NCBI RefSeq assembly: GCF_000719775.1
Contig: NZ_JOHR01000018.1
Coordinates: forward strand, 1-64,000
Reading direction: 5' to 3'
DNA length: 64,000 nucleotides
DNA from: Streptomyces sp. NRRL F-5135
Lineage (GTDB): Bacteria; Actinomycetota; Actinomycetes; Streptomycetales; Streptomycetaceae
Position numbers and translations under genes: made by a program. How positions within the stretch are numbered: the stretch's first letter is position 1; each line of letters begins with the position of its first letter. The notes below the pieces were generated by a model. That model worked only from the letters and a program-made list of their open reading frames with translations. It made no database searches and was not told the origin of the DNA. Positions 1 to 64,000 of the stretch are shown here, piece after piece.

Positions 1-55
1 GGGGTGGACAGGGGGCGGCGGGGGAAGGGCGGGCCCGGGGCCGCGGGGGCGGCGC

Positions 56-961
56 TCACGGCGTGGCCTTGCGCGCGGTCGCGAAACGGGGGCGCTTGTT
101 CAGGTCCGGGTGGTCGGCCGCGTCCGCCCAGCCGGACTCCTCGTTGAAGATCCACGGCACCTGTCCGCCCTGCGTGTCCGCGTGCTCGATCACCACCAGT
201 CCGCCCGGCCGGAGCAGCCGGTGCGCGGTGCGCTCGATGCCGCGGATCGTGTCGAGGCCGTCCTCCCCGGAGAAGAGCGCCATCTCCGGGTCGTGGTCAC
301 GGGCCTCGGGCGCCACGTACTCCCACTCGGTGAGCGGGATGTACGGCGGGTTGGAGATCACCAGGTCGACCTGGCCGTCGAACTCCGGCAGCGCGCTCAG
401 TGCGTCGCCCTGGTGCACGGTGACCCGGGATCCCTCGGCGTTCTTCCGCGTCCACCGGAGCGCGTCCTCGGACAGTTCCACCGCGTGCACGCGCGAGCGC
501 GGCACCTCCTGGGCCATGGCGAGCGCGATCGCGCCCGAGCCGGCGCACAGGTCCACGATCAGCGGCTCGACGACGTCCATGGCCCGTACGGCGTCTATGG
601 CCCAGCCGACGACCGACTCGGTCTCCGGGCGCGGTACGAACACGCCGGGCCCCACCTGGAGCTCCAGATAGCGGAAGAAGGCCCGCCCGGTGATGTGCTG
701 GAGCGGCTCGCGGGCCTCGCGGCGGGCGACCGCCTCCCAGTACCGGGCGTCGAAGTCGCCGTCCTCGACGGTGTGCAGCTCGCCCCGCTTGACGCCGTGC
801 ACGTACGCGGCGAGCTCCTCCGCGTCGAAGCGCGGTGAGGGCACGCCCGCGTCGGCCAGCCGCTGGGTGGCCTGGGCCACCTCGGCGAGCAGCAGGCTGC
901 GGGGGACGGTGCCTCGGCGGAGCCGCTGAAGGTCGCTGTGCCCACCGGAATGTGGCTGCAC
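56..961 (-). CDS. prmC: Release factor glutamine methyltransferase PrmC (HemK)
   Basis: PrmC methylates the glutamine of the GGQ motif in class I release factors, using SAM, in the cytoplasm. The 301-residue protein has the N-terminal helical PrmC domain, a SAM-binding motif I (DLCAGSGAIALAMA, about residues 137-150) and the catalytic NPPY signature (about 204-207) followed by IPLTEWEYV. The GTG start at 961 is preceded by a strong GGAGG eight bases upstream. This gives a roughly 20-residue N-terminal extension compared with relatives that begin near LLLAEVAQ. Its substrate gene prfA lies just upstream on the same strand, 166 bases away, the usual actinobacterial pairing. The 55 bases to the left edge hold no recognisable feature. 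Confidence 0.97.
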   Translation of the reverse strand: MQPHSGGHSDLQRLRRGTVPRSLLLAEVAQATQRLADAGVPSPRFDAEELAAYVHGVKRGELHTVEDGDFDARYWEAVARREAREPLQHITGRAFFRYLELQVGPGVFVPRPETESVVGWAIDAVRAMDVVEPLIVDLCAGSGAIALAMAQEVPRSRVHAVELSEDALRWTRKNAEGSRVTVHQGDALSALPEFDGQVDLVISNPPYIPLTEWEYVAPEARDHDPEMALFSGEDGLDTIRGIERTAHRLLRPGGLVVIEHADTQGGQVPWIFNEESGWADAADHPDLNKRPRFATARKATP

Positions 962-1126
962 GCTGGTTCCTCCGGACTGCGAGTGACGGCGAGTGTGGGA
1001 TGTGCGGGTGCTGCTTGCGCTGCGGATGCTACGGGTGGTGCCGGTGGACCGGGGAGGGTGCGGAGCGGTCCACGTGGCCCCGGTGAGGCCGGTGGTCCGG
1101 GCGGCTCCGTACCGTACCGCCGCCGC

Positions 1127-2206
1127 TCACTGCGCCGCGGCGAGCTTCGCGGCGGAGTCGGCGTCGACGCACGCCTGGATCACCGCGTCCAGGTCCCCGT
1201 CGAGCACCTGGTCCAGGTTGTAGGACTTGAAGCCGACGCGGTGGTCCGAGATGCGGTTCTCCGGGAAGTTGTACGTGCGGATCTTCTCGGACCGGTCGAC
1301 GGTGCGGACCTGGCTGCGCCGGGCGTCGGCGGCCGACCGCTCCGCCTCTTCCTGCGCCGCCGCGAGGAGCCGCGAGCGCAGGATGCGCAGGGCCTGCTCC
1401 TTGTTCTGGAGCTGGCTCTTCTCGTTCTGGCAGGAGGCGACGACGCCGGTCGGCAGGTGCGTGATGCGGACGGCGGAGTCGGTGGTGTTGACGGACTGGC
1501 CGCCGGGCCCCGACGAGCGGTAGACGTCGATCCGCAGGTCGTTCGGGTTGATCTCGACGTCGATCTCCTCGGCCTCGGGGGTCACCAGGACCCCGGCGGC
1601 GGAGGTGTGGATGCGGCCCTGCGACTCGGTGGCGGGCACGCGCTGCACGCGGTGCACCCCGCCCTCGTACTTCAGCCGCGCCCAGACGCCCTGCCCCGGC
1701 TCCGTGGCGCCGTTGCCGCCCTTGGTCTTCACCGCGACCTGGACGTCCTTGTAGCCGCCCAGCTCGGACTCCGTCGCGTCGATGATCTCGGTCTTCCAGC
1801 CGACGCGCTCGGCGTAGCGCAGGTACATGCGCAGCAGGTCACCGGCGAACAGGGCGGACTCGTCGCCGCCCGCGCCCGCCTTGACCTCCAGGATCACGTC
1901 CTTGTCGTCGCTCGGGTCGCGCGGGACGAGCAGCAGGCGGAGCTTCTCGGTCAGCTCCTCGCGCTCCTTCTCCAGCGTCTTGACCTCGGCCGCGAAGTCG
2001 GGGTCGGCGGCGGCGAACTCGCGGGCCGTCCCGATGTCGTCGCCCACCTGCCGCCAGGAGCGGTACGTGGCGACGATCGGCGTCAGCTCCGCGTACCGCT
2101 TGTTGAGCTTGCGCGCGTGCGCCTGGTCGGCGTGGACCGACGGATCGGCGAGCCTGCGCTCCAGGTCGGCGTGTTCACCGACCAGTTCCTCGACCGCCTC
2201 GAACAT
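1127..2206 (-). CDS. prfA: Peptide chain release factor 1
   Basis: RF1 recognises UAA and UAG and triggers peptidyl-tRNA hydrolysis. The 359-residue product has the normal family length. The codon-recognition PxT motif appears as PAT near residue 191 (RF2 has SPF instead). The catalytic GGQ lies near residue 235 in [20 protein letters not shown], the substrate of PrmC. The reading frame stays open about 60 codons upstream, but the ATG at 2206 has an AGGAG at proper spacing and matches the family N terminus (MFEAVEELV). It lies downstream of rpmE, separated from it by a strong hairpin, so it may be transcribed partly by readthrough. Confidence 0.98.
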
Positions 2207-2268
2207 CGGGGGCTCCTGGGTTCGTACGAAGGTGCTGCGGAGGGAGTATTTCCCACGACCACGCCAAA

Positions 2269-2314
2269 GCGCCGGTCTCGGCGCCCCGGAGAACGGGGCA
2301 CCGAGGACCGGCGC
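2269..2314 (-). terminator. Hairpin between rpmE and prfA
   Basis: The arms GCGCCGGTCTCGGCGCCCCG and CGGGGCACCGAGGACCGGCGC pair almost completely around the loop GAGAA (one or two mismatches). The position just past the rpmE stop codon suggests a terminator or attenuator setting the ratio of rpmE to prfA transcripts. There is no long U tract, which is common in high-GC actinobacteria. Confidence 0.7.
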
Positions 2315-2324
2315 GGGCGGCTCG

Positions 2325-2549
2325 CTACTTCTTGCCGGAGCCGGCGGCCTTGCCGAAGCGGGCCTCGAAGCGGGCCACGCGGCCACCGGTGTCGAGGATC
2401 TTCTGCTTGCCCGTGTAGAACGGGTGGCACTCGGAGCACAGGTCGGCGCGGATGGTGCCGCTCTCGATGGTGCTCCGGGTGGTGAACGACGCGCCGCAGG
2501 TGCAGCTGACCTGGGTCTCGACGTACGCGGGGTGGATGTCGCGCTTCAA
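2325..2549 (-). CDS. rpmE: 50S ribosomal protein L31 (zinc-binding type)
   Basis: L31 is a small large-subunit protein bridging the 50S and 30S heads. The 74-residue product has the zinc-binding C+ form: Cys16, Cys18, Cys38 and Cys41, with the conserved HPFYTGKQ after the last cysteine. The ATG at 2549 follows the ribosome-binding site AGGAGAATCCC. A sigma-R type promoter sits about 110 bases upstream. In Streptomyces coelicolor rpmE is a known sigma-R target (established knowledge), so the same thiol-oxidative-stress control is inferred here. Confidence 0.98.
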
Positions 2550-2654
2550 GGGATTCTCCTAGTTCCGGGAGGGCTCCGGGTCGCACGCGCCGTGTTGCGC
2601 GTACGTGAACCGGGACCGACGTACCAGTCTGCCAGGACCGGCCGTATCTCCCAA

Positions 2655-2680
2655 AACGGGGGGACGCCCGGAGATATTCC
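2655..2680 (-). promoter_or_regulatory. Sigma-R type promoter of rpmE
   Basis: On the minus strand GGAAT (2680-2676) is followed after exactly 18 bases by GTT (2657-2655). This matches the GGAAT-N18-GTT consensus of Streptomyces sigma-R promoters. The predicted start lies near 2648, leaving a leader of about 100 bases before rpmE. Confidence 0.8.
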
Positions 2681-2698
2681 ACCCGGCGCGCGCCGTCC

Positions 2699-3799
2699 TC
2701 AGCGCTCCTTCACCACCTGGCTCGCGCTGCCCTTGTCACCGGCCGAGTTCTTGACGGCCGAGGCCGGAACCGGCCGGTCGGCGCGCAGGGCCGACCAGAC
2801 CCGCTGGGACGCCGCGTCGAGCGGCAGCACTCGGTTGGGGTCGTTCGGGTCGTAGCGCACCGGCATCGTGACCATCTGGACGTCATGGGGCCCGAGGTCC
2901 TTGAGGCCGCCCGCGAAGCCCACCAGCTTGTCGACCGAGTCGAGCTGGGAATCGGGGGTGACGGCGGTGGTGGCGGTGTTCGCGAGGTCGTAGAGCTTCT
3001 TGGGGTTGCTGAATACGCCGACGTTCCTGACCTGGTCCATCAGCGCCTTGACGAACGCCTGCTGGAGCTGGATCCGGCCGAGGTCGCTGCCGTCGCCGAC
3101 GCCGTGGCGGGTCCGTACCAGCCCGAGGGCCTGCTCGCCGTCGAGCGTGTGGGTGCCGGGGGCGAGCTTCAGGTGGCTGTTGGGGTCGTCGATGGCCCGC
3201 GTGGTGGTGATCTTCACACCGCCGAGCTGCGTGACGAGCTTCTTGAAGCCGGTGAAGTCGACCTCGATGTAGTGGTCCATCCGGATGCCGGACATGGACT
3301 CGACGGTCTTCACCGCGCAGGCCGGGCCGCCGACCTCGTACGCCGTGTTGAACATGGCCTCCCGCTGTCCCGGCACGGTCCTGCCGTCCGCGTCCGTGCA
3401 GGCGGGCCGGTCGATCAGGGTGTCGCGCGGTACGGAGACGACGCTGGCCTTCTTGTGGCCCTTGTAGACGTGCACGACCATCGCCGTGTCGGAGCGGGCG
3501 CCGCCGCCGTCCTGGCCGTACCGGGCGTTCGCGCCGGCGCGTGAGTCCGAGCCGAGGACCAGGATGTCCTGGGAGCCGTTGTCGGCGTCCGCCGGGCGGT
3601 CCCCGCCGAGCTGGGCGTTGATGTCGATGCCCTTCAGGTTGCCGTCGAGCTTGGCGTAGACGTAACCGAGCCCGGATCCGCCGACGAGTATCAGGCCCGC
3701 CACCGACCAGGCCGCGACGGTTGTCACACGTCGGCGCCTGCTGGGCGTCCTGCGGCGCTTGCCGCCGCCGTTTATTCGGCCGCTGATCCGCTGGCTCAT
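2699..3799 (-). CDS. LytR-CpsA-Psr (LCP) family glycopolymer ligase
   Basis: LCP proteins attach teichoic-acid-like or other glycopolymers to peptidoglycan at the outer face of the membrane. The 366-residue protein has a basic cytoplasmic N terminus (RRRTPSRRRRV), one membrane segment (about residues 26-45) and an extracellular LCP domain. That domain contains the DILVLGSDSRAG and RSDTAMVVHV motifs, SVPRDTLIDRP, the long GGV..T.RAIDD stretch and LVRTRHGVGDGSDLGR, which holds the conserved arginines. The ATG at 3799 has GAGGGAGA upstream. The frame is open a further 93 codons, but that part is not protein-like. It follows rho on the same strand, behind the rho terminator. Confidence 0.92.
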   Translation of the reverse strand: MSQRISGRINGGGKRRRTPSRRRRVTTVAAWSVAGLILVGGSGLGYVYAKLDGNLKGIDINAQLGGDRPADADNGSQDILVLGSDSRAGANARYGQDGGGARSDTAMVVHVYKGHKKASVVSVPRDTLIDRPACTDADGRTVPGQREAMFNTAYEVGGPACAVKTVESMSGIRMDHYIEVDFTGFKKLVTQLGGVKITTTRAIDDPNSHLKLAPGTHTLDGEQALGLVRTRHGVGDGSDLGRIQLQQAFVKALMDQVRNVGVFSNPKKLYDLANTATTAVTPDSQLDSVDKLVGFAGGLKDLGPHDVQMVTMPVRYDPNDPNRVLPLDAASQRVWSALRADRPVPASAVKNSAGDKGSASQVVKER

Positions 3800-4107
3800 G
3801 GTCTCCCTCAGTCCGTGGTCCGGTCCGGCTGCCTCCTGTCGTGGTGGTGAGGCGGGCTCCGTCACCTCGTGTACAGACAGTGAAGCATCAGGCAGCGTGG
3901 CACAGCACCCTGAACGGCTCCTGAGCGTCCGCGTGCGCGGCGCTGTCCGGCCGCTGGCGGCCGTTTCCGTCCTCACCTGCGCTTTTGTCCGCACGGACCG
4001 CTCAGTGGCGCCCCCGCGGCCGTCCTCGGCCTGTGGCAAAGGTCTCGGCGGGGGGCAAACGACAACGTAGGGGCGCATAAGGGACCCTTAAGGGCCGCGG
4101 GTACGAC

Positions 4108-4142
4108 GAACCGCCCCGGCGCGCGCTGCGCCGGGGCGGTTC
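4108..4142 (-). terminator. Distal terminator hairpin downstream of rho
   Basis: A perfect 15-bp stem, GAACCGCCCCGGCGC paired with GCGCCGGGGCGGTTC around the loop GCGCT, lies about 50 bases past the rho stop codon. The palindrome CCCTTAAGGG lies just beyond it at 4084-4093. Confidence 0.85.
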
Positions 4143-4155
4143 GGGTGCGGGTTCC

Positions 4156-4186
4156 GCTGTCGCCGTACGCACCGTACGGCGACAGC
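4156..4186 (-). terminator. Proximal hairpin immediately after rho
   Basis: A perfect 14-bp stem, GCTGTCGCCGTACG with CGTACGGCGACAGC and a three-base loop, begins six bases after the rho stop codon. It forms a tandem pair with the 4108-4142 hairpin. Confidence 0.75.
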
Positions 4187-4192
4187 CCCGCC

Positions 4193-6232
4193 TCAGTCGT
4201 TGCCGTTGTTCCCGTTGCCGACGCCGGGCGTCGTCTTCTGGATCTGGAGCAGGAACTCCGCGTTCGACTTCGTCTGCTTCATCTTGTCCAGCAGCAGCTC
4301 GATCGCCTGCTGCTGGTCGAGCGCGTGCAGTACCCTGCGCAGCTTCCAGACGATGGCCAGCTCATCGCCGGCGAGCAGGATCTCCTCCTTGCGGGTGCTG
4401 GACGCGTCCACGTCCACCGCCGGGAAGATGCGCTTGTCCGAGAGCTTCCGGTCGAGCCTGAGCTCCATGTTGCCGGTGCCCTTAAACTCCTCGAAGATCA
4501 CCTCGTCCATGCGCGAGCCGGTCTCGACGAGCGCGGTGGCCAGGATGGTCAGCGAGCCGCCGTCCTCGATGTTGCGCGCGGCGCCGAAGAAACGCTTGGG
4601 CGGGTACAGCGCGGTCGAGTCGACACCACCGGACAGGATGCGCCCGGAGGCCGGGGCCGCCAGGTTGTACGCACGGCCCAGGCGGGTGATGGAGTCCAGC
4701 AGGACGACCACGTCGTGGCCCAGCTCCACCAGGCGCTTGGCGCGCTCGATGGCCAGTTCGGCGACCGTCGTGTGGTCCTCGGCCGGGCGGTCGAAGGTCG
4801 AGGAGATGACCTCGCCCTTGACCGACCGCTGCATGTCGGTGACCTCTTCCGGCCGCTCGTCGACGAGGACGACCATCAGGTGGCACTCGGGGCTGTTGAC
4901 CGTGATCGCGTTGGCGATGGACTGAAGGATCATGGTCTTGCCGGTCTTGGGCGGGGCCACGATCAGACCGCGCTGGCCCTTGCCGATCGGGGCGACCAGG
5001 TCGATGATCCGCGTGGTCAGCACGCCCGGGTCGGTCTCCAGCCGGAGCCGTTCCTGCGGGTAGAGCGGGGTCAGCTTCTGGAACTCCGGGCGGCCGCGGC
5101 CGCTTTCGGGCGCCATCCCGTTGACGGAGTCCAGCCGCACCAGCGCGTTGAACTTCTCGCGGCGCTCGCCCTCCTTGGGCTGGCGCACGGCGCCGGTGAC
5201 GTGGTCACCCTTGCGCAGGCCGTTCTTGCGGACCTGGGCGAGGGAGACGTAGACGTCGTTCGGGCCCGGCAGGTAACCGGAGGTGCGGATGAACGCGTAG
5301 TTGTCGAGGATGTCGAGGATGCCCGCGACGGGGATCAGCACATCGTCCTCGGCGACCTGCGGCTCGGGGCCGAACTCGTCACGGCCGCGGCGCCCGCGGC
5401 GGTCGCGGTAACGGCCGCGCCGGCCGCGCCGGCCGCCGCCGTCCTCGTCGAAGTCGTCCTGCGCGTTCTGCTGCCCGCGACCGCCCTGCCGGCCGCCGCC
5501 CTGCTGCTGGCCGCCCTGCTGGTCGTCGCCCTTGCCCCGGCCGCGCTGCCGGTCCCTGCGCTCGCCGCGGTCCCGGCCGCCCTGGCCGTCGCGCTCGCCC
5601 CGCTGGCCGCGGTCCTGGCGGTCGCCGCGCCGGCCCTCGCCGTCGCCCCGCTCGGGGGCGGCCACGGCGGACTCGGCCTTGGTGTCGGGCTGCGCCTCGA
5701 CCTTGACGTCACCGGCGGCCTCGGCGCGACCCTCGGCCTTGGACTCGGGGCTGCCCGCCTGGGCGGTGGCCCGACGGCGGCGGCGCTCGCCCGTGGGCTG
5801 GTCGTCGCTGGCCGGCTGACCGGGGATGTCGATCTGCTGCTGTGCGGTGGCCTGCTGCTCCTGCTCCGTGACCTGTTGCTCGCCGGCCTTCTTCTCGGCG
5901 GCTTCACCCGTACGGGCCTTGGAGGTTGCGCGCCGCTTCGGCTTGGCGGCGCCGTCCTCGGAGCCGCCGGTCGCCTCGCTCTTCGGCGCGGCGGAGGCTC
6001 CGGCCTGGGCCTCCTTGATGACCTCGATCAGCTGGCTCTTGCGCATCCGCGCGGTGCCCCTGATCCCGAGGCCGGACGCGACCTGCTGAAGCTCGGCCAG
6101 GACCATGCCCTCGAGGCCGGTGCCGGAGCGGCGGCGCCGTGCGGTGGTGCCAGTGGCAGCACCTGCGGCGGGCGCGGAATTGTCGACGTTGCTGTCGGCA
6201 GTCACGCCCATCAGATCGGTGGTGTCGCTCAC
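4193..6232 (-). CDS. rho: Transcription termination factor Rho, actinobacterial long form
   Basis: Rho is the hexameric RNA-dependent ATPase that terminates untranslated transcripts. The 679-residue protein is far longer than E. coli Rho (419). An N-terminal Rho_N/SAP-like module (about residues 45-75) is followed by a roughly 230-residue insertion very rich in Arg, Gly, Asp and Gln. Then come the cold-shock RNA-binding domain ([19 protein letters not shown]) and the ATPase with Walker A (APPKTGKT), [13 protein letters not shown] and the catalytic [11 protein letters not shown] region. The start is GTG at 6232 with a GGAAGG upstream; the start sequence [10 protein letters not shown] is typical for the genus. 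The insertion is known in actinobacterial Rho and is thought to add RNA contacts. Two hairpins follow the gene. Confidence 0.97.
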
Positions 6233-6620
6233 GAAGGGTCCTTCCCTGGAGCGGACGTCGGCCTTCTGGCTCGGCGACCGGTTGTGCTGTCCGACGGCGA
6301 TCCCATCTTGTGGACCGTGCCGGGGCGGTGGTCCCGCCGGGTACGGCGGAGAAATATGCGTACGTGCCATGGGTTCCGGCCCGAGATCCCCCTGCTCGGC
6401 CCTCCGCTGGGACAGAACGGGGGGTGTCGTGCCGGTTCCGGTGCGTGCTCAAAACTGCTCAGGCAGGCTGCGCAGGCAGTTGAGGAGGCTCCCGGAAGAA
6501 GGGTGGTCCCGAATCGGGACACGAAGCACCGCGTCGCGATGACGGCGGTTGCAGACTTGAGGTTAACACTACCGGCTCCAACAAACATTCCCCCTCTCCC
6601 TGACCGGCAATCTCCTGGGG
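6233..6620 (-). promoter_or_regulatory. Long untranslated leader/promoter region of rho
   Basis: There are 388 bases without a convincing gene between thrB and rho. The segment at about 6515-6595 is the least GC-rich of the interval (TAGTGTTAACCTCAAG on the minus strand) and probably holds the promoter. The transcribed part contains GTCCCGATTCGGGAC, a self-complementary element near 6508-6522. A long leader would fit the autoregulation known for rho in other bacteria, but no specific attenuator could be identified. Confidence 0.4.
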
Positions 6621-7538
6621 CTACGAGCCGAGCGGCAGAACGCTCGCGCCGGCGTCGTCGAGGGTGAGCCGGTTGGCCGCCCATCCCTCGCCCGCCAGCC
6701 GTGCGACCTTGTCGGCCGCACCGTCCTCGACCAGCGCCAGGACCGTGGGGCCGGCGCCGGAGACCACCGCGGGTACGCCGTCCGCGCGCAGCCTGCTCAC
6801 CAGCGCGACGCTCTCGGGCATCGCCGGGGAGCGGTAGTCCTGGTGGATACGGTCCTCGGTGGCCGGCAGCAGCAGTTCGGGGCGCCTGGTCAGCGCCTCG
6901 ACGAGCAGGGCGGCACGGCCGGCGTTGGCCGCCGCGTCCACGTGCGGGACCGTACGCGGCAGCAGGCCGCGGGCGGTCTCCGTGAGGACCGGGCTCCCCG
7001 GCACGAAAACCACCGGAACGATGCACTCGGCCGGATCCATCCTGATCGCGCGCGCCGCTCCGCCGTCCGTCCAGGCCAGCGTGAAACCGCCGAGCAGACA
7101 GGCCGCGACGTTGTCGGGATGGCCCTCGATCTCCGTGGCCAGCTCCAGCAGCGCCGCGTCGTCCAGCCGGGCGTCGCCGCCTATGGTCACGGCGCGGGCG
7201 GCGACGATCCCGGCGCAGATCGCGGCGGAGGAGGAGCCCAGGCCGCGGCCGTGCGGGATGCGGTTGGCGCAGACGACCTCGAGGCCACGGGGCTGGCCGC
7301 CGAGGAGCTCGAAGGCCGTGCGCAGGGAACGTACGAGCAGGTGGGACTCGTCACGGGGGAGCGTGTCGGCGCCCTCACCCGCGATGTCGACGTGCAGGCC
7401 GGAATCGGCGACGCGGACGACCACGTCGTCGTAGAGCCCCAGCGACAGTCCGAAGGCATCGAAGCCCGGACCGAGATTTGCGCTGGTGGCGGGGGTGCGC
7501 ACCCGTACGGCGGCGGCACGGAAGGCGGGACCGGCCAT
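6621..7538 (-). CDS. thrB: Homoserine kinase
   Basis: ThrB phosphorylates L-homoserine to O-phosphohomoserine with ATP, the penultimate step to threonine. The 305-residue GHMP-family protein has the N-terminal RVRTPATSANLGPGFDAFGL, the ATP-binding motif PHGRGLGSSSAAI and the C-terminal VSGAGPTVLAL (GHMP motif 3). The ATG at 7538 fits the family N terminus (MAGPAFRAAAVRVRTPAT). The product of hom is its substrate and thrC uses its product. Unlike the usual tight arrangement, a 606-base gap separates it from thrC, so it may have its own promoter. Confidence 0.97.
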   Translation of the reverse strand: MAGPAFRAAAVRVRTPATSANLGPGFDAFGLSLGLYDDVVVRVADSGLHVDIAGEGADTLPRDESHLLVRSLRTAFELLGGQPRGLEVVCANRIPHGRGLGSSSAAICAGIVAARAVTIGGDARLDDAALLELATEIEGHPDNVAACLLGGFTLAWTDGGAARAIRMDPAECIVPVVFVPGSPVLTETARGLLPRTVPHVDAAANAGRAALLVEALTRRPELLLPATEDRIHQDYRSPAMPESVALVSRLRADGVPAVVSGAGPTVLALVEDGAADKVARLAGEGWAANRLTLDDAGASVLPLGS

Positions 7539-7676
7539 CGCTTCGACGACTCTCCTTGTGGCTGCGTGGTGGGGACTGCGTACCGCGAGACGTGGTGACC
7601 GCGGGTTGTCCGACGATGTACGGGACACCCGAGGGCCACGGGAGGCAACAACACCGCGGCATATGCGGCGGGCGGG

Positions 7677-7695
7677 TTAGGTACAGCCTATCTAA
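7677..7695. promoter_or_regulatory. Candidate DmdR/IdeR-type iron box
   Basis: The 19-base sequence TTAGGTACAGCCTATCTAA is an imperfect inverted repeat (TTAGGTA/TATCTAA around CAGCC). It resembles the actinobacterial iron box TTAGGTTAGGCTCACCTAA at 13 of 19 positions by eye. On the minus strand it contains TAGGCT, a good -10 hexamer, so it could control transcription toward thrB. On the plus strand it lies 41 bases before the short ORF at 7737. Binding has not been shown. Confidence 0.5.
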
Positions 7696-7736
7696 GGATG
7701 GATGCATGGCGACATAGGGCGCACAGGAGGCGCACG

Positions 7737-7871
7737 ATGCGTGTCGCACTCCTGGCGTGCGCCGAGTCCCGTCGTCCGACCTTTCCGGCCCGTCCGCTCC
7801 CGTACCCCGCTCGCTCGGGCCGGGGGGAATCAGGCGGGGCAGCCGCCGGACCGGCGCCGCCCCGGCCCTGA
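7737..7871 (+). CDS. Possible small protein downstream of the iron box
   Basis: A 44-codon ORF starts with ATG at 7737 preceded by a strong AGGAGGCGCACG. The product begins MRVALLACAESRRPTFPA and ends in a Gly/Ala/Pro-rich tail. No membrane segment or known family was recognised. The ribosome-binding site and the iron box 41 bases upstream are the only reasons to consider it real; it could equally be a leader peptide or chance. Codon third positions are mostly G or C, as expected here for any open frame. Confidence 0.3.
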   Translation: MRVALLACAESRRPTFPARPLPYPARSGRGESGGAAAGPAPPRP

Positions 7872-8144
7872 ACGGGCCAGGGACCCGGCTGTTGACGCCC
7901 TGTCCGCCGCCGGGGCGCTCCGCCGGAGCGCCCCGGCGGACGGAGAGGACGAGGACCCGGCCGTACGCCCTGCTGGCGGGCGGATCCGGACAGCATCGGG
8001 TAGATCCGGACGAGCCTCGCCGGGCCGGTCCGTCGACGCGGAACGGGCTCGGGGGCCGCGCGGCGCACGCCGTGCCGCTGCCGGCCGGTCGCACGACGCC
8101 CCGCGGCCGTCGAGGCGCATGTGACCCGCGTGACGTGAGTTATG

Positions 8145-9215
8145 TCACCCCAGGCCGAGGCGTTCCGCCGCCGCCACCGCGTCGACCGGGACCGTGATCG
8201 GCTGCGGGGCGCCCGCGACCGCCCAGTCCGGGTCCTTGAGGCCGTTTCCGGTGACCGTGCAGACGATGCGCTGGCCGGGGTCGACCTTGCCCTCCTCGGC
8301 CGCCTTCAGCAGGCCCGCGACGGACGCCGCCGAGGCCGGCTCCACGAAGACGCCTTCCCGCGCGGCCAACAGCCGGTAGGCGGACAGGATCTGCCGGTCC
8401 GTCACCTCGTCGATGAAACCGCCCGATTCGTCCCGTGCCGCCAGCGCGTGGCTCCAGGACGCCGGGTTGCCGATCCGGATCGCGGTCGCGACGGTGCGCG
8501 GGTCCTTGACGACCTCGCCGCGCACGATCGGCGCCGAGCCGGACGCCTGGTAGCCCCACATGCGCGGGGTGCGGCCGGCCACGCCGTCCGCCGCGTATTC
8601 GGTGTAACCCTTCCAGTACGCGGTGATGTTGCCGGCGTTCCCGACGGGCAGGACATGGATGTCCGGCGCGTCGCCCAGCGCGTCCACGATCTCGAAGGCG
8701 GCCGTCTTCTGCCCCTCGATACGGACCGGATTGACCGAATTGACCAGCGCCACCGGGTAGTTGTCGGCCAGCGACCGCGCCAGCGTGAGGCAGTCGTCGA
8801 AGTTGCCGTCGACCTGGAGGATCCGCGCGCCGTGGACCAGCGCCTGGCCCATCTTGCCCAGCGCGATCTTGCCCTGGGGGACGAGGACGGCGCAGACCAT
8901 CCCGGCCCGTACGGCGTACGCCGCCGCCGAGGCCGAGGTGTTGCCGGTGGAGGCGCAGATGACGGCCTGCGCGCCCTCCTCCTTGGCCCGGGTGATGGCC
9001 ATGGTCATGCCACGGTCCTTGAACGAGCCGGTCGGGTTGGCGCCCTCGACCTTGAGATGCACCTCACAGCCCGTGCGCTCGGACAGCACCTGCGCGGGCA
9101 CCAACGGCGTGCCGCCCTCGCGGAGCGTGACGACCGGCGTCGTGTCCGTCACCGGGAGGCGGTCCCGGTACTCCTCGATGATGCCCCGCCACTGGTGGGT
9201 GCCAATGCTGGTCAT
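8145..9215 (-). CDS. thrC: Threonine synthase
   Basis: ThrC converts O-phosphohomoserine to threonine with PLP. The 356-residue protein is of the short actinobacterial type. The PLP lysine lies in [11 protein letters not shown] (about residue 58), followed by the conserved [14 protein letters not shown] and the glycine loop [15 protein letters not shown]. The ATG at 9215 ([20 protein letters not shown]) is the family start. It begins seven bases after the hom stop, so hom and thrC form one operon. Confidence 0.98.
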
Positions 9216-9222
9216 GGGTCCC

Positions 9223-10515
9223 TTACTCCCCTTCAACACGCATGATGCTCGCGACACCGCGCACGGTGTCGAGCCCGCGCAGCGCTTCGACGGTCCCGGA
9301 GAGGGCCGAGTCCAGCGCGCGGTGGGTGACGACGACGAGGGACGCCTCGCCGTCCTTACCCGTCTGACGGACCGTGTCGATCGACACGCCGTGCTCGGCG
9401 AAGACCGTCGCCACCTGGGCGAGCACGCCCGGCTTGTCGGCCACGTCGAGCGAGATGTGGTACCGCGTCACCACCTCGCCCATGGGGCTCACGGGCAGCT
9501 GGGTGTACGCGGACTCGCCGGGCCCGACGGCTCCGGCGACCTTGTTGCGGCAGACGGCGACGAGATCGCCGAGCACGGCGGAGGCCGTCGGCGCGCCGCC
9601 CGCGCCGGGTCCGTAGAACATCAGCTGCCCGGCCGCCGCGGCCTCCACGAACACCGCGTTGTACGCCTCGCGCACGGACGCCAGCGGGTGGCTGAGGGGG
9701 ATCATCGCCGGGTGGACGCGCGCGGTGACGGACCGGCCGTCGGCGGCCCGCTCGCAGATCGCCAGCAGCTTGACGGTGCAGCCCATGCGCTGCGCGGAGG
9801 CCAGGTCGGCGGTGGTGATCTCCGTGATGCCCTCGCGGTGCACGTCGTCCAGGCCCACCCGGGTGTGGAAGGCGATCCCGGCCAGGATGGCGGCCTTGGC
9901 GGCGGCGTCGAAGCCCTCGACGTCGGCGGTCGGGTCGGCCTCCGCGTAGCCGAGCGCGGTGGCCTCGTCCAGCGCCTCGGAGTAGCCGGAGCCGAGCGTG
10001 TCCATCCGGTCGAGGATGAAGTTGGTCGTGCCGTTGACGATCCCGAGGACCCGGTTGACCGAGTCGCCGGCGAGGGATTCGCGCAGCGGCCGGACCAGCG
10101 GGATGGCGCCCGCGACGGCCGCCTCGAAGTAGAGGTCCTGGCCGTGCCGCTCGGCCGCCGCGTAGAGGGTCGTGCCGTCCTCGGCGAGCAGCGCCTTGTT
10201 GGCGGAGACGACCGACGCGCCGTGTTCGAACGCGGTGGTGATGAGCGTACGGGCGGGCTCGATGCCGCCGATGACCTCGACGACCACGTCTATGTCGCCG
10301 CGTTTGACGAGGGCGGTGGCGTCGGTGGTGACGAGCGCCGGGTCGATTCCCTCGCGCACCTTGTCGGGACGGCGGACGGCGACTCCGGCCAGTTCGACCG
10401 GGGCGCCTATCCGCGCGGCGAGATCGTCCGCCTGCGTCGTCATGATGCGCGCCACCTCGGAGCCGACCACGCCACAGCCCAGCAGGGCCACCTTCAGCGG
10501 ACGCGTACGCATCAT
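9223..10515 (-). CDS. hom: Homoserine dehydrogenase
   Basis: Hom reduces aspartate semialdehyde to homoserine, the branch point for threonine, methionine and isoleucine. The roughly 430-residue protein has an N-terminal Rossmann fold ([13 protein letters not shown]), the catalytic domain with [11 protein letters not shown] and [19 protein letters not shown], and a C-terminal ACT domain (about residues 350-430, [20 protein letters not shown]) that usually mediates threonine feedback. ATG ATG at 10515/10512 gives two possible starts; the frame is open further upstream but unlike the family. It sits 144 bases after lysA and just before thrC. Confidence 0.97.
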
Positions 10516-10659
10516 CCGATCCACGCCTTTCATCCCACACAGCCGTCGTTCGCGGCCGTCGTTGGCGGCCGTCGTCATGTCGCGATCGTCGTGTCGCGAT
10601 CCAGTCTCACGCACCGAACGGGAGTTTCTGCCCTCCGTCCAGATTGCGAGACGTGTATT

Positions 10660-12060
10660 TCAGTCTCCGACATCCAGTCGCAGAAGATCTTCCTCCGTCT
10701 CCCGCCGGACGATCACCCGGGCCACACCGTCCCGCACGGCGACGACGGGCGGCCGCAGCGCGTGGTTGTAGTTGCTCGCCATCGAACGGCAGTACGCGCC
10801 GGTGGCGGGCACGGCGACCAGGTCACCGGGCGCGAGGTCGGCGGGCAGGAACGCGTCCCGTACGACGATGTCACCGCTCTCGCAGTGCTTGCCGACGACG
10901 CGGGTGAGCATCGGCTCGGCGTCGGACCGGCGGGAGACGAGCGCCACGCTGTACTCGGCGTCGTACAGGGCCGTGCGGATGTTGTCGGACATGCCGCCGT
11001 CCACACTGACATACGTCCGCAGCCCCTCGAGCGGCTTGACCGTGCCGACCTCGTACAGCGTGAAGGCCGTGGGGCCGACGATCGCGCGGCCGGGCTCGAC
11101 CGAGATACGGGGGGTGGCGAGTCCGGCGGACTCACACTCACGGGTGACGATGTCGCGGAGGGCCTTCGCGATCTCGTGCGGTTCGCGCGGGTCGTCCTCG
11201 GAGGTGTACGCGATGCCGAGGCCGCCGCCCAGGTCGATCTCCGGCAGCTCGACGCCGTGCTCGTCGCGCACCTCGGCGAGGAGCTGGACGACCCGGCGGG
11301 CGGAGACCTCGAAGCCCGCCATGTCGAAGATCTGCGAGCCGATGTGCGAGTGGATGCCGGTCAGCTCGATCCCGTCCAGGCCGAGGGCCCGCCGGACGGC
11401 CTCGGCGGCCTGGCCGCCGGCCAGCGCGATGCCGAACTTCTGGTCCTCGTGGGCGGTGGCGATGAACTCGTGCGTGTGCGCCTCGACGCCCACGGTGACC
11501 CGGATCTGCACGGGCTGGCGGCGGCCGAGGCGCCGCGCGGTGTGCGCGACCCGCACGATCTCCTCGAACGAGTCCAGCACGATCCGGCCGACGCCGGCGG
11601 AGACGGCCCGCTCGATCTCGGCGGCGGACTTGTTGTTGCCGTGGAAGGCGATGCGCTCGGCGGGCATCCCGGCGGCCAGCGCGGTGGTCAGCTCGCCACC
11701 GGAACACACGTCGAGGTTGAGCCCCTCCTCCGTCAGCCAGCGCACGATCGCGCGGGACAGGAACGCCTTGCCCGCGTAGTACACGTCCGCGTCCGGGCCG
11801 AAGGCCTCGGCCCAGGCGCGGCAGCGGGCGCGGAAGTCGGCCTCGTCCAGGAAGTAGGCGGGGGTGCCGAACTCCTCGGCCAGCCGGGTCACCTCGATGC
11901 CGGCGACGGACACGACACCGGCGCTGTCGTCGGCCCGGCGGACCGTGCGCGACCAGACCTTCTCGTCCAGCGCGTTCAGGTCCTCGGCCGGGGCGGTGTA
12001 GTGGCCCTCGGGGTGGATATCGGCGTGCCGGGGTCCTGCGGGGTGTGCGGAACGGCTCAT
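10660..12060 (-). CDS. lysA: Diaminopimelate decarboxylase
   Basis: LysA decarboxylates meso-diaminopimelate to lysine with PLP. The roughly 466-residue fold-type III enzyme carries the PLP lysine in [12 protein letters not shown] (about residue 80), the glycine-rich [15 protein letters not shown], and [11 protein letters not shown] with the active-site cysteine from the partner subunit. The ATG at 12060 ([21 protein letters not shown]) is the genus start. The same frame happens to stay open far upstream, across the neighbouring nrtL, but that extension is not protein-like. The order nrtL-lysA-hom-thrC-thrB groups the aspartate-family genes. Confidence 0.97.
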
Positions 12061-12232
12061 CTCGTTGCTCTCTCGTGCTCTCTCGTGCTTTGTCCGCGCC
12101 GCTCGGCGGTGTTCCGGTCCCGGCGGTGTCCCGTCGGTGTCTCCGCGGTGTTCCGGGGGGCCCGGGCCCCGGTGGGGTGCGGGGGTCCGGGGCCCCGGCG
12201 TCCGGGAGCGGATCGGAGGTGCCGGGTGCGGC

Positions 12233-13267
12233 TCAGAGGTGTTCGGGGGCGTCGATGCCGAGCAGGGACAGGCCGCCGGCCAGCACGGTCCCTGCGGCGT
12301 CGGCGAGCGCCAGCCGGGAGCCGTGGGCGGCCGAGGGTTTCTCGTCCCCGAGGGGCAGCGGCCGGCTGCTCTCCTGGAAGCGCAGGAACGCGTCCGCCGT
12401 GTGTTCGAGGTGGCGGGCGAGCCGGTCGGGTGCGCGCAGCCGGGCCGCGGCCTCCAGGACGGCGGGGTGGTCGCCCAGGGCGGTGAGGAGGGGGGCCGCG
12501 GCGGGGTCGTGGGAGGTGGTGTGGGCCGCGTAGCGGGGAGCGATGCCGAGCCGGTCGGCGTTACGTGCGAGGGCGCGGGTGCGGGCGTAGGCGTAGCGCA
12601 CGCGGAAGAGGGGGTTGCTCTCGCGCTGGACGAGCAGGCCGTCGTTCCCGTCGCCGCCGTACGGACGGTCGTGTGCGGCGGGCCGCAGCAGTGCCCACCG
12701 GGCGGCGTCGGGCCCGAGCCGGTCGAAGAGTCCGCCGACGGCCAGGTCGTCACCGGGGCGCGCGGGCACGACCCGGGTGACCTCGTCGCCGCCCGGGTGG
12801 ACGACCGCGGTGGCGCCCTGCGAGCGCAGCAACAGGACGACGGTCTCGGTCCACACGTCGGCGCGCAACTCGCCGGCCGGGGCGAAGACGGCCGTCGTCC
12901 CCGCCAGCGCGTCGCCGTGCCCGTAGCGCGTACCGGCCGCGAGGACGGTACGCACCAGATCGGCATGGCCGTCGTGGGCCAGGGTGAAGTTCAGGAACCC
13001 AGGACCGGTCACCTCGACCCGCGCGACGCGGGGGTGCAGGGTCCCGGCGCGCACGATCTCGGCGCGCAGTATCTCGGCGACCTCACGGGCCGTGCGTCCG
13101 GCGGATCCGGCCATGCGCAGGGCGACATTGCTGGCGTAGTCCCCGGTGCCGCCGGGCCGCGGCCGTTCGACCACGACACGTTCGGGCACAGGCCCCGGGA
13201 GGGCATCGTCCTCGACCGCGCGGGAGACGGCGTGCAGCACGGTGCGGGACAGCTCGGCGGGGGTCAC
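12233..13267 (-). CDS. nrtL: ArgS-related anticodon-binding protein NrtL
   Basis: The 344-residue protein resembles arginyl-tRNA synthetase with the catalytic HIGH/KMSKS region lost or decayed. An N-terminal ArgS-like add-on domain ([27 protein letters not shown], about residues 75-115) is followed by a short degenerate core and a C-terminal DALR anticodon-binding-like domain ([16 protein letters not shown], about 210-344). I recognise it as the Streptomyces NrtL family, always just upstream of lysA. The role is not established; a regulatory or tRNA-related function is an inference. The start is GTG at 13267 with a weak ribosome-binding site. Confidence 0.85.
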
Positions 13268-13322
13268 GGGACCAGCGTATGGGAGGAGGGGGGTGGTCCG
13301 GCGAACCGGTTTCGCCATGCGG

Positions 13323-13853
13323 TCACATGAGAGGCCGGCCGCCCGCGCTGCCCGCTGTCCGGCCGGCGCCCGGCCGGCCCTCCAGGGGCGTCGGCCGCGC
13401 CGGATTCTCCGGCCTGCCCGGGCTCCCCTGCCGCTCCCCACCGCCCGGCCTCCCCGGCGTCTCCGCCCGCTCGGGCCACTCCCGGCGGATCAGCCGCCGT
13501 ACGAGCCTGACCAGCTCGGACGGCTCGAAGGGCTTGGCGAGGAAGGCGTCCACCCCGGCGGCGAGACCGGCCTCCGTCTCGTGCTGCGTACACGCGCTGA
13601 CGATCGCCAGCGGCACCGCGCTGGTCCGCGGGTCGGCGCGCAGCCGGGCCGCGGTGGCCAGCCCGTCCATGCGGGGCATCACGACATCGAGCGTCACGGC
13701 GTCGGGCCGCACCCGGTGCACCACGTCCAGGCATTCGGCACCGTCGGCCGCGGTCACGACCTCGAAGCCCTCAAGTTCGAGATTGACCCTGATCAGCTGT
13801 CGGATGACTCTGTTGTCGTCGACAACGAGCACCCGCCCCGACGCGCCGGACAC
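13323..13853 (-). CDS. Single-domain response regulator with disordered tail
   Basis: A CheY-like receiver domain (about residues 6-122) has the acidic pair DD in VLVVDDNRVIRQL, the phosphoacceptor Asp in DAVTLDVVMPRMDG, the switch Ser/Thr region VSACT and the lysine in FLAKPFEPSEL. No output domain follows. Instead about 50 residues of Pro, Gly and Arg-rich sequence end the protein. No kinase is adjacent. The gene is conserved next to nrtL in Streptomyces. The start is taken as GTG at 13853 (VSGASGRVLVVDD); another GTG at 13913 would add 20 residues. Confidence 0.85.
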   Translation of the reverse strand: MSGASGRVLVVDDNRVIRQLIRVNLELEGFEVVTAADGAECLDVVHRVRPDAVTLDVVMPRMDGLATAARLRADPRTSAVPLAIVSACTQHETEAGLAAGVDAFLAKPFEPSELVRLVRRLIRREWPERAETPGRPGGGERQGSPGRPENPARPTPLEGRPGAGRTAGSAGGRPLM

Positions 13854-13957
13854 AACTCGAGAGTAGGTCCGACTCCCGTGCCGCGTCCGGGTTTTCCCCA
13901 CTTCCACCGACACGGCCCCATGGTCGGGCCCGGTGTGGCCTCATTGGTGCCGGCCGT

Positions 13958-14914
13958 TCATGACGGCCCGTCCGCCGGCCGTGAGCCAGGACGCGATGTC
14001 ATGAGCCGCGCGATCTCGTCCGCGGCCGTCAGCGGCAGTGTGTGGTGCGAGGCCCCGGGCACCACGTCGACCAGCGCGCCGGGCAGGGCCGCCGCGGCGG
14101 CGCGCGCCACCCGGACCGCGTCGTGGCACCGGGCACGCCCGGCGAACAGCGCGAGCACGGGCACTCCGGTGCCGTCGAGTCGCGCGGTGTCGGGCCGGGG
14201 TCCGGTGACGGGCCGTACGGCGGGGAAGCCGGCGGACGCCTCCTGGAGCCGCAGCCAGGCCACGTCGAGCCCGCCGTCTTCGCGGACGCCTCCTCGGTGG
14301 ACGGCTCCTTCGTGGACGGCCCCTTCGGGCGCTGCCCCTTCGAAGGCACCGCCCGACTCCCAGGTCAGGAAGGTACGGATGCGCCGTGGCGTGGGGCGCG
14401 CCAGCATGGGCAGGGCCCGGAGCACGTAACCGGGGCGGAACCCCGCGAAGACCTGGGTCGGATCCAGCAGCACCAGCCGGCGCAGCCGCCGCGGCGCGTG
14501 GACGGCGTAGTGGGCGGCGATCCAGGCGCCGTACGAATGCCCGGCGAGCTCGACCGGTCCGGCGGGCCCGGTGGACCTGTCGAGCCCGTCGAGCACGGCG
14601 TCCAGCCAGGCGACGAGGTCGGCCACCGACCGCATCCGCCGTCCCCCGGCCGGCACGCTCAGCCCGGGGTCGCCCATCAGGTCCACCGCGTGCACCCGGT
14701 GGTTCCGCCCGAGCCCGGCGGCACAGGCACCCCACACCGTGGACGTCGCCCTGCCACCGGGCAGCAGGACGAACGGCGGCGCGTCGGCGGGCCCGGTGCT
14801 GTTGACCCGGGTGAGGCCGTAGGGGGTGCTCAGCTCGGTGGCTGCGACAGGCCCGGGCCACTCCTGGAGCACGGCGTCGTAGGCGTCCCGGAAAGAGTCG
14901 CGCACCGTGGTCAT
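13958..14914 (-). CDS. Alpha/beta hydrolase
   Basis: The 318-residue cytoplasmic alpha/beta-fold protein has the oxyanion-hole region VLLPGGRATSTVWG, the nucleophile elbow GHSYGAW (Ser near residue 128) and a C-terminal catalytic His in GASHHTLPL. The substrate is unknown. An Ala/Gly-rich insertion (GAAPEGAVHEGAVHRGG, near 195-215) is made of short repeats. It is transcribed divergently from a MarR gene, with a perfect inverted repeat between them, so it is probably the target of that regulator. The ATG at 14914 fits the fold. Confidence 0.85.
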   Translation of the reverse strand: MTTVRDSFRDAYDAVLQEWPGPVAATELSTPYGLTRVNSTGPADAPPFVLLPGGRATSTVWGACAAGLGRNHRVHAVDLMGDPGLSVPAGGRRMRSVADLVAWLDAVLDGLDRSTGPAGPVELAGHSYGAWIAAHYAVHAPRRLRRLVLLDPTQVFAGFRPGYVLRALPMLARPTPRRIRTFLTWESGGAFEGAAPEGAVHEGAVHRGGVREDGGLDVAWLRLQEASAGFPAVRPVTGPRPDTARLDGTGVPVLALFAGRARCHDAVRVARAAAAALPGALVDVVPGASHHTLPLTAADEIARLMTSRPGSRPADGPS

Positions 14915-14925
14915 GCTCGCCCCGT

Positions 14926-14960
14926 TCTCTCGTTGAGCGATAATCTCGCACAACGAGAGA
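14926..14960. promoter_or_regulatory. Inverted-repeat operator between hydrolase and MarR
   Basis: The perfect 10-base arms TCTCTCGTTG (14926-14935) and CAACGAGAGA (14951-14960) are separated by 15 bases. The site lies in the 75-base divergent intergenic region. This is the expected place for a MarR-family regulator to control both genes. Confidence 0.7.
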
Positions 14961-14989
14961 GTTTAGGTGTGTGACGGAGGCGGAGGCCA

Positions 14990-15454
14990 GTGAACGACAA
15001 CCGGGAAGAACTCGTCCATCTGCTGCGCGCGGTGACCGTCGCTTTCGGCCTGCGCCAGAGCGAGTTCGCGGCCGCCCATGGCATGCACCCCACCGACGTC
15101 CGGGCCCTGATCTGTCTCCTGGACGCCGCCCGCGCCGGCGAACCCGCCACCGCCGGCCTGCTGGGCGCCCGGATCGCCCTCAACTCGGCCGGTACCACCG
15201 CCGTCATCGACCGGCTGGAGCGCCTGGGGTACGTGGCCCGCGTGCGCGACGCCGACGACCGCCGGCGCGTCCTGCTGCGGGTCACTCCGGAGGCGATGCG
15301 GCTGGGACGCGGCTTCTTCGGCCCGCTGCTCGACCGGTTGACGGAGCAGCTGAGCGATTTCGACGCGGCGGAACGTGCCGTGATCCGCCGCTTCCTGACG
15401 GGAGCACGGGATGTGTTCGAGGCCGCCGGTGCCACGGACCGTCCAGCGGAGTGA
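14990..15454 (+). CDS. MarR-family transcriptional regulator
   Basis: The 154-residue winged-helix protein has the recognition region LLGARIALNSAGTTAVIDRL and the wing DADDRRRVLLRVT. These domains bind palindromic operators as dimers and usually release on binding small phenolic or oxidised ligands. It is divergent to the hydrolase gene around the 14926-14960 inverted repeat, so autoregulation plus control of the hydrolase is inferred. The ATG at 14990 is preceded by GGAGGC. Confidence 0.88.
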   Translation: MNDNREELVHLLRAVTVAFGLRQSEFAAAHGMHPTDVRALICLLDAARAGEPATAGLLGARIALNSAGTTAVIDRLERLGYVARVRDADDRRRVLLRVTPEAMRLGRGFFGPLLDRLTEQLSDFDAAERAVIRRFLTGARDVFEAAGATDRPAE

Positions 15455-15562
15455 CGACGCGACGCGGGCGGCGGCCCCGGAGGACGCGGGCACGGCCCGC
15501 ACCGGCTCCTCTCCGGCTCCTCGGCGGCGACGCACACCCCCGCTCGCCCTAGTCTCGGTCCC

Positions 15563-15964
15563 ATGGAACAGAACGAGGTCGTCCTCAGGGCCATCGGCAT
15601 CCTGACCCGGTCCGCGCAATGGCGTCGGCAGGCGGAGGCCGGTGACGCGGGTGGCGACGGGCCGCTCGGCGACGGCCGGAGCGGCGGCGACCCGCTCGGC
15701 GACGACCCGGGCACGGGCCAGATCGCCGCGCTGCTCGCCGAGGTCTTCCCGTCCGTCCCGGTGCGGGAGGAGGCCACCGCGCTGGAGGCCGCCCACGCGG
15801 TGACCGAGGCGGCGCTGCCCGCGGTGATGCGGCTGATCGGGGCGTTCACCTACGTCTTCGCGGAACTCGCGGAGGCCCACGACAGCGGCCGTACGGACAT
15901 CACGTCGGAGCAGTTGCTCCGGGAGCTGGCGCTGCGGATGTCGCGCGCGGGCGACGCGGTGTGA
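15563..15964 (+). CDS. Conserved hypothetical protein
   Basis: I do not recognise a named family. The 133-residue acidic protein has a charged start (MEQNEVVLRAIGILTR), a Gly/Asp-rich low-complexity stretch (about residues 27-50) and a helical C-terminal half (EVFPSVPVREEATALEAAHA through LLRELALRMSRAG) with no membrane segment. It follows the MarR gene on the same strand and converges on the MFS gene. The start codon lies at a plausible place, but no good ribosome-binding site was seen. Confidence 0.55.
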   Translation: MEQNEVVLRAIGILTRSAQWRRQAEAGDAGGDGPLGDGRSGGDPLGDDPGTGQIAALLAEVFPSVPVREEATALEAAHAVTEAALPAVMRLIGAFTYVFAELAEAHDSGRTDITSEQLLRELALRMSRAGDAV

Positions 15965-16067
15965 CCGGTGCGCGGGGCCCCCGGCGCACAGACCCGTGCG
16001 CCGACGGGTGCCGGGACGTCCGCGGCCGCTCCACGGCCGGCCCCGCCCGTGCCGGCGTGGCAGGGCG

Positions 16068-17306
16068 TCACGCGGCCCGGTCCTCGTCTGCCGCCCGGTC
16101 CGGACGGCGTGGCAGCACCGCCACCGCCGCCACCGGGATCGCCGCGAGGACCAGCCAGGGCACCGCCACCGGGAGGCCGGCGTCGAGGAGGGTGCCGGTC
16201 GCCGAGCTGCCGAGCAGGACCATCAGGCCCGAGACGGACGACATCGCGCCCGTGTAGAGGCCGAGTCGGCCGGGTTCGGCGAGGTCGGGGACCCAGGCCC
16301 GGGCGGCCGGGGCGACCAGCATCTGGCCGAGCGTGAGCAGGACGACGAAGCCCGCCCCGGGCAGCAGGCCCGCCCCTCCCGTCCAGCCGGCCGGCCGGGC
16401 CGCCGCCACGACGGCGAAGCCCACGGCGATGAGCAGCAGCCCCGCGGCCATCGAGCGGCGCGGGCCGAGCCGGCCGGCCCGGCGGGTGACCGGCAACTGC
16501 GCGGTGACCACCAGCAGCGACGAGAGCGCGAACAGCCAGGACAGCGGCGCCTGGGAGCCCGCCGCGCGCCCCACCTCGGCGGGGAGGGCGAGGTAGAGCT
16601 GGTTGTACGCGAGGAGGTACGTGCCGTACGCCAGGCAGAGCGCGAGGAACCGGCGGTTGCCGAGCATGAGCCGCAGGCCGCCGGGCCGGACCCGGACACG
16701 GCCCGGGATGTGCTGGGGCAGCAGCCGCCAGTGTCCGGCCAGGACGAGCACGAAGACCGCGGCCCCGGCCAGGCAGACCGTACGGAAGTCCAGGGCGAGC
16801 AGCAGCCCGCCCAGCAGCGGCCCGGCGAACGCGCCGGCCTGTCCCGCCACCGTGAGCAGGGCCAGGACCTCGGTCCTTGGGCCTTCGCCCGCCTCCTCCC
16901 TGGCCACCGCCTGCCGGGCGACCTCCGACTCCACGGCCGGCGAGAAGAGCGCCGCCGCGAAGCCGATCAGCAGTACCGCGCCGATGACCGCCCAGGTCCG
17001 CTCCGCGTGGCCGAGCCAGACGAAACCGGCGACGCGCAGGGCGCAGCCGGTGAGGACCACCGGCCGTACGCCGTACCGGTCGGTCAGCGCGCCGCCGACC
17101 ACGAACAGGCCCTGCTGGCTGAACGTACGCAGGCCGAGCACCAGCCCGACCAGCCAGCCGGCCATGCCTATCGCCGTGCCCAGGTGTTCGGCGAGGAAGG
17201 GCAGGACGGCGAAGAAGGCGAGATTGAAGGCGAGCTGAGTGAGGATCAGCAGGCGCGGCAGCGGGGACAGGCTCCGCCACGTGCGCCAGGTGGGCGCGGT
17301 ACGCAC
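16068..17306 (-). CDS. MFS transporter, probable metallophore exporter
   Basis: The 412-residue protein has about 12 membrane segments and the MFS loop motif ALTDRYGVRPVVLTG between segments 2 and 3 (about residues 75-95). It starts six bases after the stop of the fused permease gene, as the third gene of the Zur-box operon. In opine-metallophore systems (CntE of Staphylococcus aureus) an MFS protein exports the free chelator that the ABC importer brings back. The same job is inferred here from context only. No biosynthesis genes are adjacent. Confidence 0.8.
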   Translation of the reverse strand: MRTAPTWRTWRSLSPLPRLLILTQLAFNLAFFAVLPFLAEHLGTAIGMAGWLVGLVLGLRTFSQQGLFVVGGALTDRYGVRPVVLTGCALRVAGFVWLGHAERTWAVIGAVLLIGFAAALFSPAVESEVARQAVAREEAGEGPRTEVLALLTVAGQAGAFAGPLLGGLLLALDFRTVCLAGAAVFVLVLAGHWRLLPQHIPGRVRVRPGGLRLMLGNRRFLALCLAYGTYLLAYNQLYLALPAEVGRAAGSQAPLSWLFALSSLLVVTAQLPVTRRAGRLGPRRSMAAGLLLIAVGFAVVAAARPAGWTGGAGLLPGAGFVVLLTLGQMLVAPAARAWVPDLAEPGRLGLYTGAMSSVSGLMVLLGSSATGTLLDAGLPVAVPWLVLAAIPVAAVAVLPRRPDRAADEDRAA

Positions 17307-17312
17307 TCCTCC

Positions 17313-19154
17313 TCACTCCTCCGTCGCGTGTCGCCTCGGCTCGGGCCGCCGCCGTCGCGGCGTCGGCACGTCCGTACGCGCACGCCACCCCGGGCCCTGT
17401 CCCCGTCCCCGTGCGTACCGCGGAAGGCGCACCCCGCCCGCCGCCGTCACCGCGAGCGCGCCCAGCAGGGCCAGCACGGCGGCCGGTGCCAGCACGGACC
17501 ACGGCGCGCGTTCCGCGTACGGCAGGTTCTCGGCGAGCAGCAGGCCCCACTCGGGCGAGGGCGGCTGCGCGCCCAGCCCCAGGAAGCCCAGGGCCGCCAG
17601 CGCCAGGGCCACCCCGGGCAGGCGCAGCAGCGCGTGGCGGAGGACGGGCGGGACGACGGCGGGCAGCAGTTCGCGCCGCAGCACGTACGCCTCGCTCGCG
17701 CCCAGCGCGCGGGTGGCGGTGATGTGCGTGGCGGCCCGTTCCCGCTCCAGCAGCGCGCCGGCGTGCGCGGCCAGGGGCGCCCAGGCGACGGCGGCCACGG
17801 CCAGCGCGGGGGTGGCCGGTCCGCTGCCCGCGATCCCGGCGACGAGGAGCCCGGCGAGTACCGGCGGTACGGCGTTGACCGTGTCCACGACGGCGCCCGA
17901 CACCCTCGGTACGAGTCCGAGCAGCACGCCGGCCACCAGCGCGGCAGCGCTCACCGCCAGCGCGACGGCGAGCGTGCCGAGGGCCCCGTGCGCGACGCGC
18001 GCCAGGACGTCGCGCCCCAGCGCGTCGGTGCCGAACGGATGCTCCCAGGACGGCGCGGCCAGCCGGGCGGCCGTGTCCAGCCCCAGCGGATCCCGGGCCA
18101 GCCCGAACGCCACCACCGCGACCAGCAGCGCCCCGTACACCAGCGGCGCCGTCCGGCGTCCCGGCGGGGCGGGCCGGGGCGGCGACTGTACGGCGCCGTC
18201 GCGCAGCGCCGGGCCCAGCAGCAGGCGCGCCGCCGCCCGGGCGAGGCCGCCCGCGACGGCGGCGAGCAGGACCAGCGCGAGCGTGCCGGCCTGGAGTACG
18301 GGCAGGTCCTGGGCGGTCGCGGCCTCCAGCGTGAGCCGGCCCAGCCCCGGAATGTCGAAGATCTGCTCCACCGCGACCGCGCCGCCGGTGAGGCCGACCA
18401 CGAACAGCCCGAGGTTCGGCAGCAGGCCGGGCACGCAGTGCCGCAGCGCCTGTCGCGCGACGCGCCTGCCCGACAGCCCGCGCGCGGCGGCGGCCGAAGC
18501 CCAGGGCTGCGCGAGGACGCCGGGCAGCGCGTCGGCGAGCAGCCGGCCGAGCAGCGCCCCGGCGGGCAGTCCGAGCGCCAGCGAGGGCAGGACCATCCAC
18601 CGCGGCCCGTACCAGCCGAGCGCGGGCAGCCAGCCGAGCTGGACGCCCACCACGGTGGCCAGGACCGACGCGGTCAGGAATTCGGGGAGCGCGGCGAGCA
18701 TCGCGGCCGTACCACCGGCGCGCGGGCTGCCGAGCCGGCGGCGCGCGCCGAGCCACAGGGGCCGGGCACACACCGCCGCGGCCGTGGAGAGCGCGACCAC
18801 CATGGCCCCGGCCATCAGCAGCAGGGAGACGCCGAGGGCCTGTCCCACGGCGGGCAGGACGGCCGATCCGGAGATCCACGAATGCCCGGCGTCGCCCTGC
18901 GCCAGGGCTCCGAGCCAGTCCCCGAGGAGGCGGAAGGGGCCCGCGTCCAGGCCGAGTTGGTCCCGTACGGCCGCCAGCGCCTCCGGGGTGGGGTCGCGCT
19001 CGGCCGACCGCGCCTTGAGGACGGTCAGCGCGGGGTCGGTACGGGAGAGCCAGGGCAGCAGGCCGACGAGGCAGACCAGCAGCCCGGCGAGGGTGAGGCG
19101 CCAGAGGGCGGTGAGCGCGGCGGAGGCGGGACGGGCGGTGGGTACGCCGGTCAT
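17313..19154 (-). CDS. Fused ABC permease (DppB-DppC / NikB-NikC type)
   Basis: This 613-residue membrane protein joins two importer permeases usually made as separate proteins. The first half (residues 1 to about 300) has a DppB-like N-terminal helix, a periplasmic segment and the EAA-like loop AAAARGLSGRRVARQALRHC. A short linker (PPRPAPPGRR) leads to a DppC-like half with HPFGTDALGRDVLARVAHGA and a second EAA-like loop (TRALGASEAYVLRRELLP). A Pro/Arg tail ends it. The start overlaps the stop of the binding-protein gene by four bases (ATGA). No ABC ATPase gene lies in the operon, so the energising subunit must be encoded elsewhere. Confidence 0.88.
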   Translation of the reverse strand: MTGVPTARPASAALTALWRLTLAGLLVCLVGLLPWLSRTDPALTVLKARSAERDPTPEALAAVRDQLGLDAGPFRLLGDWLGALAQGDAGHSWISGSAVLPAVGQALGVSLLLMAGAMVVALSTAAAVCARPLWLGARRRLGSPRAGGTAAMLAALPEFLTASVLATVVGVQLGWLPALGWYGPRWMVLPSLALGLPAGALLGRLLADALPGVLAQPWASAAAARGLSGRRVARQALRHCVPGLLPNLGLFVVGLTGGAVAVEQIFDIPGLGRLTLEAATAQDLPVLQAGTLALVLLAAVAGGLARAAARLLLGPALRDGAVQSPPRPAPPGRRTAPLVYGALLVAVVAFGLARDPLGLDTAARLAAPSWEHPFGTDALGRDVLARVAHGALGTLAVALAVSAAALVAGVLLGLVPRVSGAVVDTVNAVPPVLAGLLVAGIAGSGPATPALAVAAVAWAPLAAHAGALLERERAATHITATRALGASEAYVLRRELLPAVVPPVLRHALLRLPGVALALAALGFLGLGAQPPSPEWGLLLAENLPYAERAPWSVLAPAAVLALLGALAVTAAGGVRLPRYARGRGQGPGWRARTDVPTPRRRRPEPRRHATEE

Positions 19155-20767
19155 CGCCGGGTGCCGGCGGTCACCAGCGAGCGCTCGTAGGGGTCGAGGT
19201 CCACACCCCGTACGGACGGCGCGACACCGACGATGATCCGCTGGTGCACCAGCGGGACCACCGCGTCGGTGCCGAGGATCCGCGCCTCCGCCGCCATCGC
19301 CGCGTCCTGCCGCTCGCCCTGGTCCGCGACGGCGTCGGCCGTGGTGACGGCGCGGTCCACCGCCTTGTCGCAGAGCAGCGCCAGGTTGTAGCTCCCGTCG
19401 CAGGTGAAGTCCGAGGAGAGGATCGAGACGGGGTCGCCGGTGTCGAGCATGCTGTTGCGCGCGGCGACGACGGCGTCGAACTTCCCGGCCAGCGCGTCGC
19501 TCTCCAGCCGCCCGTACTCGCGGACGGTCAGCTTCACGGTGAAGCCGGCCTTCTCCAGCCGCTGCTGGAGCACCTGGGCGGTCTCGGGCAGTTCGGGCCT
19601 GTTGTCGTACGTCGCGAGGGTGATGGCCCTGCCCTTGAGCGCGGCCCTGACGTCCTGGGCGGAGGCCGGCCGCGCGCGGTCGGCAGGCCGGACGCGCTTG
19701 CCCTCGGCCCAGGTCAGGGCGGGACCGTAGAGGCCCTGGCCGGGGTCGGCGTGACCCTCGTACACCCCCGTGGCGAGGGCGGGGGTGTCGATCGCGGCGC
19801 GGGCGGCGGCGCGGATCGCCGGGTCGGCGAACACCCCGCTCCGGGTGTTGAGGACGAGGCTGGTGTTACGGGCGGTGGGGACCTCGCGGGCGGTTCCCTC
19901 GGTGAGGGAGGCGGCCTGCGAGACGGGTATCGCCTCGGCGATGTCCACGTCGCCGCTGCGCAGCGCGTTGGCACGGGCGGTGCCGTCGGCGATGAACTTC
20001 GCGTCGATGCCGGAGGCGTGGGCCCGGCCGCCCCAGTAGTCGTCGAAGCGGTTCAGGGTGGCGGAGGCGGAGCCGTTGACCTTGGCGAGGGCGAAGGGGC
20101 CGGTGGCCGTGGCCACGAGGTCGGGACGGGCGCCCTCCCCGGCCTTCGCACCGCCGCCGGCCGCGCCCTGCTTTCCGTTCGCCCCGTCCGCCTTGAACGC
20201 CTTCGGGGCGAGGACGGCGAGGCTCGGGCCGGCCAGCCGCTGCGGCAGGGCGGGGTCGGCGGCCTCGGTCGTGACGCGGACCCGGTGGTCGCCCGACGGT
20301 GTGGCGGTGAGCGAGACGCCGGAGAGCGCGGTGGGCAGGGGCTTCGCCCGCGTGGCATGGGTGAGGGAGGCGGCGACGGCCGCCGGGGTGACCTCGGTCC
20401 CGTCCTGGAAGCGGGCCTCGCGCAGGGTGAACAGCCAGGTCCGGTCGTTCTCCCGGGTCCAGCTCTCGGCGAGCGCGGGTGTCGCCGCGCCGTTGCCGTC
20501 GAGCCGGGTGAGGCCCTCGGTGACGCCGAGACGACTGAGGAGCGTGGCGTCGGCACCGTACGGCGAGAAGTTCTCGGTCGGCGGGAAGGCGAGCGCCACG
20601 CGCAGTCGCCCCCCGGAGGAGGAGCCGGACGGCAGACCGTCGGAGCCGCCGGAACCACCATCGGCGCCGCCGGACGCGAAACAACCGGTGAGGAGGGCCG
20701 CCGACAGGACGGTCAGGGAAGCGGACAGGAGGCCGGCGGCCGGCCGGCGGCGACGGACAGAGCGCAT
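19151..20767 (-). CDS. Substrate-binding lipoprotein, peptide/nickel/opine class
   Basis: The 538-residue SBP_bac_5 family lipoprotein has a lipobox LLTGC with the lipidated Cys near residue 29, then a Gly/Ser-rich linker. The mature domain carries the family landmarks TLREARFQDGTEVTPAAVAA, FDDYWGG and GDVDIAEAIPVSQA. This class binds peptides, nickel chelates or opine metallophores. A near-perfect Zur box about 70 bases upstream of the ATG at 20767 argues for a zinc-related ligand such as a zincophore. The next gene, a fused permease, is translationally coupled. Confidence 0.88.
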   Translation of the reverse strand: MRSVRRRRPAAGLLSASLTVLSAALLTGCFASGGADGGSGGSDGLPSGSSSGGRLRVALAFPPTENFSPYGADATLLSRLGVTEGLTRLDGNGAATPALAESWTRENDRTWLFTLREARFQDGTEVTPAAVAASLTHATRAKPLPTALSGVSLTATPSGDHRVRVTTEAADPALPQRLAGPSLAVLAPKAFKADGANGKQGAAGGGAKAGEGARPDLVATATGPFALAKVNGSASATLNRFDDYWGGRAHASGIDAKFIADGTARANALRSGDVDIAEAIPVSQAASLTEGTAREVPTARNTSLVLNTRSGVFADPAIRAAARAAIDTPALATGVYEGHADPGQGLYGPALTWAEGKRVRPADRARPASAQDVRAALKGRAITLATYDNRPELPETAQVLQQRLEKAGFTVKLTVREYGRLESDALAGKFDAVVAARNSMLDTGDPVSILSSDFTCDGSYNLALLCDKAVDRAVTTADAVADQGERQDAAMAAEARILGTDAVVPLVHQRIIVGVAPSVRGVDLDPYERSLVTAGTRR

Positions 20768-20837
20768 GATCCTCGTTCTCGTCTCTACGCGATGGACAAG
20801 GCGTTCGGGTGAGCGGGCAGACGGACGAGAGATTACC

Positions 20838-20852
20838 TGAAAATCATTTCCA
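20838..20852 (-). promoter_or_regulatory. Zur box
   Basis: On the minus strand TGGAAATGATTTTCA differs at one position from the Streptomyces/Mycobacterium Zur palindrome TGAAAATGATTTTCA. It is the most AT-rich spot in the neighbourhood and lies about 70 bases upstream of the binding-lipoprotein start. It predicts repression of the three-gene operon when zinc is replete. Confidence 0.75.
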
Positions 20853-20880
20853 TCAAGGGTGGCGGGGTGCTGGACGCGGG

Positions 20881-20998
20881 ACGCGGGCTCGCGCCATCGC
20901 GTGGGCTCACGCCGTGGGACAGGCTCACGCCGTGACGCAGGCTCGCCCCGTGGCACAGGCTCACGCCCGTCGCGCAGGCTCGGGCCCGTCGCGCCGAA
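20881..20998. repeat. Degenerate tandem repeat, CAGGCTCACGCCGTG unit
   Basis: About six imperfect copies of an 18-20 base unit containing CAGGCTCACGCCGTG run between the Zur box and the end of the GNAT gene. It is non-coding minisatellite-like sequence. A role in insulating the two transcripts is possible but unsupported. Confidence 0.6.
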
Positions 20999-21550
20999 TC
21001 ACGCCATGGGGACCTCGAAATGGACGGTGCGCCCTTGCGGGACGCCCTGTTCCGGGCCACCGGGCTCCTCCCGCTCGTCGCACACCACCTTGCCCAGCGA
21101 CCGCCAGAACCCTTCCGCGCCCGGCACGGCGGGGTCGGTGTGCAGGTAGACCGAGCGATAACCGCCGTCCGCCACGGCGAAGTCGAGGAGCGCGCGCACC
21201 ATCCGGCGGGCCAGCCCCCGGCGGCGGTGGGCCTCACGCACGTACACCCGGCGCAGCTGGGCGGTCTCGCCGGACGGATAGCGCTCGGCGAGCCAGCGCG
21301 GGTTGGGCGGGTGGAGCGGCCCCCGGGAGTCCAGCGCCGCCGTCCCGGCGACCTCGCCCGTGGCCTCGTCGACCGCGACCAGCAGGGCGTGCCGGTCGGG
21401 TTCGAGGTAAGCGGCGGAGAGGTCGATGATGTCCGCGTGCCACCGGGGCACGTACCCCGTACCGAAGTCGCGGTAGACGGTGTCGAGCATCACCGCGCGG
21501 GCGGCGTCGACGTCGTCGGGGGTCGCGGTTCGGATGCGGTAATCAGACAC
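20999..21550 (-). CDS. GNAT family N-acetyltransferase
   Basis: The 183-residue protein has the GNAT fold. IRTATPDDVDAARAVM marks beta1, and the acetyl-CoA motif A (LRRVYVREAHRRRGLARRMV, about residues 104-123) contains the R-x2-G-x-A variant. The substrate is unknown. The GTG at 21550 gives VSDYRIRTATPDD, the normal family start. It is transcribed in the same direction as both flanking transport operons, 79 bases past btuD. Dependence on B12 or zinc control cannot be told from sequence. Confidence 0.85.
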   Translation of the reverse strand: MSDYRIRTATPDDVDAARAVMLDTVYRDFGTGYVPRWHADIIDLSAAYLEPDRHALLVAVDEATGEVAGTAALDSRGPLHPPNPRWLAERYPSGETAQLRRVYVREAHRRRGLARRMVRALLDFAVADGGYRSVYLHTDPAVPGAEGFWRSLGKVVCDEREEPGGPEQGVPQGRTVHFEVPMA

Positions 21551-21629
21551 ATGAGGCACTTGCGCATCATATGCATTAAGGATCGCGGGCTGGCAGGTGG
21601 GGACGGGCGCGTAACGGGCGGCCCCGGGC

Positions 21630-22619
21630 TCAGGGGGTCGTGGACGACGTCGGCGGCCTCGTCGGTGTCGGCGACGTCGAGGGCGTCGAGGGCGTCGAGG
21701 GCGTCGAGGGCAAGGTGCCCAGGAAGCGCACGTACGGGCGGTTCGCGGTTCGCGGCGCGTCGTCACCCGGTCCGCGTGGTGTGTCGGGCCCGTCCGGTGC
21801 GTGGCGCGTGACGGCGGCCCGTACCCCGTACACCTCCGCGATCAGGCGCTCGGTGATCACGTCCTCCGGGGGCCCGGCCGCCACCACGCGCCCCTGATTC
21901 AGGACGACGAGCTGATCGCAGTACATCGCCGCCAGGTTGAGGTCGTGCAGTGCGATGACGCAGGTGACGGGCAACTCGGCGACCAGGGTCAACAGGTCGA
22001 GCTGGTGCTGGATGTCGAGGTGGTTGGTGGGCTCGTCCAGGAGGAGTTCGCGGGGCTCCTGGGCGAGCGCGCGGGCGATCTGCACCCGCTGGCGCTCGCC
22101 GCCGGAGAGGGTGTGCCACGACTGGTCGGCCCGGTCGGCGAGGCCGGTGCGCGCCAGTGCCGTACGGACGGCCTCGTCCTCCGACGACGTACCGGACGCT
22201 CCGAGCCCGCCGCCGGCGCCGAGTGGCCAGGCGCGGCGGTGCGGGACGCGGCCGAGGCGTACGACGTCACGGACGGTCAGCTCGACCTGGGTGTCGGCCT
22301 GCTGCTCCACGACGGCGATCCGGCGCGCGAGCGGCCGGCGGCCGTACGCGGGCAGCGGGCGGCCGTCGAGCGTGACGACGCCGGAGGCGGGGGCGAGGAC
22401 GCCGGAGAGCAGGCGCAGCAGGGTGGACTTCCCGGAGCCGTTCGGGCCGAGCAGGCCCACCGTGGCACCGGGCGGGGGCGCGATGCTGACGCCGTCCACG
22501 ACGATGCGCCCGCCGGCGGCGCGGCTGACCCGGTCGGCCCTGAGCCCCTGTTCCGTGTGTTCCGTGTGTTCCGCCGGCCTGGCGGGACGCCGCTCTCTTG
22601 TGTCGCGTGACGCGTTCAC
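21630..22619 (-). CDS. btuD: Vitamin B12 ABC importer ATP-binding protein
   Basis: The 329-residue ATPase energises cobalamin import with BtuC and BtuF. Walker A (GLLGPNGSGKST, about residue 55), the ABC signature (HTLSGGERQRVQIARAL), Walker B (ELLLDEPTNHLD) and the switch His (IALHDLN) are all intact. The GTG start at 22619 overlaps the btuC stop by four bases and has CCGGAGG upstream. The C terminus carries a strain-variable Ser-Thr-Pro repeat (STPSTPSTPST) encoded by a 9-base tandem repeat at 21675-21710. B12 specificity comes from the riboswitch upstream of btuF rather than from this protein itself, which resembles siderophore ATPases. Confidence 0.88.
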   Translation of the reverse strand: MNASRDTRERRPARPAEHTEHTEQGLRADRVSRAAGGRIVVDGVSIAPPPGATVGLLGPNGSGKSTLLRLLSGVLAPASGVVTLDGRPLPAYGRRPLARRIAVVEQQADTQVELTVRDVVRLGRVPHRRAWPLGAGGGLGASGTSSEDEAVRTALARTGLADRADQSWHTLSGGERQRVQIARALAQEPRELLLDEPTNHLDIQHQLDLLTLVAELPVTCVIALHDLNLAAMYCDQLVVLNQGRVVAAGPPEDVITERLIAEVYGVRAAVTRHAPDGPDTPRGPGDDAPRTANRPYVRFLGTLPSTPSTPSTPSTSPTPTRPPTSSTTP

Positions 22620-23872
22620 CGGGGCCTCCGGGTGCGGTGGAGAACGAGGACGAACGCGGGGACGCCGATCAACGAGGTCACGACCCCCGCCGGTACTTCC
22701 TGCGGGTCGAGCACCGTACGGGCCAGGGTGTCCACCCAGACCAGGAAGACCGCCCCGGCCAGCGCCGTGAGCGGCAGCAGCCGGGCGTGGCCGGGGCCGG
22801 CCAGGGCGCGGGCCGCGTGCGGCAGTACGAGCCCGACGAAGCCGATCGCACCGGCGCTGCTGACCAGCGCGGCCGTCAGCAGCGCCGTGACGCACAGCAG
22901 CACGATCCGGGTGCGGGTCACGGACACGCCCAGCGCGGCCGCCGCGTCTTGGCCGAAGGCGAACGCGTCGAGGGTGCGCCCGTATCCCGCGCACACCAGC
23001 AGCGCCACCGCGAGCACGGCCAGGCAGATCCACACGTCCGTCCAGCCGGCGCCGCTGAGCGAACCGAGCAGCCAGAAGAGCACGCCGCGCGTGCTCTCCG
23101 CGTCGGCGGACGTCATGACGACGAAGGAGGTGAGGGCGGAGAAGAGCTGCATGGCGGCGACGCCCGAGAGCACCACCCGGTCCATCGTGCCGCCGAGCGT
23201 GTGACTGAGCAGCAGGACCAGCGCGAACGACGCCAGCGCGCCGAGGAACGCCCCGCCGGACACCGACAGCGCCCCGCCGCCCACGCCGAGGACGACGACC
23301 AGGACGGCTCCGGTCGAGGCACCCGAGGAGACGCCGAGTACGAAGGGGTCGGCGAGCGGGTTGCGGAGGAGGGACTGCATGACCGCGCCGCACAGGGCGA
23401 GCCCGGCGCCGCAGACGGCGGCGAGAAGGGTGCGGGGCAGCCGCAGGTTCCACACGATCCCGTCGCGGATGGGTGTCAGCCCTGAGCCGCCCCACCCCAG
23501 GTGCGCGGCGACGGCGGACCAGACGTCGCCGACGCGGATGTCGGCGGGGCCGATGGTGATGGCCACGGCGACGGAGAGGAGGAGGGCGGCGAGGCCACCG
23601 GCCCAGAGGAGGCCGTACCGGAGGCGACGCGAGGCGTGCGGGCGCGAGGCCGGGACGGGCCCCGGTTCCGACGCCGGCTCCGACGCTGGCTCCGGTTCCG
23701 GCACGGACCCCGGTCCCGACGCCGGCTCCGGACCCCCTCGGGCATCGGCCGGGTCGACGCCACGCCGCGCTCCCCCGCCAGAGCCCGGGCCGGAACCCGA
23801 ACCCGAACCGGAACCCGAGCCGGAACCCGAACCCGAGCCCGCGCTTGTGCCCGTGCCCGTAACGGCGCTCAT
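22616..23872 (-). CDS. btuC: Vitamin B12 ABC importer permease (FecCD family)
   Basis: The 418-residue FecCD/BtuC permease has about ten membrane segments after residue 85. It has the conserved NLRLPRTLLAAVCGAGLALC, MQSLLRNPLADPFVLGVSSG and, in the cytoplasmic coupling region, GAIGFVGLVLPHAARALAGP. The first 85 residues are not part of the fold: a Gly-Ser run (GSGSGSGSGS) and a Pro-Glu-Ala-Ser stretch from short DNA repeats (23680-23850). The ATG at 23872 overlaps the btuF stop (ATGA). An internal start just before RPHASRRLRYGLLWAG would drop the extension, and the true start should be tested. Confidence 0.88.
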   Translation of the reverse strand: MSAVTGTGTSAGSGSGSGSGSGSGSGSGPGSGGGARRGVDPADARGGPEPASGPGSVPEPEPASEPASEPGPVPASRPHASRRLRYGLLWAGGLAALLLSVAVAITIGPADIRVGDVWSAVAAHLGWGGSGLTPIRDGIVWNLRLPRTLLAAVCGAGLALCGAVMQSLLRNPLADPFVLGVSSGASTGAVLVVVLGVGGGALSVSGGAFLGALASFALVLLLSHTLGGTMDRVVLSGVAAMQLFSALTSFVVMTSADAESTRGVLFWLLGSLSGAGWTDVWICLAVLAVALLVCAGYGRTLDAFAFGQDAAAALGVSVTRTRIVLLCVTALLTAALVSSAGAIGFVGLVLPHAARALAGPGHARLLPLTALAGAVFLVWVDTLARTVLDPQEVPAGVVTSLIGVPAFVLVLHRTRRPR

Positions 23873-24996
23873 GTCGCGGGCGCGATCCGGCGGATCAGCG
23901 CGGCCACCTTCTCGACACCCTCGACGGTACGGATGGTGGGGTTCATCGCCTGCCCGCTCAGCAGGACGTACCGCTTGTGCTTCACGGCGTCCATGTTCCT
24001 GGTGACCGGGTCGGACTCCAGGAACTCGATCTTCTTCGCGGCACTCTCGGCGGTCTGTGACTTCCGGGTCAGGTCGCCGATCACCAGCACGTCGGGGTCG
24101 CGGTCGGCGACGGTCTCCCAGTTGATCTGGGGCCACTCCTGGTGGGTGTCGTCGAAGACGTTCTTCGCGCCGACCGCCCGGGTGATGATGCCGGGAGCAC
24201 CGCAGCAGCCGCCCATGAAGGGCGACTCGGAGTTGGCGAACCAGTACAGGACGGTGACGGTCCTCGCCTTCGCCGCGTCGATCCCCTCGGTGGCCCCGGC
24301 CACGCGGGCCTCGAGGTCCGCGACGAGCCTCTCACCGCGCTTCTCCACACCGAAGGCCCCTGCCAGGTCCCGTACTTCGCCGTACACGTCCTCCATGGTC
24401 AGCGGCTTCGTACGGGCTCCGTCGCCGTCCCCTTCGTTGTTCTTCGAGCAGTCGGAGGGTGAGACGTACGTGGGCACGCCGAGCTCGCGGAACTGGGCGC
24501 GTGTGGCGACGCCGCCCTTGCCCAGGGTGGACTCGAAGGAGGCGGCGACGAAGTCGGGCTCGGTGTCGAGGACCTTCTCGAAGGAGGGGGCGTTGTCCGC
24601 GAGCCGGGGCACCGTGGAGCCGGCCCCGCGCAGCCCCGCCGGCAGCGGATCGGTCCAGGTCGCGGTCCCGGTCATCCGGTCTGCGAGACCGAGCGAGAGC
24701 ATGATCTCGGTGGTGCCCTGATTGAGGGAGACGGCTCGCTCGGGCGGCGCGGTGAGGCGCACCCTCTCGCCGCAGTTGTCGACGGTACGGGGATAACCGG
24801 CCACCGCTCCGCCACCCCCGCCCTTGCCCTCGCCCCCTGCGGGGCCCCCGCCACAACCGGTCAGCAACACGGCGGCCCCGGCGAGCAACAGGGCGACGGA
24901 ACGGACGGGGCGGAAGGAGCTGGTGCGGCGGAGGGAGCCGGCGGAAGGGACGGCACGCGCGATCGGCACGGAAGATCCTCTGTGTCGCGGGCTCAT
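23869..24996 (-). CDS. btuF: Vitamin B12-binding lipoprotein
   Basis: The 375-residue class III periplasmic-binding-type lipoprotein has the lipobox LLTGC with Cys near residue 48. A Gly-rich linker leads to two lobes (VSLNQGTTEIMLSLGLADRM; PDVLVIGDLTRKSQTA) joined by a long helix. Such proteins deliver siderophores or corrinoids to FecCD permeases. A cobalamin riboswitch in its leader makes a corrinoid the likely ligand. It heads the btuFCD operon with four-base overlaps between all genes. The ATG at 24996 gives a long basic N terminus; a GTG ten codons in (VPIARAV) is an alternative. Confidence 0.9.
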   Translation of the reverse strand: MSPRHRGSSVPIARAVPSAGSLRRTSSFRPVRSVALLLAGAAVLLTGCGGGPAGGEGKGGGGGAVAGYPRTVDNCGERVRLTAPPERAVSLNQGTTEIMLSLGLADRMTGTATWTDPLPAGLRGAGSTVPRLADNAPSFEKVLDTEPDFVAASFESTLGKGGVATRAQFRELGVPTYVSPSDCSKNNEGDGDGARTKPLTMEDVYGEVRDLAGAFGVEKRGERLVADLEARVAGATEGIDAAKARTVTVLYWFANSESPFMGGCCGAPGIITRAVGAKNVFDDTHQEWPQINWETVADRDPDVLVIGDLTRKSQTAESAAKKIEFLESDPVTRNMDAVKHKRYVLLSGQAMNPTIRTVEGVEKVAALIRRIAPAT

Positions 24997-25039
24997 GCGC
25001 GGAGCCCAGTCGTACGGTGTTCCCCCGCCACGACGTACG

Positions 25040-25200
25040 AGGCGGAGGCCGCCAGCAGGTCTTCGGACTCGGGATCCCCCGGACGAGGCGCCTTCCCGGA
25101 GCCGATTCGCTCCAGTGGCCGATGCCCCGCCCGTCACCCTCACCGCTGCGCGTCAGTTCCGGATTCGCACCGGATTCCCTGACCCACGTACATGGGTTCG
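25040..25200 (-). ncRNA. Cobalamin riboswitch upstream of btuFCD
   Basis: Read on the minus strand from about 25200, the leader contains GGGAATCCGGTGCGAATCCG, then the GCCACTGG element, GGGAAGGCG, and the B12 box GTCCGAAGACCTGCTGGC at 25051-25068. These are in the order and spacing of the adenosylcobalamin riboswitch core. It ends about 45 bases before the btuF start, so translational or terminator-type control of the importer by B12 is expected. The outer boundaries are approximate. Confidence 0.95.
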
Positions 25201-25284
25201 ACTGGCCCCGGCAAGCTATCACAAGGGACGCCCGCCGCCGCTTCCGTCACAACGACCGGCCGCTTCCGGAAATCGCGCCAGGTG

Positions 25285-25506
25285 TCATCTGTCGTGCAGC
25301 ACGTTCGGACGCGTTACGGGTACCACCGCGAGGAGGTCGTAATCGGATTGCTCCTCATCCCTGCGCACCCCGTGCGGTCCCGCGGACAACTCCGCCAAAG
25401 TTACGGCGCTGATCGCCATCTCGGCGGGCAGCTCCTGCGGATCCAGCCACTTCCGAAGGATCATGATGTTGGTGTCGAGCAGCCCCTGCGGGTGATCAGC
25501 GGGCAT
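25285..25506 (-). pseudogene. PIN-domain (VapC-type) toxin with an internal deletion
   Basis: The ORF is 73 codons; full VapC proteins have about 130. The N-terminal part has the PIN start LLDTNIMILRKWL with the first acidic residue, and AVTLAELSAGPHGVRRDEEQ with the second. It then jumps directly to what looks like the last 17 residues of the same family (LLAVVPVTRPNVLHDR). About 60-70 middle residues with the remaining catalytic aspartates are missing, in frame. The start overlaps the end of the Phd antitoxin gene by 11 bases. It is probably an inactivated toxin with a retained antitoxin. Confidence 0.75.
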
Positions 25507-25765
25507 AGGGGTCGTCCGCCTCCTGCTCGGCAATGCTGTCCTGATCGGCCCGGAAGGCGTCGAGGGAAATATCGGGAGCGGTGCGCGACATCGCGGCGAA
25601 CTCCTCGCGAGGGACGAACCGCCTGCGTCGGCGCAGAGGAATCAACTCACCGATACCGTGCCCGTCGCGTGTGACGGTGAAGGCCTGTCCACGCTGAACG
25701 GCATCCATGATCTCCTTGGACCTGTTACGAAGGTCACGCTGAGTAATCTCAGGCTGTCCGGTCAC
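25496..25765 (-). CDS. Phd/YefM family antitoxin
   Basis: The 89-residue protein has the Phd/YefM DNA-binding and dimerisation fold: EITQRDLRNRSKEIMDAVQ, GQAFTVTRDGHGIGELIPL. A flexible C-terminal tail would wrap the toxin. The GTG at 25765 gives VTGQPEITQRDLRN, the usual start. The partner PIN gene overlaps its 3' end but has lost its core, so the antitoxin may persist as an autorepressor or to neutralise homologous toxins elsewhere. Confidence 0.85.
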   Translation of the reverse strand: MTGQPEITQRDLRNRSKEIMDAVQRGQAFTVTRDGHGIGELIPLRRRRRFVPREEFAAMSRTAPDISLDAFRADQDSIAEQEADDPYAR

Positions 25766-25930
25766 ATGGCCACCGTACGCGGGGCGTGCCACACCGCGCC
25801 TCCAAGTGCCACAGCCTGACTCTCCGCACACAAGGAGAGACCGTCGGGCCCGGGCGAGCCAAAGGGCACCACGAGCCGAGGAACCGAGCCGCGACGCGGT
25901 CACCCAGACTTTTCCTTTGCACTTCATTTA

Positions 25931-25970
25931 TTGACGCGCTCATGGCGCACTTCTAGCTTGGTAAGCGCTT
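25931..25970 (+). promoter_or_regulatory. Promoter and LacI-type operator of the PL9-like gene
   Basis: TTGACG (25931-25936), a 17-base spacer and TAGCTT (25954-25959) form a good housekeeping promoter. The palindrome AAGCGCTT (25963-25970) within GGTAAGCGCTTTC lies just downstream, over the expected start site. This resembles operators of LacI-family sugar regulators. Confidence 0.65.
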
Positions 25971-26054
25971 TCTATCCATGGAGAGCCGCACTTCCATGCC
26001 TGCTCGCCCCGCAGGCGACCACGAGAAGAAGAACGAGGAAGGACGAAACCCCCC

Positions 26055-27242
26055 ATGAAGCCGAAAACCCCGGTGTCCTTACTGGCCTGCGCCGCCCTGA
26101 TGGCCGGCGCGGCCGTGGCGCTCCCGGCCGCTACGGCGACGGCCGCGCCCCAGGCCGTCACCGAGCTGTACGTGGCACCGAACGGCAGTGACAGCGCGGC
26201 CGGAACGAAGTCCGCCCCGACGACGCTGCCCTCGGCGATCAGCCGCATCTCCCCCGGCGGAACGATCTACGTGCGGGGCGGGACCTACGCCCTGTCGAAG
26301 ACGGTCACCATCCCGCCCGGCAACAACGGCACCTCGGCCGACCGCACGGAGCTGTCCGCCTATCCGGGCGAGACCCCCGTACTGAACTTCTCGGCGATGA
26401 GCGAGAACACGGCGAATCGCGGGCTCGCGGTGAACGGATCGTTCTGGCGCGTCTCCGGCCTCGTCGTCGAACGCGCCGGCGACAACGGCATCTTCGTCGG
26501 CGGCAGCGACAACGTCATCGAGCGCACGGTGACCCGCTTCAACCGCGACACGGGGCTCCAGCTCTCGCGGATCGCCTCCGACACACCGCGCGACCAGTGG
26601 CCGTCCAACAACCTCGTCCTGAGCGCCGAGTCGCACGACAACGCCGACTCCGACGGCGAGGACGCCGACGGCTTCGCCGCGAAGCTCACCGTCGGCTCCG
26701 GGAACGTCTTCCGCTACGCCGTCTCCCACAACAACATCGACGACGGCTGGGACCTCTACACGAAGAGCGACACGGGCGCCATCGGCCCGGTGACCATCGA
26801 GGACTCCTTCGCCTACAACAACGGCACCCTCAGCGACGGGACCCAGAACTCGAGCGGCGACCGCAACGGCTACAAGCTCGGCGGCGAGGACATCAAGGTC
26901 AACCACGTCATCCGGCGCAACATCGCCTACAACAACGGCAAGCACGGGTTCACCTACAACAGGAACCTCGGCACGATGTCCGTCTCGGACAACATCAGCA
27001 TCAACAACAAGGAGCGCAACTTCTCGTTCGACGGGGGCACCTCGGTGTTCCGCAACAACGTCTCGTGCCGCAGCGGCAAGGGGACGAACGACAAGACCGT
27101 CGGTGACGCCAACAGCTCGAACCAGTTCTGGACCGGCTCCAACGGCTCCCGGTGCTCGTCGTACCCCGGCGCCCCGGCCTGGTCCTTCGCCTCGGACGGC
27201 CGCCTGGTCGTGACCTTCGGCGGCAAGCGCGTGACGCCGTAA
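26055..27242 (+). CDS. Secreted right-handed beta-helix lyase, PL9-like
   Basis: The 395-residue protein begins with a Sec signal peptide (cleavage near ATA-AP, residue 31) and the domain start LYVAPNGSDSAAGT typical of parallel beta-helix polysaccharide lyases. The body consists of N- and G-rich coils (AYNNGKHGFTYNRNLG). The segment DNADSDGEDADGFAAK carries the Asp cluster and Lys expected for the calcium and catalytic site of family PL9 pectate lyases. Cleavage of pectin-like or other uronic-acid polymers outside the cell is inferred. It is monocistronic, with its own promoter/operator upstream and a hairpin downstream. The ATG at 26055 follows GAGGAAGGACG. Confidence 0.8.
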   Translation: MKPKTPVSLLACAALMAGAAVALPAATATAAPQAVTELYVAPNGSDSAAGTKSAPTTLPSAISRISPGGTIYVRGGTYALSKTVTIPPGNNGTSADRTELSAYPGETPVLNFSAMSENTANRGLAVNGSFWRVSGLVVERAGDNGIFVGGSDNVIERTVTRFNRDTGLQLSRIASDTPRDQWPSNNLVLSAESHDNADSDGEDADGFAAKLTVGSGNVFRYAVSHNNIDDGWDLYTKSDTGAIGPVTIEDSFAYNNGTLSDGTQNSSGDRNGYKLGGEDIKVNHVIRRNIAYNNGKHGFTYNRNLGTMSVSDNISINNKERNFSFDGGTSVFRNNVSCRSGKGTNDKTVGDANSSNQFWTGSNGSRCSSYPGAPAWSFASDGRLVVTFGGKRVTP

Positions 27243-27289
27243 CCCGTCCGACCGCCCGGACGGACGGTGCGCGAGCGCACCGAACACGA

Positions 27290-27339
27290 GCGACGCCGGC
27301 CGGTTCATCCGGGCGAACCTGGTGAACCGGCCGCGTCGT
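27290..27339. terminator. Bidirectional terminator between convergent genes
   Basis: GACGCCGGCCGGTTCA (27292-27307) pairs with TGAACCGGCCGCGTC (27323-27337) with a single bulge. It lies between the convergent PL9-like and DUF397 genes. Confidence 0.7.
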
Positions 27340-27357
27340 GTCGTGTACGGGCCCGGC

Positions 27358-27561
27358 TCAGCGCAGCCGAGCGACGAACGCGCGCCAGGCGGGGCGGCCG
27401 AAACCGATGACGGGCCCGGCGGGACGCTTGCTGTCGCGGACGGGAACGAGACCGGGAACGCCGTCGGCGACCTCGACGCAGTCGCCCTGTCCACCGCTGT
27501 AGCTACTCGGGCGCCATTTCACGCCGTGCACGCCGGTCGGTATGTGGGCTCCGTGGCTCAT
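27358..27561 (-). CDS. DUF397 domain protein
   Basis: The 67-residue protein has the DUF397 signature WRPSSYSGGQGDCVEVAD followed by VPVRDSKRP. DUF397 proteins are small actinobacterial partners of XRE/DUF5753 regulators in whiJ-type loci that influence development. The start overlaps the stop of the upstream XRE gene by four bases, so the two are coexpressed. The biochemical role is unknown. Confidence 0.9.
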   Translation of the reverse strand: MSHGAHIPTGVHGVKWRPSSYSGGQGDCVEVADGVPGLVPVRDSKRPAGPVIGFGRPAWRAFVARLR

Positions 27562-28430
27562 GGCTGGTACTCCTTGGCAGCGCGACGGATCAGTGCCAGC
27601 GATTCCGTCGGCGGCAGCGCTGTCGTACGCGCGTCGTCGAAGAGCGCCCGGTAGCGGGCCACTTCCTCCTCACGCTCCAACCACACGTTGCCGGTAGGAG
27701 TCTCCGACAGCACGAGGTCCAGCGATGCCACCTGCGGAAAACTGAGCAGCAGGTATGGACCGAACATACCCGAGTGCGCACCGCGCGAGAACGGGAGAAC
27801 CTGGAGGGTGACGTTGGGCTGTTCCGCCACGGCGACCATGTGTTCCAACTGGGCTCGCATCACGTCGGCCCCACCCACCTCCTGGCGAAGAACTCCCTCT
27901 GCGAGAACAGCCCAGAACTCCATGGGCGATTCACCGGCAAGGCGCTTCTGCCTTGTCAATCGCACCTCGACAAACTGATCGATCTCTTCAGGCGTCTGCC
28001 AGGCACGTGAGGCGACGGTCACCGCGCGACCGTATTCCTCGGTCTGCAACAGCCCTGGCACCAGTTGCACCTGATACGTGCGAACGCTGTCGCAGATCGC
28101 CTCCATCGCGATCTGATCGCGGTACGCCTCGCCGAGCACAGCCCCGTACTGGTGCCACCAGCCCTCCCGCCGACGCCGGTTGGCCCTGCGCGCGAGAGCA
28201 CTCAGACGTTCACGTGCCTCTGGCTCCTCAACCCCGTACGCCTGGATGAGGGCGGTCAGGTCAGGGGTGCGCACCGGCACGTGGCCATTCTCCATGCGAC
28301 TGATCTTGCCCTTGGTGCAGTCGAGGACTTCAGCGGCCGCAGCGGTGGAGAAGCCCGCGTTCTCGCGGAAACGACGTAGTTCGTCGCCGAGTTGGCGGCC
28401 CAGAACGGTGGACGGCTTGATGGATGGCAT
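27558..28430 (-). CDS. XRE-family regulator with DUF5753 (WhiJ-like)
   Basis: The 290-residue protein has an N-terminal helix-turn-helix (about residues 12-65: FSTAAAAEVLDCTKGKISRM) and a C-terminal DUF5753 domain (about 95-280: VQLVPGLLQTEEYGRAV through LPFSRGAHSGMFGPYLLLSF). Related Streptomyces proteins such as WhiJ work with a DUF397 protein and an ATP-binding protein to control sporulation or antibiotic production. Here the DUF397 gene is downstream and an ATP-binding gene is divergent, completing the trio. The ATG at 28430 matches the family start. Confidence 0.92.
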   Translation of the reverse strand: MPSIKPSTVLGRQLGDELRRFRENAGFSTAAAAEVLDCTKGKISRMENGHVPVRTPDLTALIQAYGVEEPEARERLSALARRANRRRREGWWHQYGAVLGEAYRDQIAMEAICDSVRTYQVQLVPGLLQTEEYGRAVTVASRAWQTPEEIDQFVEVRLTRQKRLAGESPMEFWAVLAEGVLRQEVGGADVMRAQLEHMVAVAEQPNVTLQVLPFSRGAHSGMFGPYLLLSFPQVASLDLVLSETPTGNVWLEREEEVARYRALFDDARTTALPPTESLALIRRAAKEYQP

Positions 28431-28619
28431 ACGTCACTCCCTATCAGGACCGCGCCACCCATCGCCGCCACCTTTCACGAACGAGTGAATTAGGCACCGA
28501 AAACCACAGTCAACGTTGCACGAGTACGCGCGCCACGGGCACGCTGCTGCCCGGCGAACGGCGAACCGCCGCCGCCTCGCTGGAACTTGACCGGCAGCTA
28601 CCGAGCCCCAGGGGGCGCC

Positions 28620-29348
28620 ATGGCAACGCAGTCCGATCCGAGCGACGTCACCTTTCGCGTCGCACGACGCCGTAGCAGCGTCCGCAGAGCCCGAAACCTC
28701 CTGCACGCCATCGCCGGTGGCTGGCACATCGGACAGGAGACACTAGCCGAGGCCGAGTTGGTGCTCTCGGAGCTGGTGACGAACGCCTTACGCGTACCGG
28801 TGCCGGGCGACCGGCTGGTGGAGGTACGGATCGCCCGACTCCCCGAGGACGGGGTCCTGCGGCTGGAGGTCGGCGACGCGGGCGGCGGCAAGCCCGAGGT
28901 CCGCACACCCTCCGAGGACGAGACGGGCGGACGCGGGCTGCTGCTGGTGGACGCACTGACCCACCGCTGGGGATACGAGCCGCGCCCGAGCGGCATCGGA
29001 AAGACGGTCTGGGCAGAGCTCAAGGCGCCGGACATCGCGCCGGAGCCCGAGGAGACCGAGGTTGCCGCGATCACGGTCCGGGCGGGGCAGCGCGTGCGAG
29101 TCTGGGGCGAGTGGCACACCGTTCGCGGCCTGCATGCCAAGACCCACCTTTCGCGAATCCTGGAACAGGTCGCGACCGGCGAAGAGGTAGTGATCAGCAA
29201 AGCGGGAGAGCCCGTGGCCAAAGTGGTGCCGCTGCGCCCCAAAGTGAAGCGGACCGGTCGGGGCTCCCTGCGTGGACGCGTCCACATCCCCGACGATTTC
29301 GACGATCTGCCCGATGACCTCGCCGACGCTTTCGGAATGCTCCGATGA
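28620..29348 (+). CDS. Fusion: RsbW-like ATP-binding protein with C-terminal Phd antitoxin domain
   Basis: The 242-residue protein has two parts. Residues 1 to about 165 form a histidine-kinase-like ATP-binding domain of the whiJ-locus type: LSELVTNALRV (N box), LRLEVGDAGGGKPEV (G1), GGRGLLLVDALTHRWG (G2), plus the usual tail VRAGQRVRVWGEWHTVR. From about residue 170 the sequence becomes a Phd antitoxin lacking only its first few residues (AKTHLSRILEQVATGEEVV, then ISKAGEPVAKVVPL) with a toxin-wrapping tail. The start is ATG at 28620 after AGGGGGCGCC. The stop overlaps the vapC start by four bases, so the fused antitoxin still has its toxin partner. Confidence 0.85.
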   Translation: MATQSDPSDVTFRVARRRSSVRRARNLLHAIAGGWHIGQETLAEAELVLSELVTNALRVPVPGDRLVEVRIARLPEDGVLRLEVGDAGGGKPEVRTPSEDETGGRGLLLVDALTHRWGYEPRPSGIGKTVWAELKAPDIAPEPEETEVAAITVRAGQRVRVWGEWHTVRGLHAKTHLSRILEQVATGEEVVISKAGEPVAKVVPLRPKVKRTGRGSLRGRVHIPDDFDDLPDDLADAFGMLR

Positions 29349-29719
29349 AACTGCTTCTCGACACTCATGTGGTCCTGTGGTGGCTGGACGACTCGCCCGA
29401 GTTGTCCGACGAGGTGAAGGATCTGCTGGACACGGAGCCCGCTGTACACGTCAGCGCGGTCACCCCGTGGGAGATCACCGTCAAGCAGTCTCTCGGGGAG
29501 CTGAAGGGGCCGGAGGACCTCGCTGAGCGCGTACGGGACTGCCAGTTCGGCGGCCTGCCCGTCACTGCCGGGCACGGGGTGCGCGCGGGCCGGCTTCCGG
29601 CACACCACCGCGATCCCTTCGACCGGATACTGGTCGCGCAGGCTCAGGTCGAAGGGATGACACTCGTGACACGGGACAAGTGGATCCCTGAGTACGACGT
29701 GCAGGTCATGACCGCCTGA
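29345..29719 (+). CDS. VapC-type PIN-domain toxin
   Basis: The 124-residue protein is a full-length PIN ribonuclease with acidic residues in LLLDTHVVLWWL (Asp6), SAVTPWEITVKQ (Glu43), RDPFDRILVAQAQ and the C-terminal TRDKW. VapC proteins cleave tRNA or rRNA when not bound by antitoxin. The antitoxin is the C-terminal domain of the upstream fusion gene (ATGA overlap), not a separate protein. Confidence 0.9.
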   Translation: MKLLLDTHVVLWWLDDSPELSDEVKDLLDTEPAVHVSAVTPWEITVKQSLGELKGPEDLAERVRDCQFGGLPVTAGHGVRAGRLPAHHRDPFDRILVAQAQVEGMTLVTRDKWIPEYDVQVMTA

Positions 29720-29740
29720 GTCACGAACGGCGCCGAACGA

Positions 29741-29792
29741 CGAAGACCTCCGTGTGCCGGAGTCGTGGGACTCCCGTACACGGAGGTCTTCG
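29741..29792. terminator. Strong bidirectional terminator
   Basis: CGAAGACCTCCGTGT (29741-29755) and ACACGGAGGTCTTCG (29778-29792) are perfectly complementary, with further pairing inside (CGGAGT/ACTCCC). It separates the convergent vapC and protease genes. Confidence 0.9.
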
Positions 29793-29845
29793 CCCGTCAT
29801 CGGTGTGCTGATGCCACTCGGTGGGCGTGGGTGGTGCCCGCCGGG

Positions 29846-31318
29846 TCAGAAACCGTTGTTGGAGGCGCTGCCGTTGCCGCTTCCGTCGCCGGCGTCGCCG
29901 ACTCCGTTGCCGCTGCCGTTGCCCGCGGCGCCGCCGTTGTTGCCGACGGCTCCCTCGCCGTTGTCACCCTGGCCCTGGTCGCCGATGCCCGCGTTGGCTC
30001 CCGCGTCGCCCTGTCCCTGGCCCTGGTCACCCGCGCCCGCGCCGCCGTTCAGGCCCTCGTCACCAACGCCCGCGTTGGCACCCGCGCCGCCTTCCTCACC
30101 GGCGCCGCCGTTCAGGCCCTCGTCGCCGGCACCGGCGTTGGCGCCCTCGTCGCCCGCGCCCGCGTTCGCGCCCTCGTCACCGGCGCCACCCTCACCGGCG
30201 CCGCCGCCCGCGTCGCCCGCGCCGATCTGGGCGCCGACCGCCGCCAGGGCCGTCGTCACCGGCTGGAAGAAGGTCTCCCCGCCGACCGTGCAGTCGCCGC
30301 TGCCGCCCGACGTCAGGCCGACGGCGCCGCCGTCCGCCGTGAAGAGGGGGCCGCCGCTGTCGCCCGGCTCGGCGCAGACGTCGGTCTGGATGAGGCCGGT
30401 GACCGTGCCCTCCGCGTAGTTGACGGTGGCGTCGAGGCCCGTGACCGTACCGTCGTTCAGGCCGGTCGTGCTGCCCATGCGGATGACGTCCTGGCCGACC
30501 TGCGCCTCGACCGCCGCGTTGATGTCCACGACCTGGTCGCCGGTGTTCACCGTGGACGTGGCCTCGGTCGCGGCGTCGTCGTACGTGGCGAGCGCGAAGT
30601 CACCCTCGCCCGGGAAGGTCGCGGCCTGGATCGTGGCCACCGGCTCCCCGTCCTGGGCGTCCGACCACGCCTCGGTGGCGACACCGCAGTGGCCCGCCGT
30701 GATGAAGCCGGGGGCGCCGTCCTGCGTGGTGACGTTGAAGCCGAGGGAGCAGCGCGCGCCGCCGCCGAAGATCGCGTCGCCGCCCTCGGCGAACGTCGTG
30801 AACTCGCCCTGCGACCGCTTGACCCGGGCCACGTCCTGGCCCAGCGACTGGACGGTGGACTCCAGCTTCGTCCAGTTCTCGTCGGTGACCGTACGGTCCG
30901 CCGTGACCTGGATCTGATTGGTCTTCGGGTCGACGGACCAGGCGGTGCCCGGAATGGTCGCCTGCTGCTTCAGCGTCTGCGATGCGGACTTCAGCTGCGC
31001 CGTACTGTTCTTGACATTTCTGACGACGGCGCCGGCCTCCTGGGCCCGGAGTTCGATCTTGTTGTTGTCACCGACGACATTGATGACGAGCTGCTGCTTG
31101 TCCTTGTCGTAATACGAGCCCGCGAATGCCTCGCCCAATTGCGAGGCGAGCTGCGAGGCGAGGTCGCTCGCGGATGCGGCGCTCAACGCCTTGGGCGACG
31201 TGTCCGGCGCGTCCTGGGAGGCATTGGCGTTGGGCAGCAGAATCGCAGCCGCCGCGATGGCCGCGGCGCCACCGCCGGCGAAAACGAGCTTCCGCTTGGG
31301 TATGCGTTTGTGGCTCAA
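29846..31318 (-). CDS. Secreted streptogrisin-like serine protease with long repetitive tail
   Basis: The 490-residue S1-family prepro-protease has a signal peptide (basic KRIPKRK, hydrophobic core, cleavage after NANA near residue 30), then a propeptide (about 35-165). The mature domain has the catalytic triad His in ITAGHCG, Asp in EGDFAL and Ser in EPGDSGGP. The last 140 residues are a Gly/Ala/Asp/Glu/Asn-rich repeat region (units like GAGDEGANA) with no LPXTG or membrane anchor. The start is an uncommon TTG at 31318: AGGAGG lies seven bases upstream, and the first sensible ATG would be much further upstream in non-homologous sequence. Confidence 0.88.
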   Translation of the reverse strand: MSHKRIPKRKLVFAGGGAAAIAAAAILLPNANASQDAPDTSPKALSAASASDLASQLASQLGEAFAGSYYDKDKQQLVINVVGDNNKIELRAQEAGAVVRNVKNSTAQLKSASQTLKQQATIPGTAWSVDPKTNQIQVTADRTVTDENWTKLESTVQSLGQDVARVKRSQGEFTTFAEGGDAIFGGGARCSLGFNVTTQDGAPGFITAGHCGVATEAWSDAQDGEPVATIQAATFPGEGDFALATYDDAATEATSTVNTGDQVVDINAAVEAQVGQDVIRMGSTTGLNDGTVTGLDATVNYAEGTVTGLIQTDVCAEPGDSGGPLFTADGGAVGLTSGGSGDCTVGGETFFQPVTTALAAVGAQIGAGDAGGGAGEGGAGDEGANAGAGDEGANAGAGDEGLNGGAGEEGGAGANAGVGDEGLNGGAGAGDQGQGQGDAGANAGIGDQGQGDNGEGAVGNNGGAAGNGSGNGVGDAGDGSGNGSASNNGF

Positions 31319-31655
31319 CTCAAGACCTCCTGTGGGGGACGAAAGTCCGCTCGCCGGCAGCAGACGAAGAATGCTTCGGGTATTCATACGGAGCCGAACC
31401 ACGGTGTGTTCAAACGGAGTTCCAAAAAATCGGCCCCCGCCCGGTCCCCGGCGCCCCGGAGCGGCGTAACGGCCGGTGGGCGGGCCCGTGGGGGGAGCGT
31501 GGGGCCCGCGCACCCGGCCCCCACCTCACCCGCACCTCCCGTCGGTGGCATCACCCCGACCGACATCACCCGAGGGGGAGTTGTGACGACCGCCGAAGAG
31601 ACCCCACAGCAACTGACCGCGCTGGGGCCGGACGACCCGCGGGAGGTCTCCGGCC
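31319..31655. other. Gap between protease and response regulator
   Basis: 337 bases hold the protease promoter region (minus strand; AT-richer around 31370-31430, ATTCATACGG and TTCAAACGGAG) and, on the plus strand, a possible kinase N-terminal remnant annotated separately. Confidence 0.4.
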
Positions 31656-31660
31656 TCAAG
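31583..31660 (+). pseudogene. Possible N-terminal remnant of a Ser/Thr protein kinase gene
   Basis: A GTG at 31583 with GAGGGGGAGTT upstream opens a frame reading VTTAEETPQQLTALGPDD then PREVSG. This resembles the first residues of Streptomyces Hanks-type kinases, where such a lead runs into the glycine-rich loop. Here the homology stops at once and the frame runs on antisense to the response regulator. It is probably the leftover start of a deleted gene, but the evidence is a short match by eye. Confidence 0.3.
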
Positions 31661-32372
31661 CGCCGGAGACGCCGAGCCAGTAGCCGAAGCCCCGGCGGGT
31701 GTGGATCAGCGCGGGCCCTTCCCGGTCCACCTTGGACCGCAGACGGGAGACGAGCTTCTCGATGGCCTGGCCCGCGCGGAACTCGCCCCAGACGTGCCTG
31801 CTGATCTGCTCTTTGGACAGCACACGCTCCGCGTTGGCCAGCAGGTGGCGCAGGAGCCGGTACTCGGCGGGTGTGAGGTCGAGCGGTCTTGGACCGCGCC
31901 GGGCCAGGCAGGCGGCGTCGTCCAGGACCAGGTCGCCGTAGCAGGGCTTCCCGTCGCACCGTTCGGGGCGCCGGCCGCGCAGCAGGCCCTGCGCCCGGGC
32001 CAGAACCTCGGCGATACGGACGGGCTTGGTGACGTAGTCCCGCTCCCCCGGGTCCAGTTCGGGGGCGAGGCTGTGGATCGAGTCGCACGCCACCAGGAAG
32101 AGCAGGGGCGGACGGTCCATGGGCGCGACGCGGCGGCCCCGAGCCAGACCGGCCAGGTCCGGCAGCACGGTGTCCAGGACGACCAGGTCGAAGCGGTCCC
32201 GCGCGAGCCGTGCCATCCCCTCGGCGCCCGTGGTCGCGGTCCCCACGCGGTAGCCCGCCAACTCCAAAGCGGTCGCGACCAGTTCGGTGGGACCGGGGTC
32301 GTCGGCGACGAGCAGCACGTGCCGCCCGTCACCACGAGGCGGCGACGGCTTCTCGCTGAGGGTGCTCCACAT
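31656..32372 (-). CDS. OmpR/PhoB-family response regulator, orphan
   Basis: The 238-residue protein has a receiver domain (about residues 18-130) with phosphoacceptor Asp in DLVVLDTVLPDL and Lys in YVTKPVRIAEV, and a winged-helix output domain (about 140-235: DLTPAEYRLLRHLLANAERV, RSKVDREGPALIHTRRGFGY). In the acidic pocket VADDPGPTE keeps the acidic pair. No sensor kinase is adjacent; the nearest lone kinase is at 48475. ATG at 32372. Confidence 0.9.
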   Translation of the reverse strand: MWSTLSEKPSPPRGDGRHVLLVADDPGPTELVATALELAGYRVGTATTGAEGMARLARDRFDLVVLDTVLPDLAGLARGRRVAPMDRPPLLFLVACDSIHSLAPELDPGERDYVTKPVRIAEVLARAQGLLRGRRPERCDGKPCYGDLVLDDAACLARRGPRPLDLTPAEYRLLRHLLANAERVLSKEQISRHVWGEFRAGQAIEKLVSRLRSKVDREGPALIHTRRGFGYWLGVSGA

Positions 32373-32513
32373 GACAAGACCATTCGGTGTAGTGCTCGTG
32401 GTGCGCGGTGCGCGGTGCGTACGCGGAGCCCCGGCCTCGCGATCAGGGTTGTGCCACGGATCGGAATCGTGCCCGGATCGGGCCCACGCCTGGGCGACCC
32501 TGCCGCTGACTGA

Positions 32514-33134
32514 TTACGGCCTCGTCTTCGGCCCGCTGCCTGACGGCCCGGGTCCCCGCGCCGGTCCGGGCACCGACCCCGGTGCCGCCCCCGGCCCCAA
32601 TCCCAATCCCGATCCCGGTCCTGGTTCGGTCAGGGCGGAGGGCCGGGCGTCGACATGTCCCTCGGAATGCGTGACGAAGTCGTCGACCAGCCGGTGGAAG
32701 AGCCCGGCGAGCTGCCGCAGATCCTGGGCCGACCAGTCCGCCAGGGCCATCTCCATCCCCCGGCGGCTCGCCTCCCGTACACGGTCGACCGCGGTCAGCC
32801 CCGCTTCGGTGAGCCGGACGCGCTGTGCGCGGCGGTCGTCCGGGTCCGGGACGCGGGTCACGTAGCCGCCGTTCTCCAGCTGCCGCAGTTGCCGGGTGAC
32901 ATGGGACGCCTCCACGGACAGCCGGGCCGCCAGCTCCCCGGGGCGCAGCGGCTCGGCCTCGGCGACGTTCCGCAGGATCGCCACGGCGGCCCTGTCGAAC
33001 GCCAGCCCGGCCGTGGCCATCAGACGCTCGTGCTGCCGGGCCCGGCCCGCGAGGTACGAGATGCGGGAGAGGGCTCGCTCGATGTCGCTCACGGCCGCGG
33101 GAACGGGTTCTGCTGCGGGTGACGGTGTGGGCAT
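32514..33134 (-). CDS. MarR-family regulator with Gly/Pro-rich tail
   Basis: The 206-residue winged-helix protein has recognition region LAARLSVEASHVTRQLRQLE and wing PDPDDRRAQRVRLTEAG. The last 40 residues (after RPSALTEPG) are Gly/Pro low-complexity from repetitive DNA and look like a recent tail extension. The gene starts just inside a TTGC/GCAA inverted repeat (33153-33173), so autoregulation is likely. The former target on the other side seems to have been lost: only an isochorismatase fragment remains there. Confidence 0.87.
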   Translation of the reverse strand: MPTPSPAAEPVPAAVSDIERALSRISYLAGRARQHERLMATAGLAFDRAAVAILRNVAEAEPLRPGELAARLSVEASHVTRQLRQLENGGYVTRVPDPDDRRAQRVRLTEAGLTAVDRVREASRRGMEMALADWSAQDLRQLAGLFHRLVDDFVTHSEGHVDARPSALTEPGPGSGLGLGPGAAPGSVPGPARGPGPSGSGPKTRP

Positions 33135-33152
33135 GCGACCACCATACTCATA

Positions 33153-33173
33153 ACTTGCCTAAGTCAAGCAAGT
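33153..33173. promoter_or_regulatory. Inverted-repeat operator upstream of the MarR gene
   Basis: ACTTGC (33153-33158) and GCAAGT (33168-33173) flank nine bases (CTAAGTCAA). The position, about 20 bases before the MarR start codon, fits an autoregulatory MarR site. Confidence 0.6.
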
Positions 33174-33317
33174 CGGAATGCGGTTGTGTGCGTGCGGCAG
33201 GCCCGGCGCCGCCATTCCTGGCACCACCGGCCGCCGGCCGCCGGCCGCCGGCCGCCAGCACCCGGCACCCCGGCACCCGGCCCCGCCGTCCCGGGTACGG
33301 TGCCGACTCGGGAACCG

Positions 33318-33475
33318 TCAGCGCACCGCCGCCCAGTCGGCCACGGTCGTGACCTCCGCCTGGCCGGGAAACACCTTCTCCACAAGGACCCGGTGCACCT
33401 CCGGATCGGCGTCGGGGCACCCGTCGGACAGGACGGTGAGGCCGAAGTCCAGGTCCCCGACGGCACGACGCGCTC
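33318..33475 (-). pseudogene. C-terminal fragment of an isochorismatase-family hydrolase
   Basis: One minus-strand frame encodes DLDFGLTVLSDGCPDADPEV, then HRVLVEKVFPGQAEVTTVAD and a stop. This is the typical last 50 residues of cysteine hydrolases of the isochorismatase family. No start or catalytic N-terminal part exists upstream; the fragment begins within about 15 bases of 33475. I infer a gene truncated by deletion. Confidence 0.6.
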
Positions 33476-33683
33476 CCCCGGCACGTGAGCCGCGTCACGT
33501 CAGGAAATCGTCAGTGAGCTGTCCGGGGGGCGTCAGTCCGCTCCGCTTTCATGCGGGGTGGTCACACCGTCGACCAGCGCTTCCCGGCCGGCCGGCGCTT
33601 CGCGTCACCGACAGCGCCTGCCGATCGGCCGACGCTTCCCCGGTCTCCGTTCCGTCGGAGCCCCCATCACCGAGGAGTGCACC

Positions 33684-34919
33684 ATGACCGGCACCTGCCC
33701 CGTGACCGGCGCGGCCCACACCGTGCCCGAGTATCCGATGGCGCGGGCGGCGGAACGCCCGCTGGCGCCGTTCCCCGCCGCGCGGGCGCTGCGCGACCGG
33801 CAGCCGGTCAGCCGGGTCCGGATCTGGAACGGCGCCACACCCTGGCTGATCACGCGCCACGCCGACCAGCGCGCCCTGCTCACCGACCCGCGACTGAGCG
33901 ACGACGACCTCGACCCCGGCTTCCCGTACGTGAACCGGCACCGGGCGGAGATCGCGCCGCTCACCCCCCGCATGATCACGAACACGGACGCGCCGGAACA
34001 CACCCGGCTGCGCCGCTCGGTCAACGGCCCCTTCCTCGTCAAACGGGTCGAGGCGATGCGGGCGCCCATCCAGAAGCTGGTGGACGGGCTGATCGACGAC
34101 ATGCTCGCGGGCCCGAACCCGACGGACCTGCTGACCGCGCTCGCCCTGCCGGTGCCGTCCCTGGTCATCGCCGAGATGCTGGGTGTCCCGTACGAGGACC
34201 ACGCCTTCTTCCAGAAGTTCTCCGCCACGGTCCTCGACAGCGCCGCCCCGCAGGAGGAGGTCAGGGAGGTGGGCGGGCGGATGGCGGCGTATCTGAGCGA
34301 CCTCCTCGACCAGAAGATGGCCGGCCCCGCCGACGACGTGATGTCCGAGATGGGCGGCAGGGTCAAGACCGGCGACATGACCCACACCGAGGCCGTGCAC
34401 ATGAGCACGGCCATGCTGATCGCGGGCCACGAGACGACGGCGACGATGATCAGCCTGGGCACGCTGGCCCTGTTCCAGCACCCGGACCAGCTGGCGGTCC
34501 TGCGCGGGACGAACGACCCGAAGGTGATCGGGGGCGCGGTGGACGAACTGCTGCGCTACCTGAGCATCGTGCAGACCGGCGTGCGCCGGGTCGCGAAGGA
34601 GGACATCGAGATCAGCGGCGTCCACATCCGCGCCGGGGAAGGTGTCATCTTCGACCTGCACGCCGCCAACTGGGACCCGGAGGCCTTCCCGGACGCCGAG
34701 CGCCTGGACCTCGGCCGGCCCGCCCGCAACCACCAGGCGTTCGGCTACGGCCCCCACCAGTGCCTGGGCCAGAACCTCGCCCGCCTGGAGCTCCAGGTCG
34801 TCTACGGCACCCTCTACCGCCGGATCCCCACGCTACGGCCGGCCGTCGACATCGCGGACCTGGAGTTCGACCACACCGGGACCACCTACGGAGTCACGTC
34901 CCTCCCCGTGGCCTGGTGA
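33684..34919 (+). CDS. Cytochrome P450
   Basis: The 411-residue soluble bacterial P450 has the I-helix motif AGHETTATMI (about residue 250), the ExxR motif ELLRYL (near 287) and the haem loop FGYGPHQCLGQNLARLEL with the cysteine ligand (near 360). The ATG at 33684 (MTGTCPVTGAAH) has GAGGAG seven bases upstream. No ferredoxin gene is adjacent. It converges on a TetR gene and lies near a Baeyer-Villiger monooxygenase operon, which suggests oxidation of a hydrophobic substrate. That is inference. Confidence 0.95.
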   Translation: MTGTCPVTGAAHTVPEYPMARAAERPLAPFPAARALRDRQPVSRVRIWNGATPWLITRHADQRALLTDPRLSDDDLDPGFPYVNRHRAEIAPLTPRMITNTDAPEHTRLRRSVNGPFLVKRVEAMRAPIQKLVDGLIDDMLAGPNPTDLLTALALPVPSLVIAEMLGVPYEDHAFFQKFSATVLDSAAPQEEVREVGGRMAAYLSDLLDQKMAGPADDVMSEMGGRVKTGDMTHTEAVHMSTAMLIAGHETTATMISLGTLALFQHPDQLAVLRGTNDPKVIGGAVDELLRYLSIVQTGVRRVAKEDIEISGVHIRAGEGVIFDLHAANWDPEAFPDAERLDLGRPARNHQAFGYGPHQCLGQNLARLELQVVYGTLYRRIPTLRPAVDIADLEFDHTGTTYGVTSLPVAW

Positions 34920-34963
34920 CCGCCCGTCGCCGGTAACCCACGCGACGGCCGGGCAGGCGGCGA

Positions 34964-35617
34964 TCACTCCTCACGCGTGACCGGCGCCTGCCACAGCGCG
35001 ACGATCACATCGATGAGTCCGGTGGCGGTCTCCCGCCAGGTCGCGCGGGACGTCGGGGTGCCGTCGGCGAGGGCGCGTTCCCGTTCGACGGCCATCTGCG
35101 AGATCAGGTGACGCGTCATGGCGCCGCGCTCCTCGCGCACCTCGGCGGGCAGGTCGGAAAGGCACCGCTCCAACCCCTCCTGCATCATGCGCATTGACGG
35201 GCCGGCGTCGGCGGACTCCTCGGTCGTGATCGCGCGGAGCGCGGGGTCGGCGGTGACCTGGGTGACGAACCGGGCGTACCAACTCGGGTTGCCCAGGGCT
35301 TCCAGGTGCTCGGTGAGGGGGCGGACCGCGCAGGCCACCCAGTCCCGCAGCTCGGTGGAGTCGCCGATCTCGGCCAGCAACCGCGCCCTGATGTCCTCCA
35401 TCTGCTCGGCGTGCTTGCGGACGATCGCGCGCACCAGGTCGACCTTGGTCCCGAAGTGGTAGGTGACGGCGGCGTTGTTGCCCTGCCCCGCCGCCTCGCT
35501 GATCTGGCGGTTGGCCACCGCGTACACACCGCGCTCGGCGAACAGCCGCTCGGCCGCGGTCAGCAGCGCCTCCCGCGTCGCGTTGACCTGCTCGTCCCGT
35601 CTCGTCCTGCCTGCCAT
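34964..35617 (-). CDS. TetR-family regulator
   Basis: The roughly 217-residue protein has an N-terminal helix-turn-helix (about residues 8-55: ALLTAAERLFAERGVYAVAN, GQGNNAAVTYHFGTKVDLV) and a ligand-binding C-terminal domain. ATG at 35617 or 35620. The frame is open another 107 codons into repetitive non-protein sequence. It lies downstream of the SDR gene, same strand, and convergent to the P450 gene. It could control either. Confidence 0.9.
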   Translation of the reverse strand: MAGRTRRDEQVNATREALLTAAERLFAERGVYAVANRQISEAAGQGNNAAVTYHFGTKVDLVRAIVRKHAEQMEDIRARLLAEIGDSTELRDWVACAVRPLTEHLEALGNPSWYARFVTQVTADPALRAITTEESADAGPSMRMMQEGLERCLSDLPAEVREERGAMTRHLISQMAVERERALADGTPTSRATWRETATGLIDVIVALWQAPVTREE

Positions 35618-36052
35618 CATCGCCACCACTTCGGGACATCGCGCTCCTCCGCGACGGCCGGGTCCCACAGGCCACCGCAGCCCCCGGCCCAGTCGGCGAG
35701 GTCGAACGACGGAAGCGTACGCAACGACCCGCCGCACCTGCGCGACGCCCCGTCGAGGCCGCGGCCGTCCGTCCCGCGCGCGCCACTCGGGCTTCCGGAC
35801 CGCGCCCCGTCCGCCCGCGAACCGGTTCGGCCCCGGACCCGACTCCGGGCTCGGACCAGGTCCGGGGCCACGTCCAGGTCCGGGGCCACGTCGAGGTCCG
35901 GGGCCACGTCCAGGTCCCGGTTCAGGTCCTAGGGCCAAACCTCCGTTGGGTCCAGGTCCCAGTTCAGGCCGCGGGCCCGGCCCCGGTCAAGGGGCCGGAC
36001 CGCCCGGCGCTCGCCGCACGCCCCGGGCGTCCGCCGGCCGGCGGCCCGTCCG
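35618..36052. repeat. Non-coding stretch with CAGGTCCGGGGCCACGTC tandem repeats
   Basis: There are 435 bases without a gene. From about 35860 to 35925 an 18-base unit (CAGGTCCGGGGCCACGTC) is repeated three to four times with small changes; GTCCAGGTCC variants continue to 35965. The part nearest 35640 probably holds the TetR promoter. Nothing else is recognisable. Confidence 0.6.
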
Positions 36053-36820
36053 TCAGACGGCGGCCCAGGCGTCGTCGACCGGGAGGACAGCGCCGTTGAC
36101 GAAGGAGGCGGCGTCGGAGGCCAGGAAGACGATGGCGGCGGCCTGCTCCTCCGCCGTACCCATCCGGCCGATGTTGGCGCCGATGAACCGGCCCACGACG
36201 GCGGGGCCATGGGCGTCCTGGCCCGCGTCCACCTGGATGTTGGTCGCGGTGGGACCGGGAGCGATGGCGTTGGCGCGGATGCCCTGCCCCCGGTACATCA
36301 CGGCCAGGTTCTTCACCAGGCCCACGACGGCGTGCTTGGAAGCGGTGTAGGCGGCGCCCGCCGCGCTGCCGCGCAGGGCGGCCTCGGACGCGGTGAAGAC
36401 GATCGAGCCCCGCCCCGCGGCCTGCATGTGCGGCAGGACCGCGCGGGTGAGCAGGAACGGCGCCGTCAGATTGATCCGGATCACCCGCTCCCACTCGGCG
36501 TCGTCGGTCTCGCCGAGCGCGGACATCCGGTCCATGATCCCGGCGTTGTTGACCAGGACGTCCACGCCGCCGAAGGCGTCGACAGCCCGCTCGACGACCT
36601 CGGCCACGACCTGCTGGTCGCTCAGGTCCCCGACGACGGACAGAGCGACGCCCCCGGCGGCCTCGATCTCCTTGACCGCCTCCTCGGCGCCCGTCCGGTC
36701 GAGGTCCGCCACCAGGACCTTCGCACCTTCCTGCGCGAACTTCAGGGCGGTGGCCCTGCCTATGCCCGATGCCGCGCCGGTGACGACGACGCCCCGGCCC
36801 TCAAGACCCGTGCTGTTCAT
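36053..36820 (-). CDS. Short-chain dehydrogenase/reductase
   Basis: The 255-residue classical SDR has the cofactor motif TGAASGIG (residues about 13-20), Asp in LVADLD suggesting NAD(H) preference, NNAG, and the catalytic Ser (FTASEAAL), Tyr and Lys (YTASK, about 155-159). ATG at 36820 after GGAGCGTC. It is the third gene of the minus-strand run BVMO, beta-propeller, SDR. Interconversion of an alcohol and the ketone used by the BVMO is a reasonable inference. Confidence 0.93.
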   Translation of the reverse strand: MNSTGLEGRGVVVTGAASGIGRATALKFAQEGAKVLVADLDRTGAEEAVKEIEAAGGVALSVVGDLSDQQVVAEVVERAVDAFGGVDVLVNNAGIMDRMSALGETDDAEWERVIRINLTAPFLLTRAVLPHMQAAGRGSIVFTASEAALRGSAAGAAYTASKHAVVGLVKNLAVMYRGQGIRANAIAPGPTATNIQVDAGQDAHGPAVVGRFIGANIGRMGTAEEQAAAIVFLASDAASFVNGAVLPVDDAWAAV

Positions 36821-36940
36821 GTGACGCTCCTTCTGCCTGGGGTGTACGTCGGTCATCCGTGCCGGAGCGCGGATGACCGGGATGCCCGGGATGTCCGGGC
36901 TGTCGCTCGAGCTGTCGGAGGGCGGTGGGGCCGACCCCGC

Positions 36941-38605
36941 TCACGCCTCCACCTGCCAGACGCTGCCCTCGCCGTTGCCGGAGACGAGCAGGGAACCGTC
37001 CGGGGCGAGCGCGAGTCCGGCGAACGGGAGGGGCGGGTCGGGGACGACGAGGACCGAACCGGTCCCGGCACGCCCGGTCCCGGCACGCCCGTCCCCAGCA
37101 CTCCGGAGCCCTGGTGGCGGACCGACCGGCAGGCCCTCGACGACGATCCGGCTCTCCCCCGTGGTCAGCGAGATCGCCCGCAGCCGCCGGTGCCCGACCT
37201 CCACCGTGCACAGTTCGCCGCCACGGACGACCAGGCCCTGCGGGGCGTCCAGCCCCTCGGCCACGACGACCGCCTCGCCGCCGTCGAGCCGCAGCACCAC
37301 GCCGAGCCGGTCGTCGCTCACGTAGCAGCGCCCCTCGGTGTCGAAGGCCACGTCCACTGGATGGCCGAGCCCGTCGGCGAGCACGGTGACGGTGTCGCTC
37401 CCGTCGATGGCCACGACCCGGCCCGCGCCCGCCTCGGCGACGACGAGCGAGCCGTCCGGCCCCACCGTGATGCCCATGGGCTGTTCCAGCCCCGACGACC
37501 GTTCCCGCGTGGTCCCCCGGTCGGGGTCGTAGGTGTGGACGTCGCCGTACTGCGACGTGACGTGCACGAGTCCGTCCGCGTGGGCGACGCCGTGTGCGAA
37601 GGGCCGCAGGTCGCGCGAGGTGATGCCGCCCTCGTCGCTCGCCGCGGAGACGGTGACCGGCTCGCCCTCGTCGGTCGGCGCCGGGCTCGCCAGCCGGTAG
37701 TGGTCGGCCGCGTACACCGTGCCGCCGAGGTCGACCGTCAGGCCGAAGGGCCCGTCGAGGCCGCGGGGCACGATCTCGCGGGTGCGGCCGTCGGCGTGCA
37801 GCTCGGTGATGCCGCCGCTGGCGTAGCTGGAGACGAACATGCGGTTCTCCGCGTCGAACGCCGCGTTGTCCAGCCCCACCAGACCGCTGGTGACCAGCGT
37901 CCGGGAGCCGGTGCCGTGCAGGTCGATACGGGTCACGATGCCTTCGACGCCCCGTGACAGGACGTGCAGGACACCGCCCTGGTCGAAGCGGACCGCGACC
38001 GGTTCGTGCACGTCCTCGGCGACCACCTCGGGCACTCCGCCGTCCGGGGGGATCCGCCAGACCTGGCCGGTCATCATGTGCGGGTAGTACAGGTGGCCGT
38101 CCGGGCCGAGTTGCATCGCGTTGCCGAGCGCGAGCCCTTCGGTGAGCACCTTCGGGTCGCCGCCGTCGGGGAAGAGTTCCATGAGCCGGCCGCCCGGCCG
38201 CATCTCGTTGATGAACAGCCGGTCGCCGACGCAGGTGATCCCGTTGGGCATGATCACCTGGTCCGAGACGAGGCTGTAGTCGCCCCGCGGCGTACGGCGC
38301 CACACCCGGCCGGGGGCCAGGTCCGCGATGTACATCGAGCCGTCCGCGCCGAAGGCGAGGTCGTCCGGCGACGCGACCGGGCCGTCCATGGGCACGATCA
38401 CCTCGACGTCCCCCGTGGCGGGGTCGACCGCGCTGATCCGCCCGGCGAGGAACTCCGCGACGTAGAGCCGGCGGTCGGGGCCGAACGCGACTCCGTTCGA
38501 ACCCCACAGCCGGTTGGGCGGGTTGAGCCGCCTGGCCTTCCCGGGGGTGGTGGTCACGGGCCGGCCCCCGGCCGCGTCGAACCGGCTGGGGTACGTGGCG
38601 TTCAC
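36941..38605 (-). CDS. Double SMP-30/NHL-type beta-propeller protein
   Basis: The 554-residue protein consists of two tandem SMP-30/gluconolactonase-like repeats regions (about residues 15-290 and 290-554). Each has blades of the form GVAFGPDRRLYVAE, NGITCVGDRLFINE, GITVGPDGSLVVAEAG and VDVAFDTEGRCYVSDDR. No signal peptide is seen. The start is GTG at 38605, overlapping the BVMO stop by four bases, so the two proteins are made together. Baeyer-Villiger oxidation of cyclic ketones gives lactones and the SMP-30 family includes lactonases; a lactonase role is an inference. The Arg/Gly stretch near residue 510 (GRAGTGRAGTG) comes from a DNA repeat. Confidence 0.75.
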   Translation of the reverse strand: MNATYPSRFDAAGGRPVTTTPGKARRLNPPNRLWGSNGVAFGPDRRLYVAEFLAGRISAVDPATGDVEVIVPMDGPVASPDDLAFGADGSMYIADLAPGRVWRRTPRGDYSLVSDQVIMPNGITCVGDRLFINEMRPGGRLMELFPDGGDPKVLTEGLALGNAMQLGPDGHLYYPHMMTGQVWRIPPDGGVPEVVAEDVHEPVAVRFDQGGVLHVLSRGVEGIVTRIDLHGTGSRTLVTSGLVGLDNAAFDAENRMFVSSYASGGITELHADGRTREIVPRGLDGPFGLTVDLGGTVYAADHYRLASPAPTDEGEPVTVSAASDEGGITSRDLRPFAHGVAHADGLVHVTSQYGDVHTYDPDRGTTRERSSGLEQPMGITVGPDGSLVVAEAGAGRVVAIDGSDTVTVLADGLGHPVDVAFDTEGRCYVSDDRLGVVLRLDGGEAVVVAEGLDAPQGLVVRGGELCTVEVGHRRLRAISLTTGESRIVVEGLPVGPPPGLRSAGDGRAGTGRAGTGSVLVVPDPPLPFAGLALAPDGSLLVSGNGEGSVWQVEA

Positions 38606-40620
38606 GCGTCCTCCCCCTCCTTCGCCTTCGCCGCGACGGCGGTCCCGGGCGCCCCAGCCGTCCCGGACGACCCGGCCGCCGCGGACGCCTCCGCTGCCGC
38701 GGACGTCCCGGTCGTCTCGGACACCTCTGCTGCCGCGGACGTCCCGGCCGTCACCAGCACGTCGTTCATGCCGCCGTTCGCGCGCCAGTCCCTGAGCAGT
38801 TCATGGAAGACGACCGGCCCGTCGGCGTACCTCTCGTTGCTCTCCCGCGGCTTGCCCTCGTTGTTGTAGTAGCCGGGGGTGCACTCGGCGTGGAACGCGT
38901 ACAGATCGGGCGCGTTCTCCCGGAGCGCGGCCACCCAGTCCTCCTGGGACTCGGGGGTCGGTTCGACGTACCGGGCCCGGTGCTCCCGCGCCTCGGCGAC
39001 GACCTCGGCGACGTGGGTGGCCTGTTCGTCCAGGACGTGCACGAAGTTCACGGAGGCCGCGTTCTGGAGCGGGCCCAGCAGGAAGAGGTTGGGGAAGCCG
39101 TGGCTGTAGAAGCCGTGGAGCGTCTTCGGACCGTTCCGCCAGGAGCCCAGCAGGCTCTCGCCGCCCCGGCCGTACACCGGGAGCCCGCCGGACAGCACGC
39201 CCGAGACGCCCGTCTCGAAGCCGGTCGCGAAGATGACGCAGTCGACCTCGTACTCGGTGCCGCCGACCACGACGCCGTTCTCGGTCATGCGCTCGACACC
39301 GTGGGTGTCGGCCGTGTCGACCAGGGTGACGTTGGGACGGTTGAAGGTCTGGAGGTAGTGGTCGCTGAACGTGGGCCGCTTGCACATGTAGCGGTACCAG
39401 GGCTTGAGCTTCTCGGCCGTCTCCGGGTCCTCGACGACGCTCTCCACGCGCGCGCGGATCTCGTTCATCTTCTGGAAGTCGACGATCTCGTAGGCGCGTT
39501 CGCGTTCCTCGGCCGGGATGTGCTCGTACGCCTTCGTCGGGATCATCTTCTCCTGGAGCCGGGCACTGCTGGTCCAGCCGTCGTTCACCAGGTCCTCGTC
39601 CGTCCGCACGCCGGTGACGACCTTGAGGAAGTTCTCCATGCGGTGCCGCTGCCAGCCCGGCCGGAGCGACGCGGCCCACTCCGGGTCGGTGGGCCGGTTG
39701 TCCCGTACGTCGACGGAGGAGGGCGTGCGCTGGAACACGTACAGGTGCTGGGCGTCCCGGCCGAGGTGGGGCACGACCTGGATGGCGGTGGCGCCGGTGC
39801 CGACGAGGGCCACCCGCTTGTCGGCGAGCCCCGTCAGGCCGCCGTCCGCGTCACCGCCGGTGTAGGCGTAGTCCCAGCGGCTGGTGTGGAACGTGTGCCC
39901 CTTGAAGGTCTCGATCCCCGGGATGCCGGGGAGCTTGACCTGGCTGAGCGTTCCGGTGGAGACGACCACGTAGCGCGCCCGTATCCGGTCGCCCCGGTCG
40001 GTGGAGACGATCCACTCCGACGCGTCCTCGTCCCAGCGCAGTTCGGTCGCCGCGGTCTGGAAGCAGGCGTCGTCGTAGAGGCCGAAGTGCCGGCCGATCG
40101 CCCGCGCGTGCTGGCGGATCTCCTCGCCCGGCGCGTACCGCCACTTCGGGACGTAGCCCACTTCCTCCAGCAGCGGCATGTAGATGTACGACTCGATGTC
40201 GCAGTGGATGCCCGGGTAGCGGTTCCAGTACCAGGTGCCGCCGAAGTCCGCGCCCTTGTCGATCACGCGGATCGACGTCACGCCCGCCTGGCGCAGCCGG
40301 GCGCCCGCGAGCAGGCCGCCGAATCCGCCGCCGACGACCAGCGCCTCGACCCGGTCGTGCAGGGGCTCGCGGGTGAACTCGGGGTCGGCGTACGGGTCGT
40401 CGGCATAGTAGCCGAACTCGCCTCCCTCGCCCCGGTACTGAGCGTTGCCGTCGGGGCGGATCCGGCGGTCGCGCTCGGCGCGGTAGCGGGCCCGCAGGGC
40501 TTCGGGGTCGAAGCCGAGGTCCTGGGCGAGGTCCTGCGCGAGGTCCTGCGGATCGGTGGTGCTGGGGGTGGCGCCGGGGGTGGCGCTGGAGGGCTGGGGG
40601 GCGGACTGGGGGGCGGGCAT
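38602..40620 (-). CDS. Baeyer-Villiger monooxygenase (type I flavoprotein)
   Basis: The roughly 672-residue FAD/NADPH enzyme has the FAD Rossmann motif VVGGGFGGLLAG (about residue 95) and the GTWYWNRYPGIHCD block. It has the type I BVMO fingerprint FKGHTFHTSRWD (FxGxxxHxxxW) and the NADPH motif VGTGATA. An N-terminal extension of about 85 residues is shared with steroid/cyclopentadecanone-type BVMOs (SQEDWVAALRENAP later also fits). The last 60 residues are an Ala/Ser/Thr/Gly repeat tail. Starts GTG 40623 or ATG 40620. It heads an operon with the propeller protein and SDR. Confidence 0.93.
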   Translation of the reverse strand: MPAPQSAPQPSSATPGATPSTTDPQDLAQDLAQDLGFDPEALRARYRAERDRRIRPDGNAQYRGEGGEFGYYADDPYADPEFTREPLHDRVEALVVGGGFGGLLAGARLRQAGVTSIRVIDKGADFGGTWYWNRYPGIHCDIESYIYMPLLEEVGYVPKWRYAPGEEIRQHARAIGRHFGLYDDACFQTAATELRWDEDASEWIVSTDRGDRIRARYVVVSTGTLSQVKLPGIPGIETFKGHTFHTSRWDYAYTGGDADGGLTGLADKRVALVGTGATAIQVVPHLGRDAQHLYVFQRTPSSVDVRDNRPTDPEWAASLRPGWQRHRMENFLKVVTGVRTDEDLVNDGWTSSARLQEKMIPTKAYEHIPAEERERAYEIVDFQKMNEIRARVESVVEDPETAEKLKPWYRYMCKRPTFSDHYLQTFNRPNVTLVDTADTHGVERMTENGVVVGGTEYEVDCVIFATGFETGVSGVLSGGLPVYGRGGESLLGSWRNGPKTLHGFYSHGFPNLFLLGPLQNAASVNFVHVLDEQATHVAEVVAEAREHRARYVEPTPESQEDWVAALRENAPDLYAFHAECTPGYYNNEGKPRESNERYADGPVVFHELLRDWRANGGMNDVLVTAGTSAAAEVSETTGTSAAAEASAAAGSSGTAGAPGTAVAAKAKEGEDA

Positions 40621-41243
40621 CACGTGGGTCCTCTTCCTGACCGGTTCCCGTCCGGATCCCGCCGGACGGTCGCCTGGCTTTCTTGGGGGGCTGCCCGAGG
40701 GGCCGGGGTCGCCCCGGGCTCGTGCCGGGCTCGCGCCCGGGGCCGTTCCGGGGGCCTCCTCGGGGTCTTCGTGAGGTCTGCGTCAGGTCTTCGTAGGAAG
40801 GGGGCGTTCCCCGGGCGCCGGGCCCACTCTCCGACGGCGCGGCGGCGGCCTCGCGGCGAGCCCGCCCCGAGGCGACCCTTCCGGATTTAAAATCTATCAC
40901 TTAAAAAATTTACGGGCCAGCCCGTCCGGCGAGCCGCGCTGTCAACGAGGACGAGGGCGAAGACGAGGGCTGACGAGGACTTCTCGCCGGACGCGCACAC
41001 GCACCCGGAGGAGGCCCGAAGAAAGGCAGGAGGAAGCCCGGAGGAGGCCCGGAGGGACCTACCGCCCCGCCTCCTGGGTGCACTCGACGGCCGGCCGGCC
41101 CGCCCGCGGCGTCCGGGTCCCGCACGGGGCGGCTGCCGCGGGTGAGAATCCCGTGCCGCCCGTTGCCCACAACGCACGCTTCGACGCAAAAGAGACCTGC
41201 CGGACGACCCACGCCTCCCGCGCGAGCCGTCCTCCACGCACGG
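40621..41243 (-). promoter_or_regulatory. BVMO upstream region with an AT-rich patch
   Basis: 623 bases without a gene separate the BVMO operon from the upstream TetR gene. The segment 40885-40912 (TTTAAAATCTATCACTTAAA) is strikingly AT-rich for this genome and is the likely promoter/operator. The leader from there to the BVMO is about 260 bases. The rest (40915-41243) shows no conserved frame. Confidence 0.5.
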
Positions 41244-41867
41244 TCACTCGGCCGGCTTCGCCTCCGGCTCGGCGTCGGCCGGAGGCACCAGCAGCAGCGC
41301 GAAGGTCTCGGCGATCGCGGCGATGTCCACCGTGGGGTCGTGCATCCACTGCAGCTGGAGTCCGTCCAGCACCGCGATGAGCACCCTGGACAGATGGTCG
41401 GTGCGCGCGTCGGCCCGGATCCCGCCGACCCGCTGCTGCACCGCCGCGCCCTCCTCTGCCTCGGCCGCCAGGCGGCGGTAGCGCTCGGCGAAGTAGGCGT
41501 GCGCGGGGCTCTCCGGGTCGGTGGCCGCCGCCGAGAGCGTGACATACAGCTTGGCGACCCCGGGATGGTCGGTGGTGAGGCTCGCACTGGCCGCCATGGC
41601 CCTGACCAGGCTCTCGCCCTCCCCGGCCGCACTGGCCAGGGCCTTGCCCACGACGTCCCGCCGCTCCAGGACCGCGAGCAGCAGTTCGTCACGCGTGGGG
41701 AAGTAGTACGTCAGAGCCGGCTGCGTCACCCCGACCCGGGCCGCGATGTCCTGCAAGGACGCGCGCTCCCCGTGCTCGTCCACGGCCTCATAGGCAGCCT
41801 GGAGGATCTGCTCGCGCCGCTCCGCGCTCTTGCGGTACGGGCCCCGGGGCTTTCGCTGACTGCTCAC
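41244..41867 (-). CDS. TetR-family regulator upstream of the BVMO operon
   Basis: The 207-residue protein has a TetR helix-turn-helix (about residues 18-62: REQILQAAYEAVDEHGERAS, GVTQPALTYYFPTRDELLLA). The C-terminal ligand domain ends in an acidic Ala/Glu/Pro tail. The start is GTG at 41867 with a weak ribosome-binding site. It lies on the same strand and upstream of the BVMO operon, so it is the best candidate for its regulator; the AT-rich patch at 40885 could be its site. Confidence 0.88.
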   Translation of the reverse strand: MSSQRKPRGPYRKSAERREQILQAAYEAVDEHGERASLQDIAARVGVTQPALTYYFPTRDELLLAVLERRDVVGKALASAAGEGESLVRAMAASASLTTDHPGVAKLYVTLSAAATDPESPAHAYFAERYRRLAAEAEEGAAVQQRVGGIRADARTDHLSRVLIAVLDGLQLQWMHDPTVDIAAIAETFALLLVPPADAEPEAKPAE

Positions 41868-42028
41868 CCGTAAGACCGTACTTCACCTGGCCGAACGCGT
41901 CCCCGCGCGCGTACCGCCCCCGACCGCCTCCCCCGCCCCGTCCGCCGGACGCACGTCCCAAGTACCCGAGCGGTGACGAGCGTCCGACGGCCCGCGGGGC
42001 ACCGCACCACCCTCGTAGTGACTCACCG

Positions 42029-42442
42029 TCAGATCTTGACGACGGTGACGCGTCCGCCGCACAGAGCGGTGAGACCCTCGGGATCCGAGGTGAGGATCGT
42101 GACCGGCCCGGGGGCGGCGAGGGCGGTGGCTCCGAGCATGGCGTCGATGGCGCACTTGTGACCGTGCGTCCCTGTGTCGGCAAGGAGCGCGGCGGCGTGA
42201 CGGGCCACGGCCTCGGTGACCGGTTCGACGACGAGGCGGGAGAGCGTCCACTCCAGGGCCGGGCGGTTGATGCGCGGGTGGACCACTTCCACCAGAGTCG
42301 CCGCGGAGGTGATGACGCGCAGGTCGTCGGCGCGGGCCAGGGCAAGCCAGCCGGTGACCGTACGGTCGCGCAGCACGGCCTTGGCCAGCCCTTCACTGTC
42401 GAGGACGAGGGTGCCGCCGGGCATGGCGGTGGAGCGGGTCAC
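42029..42442 (-). CDS. PIN-domain toxin (VapC-like)
   Basis: The 137-residue protein has PIN-type acidic positions in LVLDSEGLAKAVL (first Asp), AATLVEVVHPR (Glu), CAIDAMLGATAL and ILTSDPEGL. Ribonuclease activity is inferred from the family. The start overlaps the antitoxin stop by four bases. All four acidic positions are present, so unlike the copy at 25285 it looks functional. Confidence 0.82.
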   Translation of the reverse strand: MTRSTAMPGGTLVLDSEGLAKAVLRDRTVTGWLALARADDLRVITSAATLVEVVHPRINRPALEWTLSRLVVEPVTEAVARHAAALLADTGTHGHKCAIDAMLGATALAAPGPVTILTSDPEGLTALCGGRVTVVKI

Positions 42443-42702
42443 GCGGCGTTCGCCCCGCCCGCCGCCCCCTCGCGCCGCGCCTGGTGGAGCTGGTCACGCA
42501 GGGCCTGGACTTCCTCGTCCGTGACGGGGCCGTGTTCCGCCTCGGCAACCTGGATGAGCTCGTTGAGGTTGTCCCGTTCGATCTGGCGGGCTACGGCGGC
42601 GGCAACGTAAGCGGACAGGCCGGAAGGGCCACCGCGGGCTTTGGCGGCTTCCGCGATGTCACGCGGCATGGTGATCGAGTACTTGCCGGTAGGCTCACTC
42701 AT
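42439..42702 (-). CDS. Ribbon-helix-helix-type antitoxin
   Basis: The 87-residue protein begins with KYSITMPRDIAEAAKA, the beta-strand/helix start of CopG-like DNA-binding domains, and GPSGLSAYVAAAVARQIERD. An acidic/amphipathic C terminus probably binds the toxin. ATG at 42702; the frame is open upstream without homology. It is paired with the PIN gene by a four-base overlap. Confidence 0.82.
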   Translation of the reverse strand: MSEPTGKYSITMPRDIAEAAKARGGPSGLSAYVAAAVARQIERDNLNELIQVAEAEHGPVTDEEVQALRDQLHQARREGAAGGANAA

Positions 42703-42759
42703 ACCCCTCATCCTACCCGCGATCCCCCCAGCTCGGTCGCGATAGGTCCTATGCGACCG

Positions 42760-42937
42760 GGTCAGGTCGGATGACGGCGGCAACGCCCCCTTGAACGACG
42801 CGCTGGAGGGTTCCCGCAACGGCCGCGACGAGCAGGCCGCGCGGAAGGCGTTCGAGGCCCGATGGAACACCCCGCACGGCATACGGACGGTGTTTGCCGC
42901 CGCCTTCGCCCTCACGGCCGTGTCCGTCGTCCGGTGA
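42760..42937 (+). pseudogene. C-terminal remnant of a DUF1772/anthrone-oxygenase-like membrane protein
   Basis: A plus-strand frame reads GGNAPLNDALEG, then RKAFEARWNTPHGIRTVFAA and a hydrophobic end before a stop. This matches by eye the last third of DUF1772 proteins (NVPLN, then a W-x-RT motif and last membrane helix). No start or upstream two-thirds is present. It lies between the toxin-antitoxin pair and tRNA-Arg and suggests deletion or replacement at this spot. Confidence 0.45.
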
Positions 42938-43007
42938 GCCGGCTCGCCTGTCGAGGCCGCGCCTGAAAGCGCGTCGGACGTGTGCCGCGAACAGCGAGGG
43001 ACAGCAA

Positions 43008-43046
43008 AAGAGAGCGGGAGTCAGTGATACTGACTCCCGCTCTCTT
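43008..43046 (-). terminator. Terminator of tRNA-Arg
   Basis: An 18-bp perfect stem (AAGAGAGCGGGAGTCAGT with ACTGACTCCCGCTCTCTT, loop of three) lies 52 bases past the tRNA 3' end. On the minus strand it is followed by a short T run (CTCTCTTTTGCTG), a classical intrinsic terminator. Confidence 0.9.
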
Positions 43047-43098
43047 GTATCGGCATCCACTCCAGCCCCATACGAACTTCCGTAGGTGCCCGAGCGAG

Positions 43099-43170
43099 TG
43101 CCCCCGGCAGGATTCGAACCTGCGCACACGGCTCCGGAGGCCGTTGCTCTATCCCCTGAGCTACGGGGGC
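43099..43170 (-). tRNA. tRNA-Arg (CCG)
   Basis: The cloverleaf reads GCCCCCG acceptor, D arm GCTC-AGGGGATA-GAGC, anticodon arm ACGGC-CTCCGGA-GCCGT with anticodon CCG, T arm GCAGG-TTCGAAT-CCTGC, and 3' acceptor CGGGGGC plus A. CCA is not encoded. CGG is a common codon in this genome. tRNA genes are frequent integration sites, and remnants lie just downstream, but no duplicated 3' end was found. Confidence 0.97.
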
Positions 43171-43439
43171 GTGTCGTCTGTTTTCCTCGGCGACGGGGAA
43201 AACCTTACCAGCTTCCACGGGGTACCCGTGAACAGGTATTTCAGAGGGGCCGGGTGGGCTGCGGGGGCGCCGGGACGGGGCTGGAGAAGGGCCGGCCGGG
43301 GGCGGCTCGGCGCCGGTCGGCGCCCCGGTTCTCGCCAGGGTTCTCGCCGGCCGAAGGGGGCGGCGCTCCGGTCCTCGCCGGCCCGGGGGCGACGTAACGG
43401 CCGTCGCGGCATACGGCCCCCCGCTCCGCCGTGTGCGCG

Positions 43440-44402
43440 CTACGCCGGTCTGCGCTTCCGGCCCGGGGATGCCGCCTTCTTCTCCGGCGCGGTCTTCTTC
43501 GCCCCGGTCGCCTTCTTCGCAGGCGTCTTCGCCGGGGCCGCCTTCTTCCGGGGCGTCGTCTTCTTCGCCTGCTGGGTACGGGACGACAGCCGCTTCACCT
43601 CCGCGGGCTCCGCCGGCTCCGTCGGTTCGCCGCGCGCGCCCTTCGCCTCGCGCACGCTGTTCTCCAGCGCCGCCATCAGGTCGATCACCTTCCCGCCCGC
43701 GGCCGGTTCCCGCTTCGGGGCCGGTTCGCCCTCCGTCTTCGCCGCGATCATCTCCTCGACGGCCTCCCGGTAGTCGTCGTGCAGCGAGTTCAGGTCGACC
43801 GAGCCGAGAGTGTCCATCAAGGCGTCCGCCAGGTCCAGTTCCGCCTCCCGCACGGTGACGTCGCCCTCCGGCGCCACGCCTTCCGGGGCGCGGATCTCGT
43901 CCGGCCACAGCAGGCCGTGCATGGCGATCACGTCGTCCACCACCCGCAGCATCCCCAGCCGCTCCCGACCCCGGAGCGCGAACTTGGCGATGGCCACCTG
44001 CTTGCTGCGCTTGAGCGCCTCGCGCAGCAGGACGTACGGCTTGGCGGCGGGGGCGCCGCCCGCGGCGAGGTAGTAGGCCGCATCCAACTGGAGCGGATCG
44101 ATCGTGTCCGCCGGCACGAACGCCACGATCTCGATCGTCCTCGCCGTCGGCAGCGGCAGCTCCGCCAGATCGTCCTCGGTGATCGGGATGATCGACCCGT
44201 CCGGGTACTCGTACCCCTTGCCGATGTCCGACGCCGGCACTTCCTGCTCGTCCAGTTCGCAGACCTTGCGGTAGCGGATGCGGCCGCCGTCGGCCATATG
44301 GATCTGACGGAAGGAGATCGAACGGTTCTGCGTGGCGTTCACCAGCTTGATCGGGATACTGACCAGCCCGAAGGAGATCGCGCCGTTCCATATGGATCGC
44401 AC
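43440..44402 (-). CDS. ku: Non-homologous end joining protein Ku
   Basis: Ku binds double-strand DNA ends as a homodimer and recruits ligase D. The 320-residue protein has the bacterial Ku core (SIWNGAISFGLVSIPIKLVN, residues 2-21; VCELDEQEVPASDIGKGYEY) and a C-terminal Lys/Ala/Pro-rich tail (KKAAPAKTPAKKATGAKK) known to bind DNA. The start is GTG at 44402. It is divergent from the LigD polymerase gene, 41 bases apart, so the two probably share a control region. Confidence 0.96.
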   Translation of the reverse strand: MRSIWNGAISFGLVSIPIKLVNATQNRSISFRQIHMADGGRIRYRKVCELDEQEVPASDIGKGYEYPDGSIIPITEDDLAELPLPTARTIEIVAFVPADTIDPLQLDAAYYLAAGGAPAAKPYVLLREALKRSKQVAIAKFALRGRERLGMLRVVDDVIAMHGLLWPDEIRAPEGVAPEGDVTVREAELDLADALMDTLGSVDLNSLHDDYREAVEEMIAAKTEGEPAPKREPAAGGKVIDLMAALENSVREAKGARGEPTEPAEPAEVKRLSSRTQQAKKTTPRKKAAPAKTPAKKATGAKKTAPEKKAASPGRKRRPA

Positions 44403-44443
44403 GTCCCATCCCTTTCATCCGCTTTCCGTGGGATTCTCATCGT

Positions 44444-45337
44444 ATGACGCCGATCACAGAGGTGGAGGGGCGGCGACTGGCGCTCAAGAACCTGGACAAG
44501 GTCCTCTACGCCGCCACCGGCACCACCAAGGGCGAGGTCCTGCACTACTACGCCCGTACGGCGGACCCCCTGCTGGCCCATCTCGCCGACCGCCCCGTCT
44601 CCTTCCTCCGTTATCCGGACGGTCCCGACGGCCAACTGTTCTTCACCAAGAACCCGCCGCCCGGCACCCCTTCCTGGGTGCGGATCGCCGATGTCCCCCG
44701 CAAGACCGCCGACAGCGGCAAACAGGTCGTGGTCGGGGATCTGGCGACGCTGATGTGGGCGGCGAACCTGGTCGTGGAGTTCCATACGCACCAGTGGCGT
44801 GCCGCCGCCCCGAACCGCGCCGACCGGCTGGTCCTCGATCTGGACCCCGGGGCACCCGCGACCGTCGTGCAGGCGTGCGCCGTCGCGCTCTGGCTACGGG
44901 AACGGCTCGCCGAGGACGGCATCGAGGCCCACGCCAAGACCTCCGGCGCCAAGGGGCTGCACCTGCTGGCCGCGCTGGAACCCGCCCCCTCGTCCGAGGT
45001 CTCCGCGTACGCGAAGAGCCTCGCCGTCGAGGCCGAGAACGCGCTGCCGGACCTGGTGGTCCACCGCATGCGGCGCTCCCTGCGGCCGGGCAAGGTGTTC
45101 GTCGACCACAGTCAGAACGCCGCGGCGAAGACGACCGCCGCCCCCTACACCCTGCGGGCCCGCCCCGAGCCCACGGTCTCCGCGCCCGTCTCCTGGGCCG
45201 AGGTCGGGGACTGCGCGGGGTCCGCGGACGCGGCGCGGCTGGCGTTCCGCATGGAATCCATGGGCGAGCGGCTGGAACGGTACGGCGACCTCCTCGCCCC
45301 GCTGCTCGACCCCGAGCACACCGGCCGACTGCCCTGA
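44444..45337 (+). CDS. ligD: Stand-alone LigD polymerase domain (PolDom, AEP primase family)
   Basis: The 297-residue protein is the primase-like polymerase module of LigD, without ligase or phosphoesterase domains. It fills gaps, preferring ribonucleotides, during end joining. The metal site DLDP appears in RLVLDLDPGAP (near residue 130); the substrate-binding SGAKGLHLL and late VDHSQNAAAKTTAAPYTLR follow. ATG at 44444. In Streptomyces the ligase activity is usually encoded elsewhere. It is divergent from ku. Confidence 0.93.
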   Translation: MTPITEVEGRRLALKNLDKVLYAATGTTKGEVLHYYARTADPLLAHLADRPVSFLRYPDGPDGQLFFTKNPPPGTPSWVRIADVPRKTADSGKQVVVGDLATLMWAANLVVEFHTHQWRAAAPNRADRLVLDLDPGAPATVVQACAVALWLRERLAEDGIEAHAKTSGAKGLHLLAALEPAPSSEVSAYAKSLAVEAENALPDLVVHRMRRSLRPGKVFVDHSQNAAAKTTAAPYTLRARPEPTVSAPVSWAEVGDCAGSADAARLAFRMESMGERLERYGDLLAPLLDPEHTGRLP

Positions 45338-45428
45338 CACCCGCCGGCCCCCCGGCCCGCTGCCCCTCGACGCCCCCTGATCCGCCGCCCGGTGCCGATT
45401 CGACGGTCGGACGCTCCTGCCCGTCCCC

Positions 45429-46412
45429 TTACACGCGCAGCCACGTACGGCGGTCCCTCGCCCTCGCGTACAGGGCCTCGATGTCCGCCGGTTTCAGCAC
45501 GCCGCCGAGGGCCGCCAACGCCGGGATCTCGTCGTCTGTCATGATCCGTACGTCCTGGCGCGCGGTCGTCCGCGCGTCCTCGGCCGTCCCCGCGCCCCCG
45601 TCCGCCTCCGGCTCTCCCGGCCGCTCCCGTACGACGGGTCCCGCCGCCCCGACCACGGCCAGCGCCGGTGCCACCGCCGCCGCCAGGGCGTGTGAGGCGC
45701 GCTCCGCCTCGCGGCGGGCCCAGCGCAGGTGGGGCTCGGCGGCGGCCCGGCCCGTACGGACCATGGGGTCGGAGATCCGTACCCGCCGGTCGCGCGCGGC
45801 CAGGGTCCTTACGGCCAGGACCCCCGCCGGCCCGATCGCCACGTGGTCGATACGGGCCGCGCCCGGCAACGGCACGGAGTGCAGGATCCGCCAGCCCGCG
45901 TCTTCGAGCCGGTCCAGGTGTCCGCCCACGATCTGCTGGGCGCGCAGGTCCTCCACGCGCCGGTCGACACCCCGGCCGAACCGGAAGCCGAACGGGAAGC
46001 CGAACGGGAAGCCGAGGCGCGGCCCGCCCCCGTGCGGCCACCGGCCGGTCGCCTCACCCGACTCCCTCACCTCCTCCGCCTCCGGCTCCCCGTGCAGTGC
46101 CTCGCCCGGGCGGTTGGGTGCCAGGTCGTCGTCGGGGTGGAGGGACAGCCGGTCGAGTTCGGCCGGTGTCGGCACGGGAGGTGGTCCGACGGCCACGTCA
46201 CCGGTGAGGTACGGCGCCAGCGCGGCCAGCACGGCCTCGGTGTCCGTTCCCGGGAGCACGCTCACCCGGCCGCTCCGCCCGCCCGCGCCGGGCCCGAGGC
46301 CGTCGGCGGCCGGTTCCGCGTCGTACCAGGCGACGGTCGTGCCGTTCGGCAGACTCACGTACAGGCGGTCCCGGCCACGGCTGCGCACCGGCGTGACGCG
46401 TAATCGGGTCAT
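45429..46412 (-). CDS. Nuclease-related domain (NERD) protein
   Basis: The 327-residue protein has a NERD-like segment (about residues 140-235): GGHLDRLEDAGWRILHSVPL then RIDHVAIGPAGVLAVRTLA, where the family often has a metal-binding D and K. The N-terminal part has an unknown fold. A Phe-Gly repeat (LGFPFGFPFGFRFG, about 98-111) comes from a 15-base DNA repeat. The final Lys of the usual TK pair reads as Thr-Leu, so nuclease activity is doubtful. ATG at 46412 after GAGGTG. It converges on ligD. Confidence 0.65.
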   Translation of the reverse strand: MTRLRVTPVRSRGRDRLYVSLPNGTTVAWYDAEPAADGLGPGAGGRSGRVSVLPGTDTEAVLAALAPYLTGDVAVGPPPVPTPAELDRLSLHPDDDLAPNRPGEALHGEPEAEEVRESGEATGRWPHGGGPRLGFPFGFPFGFRFGRGVDRRVEDLRAQQIVGGHLDRLEDAGWRILHSVPLPGAARIDHVAIGPAGVLAVRTLAARDRRVRISDPMVRTGRAAAEPHLRWARREAERASHALAAAVAPALAVVGAAGPVVRERPGEPEADGGAGTAEDARTTARQDVRIMTDDEIPALAALGGVLKPADIEALYARARDRRTWLRV

Positions 46413-46621
46413 CGCACACCTCACCATCCTCATGACCATGGGAACAGGCGCCCATTCCGCGGGCAATACACGAAAGCCCAGGAACGACCAGGAATACGCG
46501 CGGGTAGCAACGAACACTCATACGACCGGGTCACGGCTTCCCTGGCCGGAGGCGGCCAACGCCGGGAAAGCGGCGTTCGGGCCCATAAGGTGAGGGAACG
46601 ACCGACCGTCCCAGGAGCGCC

Positions 46622-48475
46622 GTGACCTCTCGCCGTGCCGCCGTCGGCCCCGTCCTGGCGGCGGCCACCACCGCCGCGTTGTCCCTGGTCCTGTCCGCCT
46701 GTGGCGACGAGAGCGGGCTCAAGAGCGCCGGTCCCACGCCGACCGCCATCGGCCCGGTGCGGCTGTGGCCGGGGCTGCCGGTCATCTCCGCGCCTCCCCT
46801 CGACTTCGGGGAGGGCGATACGGTCCGGGTCCCCGGCATCAAGGTGGCCCCCGGGGACATCCACGAGCTGAACCCGGTCGCCGTCCTGCGGGCCGAGGCG
46901 GCCGCCCGTCCGAACGAGGCCGCGGGGCCCGGAGGGCTGCCGCAGGGCGTCGTCGCACGGCTCACCGAGTGCCGGGGCCCGGAAGGCGCGGAAGGCGCGA
47001 AGGGCCCGGGAGGCGGGCGAGGCCCGGCCGACGCCAAGGACCCGGCGGACGCGAAAGGCCCGGCCGACTCCAAGGGCCCCACACGCCCCGAAGGCCCGAC
47101 GGCGTCGGCGCACGCGAAGGCCCCGGCAGACGCGCGGGGCGCGCGAGACGTCAAGGATCCGGCGGACATCAAGCGTCCGCCGAGGGGCGAGGGCTCCGGG
47201 GCCGGCCGGGGCACCGCGACGCCGGCCGCGCCGGCCGCGCCCGCCATGCCGGAGGTCTCCGGCCGCGGCGAGGCGGGCTGTCCGGTCCTGCGCGCGTACC
47301 ACCACGACCTGACCGGTGACGGCCGGGACGAACTGATCGTCGGCATCGCCATGCCCGCCCAGCAGTTGACCGTCCGCTGCTACCGCGCCGAGAACGACGG
47401 ACTGACCCGGATCATGTCCACCTCCGACCAGGTCGTCGGGGTCGAACTGGCCGACCGGGACCTGATCGTGCGGGTCGTCTCGGCGGGGATCCCCGGGTAC
47501 GAGTACCGGACGGCCTGGAGCTGGGACTCCCGGCAAGGGGTGATGCTGCCCGCCCGGGACGAGATCGTCCCCGCCAGGACCGCCGCCCCGCCCGGGTCCG
47601 TGCCCCGCCCCGCGTCGGCCACCGGCGCGCCGGCGGGTACGGCGTATCCCACGTCCCCCGCGCACACCGCCCGTCCCGCGGGCCCCACGGCCACGAGCGG
47701 CACTCCTGGCGCGAGCGATGTCCCACCGTGGCCGTGGGCGCGCGGAGCCGCCCGTGCCACGTTCACTTCCTCGGCGGGGACGCCGCCGGCCGTCGCGTCG
47801 GACACGGACGTGCCCGCCGATACGTCGCCGACCGACGGCGTATCGGCCGGCACGTCGTCGGCAGGAACGTCATCAGCGGGCACGTCATCGGCGGGCACGT
47901 CAACGCCAGGCATGTCGTCGGCGGGCACGTTGTCGACGGGCACGTTGTCGGCGGGCAGGTCATCGGCCGGTGCCGTGCCCGCGCTCGCCTCGTCGACGAG
48001 CGTCTCAGCGTCGGGTGCCTCGTCTTCGGGTGCAGCCTCGGGTGCCTCAGCGTCGGGTGCGGTGCCGGCACTCGCCACCGCCGCGGTGACATCCGCCGCG
48101 CATACCACCGTCGTCCGCCCCGCCGAGCCGAAGACGGGGCCACCGGGCACCGCGAACAGGCCGTCCGCCGTGCCGCACGGCGTCGCGTCCCCGACTGGCC
48201 CCCGTACGCACGTCCGTACGCCGAACCCACGCGCCCCCGGCTGTCCTCGCTCGTCAGGACCTCCAGGGTCTCCGAGGTCTCCAGGGGCTCCAGGGGCTCC
48301 AGGGGCTCCGGGGGCCTCGAAATCTCCCGGATCTCACGGATCCGTCGGCTGCCACGCGCCCGGCGCCGCACCGGCCCCCTCGATCGGCACCGCCTCCACC
48401 GCCGTAGCCGCCTCCACCACCACAGCCGCCTCCACCGCCGTGGCCGTGGCCCCAGCCGTGGCGAGTCCGTCGTGA
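46622..48475 (+). CDS. Large repeat-rich lipoprotein partnered with a sensor kinase
   Basis: The 617-residue predicted lipoprotein has the signal peptide and lipobox LVLSAC (Cys near residue 27). A conserved-looking domain (about 35-115) is interrupted by a Pro/Ala/Lys repeat (KDPADAKGPADSKGP). A second conserved block (about 215-315: YHHDLTGDGRDELIVGIAMP) resembles an FG-GAP/VCBS-type blade. The remaining 300 residues are Ser/Thr/Ala/Gly/Pro low-complexity encoded by short tandem repeats (47860-47990, 48265-48320). The stop overlaps the kinase start, so it probably works as an extracytoplasmic accessory to the kinase. GTG at 46622. Confidence 0.7.
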   Translation: MTSRRAAVGPVLAAATTAALSLVLSACGDESGLKSAGPTPTAIGPVRLWPGLPVISAPPLDFGEGDTVRVPGIKVAPGDIHELNPVAVLRAEAAARPNEAAGPGGLPQGVVARLTECRGPEGAEGAKGPGGGRGPADAKDPADAKGPADSKGPTRPEGPTASAHAKAPADARGARDVKDPADIKRPPRGEGSGAGRGTATPAAPAAPAMPEVSGRGEAGCPVLRAYHHDLTGDGRDELIVGIAMPAQQLTVRCYRAENDGLTRIMSTSDQVVGVELADRDLIVRVVSAGIPGYEYRTAWSWDSRQGVMLPARDEIVPARTAAPPGSVPRPASATGAPAGTAYPTSPAHTARPAGPTATSGTPGASDVPPWPWARGAARATFTSSAGTPPAVASDTDVPADTSPTDGVSAGTSSAGTSSAGTSSAGTSTPGMSSAGTLSTGTLSAGRSSAGAVPALASSTSVSASGASSSGAASGASASGAVPALATAAVTSAAHTTVVRPAEPKTGPPGTANRPSAVPHGVASPTGPRTHVRTPNPRAPGCPRSSGPPGSPRSPGAPGAPGAPGASKSPGSHGSVGCHAPGAAPAPSIGTASTAVAASTTTAASTAVAVAPAVASPS

Positions 48476-50049
48476 TGCCCCGTCTGCCCGCCTGGACCGC
48501 GACCCTCACGTGGAAGGCGGCCGTCTTCATCACCGTCATGTGCTGTGCCCTCGCCGCCCTGCTCGGCGTGCTCGTCCATGTGTCCGTGACCCGTCAGACC
48601 GTCAGTTCGGCGCGCGAGAAGGCGCTGTCCCGGCTGGACGCCGTCGCCCGGGCGTACGAGGCGGGCCGGCCGCTCCCCCGGTTCGCCGCCGTGGACGCGC
48701 CCGGTCTGCCCGAGCGGCTGCGCGCGCTCGCCGTCCGCGGGCGGCGCGGCACGATGGTCGCCGACTTCCACGGCAGGCCGACGATGTGGGCCGCCGGGCC
48801 CGCCGACGGGCGGGCGCTGGTCGCGCGGGTCGACTACACCCTCAGCCAGGCCACCATCACCAACCTGGACCGCTCGATCATCGGCTCGTCGGTGCTCGCC
48901 ACCGTCGCCACACTCCTCGTCGGGGCGTGCGCGGTCACCCGGGTGACGCGACGGCTGCACCTCACCGCCCAGGTGGCCCGGCGGATCAGCGCGGGAGATC
49001 TGGACGCACGCGTCAACGACCCTCGTACGAGAGTGCCGTCGCGCCCCCAGGACGAGGTCGCCACCGTCTCCGGGGCGCTCGACACGATGGCTTCCACGCT
49101 CCAGGGCAAGCTGCTGAGCGAGCAGCGCTTCACCGCCGATGTGGCGCATGAGCTCCGTACCCCGCTGACCGGACTGTCCGCGGCCGCCGAGCTGCTGCCG
49201 GAGGGCCGGCCGGCCGAGCTGGTACGGGACCGGGTGCGGGCCATGCGGACGCTGACGGAGGATCTGCTGGAGATCTCCCGGCTGGACGCGCGTACGGAAC
49301 AGGTCGATCTGGCCGTCCACGCGCTCGCGCCCCTGGCCGAGGGAGTCGTGCGCGCCGCCCGCGCCTCGTACGCGCCGCCCCGGTCCGGAACCGACCCGCG
49401 GCCGGCAGCTCCGGCAGCCGCACGCCCGGTCCCGGACGTGCCAAGGCCGGGTATGCCGACGCCGGGTGCGCAGGGGCCGGGCGTGGCGTCAGGCTCGCAC
49501 TTCGAACTGCGCGTCGTCCGGGACGCCTGCGTCGAGACCGACCGGCGGCGGCTGGAGCGGGTGCTCGGCAATCTGGTCGCCAACGCCCACCGGCACGGCC
49601 GCCCGCCCGTCGTACTGACCGTGGACGGGCCGACCGTGACCGTGCGCGACCACGGCCCGGGATACCCGGCGTACCTGCTGGAACACGGCCCCCAGCGGTT
49701 CCGCACCGAGGGCGGCGGCAAGGGGCACGGGCTGGGACTGACCATCGCCGTCGGGCAGTCGGCGGTGATCGGCGCCGAGCTGGTGTTCAGCAACGCCCCG
49801 GACGGCGGCGCGCTCGCCCGGGTCACACTCCCGGGCGGTGGAGAAGACATGGACACGGACGGGGGTTCCGGGCTCCGTGCGCTCCATGAGCCACCCACGT
49901 CACCCTCGCCGCACGGCACTCACGACACCCACAGCACCCACGACACCCACAGCGCTCACAGCACTCACAGCACTCACGGCGCCGATGACGAGCACCACGC
50001 CGATGAAAAGACCGTGGCCGCACATATCAACACACATTTGCACACATAA
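48475..50049 (+). CDS. Sensor histidine kinase with His-rich C-terminal tail
   Basis: The 524-residue membrane kinase has TM1 (about residues 15-36), an extracytoplasmic sensor (37-135), TM2 (about 138-158) and HAMP (RLHLTAQVARRISAGDLDAR). The phospho-His lies in FTADVAHELRTPLTG (near residue 224). The HATPase has N box NLVANAHRHG, G1 VRDHGPGYP and G2 GGGKGHGLGLTIAVG. After the kinase domain comes an unusual 45-residue tail with about 14 histidines (HDTHSTHDTHSAHSTHSTH), encoded by a CAC-rich tandem repeat at 49920-49980. No response-regulator gene follows. ATG at 48475, or GTG at 48472, overlaps the lipoprotein stop. Confidence 0.9.
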   Translation: MPRLPAWTATLTWKAAVFITVMCCALAALLGVLVHVSVTRQTVSSAREKALSRLDAVARAYEAGRPLPRFAAVDAPGLPERLRALAVRGRRGTMVADFHGRPTMWAAGPADGRALVARVDYTLSQATITNLDRSIIGSSVLATVATLLVGACAVTRVTRRLHLTAQVARRISAGDLDARVNDPRTRVPSRPQDEVATVSGALDTMASTLQGKLLSEQRFTADVAHELRTPLTGLSAAAELLPEGRPAELVRDRVRAMRTLTEDLLEISRLDARTEQVDLAVHALAPLAEGVVRAARASYAPPRSGTDPRPAAPAAARPVPDVPRPGMPTPGAQGPGVASGSHFELRVVRDACVETDRRRLERVLGNLVANAHRHGRPPVVLTVDGPTVTVRDHGPGYPAYLLEHGPQRFRTEGGGKGHGLGLTIAVGQSAVIGAELVFSNAPDGGALARVTLPGGGEDMDTDGGSGLRALHEPPTSPSPHGTHDTHSTHDTHSAHSTHSTHGADDEHHADEKTVAAHINTHLHT

Positions 50050-50087
50050 AGCGCCCCGATGGCGCCCCGCCTTGTTACCTTCCCCGC

Positions 50088-51800
50088 ATGACCGCACCGA
50101 CGGCGGACCCTTCCCGGCCCGTGCTACGCCTCCCCCAGCGCCGGGGCGTCGAGCTGTCGCTCCTCATCTGCGCCGTCCTTCTCTCCGTCTTCGGTTACGT
50201 CGGTGTCGGCCTCGGCCACTCCGGCACCGTGCCGCCGGACACCGCCCGCCACGGAGCCGGGCTCGGCCTGCTCGCGCTCCTCGCCCACCTCGCCGTCCGG
50301 CTGCGCGCCCCGTACGCCGATCCGCTGCTGCTGCCCATCGCGGTCCTCCTCAACGGCCTGGGCCTCGTCCTGATCTACCGGCTCGACCTGGAGACCCCGG
50401 ACGACCGGGCGGCACCGGCGCAGCTCGTGTGGTCGACGCTCGGCGTCGGGCTGTTCATCGCCGTCGTCGTGCTGCTGCGGGACCACCGCGTGCTGCGGCG
50501 GTACGCGTACCTCTCGGTCGTCACCGCCCTGGTGCTGCTGATCGTGCCGATCTTCTTCCCCGCCGTGAACGGGGCCAAGATCTGGATCAGGTTCGGCGGT
50601 TTCTCCTTCCAGCCCGGGGAGTTCGCCAAGATCCTGCTGGCGGTCTTCTTCGCCGCGTACCTCGCCGCCAACCGCGACGCCCTCACGTTCGGCGGCCGTA
50701 CGGTCCGGAGGCAGGGGCGAGGTCGGGGACACCCGGTCCGGAGGCTCGGCCGGGCGGTCCGGCCCGGCGGGCTGCCGACCGGCCGCGTTCTCGGACCACT
50801 GGTGGCGATCTGGGTGATCAGCGTCGTCGTCCTGGTCCTGGAACGGGATCTGGGGACCTCGCTGCTCTTCTTCGGCCTGTTCGTGATCCTCCTGTACGTG
50901 GCGACCGGGCGCAGGGGATGGCTCGCCGTCGGGCTGCTGCTCGCCGCGGTGGGCGCGTTCGTCGCCGGTTCGCTGGAGCCGCACGTCCACCGGCGCGTGG
51001 AGGACTGGCTGCACCCCTTCGCGTCCATCGAGGCGGGGCACGGCCCGGGGCAGCTCGCCCAGTCCCTGTTCGCGTTCGCCGCCGGCGGCCTGTCCGGCAC
51101 GGGTCTGGGCCGGGGGCGGTCCATCCTGATCGGCTTCGCCGCCAAGTCGGACTTCATCCTGGCCACGGCCGGTGAGGAGCTGGGGCTGGTGGGCCTGACG
51201 GCCATCCTGCTGCTGTACGCGCTGCTGGTCGCGCGGGGCCTGCGGACGGGCCTCGCCCTGCGCGACCCCTTCGGGCGGCTGCTCGCGGTGGGGCTGGCGT
51301 CGATCCTGGCCGTGCAGGTCTTCGTCATCGCGGGCGGGGTGACGGGGCTGATCCCGCTCACGGGAATGGCGATGCCCTTTCTGGCGCAGGGCGGTTCGTC
51401 CGTCGTCACGAACTGGATCATGGTGGCGCTGCTCGTCCGGCTCAGCGCGTCGGCCCGTGGCCCGCACCCGGGGGCCGTGGCCCCCGGCGTCATCGCTCCC
51501 GCCGGTCCGGACCGAAGACCGCCGGACCCCGCTCCCGACCCCGCTCCCGGCCGCACTCCCGGCCCTGCGCACGGGCCCACGCCCGGGCCCACCGATCCCG
51601 TGCCGGGCCCGCCCGGTCCCCCGCCGGATCCCCCTGACCCCACTCCGGACCCGCTCGACCCCATGCCGAATCCGCCCGGACCCACGCCGGATCCGCCCGG
51701 AGCCACGCCGGATCCGCCCGGAGCCACGCCGGATCCGCCCGGAGCCACGAACGACAGGACCGACGACCAGCCCGTGGACCGATCCGAGGACCGCCGATGA
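50088..51800 (+). CDS. RodA/FtsW/SpoVE (SEDS) family peptidoglycan polymerase
   Basis: The 570-residue protein has about ten membrane segments and SEDS landmarks ([20 protein letters not shown] near residue 180; [47 protein letters not shown]). SEDS proteins polymerise glycan from lipid II together with a class B PBP. The last 120 residues form a cytoplasmic Pro/Asp/Gly tail with a 21-base DNA repeat (PDPPGAT units, about 51670-51750). The stop overlaps the start of a PBP-like gene (ATGA), but that gene is cut short. So this copy has lost its normal partner in cis. Confidence 0.92.
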
Positions 51801-51955
51801 CCCGTCACATCCGGCACGTGTCCCTCTTCTGCTTCGTCCTCCTCGTCGCCCTCCTCCTCAACGCCCTCCGCGTCCAGGTCCTCCAGGCCGACTCCCTCGA
51901 CGAGAACCCCGCCAACCGACGGTCCACCCTCCCGGCGGCGGAGCGGCGAGACTGA
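51797..51955 (+). pseudogene. Truncated penicillin-binding protein gene (first ~50 codons)
   Basis: The 52-codon ORF encodes a short basic start, one membrane helix ([20 protein letters not shown]) and the beginning [15 protein letters not shown] of a class B PBP, whose next residues normally continue into the catalytic part. The frame then ends at TGA 51953-51955, and an amidase gene begins 50 bases later. In related genomes a full PBP follows the SEDS gene, coupled by ATGA as here. I infer a 3' deletion, leaving a single-pass micropeptide that may still be made. Confidence 0.75.
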
Positions 51956-52005
51956 GGGGCACTGAGGGGCCACGTCATGGCGTGACGACACGAAGGGGGC
52001 GGCCC

Positions 52006-53241
52006 GTGGCAGCGACGGACGACGTGGAGCGGGCACTCGCACGGATCGAGCGGCTCGATCCGCGGCTGTGCGCCTTCATCGAGGTGTGGGGGGACCGGGC
52101 GCGTGCGCGGACCCGGGCAGTGGCACGCGCGCGCACACCCGAACACGCGCGGACGGTGGACGGCGAACTGCCTCTCGCCGGGTTGCCGTTCGCTGTGAAG
52201 GGACCGTCCGGCATCCGCTCGTACGCGGCGGGGCGGCTGATGGCGGCCGGTGCGGTACCGGTGGGCTCGACGGCGGTACCCGGGCCGGGCACGTACTGGC
52301 AGACCTGGGGGCAGGGCCGCCACGGCCGTACGGTCAACCCGTACCGCGCCGACCGGACGCCCGGCGGGTCCTCGGCGGGGTCGGCCGTCGCGGTGGCGGC
52401 GGACATGGTGCCGCTGGCGACGGGGAGCGACGGGGCGGGGTCGGTACGGATACCGGCGGCCTGGTGCGGGGTGTTCGGCCTGAAGACGACCAACGGGCTG
52501 CTGCCGTCCCCGGACCGTACCGGCCTGGCCGCGGCCGGGGTCCTGGCCCGGACGGTGACGGACGCGCGCGCGTATCTGCGGTGTGTGCTCGGCCCGGACG
52601 GCGCCTCTGACGCGTCGGGGACGAGCATCGCGCCCATGACCACGGGGTCGGCGGCGGCATCGGCGGCACGGGCATCGGCGGCTGACGTGCTGACGCCGCC
52701 GCAGGGGCGGCTCCCCATACCCGCCGTCTTCTCCCCCGATCTGGGCTTCGCGGCGCCGGACGAGGACGTCGTGGCGGTGGTCCGGGCGGCCGTGGCCCGG
52801 CTCGAGGAGGCCGGGGTGGTACGGCTGGAACGGCCGGGGGCGACACCGCGCCCGTTCACACTGCTCGATCCCCGCGAGGCGTGGCTGACCCTGCGGGGCG
52901 GGGGCGACGCGGCGGCCAGGGCCGCGGCGGAGGACGTACGGACGGAGAACGACCGGCGCCTCGACGTACTGTTCACCCGTACGCCACTGCTGCTCACTCC
53001 GGTCACCCCGAACCGCCCGCATGGCCACGAGGGCCCGGGCGAGCGCTACTCCACCGCCCTGACCTGGGCGTTCAATGTGAGCGGCCAGCCCGCGGCGAGC
53101 ATCCCGGCCGGCTTCACGGCGGACGGCTGTCCGGTCGGGCTCCAGCTCGTGACGCAGCGGGGCACGGACGTCGCGCTGCTGGACATGGCTCTCGCGGTCG
53201 AAGCCGGCCTGGCGGCGGCACGACCCACCGGGCGGACCTGA
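52006..53241 (+). CDS. Amidase signature family protein
   Basis: The 411-residue amidase has the Ser-cisSer-Lys triad: Lys in [10 protein letters not shown] (near residue 66), the cis-Ser in [15 protein letters not shown] and the nucleophile Ser in [13 protein letters not shown]. Family enzymes hydrolyse amides or transamidate (GatA). The absence of gatC/gatB and the length favour a general amidase. The substrate is unknown. The start is GTG at 52006 after AAGGGGGCGG; GTG at 51982 would add eight residues. It may be cotranscribed with the upstream SEDS gene by historical accident of the PBP deletion. Confidence 0.88.
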
Positions 53242-53267
53242 CGGAATAGGCGACCCGGCGGAGCCGG

Positions 53268-53375
53268 AAGTCCCGGCTCTTGAACACCCCGGCTCCCCGG
53301 CTCCCACCTCTTCGGCTCCGGGGCTCCCCGGCTCCCCACCTCTTCGGCTCCCGGGCTTCGCGGCTTCGCTCAGGG
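53268..53375. repeat. CCCGGCTCC-rich tandem repeat
   Basis: About three imperfect copies of a 35-base unit (GGCTCCCCGGCTCCCACCTC then TTC) lie in the 220-base gap between the amidase and diiron genes. Non-coding; the diiron gene promoter is probably in 53376-53460. Confidence 0.6.
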
Positions 53376-53463
53376 GATTGACGGCCTTGCTGACAAGCTG
53401 TCTCATAACAGGAAGCCGCCATGTAACCACCGGTAACCGTACAGCCGTGAGGGGTGCTCAGCC

Positions 53464-54414
53464 ATGTCGACCACCACCACCGCGTCCGCGACCGGAGGCG
53501 ACGCCCAGGTTCTCCACGACGCGCTCGGGCCGCTCCGCGAGCGTGAACAAGTCGCCGCGCGGTTGCTCGAAGCGTCCGCCAAGCACTCCTTCGACCCCGA
53601 CCGGGAACTCGACTGGGACGCACCGGCCGAGGACGGCAAATGGTTCTGGCCCCCGGAGCTGGTCTCCCTCTACGACACGCCCCTGTGGGGAAGGATGCCG
53701 GAGGAGCAACGGATGGACCTGGCACGGCACGAGGCCGCGTCACTGGCTTCGCTCGGCATCTGGTTCGAGATCATCCTGATGCAGCTGCTGGTCCGACACA
53801 TCTACGACAAATCCGTGACCAGCAACCACGTCCGCTACGCGCTGACCGAGATAGCGGACGAGTGCCGCCACTCGATGATGTTCGCGCGGCTGATCGGGAG
53901 GAACGGTACGCCGGCGTACCCCGTACCCCGGCGTTACCACGACATGGCGCGCGTCATGAAGACCGTCTCCACCACACCCGGTTCGTTCGCCGCCACCCTG
54001 CTCGGCGAGGAGATCCTCGACTGGATGCAACGGCTCACCTTCCCCGACGAGCGCGTACAGCCCCTGATCCGTGGCGTCACGCGAATCCATGTCGTCGAGG
54101 AGGCCCGCCATGTCCGGTACGCGCGGGAGGAGTTGCGGCGGCAGATGGTCACGGCCCCGCGCTGGGAAAGGGAGTTGACCCGCGTCACCTGCGGTCAGAC
54201 GGCGCGGGTGTTCTCGCTCTGTTTCATCAACCCGGCGGTGTACGAGAACGTCGGCCTGCGGCGCGAGGAGGCCGTCGCCCAGGTACGGGCGAGCGGCCAC
54301 CGCCGGGAGGTGATGCGGTCGGGCGCGCGGCGGCTCACGGACTTCCTGGACGACATCGGGGTGTTGCGCGGAGCCGGGCGGGCACTGTGGAAGTCCTCGG
54401 GGCTGCTGGCCTGA
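53464..54414 (+). CDS. AurF-like diiron N-oxygenase family protein
   Basis: The 316-residue soluble helical protein has the diiron ligand pattern of p-aminobenzoate N-oxygenases: a Glu in LGIWFEIILMQ, then ExxH in IADECRHSMMF (near residue 140), Glu in TLLGEEILD, and HxxxExxH in RIHVVEEARHVRYA (near 215). The fold oxidises aryl amines to nitro groups in AurF and CmlI; the substrate here is unknown. No biosynthetic cluster surrounds it. ATG at 53464. Confidence 0.88.
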   Translation: MSTTTTASATGGDAQVLHDALGPLREREQVAARLLEASAKHSFDPDRELDWDAPAEDGKWFWPPELVSLYDTPLWGRMPEEQRMDLARHEAASLASLGIWFEIILMQLLVRHIYDKSVTSNHVRYALTEIADECRHSMMFARLIGRNGTPAYPVPRRYHDMARVMKTVSTTPGSFAATLLGEEILDWMQRLTFPDERVQPLIRGVTRIHVVEEARHVRYAREELRRQMVTAPRWERELTRVTCGQTARVFSLCFINPAVYENVGLRREEAVAQVRASGHRREVMRSGARRLTDFLDDIGVLRGAGRALWKSSGLLA

Positions 54415-54487
54415 GTCACGACCGGGCCCGTTCCGCCCGCGCCCCGCGCCCCTCGGTCCCCGGCGGTCATGACCGAGACTGGGGAGT

Positions 54488-54838
54488 GTGAGAAGCGAGA
54501 ACACCCCCTTCGTCGGGGGACCGATGGACGGGCGCGTCCTGCCCGTCCTGACCGGGCCGACCGGGAACCCGCCCAAGTGGTACGAGATCCCGGTGCCCGA
54601 TCCCCACGGCGGGCCGCCCACCGTCCACGCCTACCGGCGCGAGCCGGCCGGATACAGCAAGCGCCTCGGTATCCAGCGCGGCTGGAAGTACGAGTACGTC
54701 GCCGAGGGCCGTGAGCGCCGCGCGCTGAAGTGGCCCTGGTCGAAGCCGGACGGCCGGACCGGCGAAACGGAGAGCAAGCCGGACAGCGGCCTGGACAGCC
54801 GACCGGACAGCCGACCGGACGGCCGGCCCGACAACTGA
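54488..54838 (+). CDS. Conserved hypothetical protein
   Basis: The 116-residue protein starts MRSENTPFVGGPMDGRVLPV, a pattern (GGPxDG) seen in a small actinobacterial family of unknown function, and continues with WYEIPVPDPHGGPPTVHAYR and WKYEYV. The last 40 residues (SRPDSRPDGRPD) are encoded by a 12-base repeat and probably dispensable. No membrane segment. It follows the diiron gene by 73 bases on the same strand. Confidence 0.6.
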   Translation: MRSENTPFVGGPMDGRVLPVLTGPTGNPPKWYEIPVPDPHGGPPTVHAYRREPAGYSKRLGIQRGWKYEYVAEGRERRALKWPWSKPDGRTGETESKPDSGLDSRPDSRPDGRPDN

Positions 54839-54967
54839 CCCGACAGCGGTCCGACCGGGTGACGACGCCGGACCGATTCACCGCTCATCAGCTCGTCCTA
54901 CCATCGATCACCGCGCCATCGCCTAGGACTGGACCCTCCGGTCCGGCCCACCAGCGGAGGCGATGGC

Positions 54968-56419
54968 ATGTCAGGAAGGGTGCTGTGGACCGCCTGTACG
55001 GGGGCGGCCCTGGCCACCGCGACGGTCCTCACCGCGGTGCCGTCCGCCTCGCGTGCCACCGCGCACGCGACGGCCCACGCGACGGCCCACACGACTCCGT
55101 ACGCGGTGCTCCTGCCCGGCGCCCGCCCGGCGCCCGCGCCCACGCTCACGACGTCCGCGCCGGGGACGCCTTCGGCCTCGGCATCCGTTCCCTCGGCGGC
55201 CGGTCCGCCGTCGTCCAGTCCCCCGACGCCCGGTCCGCCGTCGGGGACCGCCGGTCCATCGGCCGCCGGTCCCCCCGGCACTCCGTTCGCGCCCACCACC
55301 GTCGCGGGCATGCTGATGCGGCTCCAGCGGCTCTACCGCGAGGCCGAGGAGGCCACCGAGGCGTACAACGCCACCGAGGCCCGGCTGAAGCGGCAGCGCG
55401 CCGAGGTCGCGCGGCTCACGGCCGACCTCACCAAGGCCAGGAGCGCGCTCGCGCTCAGCCGGGTGGACGCCGGCCGGCTGGCCCGGGAGCAGTACCAGGG
55501 GCGGACCGAGCTCTCCGGTTACCTGCGGCTGCTGTTCGCCCGCGACCCGCAGCGCGCCCTGGACGAGAACTACCTGCTGGAGCACGCGGCCCGGGGCAGG
55601 GCGGGCACCCTGGCCCGGCTCGCGGGCGGCGAGAAACGCGCGGACGCCCTTGCCGCCGCCTCCCGTGCGGCGCTCGCCACCCAGCGCTCGCTCGCCACGA
55701 AACAGCGCAAGCAGCGCGACACCGTCCGGGCGCGGCTGCGCGCGGTCGAGAAGCTGCTCGCCTCGCTCAGCCGCGAGGAGATCGCGGCCCTCGCCGAACT
55801 GGAGCGGGCCGGCACGGACCAGGCCCAACGTGACCTGCTCGAGTCCGGCGCCCTCGGCGACCTCCCCGTCCCCTCCTCCGGAGTCCGAGGTGCCGGTGGA
55901 TCCCCGGGGGCCGGCGTACGGAGCGACGGCCAGTCCGGTGGTTCCGGCGAGGGGGTCCGTACCCCCTCCCGCTACGGTGACCTCGCGCTGCGCTACGCCG
56001 TCCGGCAGATCGGCAAGCCGTACGAATGGGGGGCCGAGGGCCCTGACACCTTCGACTGCTCGGGCCTGACCATGCAGTCGTGGGCGTACGCCGGGCTCAC
56101 CATCCCCCGTACCAGCCAGGAGCAGTGGCGCCAACTGCGCCGGATCCCGCTGCGCGAGCTGCGGCCGGGCGATCTCGTCGTCTACTTCGAGAAGGCCACG
56201 CACATCGCGATCTACCTGGGCGAGGGCATGGTGATCCAGGCCCCCCGACCCGGCACCCGGGTCAAGGTCTCGCCCATCGCGGCGAACCCGCTGCTCGGTG
56301 CCGTACGCCCGGACCCGCGGGCGGAGTCGCTGGATCCCGCCGGGTACCGGCCGCCGGCGCTGCCCGCGGGCGCCACGGACGGGGCGGACACGGGCTACGG
56401 AGACGCGACCGCGCCGTAG
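54968..56419 (+). CDS. Secreted NlpC/P60 peptidoglycan endopeptidase
   Basis: The 483-residue protein has a signal peptide, a Pro/Ser/Thr-rich linker (about 50-110), a long coiled coil (about 115-300: YREAEEATEAYNATEARLKR onward) as in RipA/CwlO-type hydrolases, and a C-terminal NlpC/P60 domain. Catalytic Cys is in DTFDCSGLTM, His in KATHIAIYLG and a third polar residue follows. It cleaves stem peptides of peptidoglycan. Position near the SEDS gene fits a cell-wall role. ATG at 54968 after GGAGGCGATGGC. Confidence 0.93.
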   Translation: MSGRVLWTACTGAALATATVLTAVPSASRATAHATAHATAHTTPYAVLLPGARPAPAPTLTTSAPGTPSASASVPSAAGPPSSSPPTPGPPSGTAGPSAAGPPGTPFAPTTVAGMLMRLQRLYREAEEATEAYNATEARLKRQRAEVARLTADLTKARSALALSRVDAGRLAREQYQGRTELSGYLRLLFARDPQRALDENYLLEHAARGRAGTLARLAGGEKRADALAAASRAALATQRSLATKQRKQRDTVRARLRAVEKLLASLSREEIAALAELERAGTDQAQRDLLESGALGDLPVPSSGVRGAGGSPGAGVRSDGQSGGSGEGVRTPSRYGDLALRYAVRQIGKPYEWGAEGPDTFDCSGLTMQSWAYAGLTIPRTSQEQWRQLRRIPLRELRPGDLVVYFEKATHIAIYLGEGMVIQAPRPGTRVKVSPIAANPLLGAVRPDPRAESLDPAGYRPPALPAGATDGADTGYGDATAP

Positions 56420-56439
56420 CGCGCCTCCCCTCACGAGGT

Positions 56440-56515
56440 GACCGGGCCCATGTGACCGGGCCCATGTGACCGGACCCAGGTGACCGGGCCCAGGTCGCCG
56501 GACCCAGGTCGGCGG
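56440..56515. repeat. GTGACCGGGCCCAT tandem repeat
   Basis: Five copies of a roughly 15-base unit (GTGACCGGGCCCATG and variants with CAGG) occupy the gap between the convergent NlpC and cvnD genes. Units contain GGGCCC and could fold; a terminator role is possible. Confidence 0.65.
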
Positions 56516-56571
56516 GGACCGCCCGGGGGCCCGCGAAACCTCGCCGGGATCACTCGGTGACCATCCGGTGG

Positions 56572-57375
56572 CTATCCCGTCCGCTTGGAGACCTCCAGGG
56601 CGTGCCTCACCACCGCCAGCAGCGTCTCGACGGCGGCGATCCGGCGCCGCGCGTCCATGATCAGTACGGGGACGCTCTCCGGGACCGAGAGCGCGTCGCG
56701 GACGTCGGCGGGGTCGAACTCCTCGGTCCCGTCGAACCGGTTGACGGCGACGACGTACGGCAGCCCACAGCTCTCGAAGTAGTCGAGCGCCGGGAAGCAG
56801 TCCGACAGCCTCCGCGTGTCCGCCAGCACGATCGCGCCGATCGCGCCGCGCACGAGGTCGTCCCACATGAACCAGAAGCGCTGCTGGCCCGGCGTACCGA
56901 ACAGGTACAGGACGAGGTCGTCGTCCAGCGTGATCCGGCCGTAGTCCATGGCCACGGTCGTGGTGGTCTTGTCGGGCGTGGCGCTGAGATCGTCGGTCGC
57001 GGCGCTCGCCTGGGTCATCAGCGCCTCGGTCTTGAGCGGGGGTATCTCCGAGACCGCGCCGACGAAGGTGGTCTTGCCGACGCCGAAGCCACCCGCGATC
57101 ACGATCTTGGTAGCGATCGGCGCGCGGCTGCGGTCCTTCTGCCAGGGCCTGAGCGACTCGTCCGGCTCGTCCCCCGGTACGGGCGCGACGGCCAGACCGG
57201 TGGCAGGGGGGAGGTAAGGCGCAGCCCGGCCACCTGCCCCGCGTTTGCTCCCGTCGCGTGCTCTCTCGCGCGCGATCCCCGGCCCGGCGGCTGCGGTCGC
57301 GGCCGAGAAGCCCGACGCACCGGACACACGAGAGACATCTGTGACGCCAGCGACGTCAGAGACGACGGAGTCCAC
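56572..57375 (-). CDS. cvnD: Conservon G-protein-like ATP/GTP-binding protein CvnD
   Basis: CvnD is the small GTPase of the conservon membrane complex. The 267-residue protein has a variable N-terminal 85 residues and then the G domain: G1 GGFGVGKTTF (about residue 94), G3 LFGTPGQQRF and G4 AVNRFDG. Family members also contain a central D for T in G2 and are GTP-specific. The GTG at 57375 overlaps cvnC by 20 bases. Conservons in Streptomyces influence development and secondary metabolism (established for some paralogues). Confidence 0.9.
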   Translation of the reverse strand: MDSVVSDVAGVTDVSRVSGASGFSAATAAAGPGIARERARDGSKRGAGGRAAPYLPPATGLAVAPVPGDEPDESLRPWQKDRSRAPIATKIVIAGGFGVGKTTFVGAVSEIPPLKTEALMTQASAATDDLSATPDKTTTTVAMDYGRITLDDDLVLYLFGTPGQQRFWFMWDDLVRGAIGAIVLADTRRLSDCFPALDYFESCGLPYVVAVNRFDGTEEFDPADVRDALSVPESVPVLIMDARRRIAAVETLLAVVRHALEVSKRTG

Positions 57376-57856
57376 TCAGCACCCTTTCCAGCAGAGCGTG
57401 GTCGGGATGGCCGGTGCTGTGCCCGGTCCCTGTCCCGTACACACGGATCCTTCCCTGATCGGCCAGGTCGCTCAGCAGCACCCTGACCACGCCCAACGGC
57501 ATTTTGAGCAGCGCCGATATCTCGGCGACGGTCCGCATGCGCCGGCACAGCTCCACGATGGCCCGCATCTCCGGCATGAGCCGGGGCGCGCCCCCGCCGT
57601 CGGCCGGCTCCCGGCGCTCGTCCGCCGCGTCGAGCGCGGCGACGAACGTCTCGACGAGGAGGACGTGTCCCGAGCGGGTGCGCCCACCGGTCAGCGAGTA
57701 CGGCCGGACCCGTGCCGACCGGCCGTCGTCGCCTCCCGCGAGTTCGGCGATCCCGGCGGGGTCCGGGTGCCCCACGGACCGCGCCGGCCCCGCGGACCGC
57801 ACGGAACGTACGGACCGCACGGGCAGCCTGCCTGCGGCTCCCGCCGCGGCGGCCAT
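57356..57856 (-). CDS. cvnC: Conservon DUF742 protein CvnC
   Basis: The 166-residue protein has the DUF742 core RVRPYSLTGGRTRSGHVLLV (about residues 49-68) and a winged-helix-like C terminus (LCRRMRTVAEISALLKMPLG, VVRVLLSDLADQGRIRVYG). DUF742 proteins bridge the roadblock and GTPase components. The ATG shares one base with the cvnB stop. Confidence 0.92.
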   Translation of the reverse strand: MAAAAGAAGRLPVRSVRSVRSAGPARSVGHPDPAGIAELAGGDDGRSARVRPYSLTGGRTRSGHVLLVETFVAALDAADERREPADGGGAPRLMPEMRAIVELCRRMRTVAEISALLKMPLGVVRVLLSDLADQGRIRVYGTGTGHSTGHPDHALLERVLSGLRRL

Positions 57857-58347
57857 CAGGCGCCCTCCCTGGTTTTACGGAGTTCGTCCCGGAGTTCCGG
57901 GGTCAGGACATGGCCGGCGCGGCCGACGAACAGTGCCATGTGGTAGGCCACCACGCTCATGTCGCAGTCCGCCGTGGCGTGCACACCCAGCAGCGAGCCG
58001 TCGCTGATGGCCATGACGAAGAGGCTGCCCCGGTCCATGGCGACCATGGTCTGCTTGACCTCGCCGGTGTCCATGAGCCCGGCCGCGCCGATGGTGAGGC
58101 TGCCGATGCCCGAGACGATGGTGGCGAGATCCGCGCTGGAACCCCGGGGGCCGGCGCGGTGCGCGCCGTCCGTCTCCGGACCGGCCGCGGCGCCGTTCTG
58201 TCCCGGGTCGGAGGACAGCAGCAGGAGCCCGTCGGAGGACACCACGGCGACGGAGAGCACCCCTGGCACCTCCTCGACGAGGTTGCCCAGCAGCCAGTGC
58301 AGATTGCGGGCCTCGCTGCTCAGCCCGAATGTTCCGGTCGTGGTCAC
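57856..58347 (-). CDS. cvnB: Conservon roadblock/LC7 protein CvnB
   Basis: The 163-residue roadblock/LC7 protein, acting as a GAP-like partner of CvnD, has NLHWLLGNLVEEVPGVLSVA and SDGLLLLSSDPG, a Gly/Ala-rich insertion (about 52-68), then GSLTIGAAGLMDTGEVKQTM. GTG at 58347, overlapping the cvnA stop by four bases. Confidence 0.93.
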   Translation of the reverse strand: MTTTGTFGLSSEARNLHWLLGNLVEEVPGVLSVAVVSSDGLLLLSSDPGQNGAAAGPETDGAHRAGPRGSSADLATIVSGIGSLTIGAAGLMDTGEVKQTMVAMDRGSLFVMAISDGSLLGVHATADCDMSVVAYHMALFVGRAGHVLTPELRDELRKTREGA

Positions 58348-61300
58348 GTGCGTGCCTCCTCGCCTGTGTCCCCCGTATCTTCCGTGGATACGTCGGTCCG
58401 TCCCGCGGTCCTGTCCGTGCTCTGCTCCGCGGTCCCCTCCGCTGTCGCGTCCGCGGCTCTCTCCGCTGCCGCGTCCGCGGAGAGTTCGGCCTCGGCGTCA
58501 CGCCGGCCCGCCATGGCCCCCTGGTGGAAGCCGCCGAGCCGGCGGCGCAGCGCTTCGGCGTCGACACTGCCGGTGCGTTCGGCGGGCGCGGCGGGCGCGA
58601 CGTTCCTGGGGGTGCGCTTGGGCAGCCCCTTGCCGGTGACGCGGCCCGGTGCCGCTTCCGCCCCGGCTTCCCCCGGCGTCCCCGTGGCCTGCGGTGCTTC
58701 GGGGCGCGTCGGCTCCGCCATGGTCTCCGGCCGCGGCTGCGGCTCGGGCTCGGGCTGCGGGGGCAGCCGCATCGCGAAGGTGTCCTGATCGGGACCGTTG
58801 GTCTCCGGTTCACCGTCGGGCACGCGCTCATGGCGCTCGGGGCCGATGGCGTACGCGCCGCCGTCCGGGCTCGCGATCGGCGAGCCGGCCCCGGCCCCGG
58901 ACTCCGGCGTGGATCCCGCGGCCGCCGACCGCTCCGCCTCCGCCGCCCGGGCCCTGGCGGCCGCCTGGGCCTGCTCCGCCCGGCGGATGGCCGCTTCCGC
59001 GGCGGCCACGAGCGGGTCGGGCGCGTCGGCGGTGCCGGGGCCGCCGGCCACGGGGTGTTCCCGTACGGGCAGGGCGTGGGAGCCGGCCTCCCCCGCCGTA
59101 CCCGCCGGTCCGGCCGGCCCGCTCCCCACGGCGTCCCCGCCCGCGCCCGCGGGCTGTGCGTCCGCGGGGGCCGCCGGCGACAACTCGGGGAGCAGGGACT
59201 TCGGCAGGACGACGACGGCCGCCACCCCGCCCTGCTCGTGCTCGCGCAGTTCGATCCGGATGCCGTGGCGGGCGGCGAGCAGCCCGGCGACGCGCAGCCC
59301 GAGCCCGTCGCCCTCACCGCCCCCGCCGAACATCTCGCGGGTGGCGCGTTCGGCGCGGGTCCGGTGGCTCCCGCCGTCGCGGCCCGTCAGCTCGTCGGCC
59401 AGCCGCGCGTTGAGGTGGGCGAGCCGGGCGGTGGACATGCCGATGCCCTGGTCCTCGACCGAGAGCAGTACGTCGCCGTTCTCCAGCTCCCGGCCCGAGA
59501 GCCGCACGTCGGCCTCCGGCGGCGAGAAGGCGGTGGCGTTCTCCAGCAGTTCGGCGACGAGGTGGCTGAGGTCGTCCGCGGCGAAGCCCGCGACCTGCGC
59601 GTGGGACGGCAGGGACAGGATCGTGACCCGGTCGTACCGCTCGATCTCGCTCACGCCCGCGCGCACCACGTCCACGAGCGGGATCGGGCCCAGGGGGCCG
59701 TGGGAGTGTTCGTGGCCCGCGAGCACCAGCAGGTTCTCGCTGTGCCGGCGCATGACCGTGGCCATGTGGTCGAGCTTGAAGAGGGTGGCGAGCCGCTCCG
59801 GGTCCTGCTCGCGCTCCTCCAGGTCCTCGATGACGTCCAGCTGACGCTCCACCAGGCCGAGGGTGCGCAGCGAGAGGTTCACGAACGCGTGGTGCACGGT
59901 GTCGCGCAGCCGCTGGAGCTGGGCGGTGAGATCGGCCGTACGTTCCTGGAGCTCGGCGCGCTGGGCCGCGACCTGTTCCCTGGCCGCGATCAGGCCGGTG
60001 CGGTCGCCGTCCAGCCGCTCGGCGCGCGCGCCGAGGTCGACCAGTTGCCGGTGCAGGGCGTTGACGGACCGTACGACCTGGGCGAACTCGTCGTTGCGGC
60101 CGGTGAACCGCACCGGTTCCTGCGTCAGCGGTGCCTCGGCGAGCCGAGCCGCCCCGATCCGTACGACCGCGAGCGGCCTGGTCAGCGTACGGGCGACCGC
60201 GGCGGAGACCCCGACCGCGACGAGCAGACAGCCGCCGAGCAGCGCGACGCGCAGTTCCAGGGCCGTGACGGCGTCGTCGCGCAGCTTCTCCAGCCGTGCC
60301 ACCTGGCCCGTGCCGAGGCCGGACTCGACGCCGCGCATCTGGTCGATCCGGGCGGACAGTGCCGCGTCGAGCTTCTCCGGGTCGGTCTGCCGGTCGGACG
60401 AGGTGAGTTCCGGGCGGTCCGTGAGCTTGGCCAGGTAGTCCTCGGCGCTCTTGACCTCGGGCCCGGTGACGGTGCCCGCCAGGGAGTCGCGCGCCTTGGC
60501 GGAGGCGTTCTGGTCGAAGTCGGCGAGCGCGGCGAGTTCGCGTACGCGGGACTTCTGGGCGTCGGCGCTGAGCGCGTCGCGGAGCGTGTCGTTCTTCTCG
60601 GCGGCCGGATCGGTGGTCGATACGGGGAGCCCGGTGATCGGGTCGATCGTGGGCGTACCGCCGGAGCCGGCGTCGGGTACGGAGAGCGCGGCCAGCAGCA
60701 GGCCGCGCGTCGCGGACGCCTGCTCGACGGCCCGGGCCAGCGCGGCGGGGGCGCGGCTGCCGTCGGCGGCCTCGGCGGGGGTCCGCTCGGCCAGTTCGTC
60801 GGAGAGGGCCTCGAGCTTGGCGATGACCTCGGAGTACGCCCGGTACGCGTCCATGGCCGAGCCCTTGCCGGTGAGGGCGGTCCGGCGGATGGAGGGGATG
60901 GTGGAGAGGTCGCGCCGCAGGCCGGGGGAGGCCGACGCGGTCTCCCGCATCTCGTCGATCTGCCGGTCGACGCGGGCGCTGCGGCTGCCGGCGGGCCCGC
61001 CCTCGTCGCCACCGTTGTCGTTGTCGTTCGCGCCGCTGCCGCCCTCGTCGCCCGACGGCCGGTCCTCGCGGCCCGCGGCGATGTGGACGACGATCTCGTC
61101 ACGCTCGTCCGCGAGGGAGTGGGCGAGGGTCACGGCCTGCCGGTTGAGCTCGGCCAGGGTGACCAGGTTCTGGGCGTCCTTCAACTCGGCCGAGGCGGCC
61201 AGGACGGCGGGGGTTCCGGCGGCGACGACGGTGACACCGAGGACGGCGACGCCCGCGACGAGGCGGCTGCGGACGCGGACGCGACGGCCTCGGGGCTGGT

Positions 61301-61691
61301 CGGGGACGGTGGACGGGCCACCGGCGCCGGTTCCCGCGGCGGAGGCGCCCGTACCGGACCCCGGGCCGGCGGGGCCGGAGCCCGTGGCCGGGCCGGTGTT
61401 CGGGCCCGTGCTCGTACTCGTGCCGGCGTCGGCCTCGGCCTCGGTGTCGGCGGTGGCGCCGGGGCCTACGGTCGTACGGCTGTCGGCGGCCGCACCGGCA
61501 ACACCGGCCGTACCCGCGACGCCCGTACCCGTGGCGCCCGTACCCGTACCGGCGTGCCCGCTCGGGGCGGCCGCCGCATTGGTCCCAGTGGTGTCAGAGG
61601 TCCCAGTGGTGTCGGAGGTGCCGGTCGTGGAGACCTCACCGCGCGTGACACCGTTACCCCGAGGCCGCTTCTTCTGCACCGGTGCTCGCAT
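58344..61691 (-). CDS. cvnA: Conservon sensor histidine-kinase-like protein CvnA
   Basis: The 1115-residue membrane protein heads cvnABCD. A low-complexity cytoplasmic N terminus (about 1-140, Thr/Gly/Ala repeats such as TSDTTGTSDTTG) precedes TM1 (about 145-165). Next come a large nitrate-sensor-like extracellular domain, TM2 (about 480-500), HAMP (RTLTRPLAVVRIGAARLAEA) and a HATPase with N box HLVAELLENATAFSPP, G1 VEDQGIGM and G2 GDGLGLRVAG. As in other CvnA proteins no classical phospho-His H-box is evident. The C-terminal 280 residues are disordered. ATG at 61691. Confidence 0.93.
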   Translation of the reverse strand: MRAPVQKKRPRGNGVTRGEVSTTGTSDTTGTSDTTGTNAAAAPSGHAGTGTGATGTGVAGTAGVAGAAADSRTTVGPGATADTEAEADAGTSTSTGPNTGPATGSGPAGPGSGTGASAAGTGAGGPSTVPDQPRGRRVRVRSRLVAGVAVLGVTVVAAGTPAVLAASAELKDAQNLVTLAELNRQAVTLAHSLADERDEIVVHIAAGREDRPSGDEGGSGANDNDNGGDEGGPAGSRSARVDRQIDEMRETASASPGLRRDLSTIPSIRRTALTGKGSAMDAYRAYSEVIAKLEALSDELAERTPAEAADGSRAPAALARAVEQASATRGLLLAALSVPDAGSGGTPTIDPITGLPVSTTDPAAEKNDTLRDALSADAQKSRVRELAALADFDQNASAKARDSLAGTVTGPEVKSAEDYLAKLTDRPELTSSDRQTDPEKLDAALSARIDQMRGVESGLGTGQVARLEKLRDDAVTALELRVALLGGCLLVAVGVSAAVARTLTRPLAVVRIGAARLAEAPLTQEPVRFTGRNDEFAQVVRSVNALHRQLVDLGARAERLDGDRTGLIAAREQVAAQRAELQERTADLTAQLQRLRDTVHHAFVNLSLRTLGLVERQLDVIEDLEEREQDPERLATLFKLDHMATVMRRHSENLLVLAGHEHSHGPLGPIPLVDVVRAGVSEIERYDRVTILSLPSHAQVAGFAADDLSHLVAELLENATAFSPPEADVRLSGRELENGDVLLSVEDQGIGMSTARLAHLNARLADELTGRDGGSHRTRAERATREMFGGGGEGDGLGLRVAGLLAARHGIRIELREHEQGGVAAVVVLPKSLLPELSPAAPADAQPAGAGGDAVGSGPAGPAGTAGEAGSHALPVREHPVAGGPGTADAPDPLVAAAEAAIRRAEQAQAAARARAAEAERSAAAGSTPESGAGAGSPIASPDGGAYAIGPERHERVPDGEPETNGPDQDTFAMRLPPQPEPEPQPRPETMAEPTRPEAPQATGTPGEAGAEAAPGRVTGKGLPKRTPRNVAPAAPAERTGSVDAEALRRRLGGFHQGAMAGRRDAEAELSADAAAERAADATAEGTAEQSTDRTAGRTDVSTEDTGDTGEEART

Positions 61692-62120
61692 TCTTGACTC
61701 GTCCGCCCATGAAGCAGAGGTGACGACCGGTCACACATGCGACAACCCCCACCCCTGGCACGGCACCCGACCATTCCAGCGCTTCCAGGAGGGAAACACA
61801 CATCGGCCGCCCCGCCACTTGAACGAGTGAACATCACCAACGAGTTGACGAACAACTCTTCCCACTCGAAGCGGTCCTCGAACCTGGTGTTCCGGGTGGA
61901 CCTTCCGAGCCCGCTTTGGCAAGATGCCCGCCCGCACCTCGCCGGAGATGTTCATTCCGGCCTCCTCCGAACCTCACCGGGACGTCGCGGAGACGTCATG
62001 GGGTCCGCACTCTGACCGAATGCCGCCGGTCGCCCCGCACCGCGTCCCCCACCGCGCGTTGTGTGGGCGTCGTGAGGAAGTCGTGGGGGGTGACCTGCGT
62101 CGTCGTGCACACTGAACCCC
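61692..62120. promoter_or_regulatory. Divergent control region of cvnA and the PP2C-like gene
   Basis: 429 bases without a gene. The inverted repeat GAGTTG-ACGAA-CAACTC (61842-61858) is the clearest element and lies about 150 bases upstream of cvnA. AT-richer sequence around 61820-61860 probably contains the cvnA promoter. Nothing definite was found in 61900-62110, which must hold the PP2C promoter. Confidence 0.45.
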
Positions 62121-62903
62121 ATGCGCATCGAGCTCAACACTGCCCCCGGCGTCGCCTCGCGGCCCAACGAGGACTGGACGAGCGTGGCCCTGCCCGCCGG
62201 TGGCGACGGTGGGACGCTCGTCGTCCTGGACGGTGTGACACCACCGGCCGGGGACGACGGTTGTGTGCACGGTGTGCCGTGGTTCACCGCGCGGCTGGGC
62301 GGGGCACTCGTGGAACTGTCCGGTTCACGACGCGACCTGTCCCTGACGGAGATCCTTTCCCTGTCGATCCGCCGCGCCGCGGCCGCTCACCAGGGCACCT
62401 GTGAACTTTCTCACGTGCGGACACCGCAGGCCACGGTGGTTCTGGCGCGCTGGGACGCCGACGTGGTCGAACACCTGGTGCTGTCCGACTCGACCCTTCT
62501 GATGGAGTCCCCGGACGGCGCGGTGCGGGCGGTCCTGGACGACCGGCTGGCCCGTGTCCCGCGTGCCCTGTTGCGCTCGGTGACCTCGGCGGACGCGTTG
62601 CGGAACGCGGAGAACGGCTTCTTCACGGCCGCGGCGGACCCGGCGGTCGCGGAGCGCGCTGTCACGGGCCGCACCCCGGCCTCCGAGGTACGCGCTCTGC
62701 TGGCCCTGACGGACGGCGCGGCGCGCTGGGTGGAGGTCTTCCGGGAGGGCGGCTGGGCGGACTGCCTGGCGCTGGTCCGCAAGAACGGCGCGCAGGAGCT
62801 GATCGACCGGGTGCGGGCGGCGGAGTCGGCGGACCCGGAGGGCCGGGTGTTCCGGCGGGGGAAGACGAGCGACGACGCGACGGTGGCGTACGTGGAGCTG
62901 TGA
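62121..62903 (+). CDS. PP2C-like protein phosphatase family member
   Basis: The 260-residue cytoplasmic protein has scattered PP2C motifs: SRPNEDW near residue 13, VVLDGVTPP (the DG metal motif, about 35-43), LVLSDSTLLM (in place of GDS) and a terminal SDDATVAYVEL. The first Asp/Gly pairs are present. The GDS motif reads as SDS, so activity is likely but not certain. ATG at 62121. It is divergent from cvnA; Streptomyces often place such genes alone. Confidence 0.75.
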   Translation: MRIELNTAPGVASRPNEDWTSVALPAGGDGGTLVVLDGVTPPAGDDGCVHGVPWFTARLGGALVELSGSRRDLSLTEILSLSIRRAAAAHQGTCELSHVRTPQATVVLARWDADVVEHLVLSDSTLLMESPDGAVRAVLDDRLARVPRALLRSVTSADALRNAENGFFTAAADPAVAERAVTGRTPASEVRALLALTDGAARWVEVFREGGWADCLALVRKNGAQELIDRVRAAESADPEGRVFRRGKTSDDATVAYVEL

Positions 62904-63128
62904 GGGCCCGGCCGCGGCGCGGGGCGCGCGGGAGCGCGGGAAGCGCGCCGGGCTCGATGGCCCGCGCGGCCCTGGAGCGGCGCGGGGACGCTCGGGAGGC
63001 GCGCGTCTCGCGCCGGGGGACGACGCACCGCCGAGTCCGAGGCCGACACCGACGCCCCGCCGGGGGCCGGCACACCGCCCGGCATCCGGCACCGGCCGGC
63101 ACCCGGCCGCCGGCCCGACGCCTGTCCG

Positions 63129-63623
63129 TCAGCTCTCCGCGCTGGCGTTCAGCTGGTGGAGGAGCCGGGCCAGTTCCGCGATCTCCGCGCGGTCCCAGTC
63201 GGCCAGCTTCTGTACGTACCGCGCGCGCCGTGCGTCCCGGACGCGCCGGAAGCGGACGCGGCCCTCGTCGGTGATCCGGAGCAGGGAGGCGCGGCCGTCC
63301 GCCGGGTCGGGTTCCCGGGTGACCAGGCCCAGCTCCTCCAGCGCCCGGAGCTGGCGGCTCATCGTGGCCTTGCCGACACCGAAGTACCCGGCGAGCTCGG
63401 TGGCCCGCTGATGGCCCGTCTCCTCCAGCCGGACGAGCAGTCCGTACGCGGCGGGCTCGAGGTCCGGGTGGACCTCCCGCGCCATCTCTCCCGAGTTGGC
63501 GCGGGCGCGTCGCAGAAACACCGCCAGTTCCCGCTCCAACGCGAGGAATTCGCGGTGCACACCATTCCCCGAGCCGGAATTCGGTCCCTTCCCCATACCA
63601 CTTCCGTGCACGTCAGCACCCAT
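63129..63623 (-). CDS. MarR-family regulator
   Basis: The roughly 164-residue winged-helix protein has recognition region LAGYFGVGKATMSRQLRALE and wing PDPADGRASLLRITDEG. The first 20 residues (GSGMGKGPNSGSGNGVH) are Gly/Ser-rich. ATG at 63623, with GTG at 63638 as alternative. It is divergent from a secreted-protein gene, with a TTGAAAG/TTTC palindrome between them that is its probable operator. Confidence 0.88.
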   Translation of the reverse strand: MGADVHGSGMGKGPNSGSGNGVHREFLALERELAVFLRRARANSGEMAREVHPDLEPAAYGLLVRLEETGHQRATELAGYFGVGKATMSRQLRALEELGLVTREPDPADGRASLLRITDEGRVRFRRVRDARRARYVQKLADWDRAEIAELARLLHQLNASAES

Positions 63624-63639
63624 CGCGCGCTTTTCCACC

Positions 63640-63656
63640 CCTTGAAAGTTTCTTTT
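63640..63656. promoter_or_regulatory. Palindrome upstream of the MarR gene
   Basis: CTTGAAAGTTTC (63641-63652) is symmetric (GAAA-G-TTTC) and lies directly before the MarR start. It resembles TTGAAAnTTTCAA sites of MarR regulators. Confidence 0.5.
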
Positions 63657-63832
63657 GCGCCACGGCCGTTGCCGCAGCTCTGCCAGTATTTCGCAGGTTT
63701 ATACCAACGGCGGCAGCGTGGCAGGCTTCCGTCACACCGGTCTACGTGCGTAGCGTCAGCGCTGGCATGTTCATTCCACCGCATGCCGCACCGTCAGAGA
63801 ATGCCCCCCACCGAGGTCTTCGGAGGCACGCA

Positions 63833-64000
63833 ATGCCCGTGCACAGATCCGGAACGACAGGCCGCCGCTCCCTGACCGCCGCGGCCGGCGCTCTCCTCGC
63901 GACTCTCGCGCTCCTCCTCACACTGCCGGGCGCGGCGCACGCCGCCCCCACCGACCCGCCGGCGGACCCGCCCACCGCCACCCACTCCCCGACCCCCTCC
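63833..64000 (+). CDS. Start of a secreted protein, cut by the window edge
   Basis: ATG at 63833 with GGAGG eight bases upstream opens a frame of 56 codons to the edge. The product has an RR-containing basic start (GTTGRRSLTAAAGALL), a hydrophobic core (LLATLALLLTLPG) and a likely cleavage site AHAA near residue 38, followed by Pro/Thr/Asp-rich sequence (APTDPPADPPT). The mature function cannot be told. GRRSL does not fully match a Tat motif. Confidence 0.75.
   Translation, partial: MPVHRSGTTGRRSLTAAAGALLATLALLLTLPGAAHAAPTDPPADPPTATHSPTPS

Follow-up and report, generated by a model that had tools for sequence, protein, structure and literature searches.

A phd–vapC pair joined to an abaA-type gene in Streptomyces sp. 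NRRL F-5135 and its possible capture by a developmental switch

In the 64,000-nucleotide stretch of Streptomyces sp. NRRL F-5135 that was analysed (positions 1 to 64,000 of contig NZ_JOHR01000018.1; hereafter, the window), an abaA-type gene for an ATP-binding protein continues in frame into a Phd antitoxin, and a vapC toxin gene follows. The reading that we find moderately probable is that this phd–vapC pair was captured by the adjoining WhiJ/BldB/AbaA switch through a deletion that fused abaA to phd, that the fusion likely still neutralises VapC, and that control of the pair now lies with a developmental promoter and perhaps with bldA. The anatomy of the locus, the DNA elements that were lost or kept, the single close copies of the two partners, and the recurrence of the association in other genomes were directly observed. 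The features of the locus are the following.

27358–27561, minus strand: bldB-type (DUF397) gene (PF04149, 72.9 bits against a cut-off of 24; named after PMC10294661)
27558–28430, minus strand: whiJ-type gene, XRE helix-turn-helix plus DUF5753 (PF19054, 192.2 bits; PF13560, 64 bits)
28511–28519, no strand assigned: CAACGTTGC, near-palindrome of whiJ–abaA promoter regions, 100 bp before the abaA start, a probable WhiJ-type operator judging from AACGTTGC counts
28620–29348, plus strand: fused abaA–phd gene, 242 residues (open frame, two Pfam domains)
28674–29012, plus strand: HATPase_c_2 domain, SpoIIAB/RsbW fold, residues 19–131 (Pfam; Foldseek of the fusion model)
28788–28790, plus strand: TTA codon, Leu57, possible bldA dependence (codon scan)
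29052–29135, plus strand: first part of the AbaA EF-P-like beta domain, about three of six strands (P0002 model)
29094–29096, plus strand: in-frame GTG, possible start of a free 84-residue antitoxin, as a possibility from the sequence
29136–29138, plus strand: junction codon, Ala173 (comparison with free phd copies and P0002)
29136–29345, plus strand: Phd antitoxin without its first 11 residues (PF02604, TIGR01552, alignment)
29345–29719, plus strand: VapC toxin, PIN domain, with D6, E43, D90, D93, and D111 present (PF01850, 64.1 bits against a cut-off of 23.6)

The fused frame contains neither a stop codon nor a frameshift between its AbaA and Phd parts, and the codon-position GC remains coding-like through the join. 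Both domains exceeded their Pfam cut-offs: HATPase_c_2 at residues 19–131 (49.7 bits vs 27.4) and, barely, Phd/YefM (PF02604) at residues 173–205 (30.9 bits vs 29.8), with the Phd-family model TIGR01552 at 32.7 vs 20.8. The ATP-binding protein running into Phd that the initial annotation had described is thus real, and the frameshift at the junction that it had named beforehand as refuting was not seen. The antitoxin, which had been called nearly complete, lacked 11 N-terminal residues in the alignment with free-standing copies (MEAARQYNVHEAKTH...), the rest being present; its dimerising, DNA-binding N-terminal domain is incomplete, and its neutralising tail is complete and matches that of the free copies. 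The full-length VapC with a four-base overlap was also borne out, with an intact PIN domain and a 4-bp overlap (ATGA) with the end of the fused gene. The proposed origin by recombination, with a neutralising domain being carried along, is supported by the joining of the neutralising part of Phd to the ATP-binding protein of a WhiJ locus and by the retention of VapC. The in-frame GTG at 29094–29096 sits in a stretch that is also present in unfused relatives. An assembly or sequencing error at the junction seems highly improbable, even though the assembly is a draft of 116 contigs and no whole fusion turned up among the matches listed from the protein collection: the join is interior to a 159-kb contig with the frame kept, and the joined genes are neighbours in the same order elsewhere.

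The fused protein has a GHKL fold. Foldseek searches with the fusion model returned 8ih8_C (E = 2.5e-07) and SpoIIAB (1til_E; E = 1.6e-06), and the curated anti-sigma models were not reached (TIGR01925, 15.6 bits vs 135; NF041045, 25.1 vs 210). In PDB sequence searches, the best match of the Phd part was 3dbo_A (E = 0.0011), and the window VapC had no match at E 0.01. The fusion was folded with AlphaFold using alignment A3, in which the first residues of the Phd rows were still misplaced, whereas alignments A1 and A2 were set aside because of poor placement of the Phd and HATPase parts. The resulting model was of low confidence from residue 142 onward and contained no substitute for the missing first Phd strand, including by 'HTVRGLH'. 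The model also showed no structural coupling of the HATPase and Phd parts, which speaks against ATP-gated release, that is, a HATPase domain whose binding of ATP decides whether the attached Phd part holds VapC. The ATP-site motifs ELVTN, DAGGG, and GGRGL, which are invariant in the family alignment, are retained in the fused frame, and SpoIIAB-type proteins switch partner with the nucleotide, as such a gate would have it; however, the 15 loci of the S. atratus/S. clavifer clade described below and two further loci (L039 and L050) cope with a separate AbaA and antitoxin. The gate is improbable, and it is not needed to explain the locus. Control of toxin release at the protein level through binding by the XRE protein likewise gained no support from the analysis.

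The AbaA relatives continue past the HTVR motif as an EF-P-like beta domain, which is severed by the window junction. P0002, the closest protein among the matches listed, has 91% identity to the window AbaA part, yet is unfused, and its structure model contains a confident closed beta domain after the motif. The P0002 strands at 142–146, 155–158, and 161–172 are retained in the window, and those at 179–185, 191–194, and 198–202 are lost; the second half of the domain has been replaced by Phd, so that the window AbaA is incomplete for its subfamily. In a mechanical count, 56 of the 67 relative loci extended 41–100 residues beyond the first Trp of VRVWGEWHTVR, the other 11 being ten shorter frames and one long protein (L177) that was overlooked by the pattern. 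None of the ten shorter frames stops right after the motif, and one (L035) stops just before it. The earlier statement that such proteins normally end soon after VRVWGEWHTVR therefore fails, and an ATP-binding family ending at the HTVR motif was ruled out by the lengths of the relatives and the P0002 beta domain. The partner, annotated as whiJ-type, is an ATP-binding protein as described, and is more exactly AbaA-like, having lost half of its second domain.

The DUF397 gene adjoins the XRE/DUF5753 gene on one strand and the HATPase_c gene (PF13581) is divergent, as in its relatives and, in the passages covered, as in iosA–whiJ9–bldB9 of S. venezuelae (PMC10294661) and the SCO1979/SCO1980-type genes (PMC4255298). 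The closest NCBIfam model of the whiJ-type protein was NF058600 (Sco1979 family; 266 bits, below the cut-off of 350). The parts of these two papers that were consulted treat the DUF397 and XRE genes of such loci as BldB and WhiJ paralogues and the adjoining HATPase protein as AbaA-like, and the three genes of the window with these domains are paralogues of bldB, whiJ, and abaA. Like such paralogue loci, the window has a palindrome approximately 100 bp before the HATPase gene and, like many AbaA-like genes, that gene carries a TTA codon; unlike them, its second AbaA domain is cut, an antitoxin is attached, and a toxin gene comes next, and the passages covered in PMC10294661 and PMC4255298 describe no toxin–antitoxin pair behind abaA. 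XRE–DUF397 pairs have themselves been proposed as toxin–antitoxin pairs, in the portions seen of PMC2701414 and PMC4239341, and one such pair did not act as one, according to part of PMC6262351; these proposals are a separate matter from the VapC described here.

In the window, the Phd/YefM and PIN domains share one operon with the antitoxin first. As in Phd/YefM–VapC (PIN) type II pairs, the antitoxin precedes the toxin, the genes overlap, the neutralising tail is complete, and the acidic positions are those of free Streptomyces copies; unlike in such pairs, the antitoxin is without its first 11 residues and the operator-like repeat and belongs to an ATP-binding protein. For comparison, 22 other phd sites (L032, L033, and 20 more) of at least 25 were fetched. 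All 17 free VapC copies that were aligned, namely the 22 minus L193, L201, and L202, whose vapC is damaged, and minus L196 and L204, which were counted apart, share the five acidic positions of the window VapC (D6, E43, D90, D93, and D111); these positions are DEDDD in L196, and the last one is A in L204. Searches of the genome itself at E 1e-3 matched this locus only, both for the Phd part and for VapC, a result that covers close copies at this threshold and leaves more distant antitoxins possible. Because the toxin-wrapping Phd tail is complete and no close antitoxin copy besides the fusion was found in the genome, the fusion most likely still neutralises VapC. Against five relatives, the window VapC had dN of 0.077–0.081 and dS of 0.68–0.83, and the Phd part (five pairs) dN of 0.035–0.107 and dS of 0.61–0.75; these counts mostly span the time before the fusion, and selection on the fusion is not measurable because the full fusion is seen in one genome only. 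A Streptomyces VapBC whose antitoxin is of the RHH type is functional in E. coli, according to the part of PMC4963828 consulted, which makes a toxicity and neutralisation assay feasible. Beyond vapC, the window also contains a minus-strand open frame at 29846–31513 with a long Gly/Ala/Asn-rich repetitive C-terminal tail. It resembles, we assume, a trypsin-like secreted protease.

Phd–vapC pairs also occur behind abaA in other Streptomyces. We compared 67 abaA loci, comprising the 41 best of 80 (L034–L074; the 39 weaker ones omitted) and 40 further ones, minus 14 duplicates; the patterns behind the set of 41 contained a Phd stretch, so loci with Phd were favoured. VapC was present in 18 of the 67, and in 17 it was directly adjacent together with an unfused phd. 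The eighteenth, L048, has an extra frame between abaA and phd–vapC and was not counted as adjacent. An AAA gene had first been expected at that place, and the frame there differs, presumably being related to tyrosyl-tRNA synthetase. Of 392 Streptomyces genomes, 42 had a relative of abaA at E 1e-38 when P0003, which itself ends in a Phd tail, was the query. From these came a less biased sample of 41, consisting of 40 fetched loci and the genome under study with G356 left out; in it, phd–vapC stood behind abaA in 10, the window included. Among the 22 other phd sites, two (L196 and L204) sit behind a more distant abaA paralogue. In the VapC tree, the window, L039, L050, L196, and L204 did not group, most forks being weak. 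Taken together, the related genomes suggest several occasions on which such a pair settled behind abaA, so that the pair may now answer to the development programme and not to its own repressor.

Several of these loci have further peculiarities. At 1980–2174 of L204 there is a shortened Phd whose N-terminal part is lost, its likely start being an out-of-frame ATG within the end of the abaA paralogue. Six of the 67 loci (L044, L049, L150, L153, L154, and L155) have an AAA_21-type gene behind abaA; the one examined further, that of L044 (4747–6015), has HEC-01A as its best PADLOC match and ends in a Phd neutralising tail, with no VapC. L005, a candidate for a second full-length fusion, proved to be an abaA gene with a stop behind it, after which an AAA-like frame begins.

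Of the 17 loci with an adjacent phd–vapC, 15 (L056, L058, L059, L061, L062, L068–L071, L167, L168, L172, and L182–L184), which come from S. atratus, S. clavifer, S. griseus BIG105, and other strains, grouped as a single clade in the VapC tree (100/99). The AbaA tree placed them within one clade of 18 rows (100/99) together with P0004, L072, and L164, the last two being without phd–vapC. The operon of this clade is like the window in that phd–vapC lies directly behind abaA, YTAGTCC is lacking, and the antitoxin N-terminus is altered; it is unlike the window in that the antitoxin is a separate gene beginning 4 bp inside the abaA end and in that the last of the five acidic VapC positions is N or S in 14 of the 15 loci. 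Apart from L068, which was set aside, all 14 loci have an ATG or GTG whose overlap with the abaA stop is exactly 4 bp, and the overlapping frame reaches vapC in 12 of them, being shifted in L058 and L167; in L070, L182, L183, and L184, abaA stops ahead of the beta domain, right at the phd start. The antitoxin N-terminus is new (mostly V[KR]xLWxRFRRR...), the tail GRGSLRGxIxI is retained, and all three of the antitoxins that were scored lie below the Pfam Phd cut-off (L056 at 14.1 bits; L062 and a shortened L059 without a match). Among the antitoxins of the 12 loci whose frame reaches vapC, the median dN/dS was 0.59 before the GRGSL tail (66 pairs) and 0.30 from the tail on (64 pairs), and that of VapC was 0.25 in the clade (91 pairs) and 0.21 among the free copies (136 pairs). 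In L061 and L167, VapC has lost one further acidic position. Asparagine at or near the last acidic position is common in PIN toxins, so we claim only a residue change for the VapCs of the clade. In L068 (4678–5310), the derived Phd and VapC lie in one reading frame with the VapC start missing, and the derived antitoxin of L168 (G057) has a long proline run between its two halves.

The initial annotation had called for a search for the same two-domain architecture. AbaA–Phd merging was found at other junctions, and the whole architecture was not found in any other genome or protein covered. Among 24 proteins picked by eye from 120 listed of 797 matches, P0003 and P0010 have a Phd tail behind a complete AbaA, P0004 has a derived antitoxin, P0007 has a tail remnant, and P0055 and P0097 have a tail after a cut AbaA; L055, kin of the last two, is also a fusion, and the 4 kb examined there contain no VapC. 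These mergers occupied four places of the AbaA tree apart from the window, with partly modest support, which we take as at least four separate merger events besides that of the window; the proteins were picked by eye, so no rate can be given. A protein search with the junction region returned one match, P0003, whose junction is different. The whole fusion occurred only in its own genome across overlapping sets of 295 (among the matches listed), 61, and 392 genomes, and a widespread full fusion is ruled out by these protein and genome searches. The fusion had no match in a plasmid search at 1e-15, and PADLOC had no family for the fusion or VapC. The link had been thought to be undescribed, and no description of a toxin–antitoxin pair in or fused to abaA was found in a partial literature search, with many subscription papers outside it; judged by titles, the starts of abstracts, and passages, such a pair seems new.

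Upstream of the free-standing phd copies lies a CTTAGTCCA-N3-CTTAGTCCA repeat. At least one YTAGTCC was present 28–49 bp before phd in 16 of the 22 copies; paired elements were 12 bp apart (11 in L190), and a centre spacing of 12 bp is likewise given for the YefM operators of E. coli in the part of PMC4803016 consulted. The element is present in L039, L050, and L048 and absent from whiJ to vapC in the window and in all 15 loci of the S. atratus/S. clavifer clade. In the window, CTTAGTCCA with at most one mismatch occurs only at 30866 and 56940, so the antitoxin has no operator-like repeat of its own upstream. The six of the 22 copies without YTAGTCC are all damaged, in vapC (L193, L201, and L202), at the phd start (L195 and L204), or, in L205, by CTG as the vapC start codon, and repeat loss may thus accompany decay. 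A serious rival to capture, though a less likely one, is that the fused locus is itself such a case: a recent accidental deletion would have struck a failing pair, leaving a protein that neither does the work of AbaA nor serves as a regulated antitoxin, while vapC would survive through very low expression or because its loss is still to come. The full fusion in one genome only, the cutting of both the AbaA beta domain and the Phd N-terminus together with the loss of the repeat, and other AbaA–Phd fusions that retain only a tail (L055 without VapC) are consistent with decay. However, neither gene has a stop or shift, all five acidic positions of VapC are kept, and the Phd tail is like that of free copies; moreover, one would expect a toxin that has no antitoxin to disappear or be damaged, as in L193, L201, and L202.

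A promoter and terminator scan found none. The motif AACGTTGC occurs in 53 of 65 whiJ–abaA intergenic regions, the window included, mostly 83–121 bp before abaA, and the commonest 8-mer in five shuffles of these regions reached 5–6, a comparison among related loci that is not a probability. We infer that this palindrome is a WhiJ site. It is kept in the window and in 14 of the 17 other loci with an adjacent phd–vapC, and is missing in L050, L058, and L059. Unlike the window palindrome, the repeat published for WhiJ9 (CGXXCTCAAC) is direct; in the passages seen of PMC10294661, repeats 113 bp upstream of iosA are bound by WhiJ9, which is required for iosA activation, and all five abaA genes in S. 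venezuelae rise when BldB is lost. A TTA codon is present in 14 of the 67 abaA relatives, in none of them at the Leu57 position, and in none of the 18 vapC genes; S. coelicolor has 147 chromosomal genes with TTA (PMC4255298, in part). In the fusion, antitoxin synthesis must pass the TTA codon, whereas in unfused relatives it need not unless coupled. The lost repeat, the kept palindrome of the WhiJ promoter, and the TTA codon in the fused frame point to a capture that is both transcriptional and translational.

In the course of events that we favour, a phd–vapC pair would first have settled downstream of abaA in a bldB–whiJ–abaA cassette. The deletion itself, neutralisation, promoter control, and bldA dependence are what we infer from the observations above. 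Assuming an original spacing similar to that in L039 or L050, a deletion of approximately 0.26–0.31 kb would have fused the pair to abaA, removing the second half of the AbaA beta domain, the phd promoter, the operator-like repeat, and the first 11 Phd residues, which are part of the dimerising, DNA-binding fold of Phd. The pair would thereby have exchanged its own operator for a place on the abaA transcript. The Phd tail would neutralise VapC, as the Phd/YefM antitoxin tail folds on the toxin (PMC4803016, in part), and the HATPase part would be a carrier that may still do the work of AbaA. The abaA promoter and translation of the TTA codon would then set how much antitoxin is made and, through the ATGA coupling, how much toxin. 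By analogy with S. venezuelae iosA, this promoter would be activated by the adjoining WhiJ and held down by BldB-type proteins; little of either protein would be expected under BldB-type repression, and both once WhiJ activates and the bldA tRNA is present. In this proposed working, a non-regulating antitoxin with a separate regulator is reminiscent of the tripartite omega–epsilon–zeta system, as far as the passages of PMC4803016 describe it, although the proteins of that system are unrelated and its regulator lies within the same operon. Some observations tell against capture: the whole fusion is confined to one genome, and P0002, 91% identical in its AbaA part, is unfused; the AlphaFold model is weak from residue 142 with the first Phd strand unreplaced; and L055, P0055, and P0097 are also fusions, L055 without VapC, and three of the 17 pair loci lack the palindrome.

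The role of the many WhiJ/BldB/AbaA copies in Streptomyces is a long-standing question. More tentatively, WhiJ/BldB may form a developmental switch with exchangeable outputs, of which a domesticated Phd–VapC would be one that recurs. The slot behind abaA holds phd–vapC in 17 of 67 loci and a candidate phage-defence-like AAA gene in six; in one clade, the pair lies in the operon with an antitoxin that has been rebuilt at what is the DNA-binding end of other Phd proteins; and here it is fused to AbaA, so that development (WhiJ/BldB and bldA) might directly set the toxin balance. If this is true, a toxin in such an operon, with its repressor site gone, would be a measurable output of the WhiJ/BldB/AbaA switch. 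It would also suggest a route by which a host circuit may take over a selfish toxin–antitoxin pair, in which the operator and the DNA-binding end of the antitoxin are dispensable and the neutralising tail stays.
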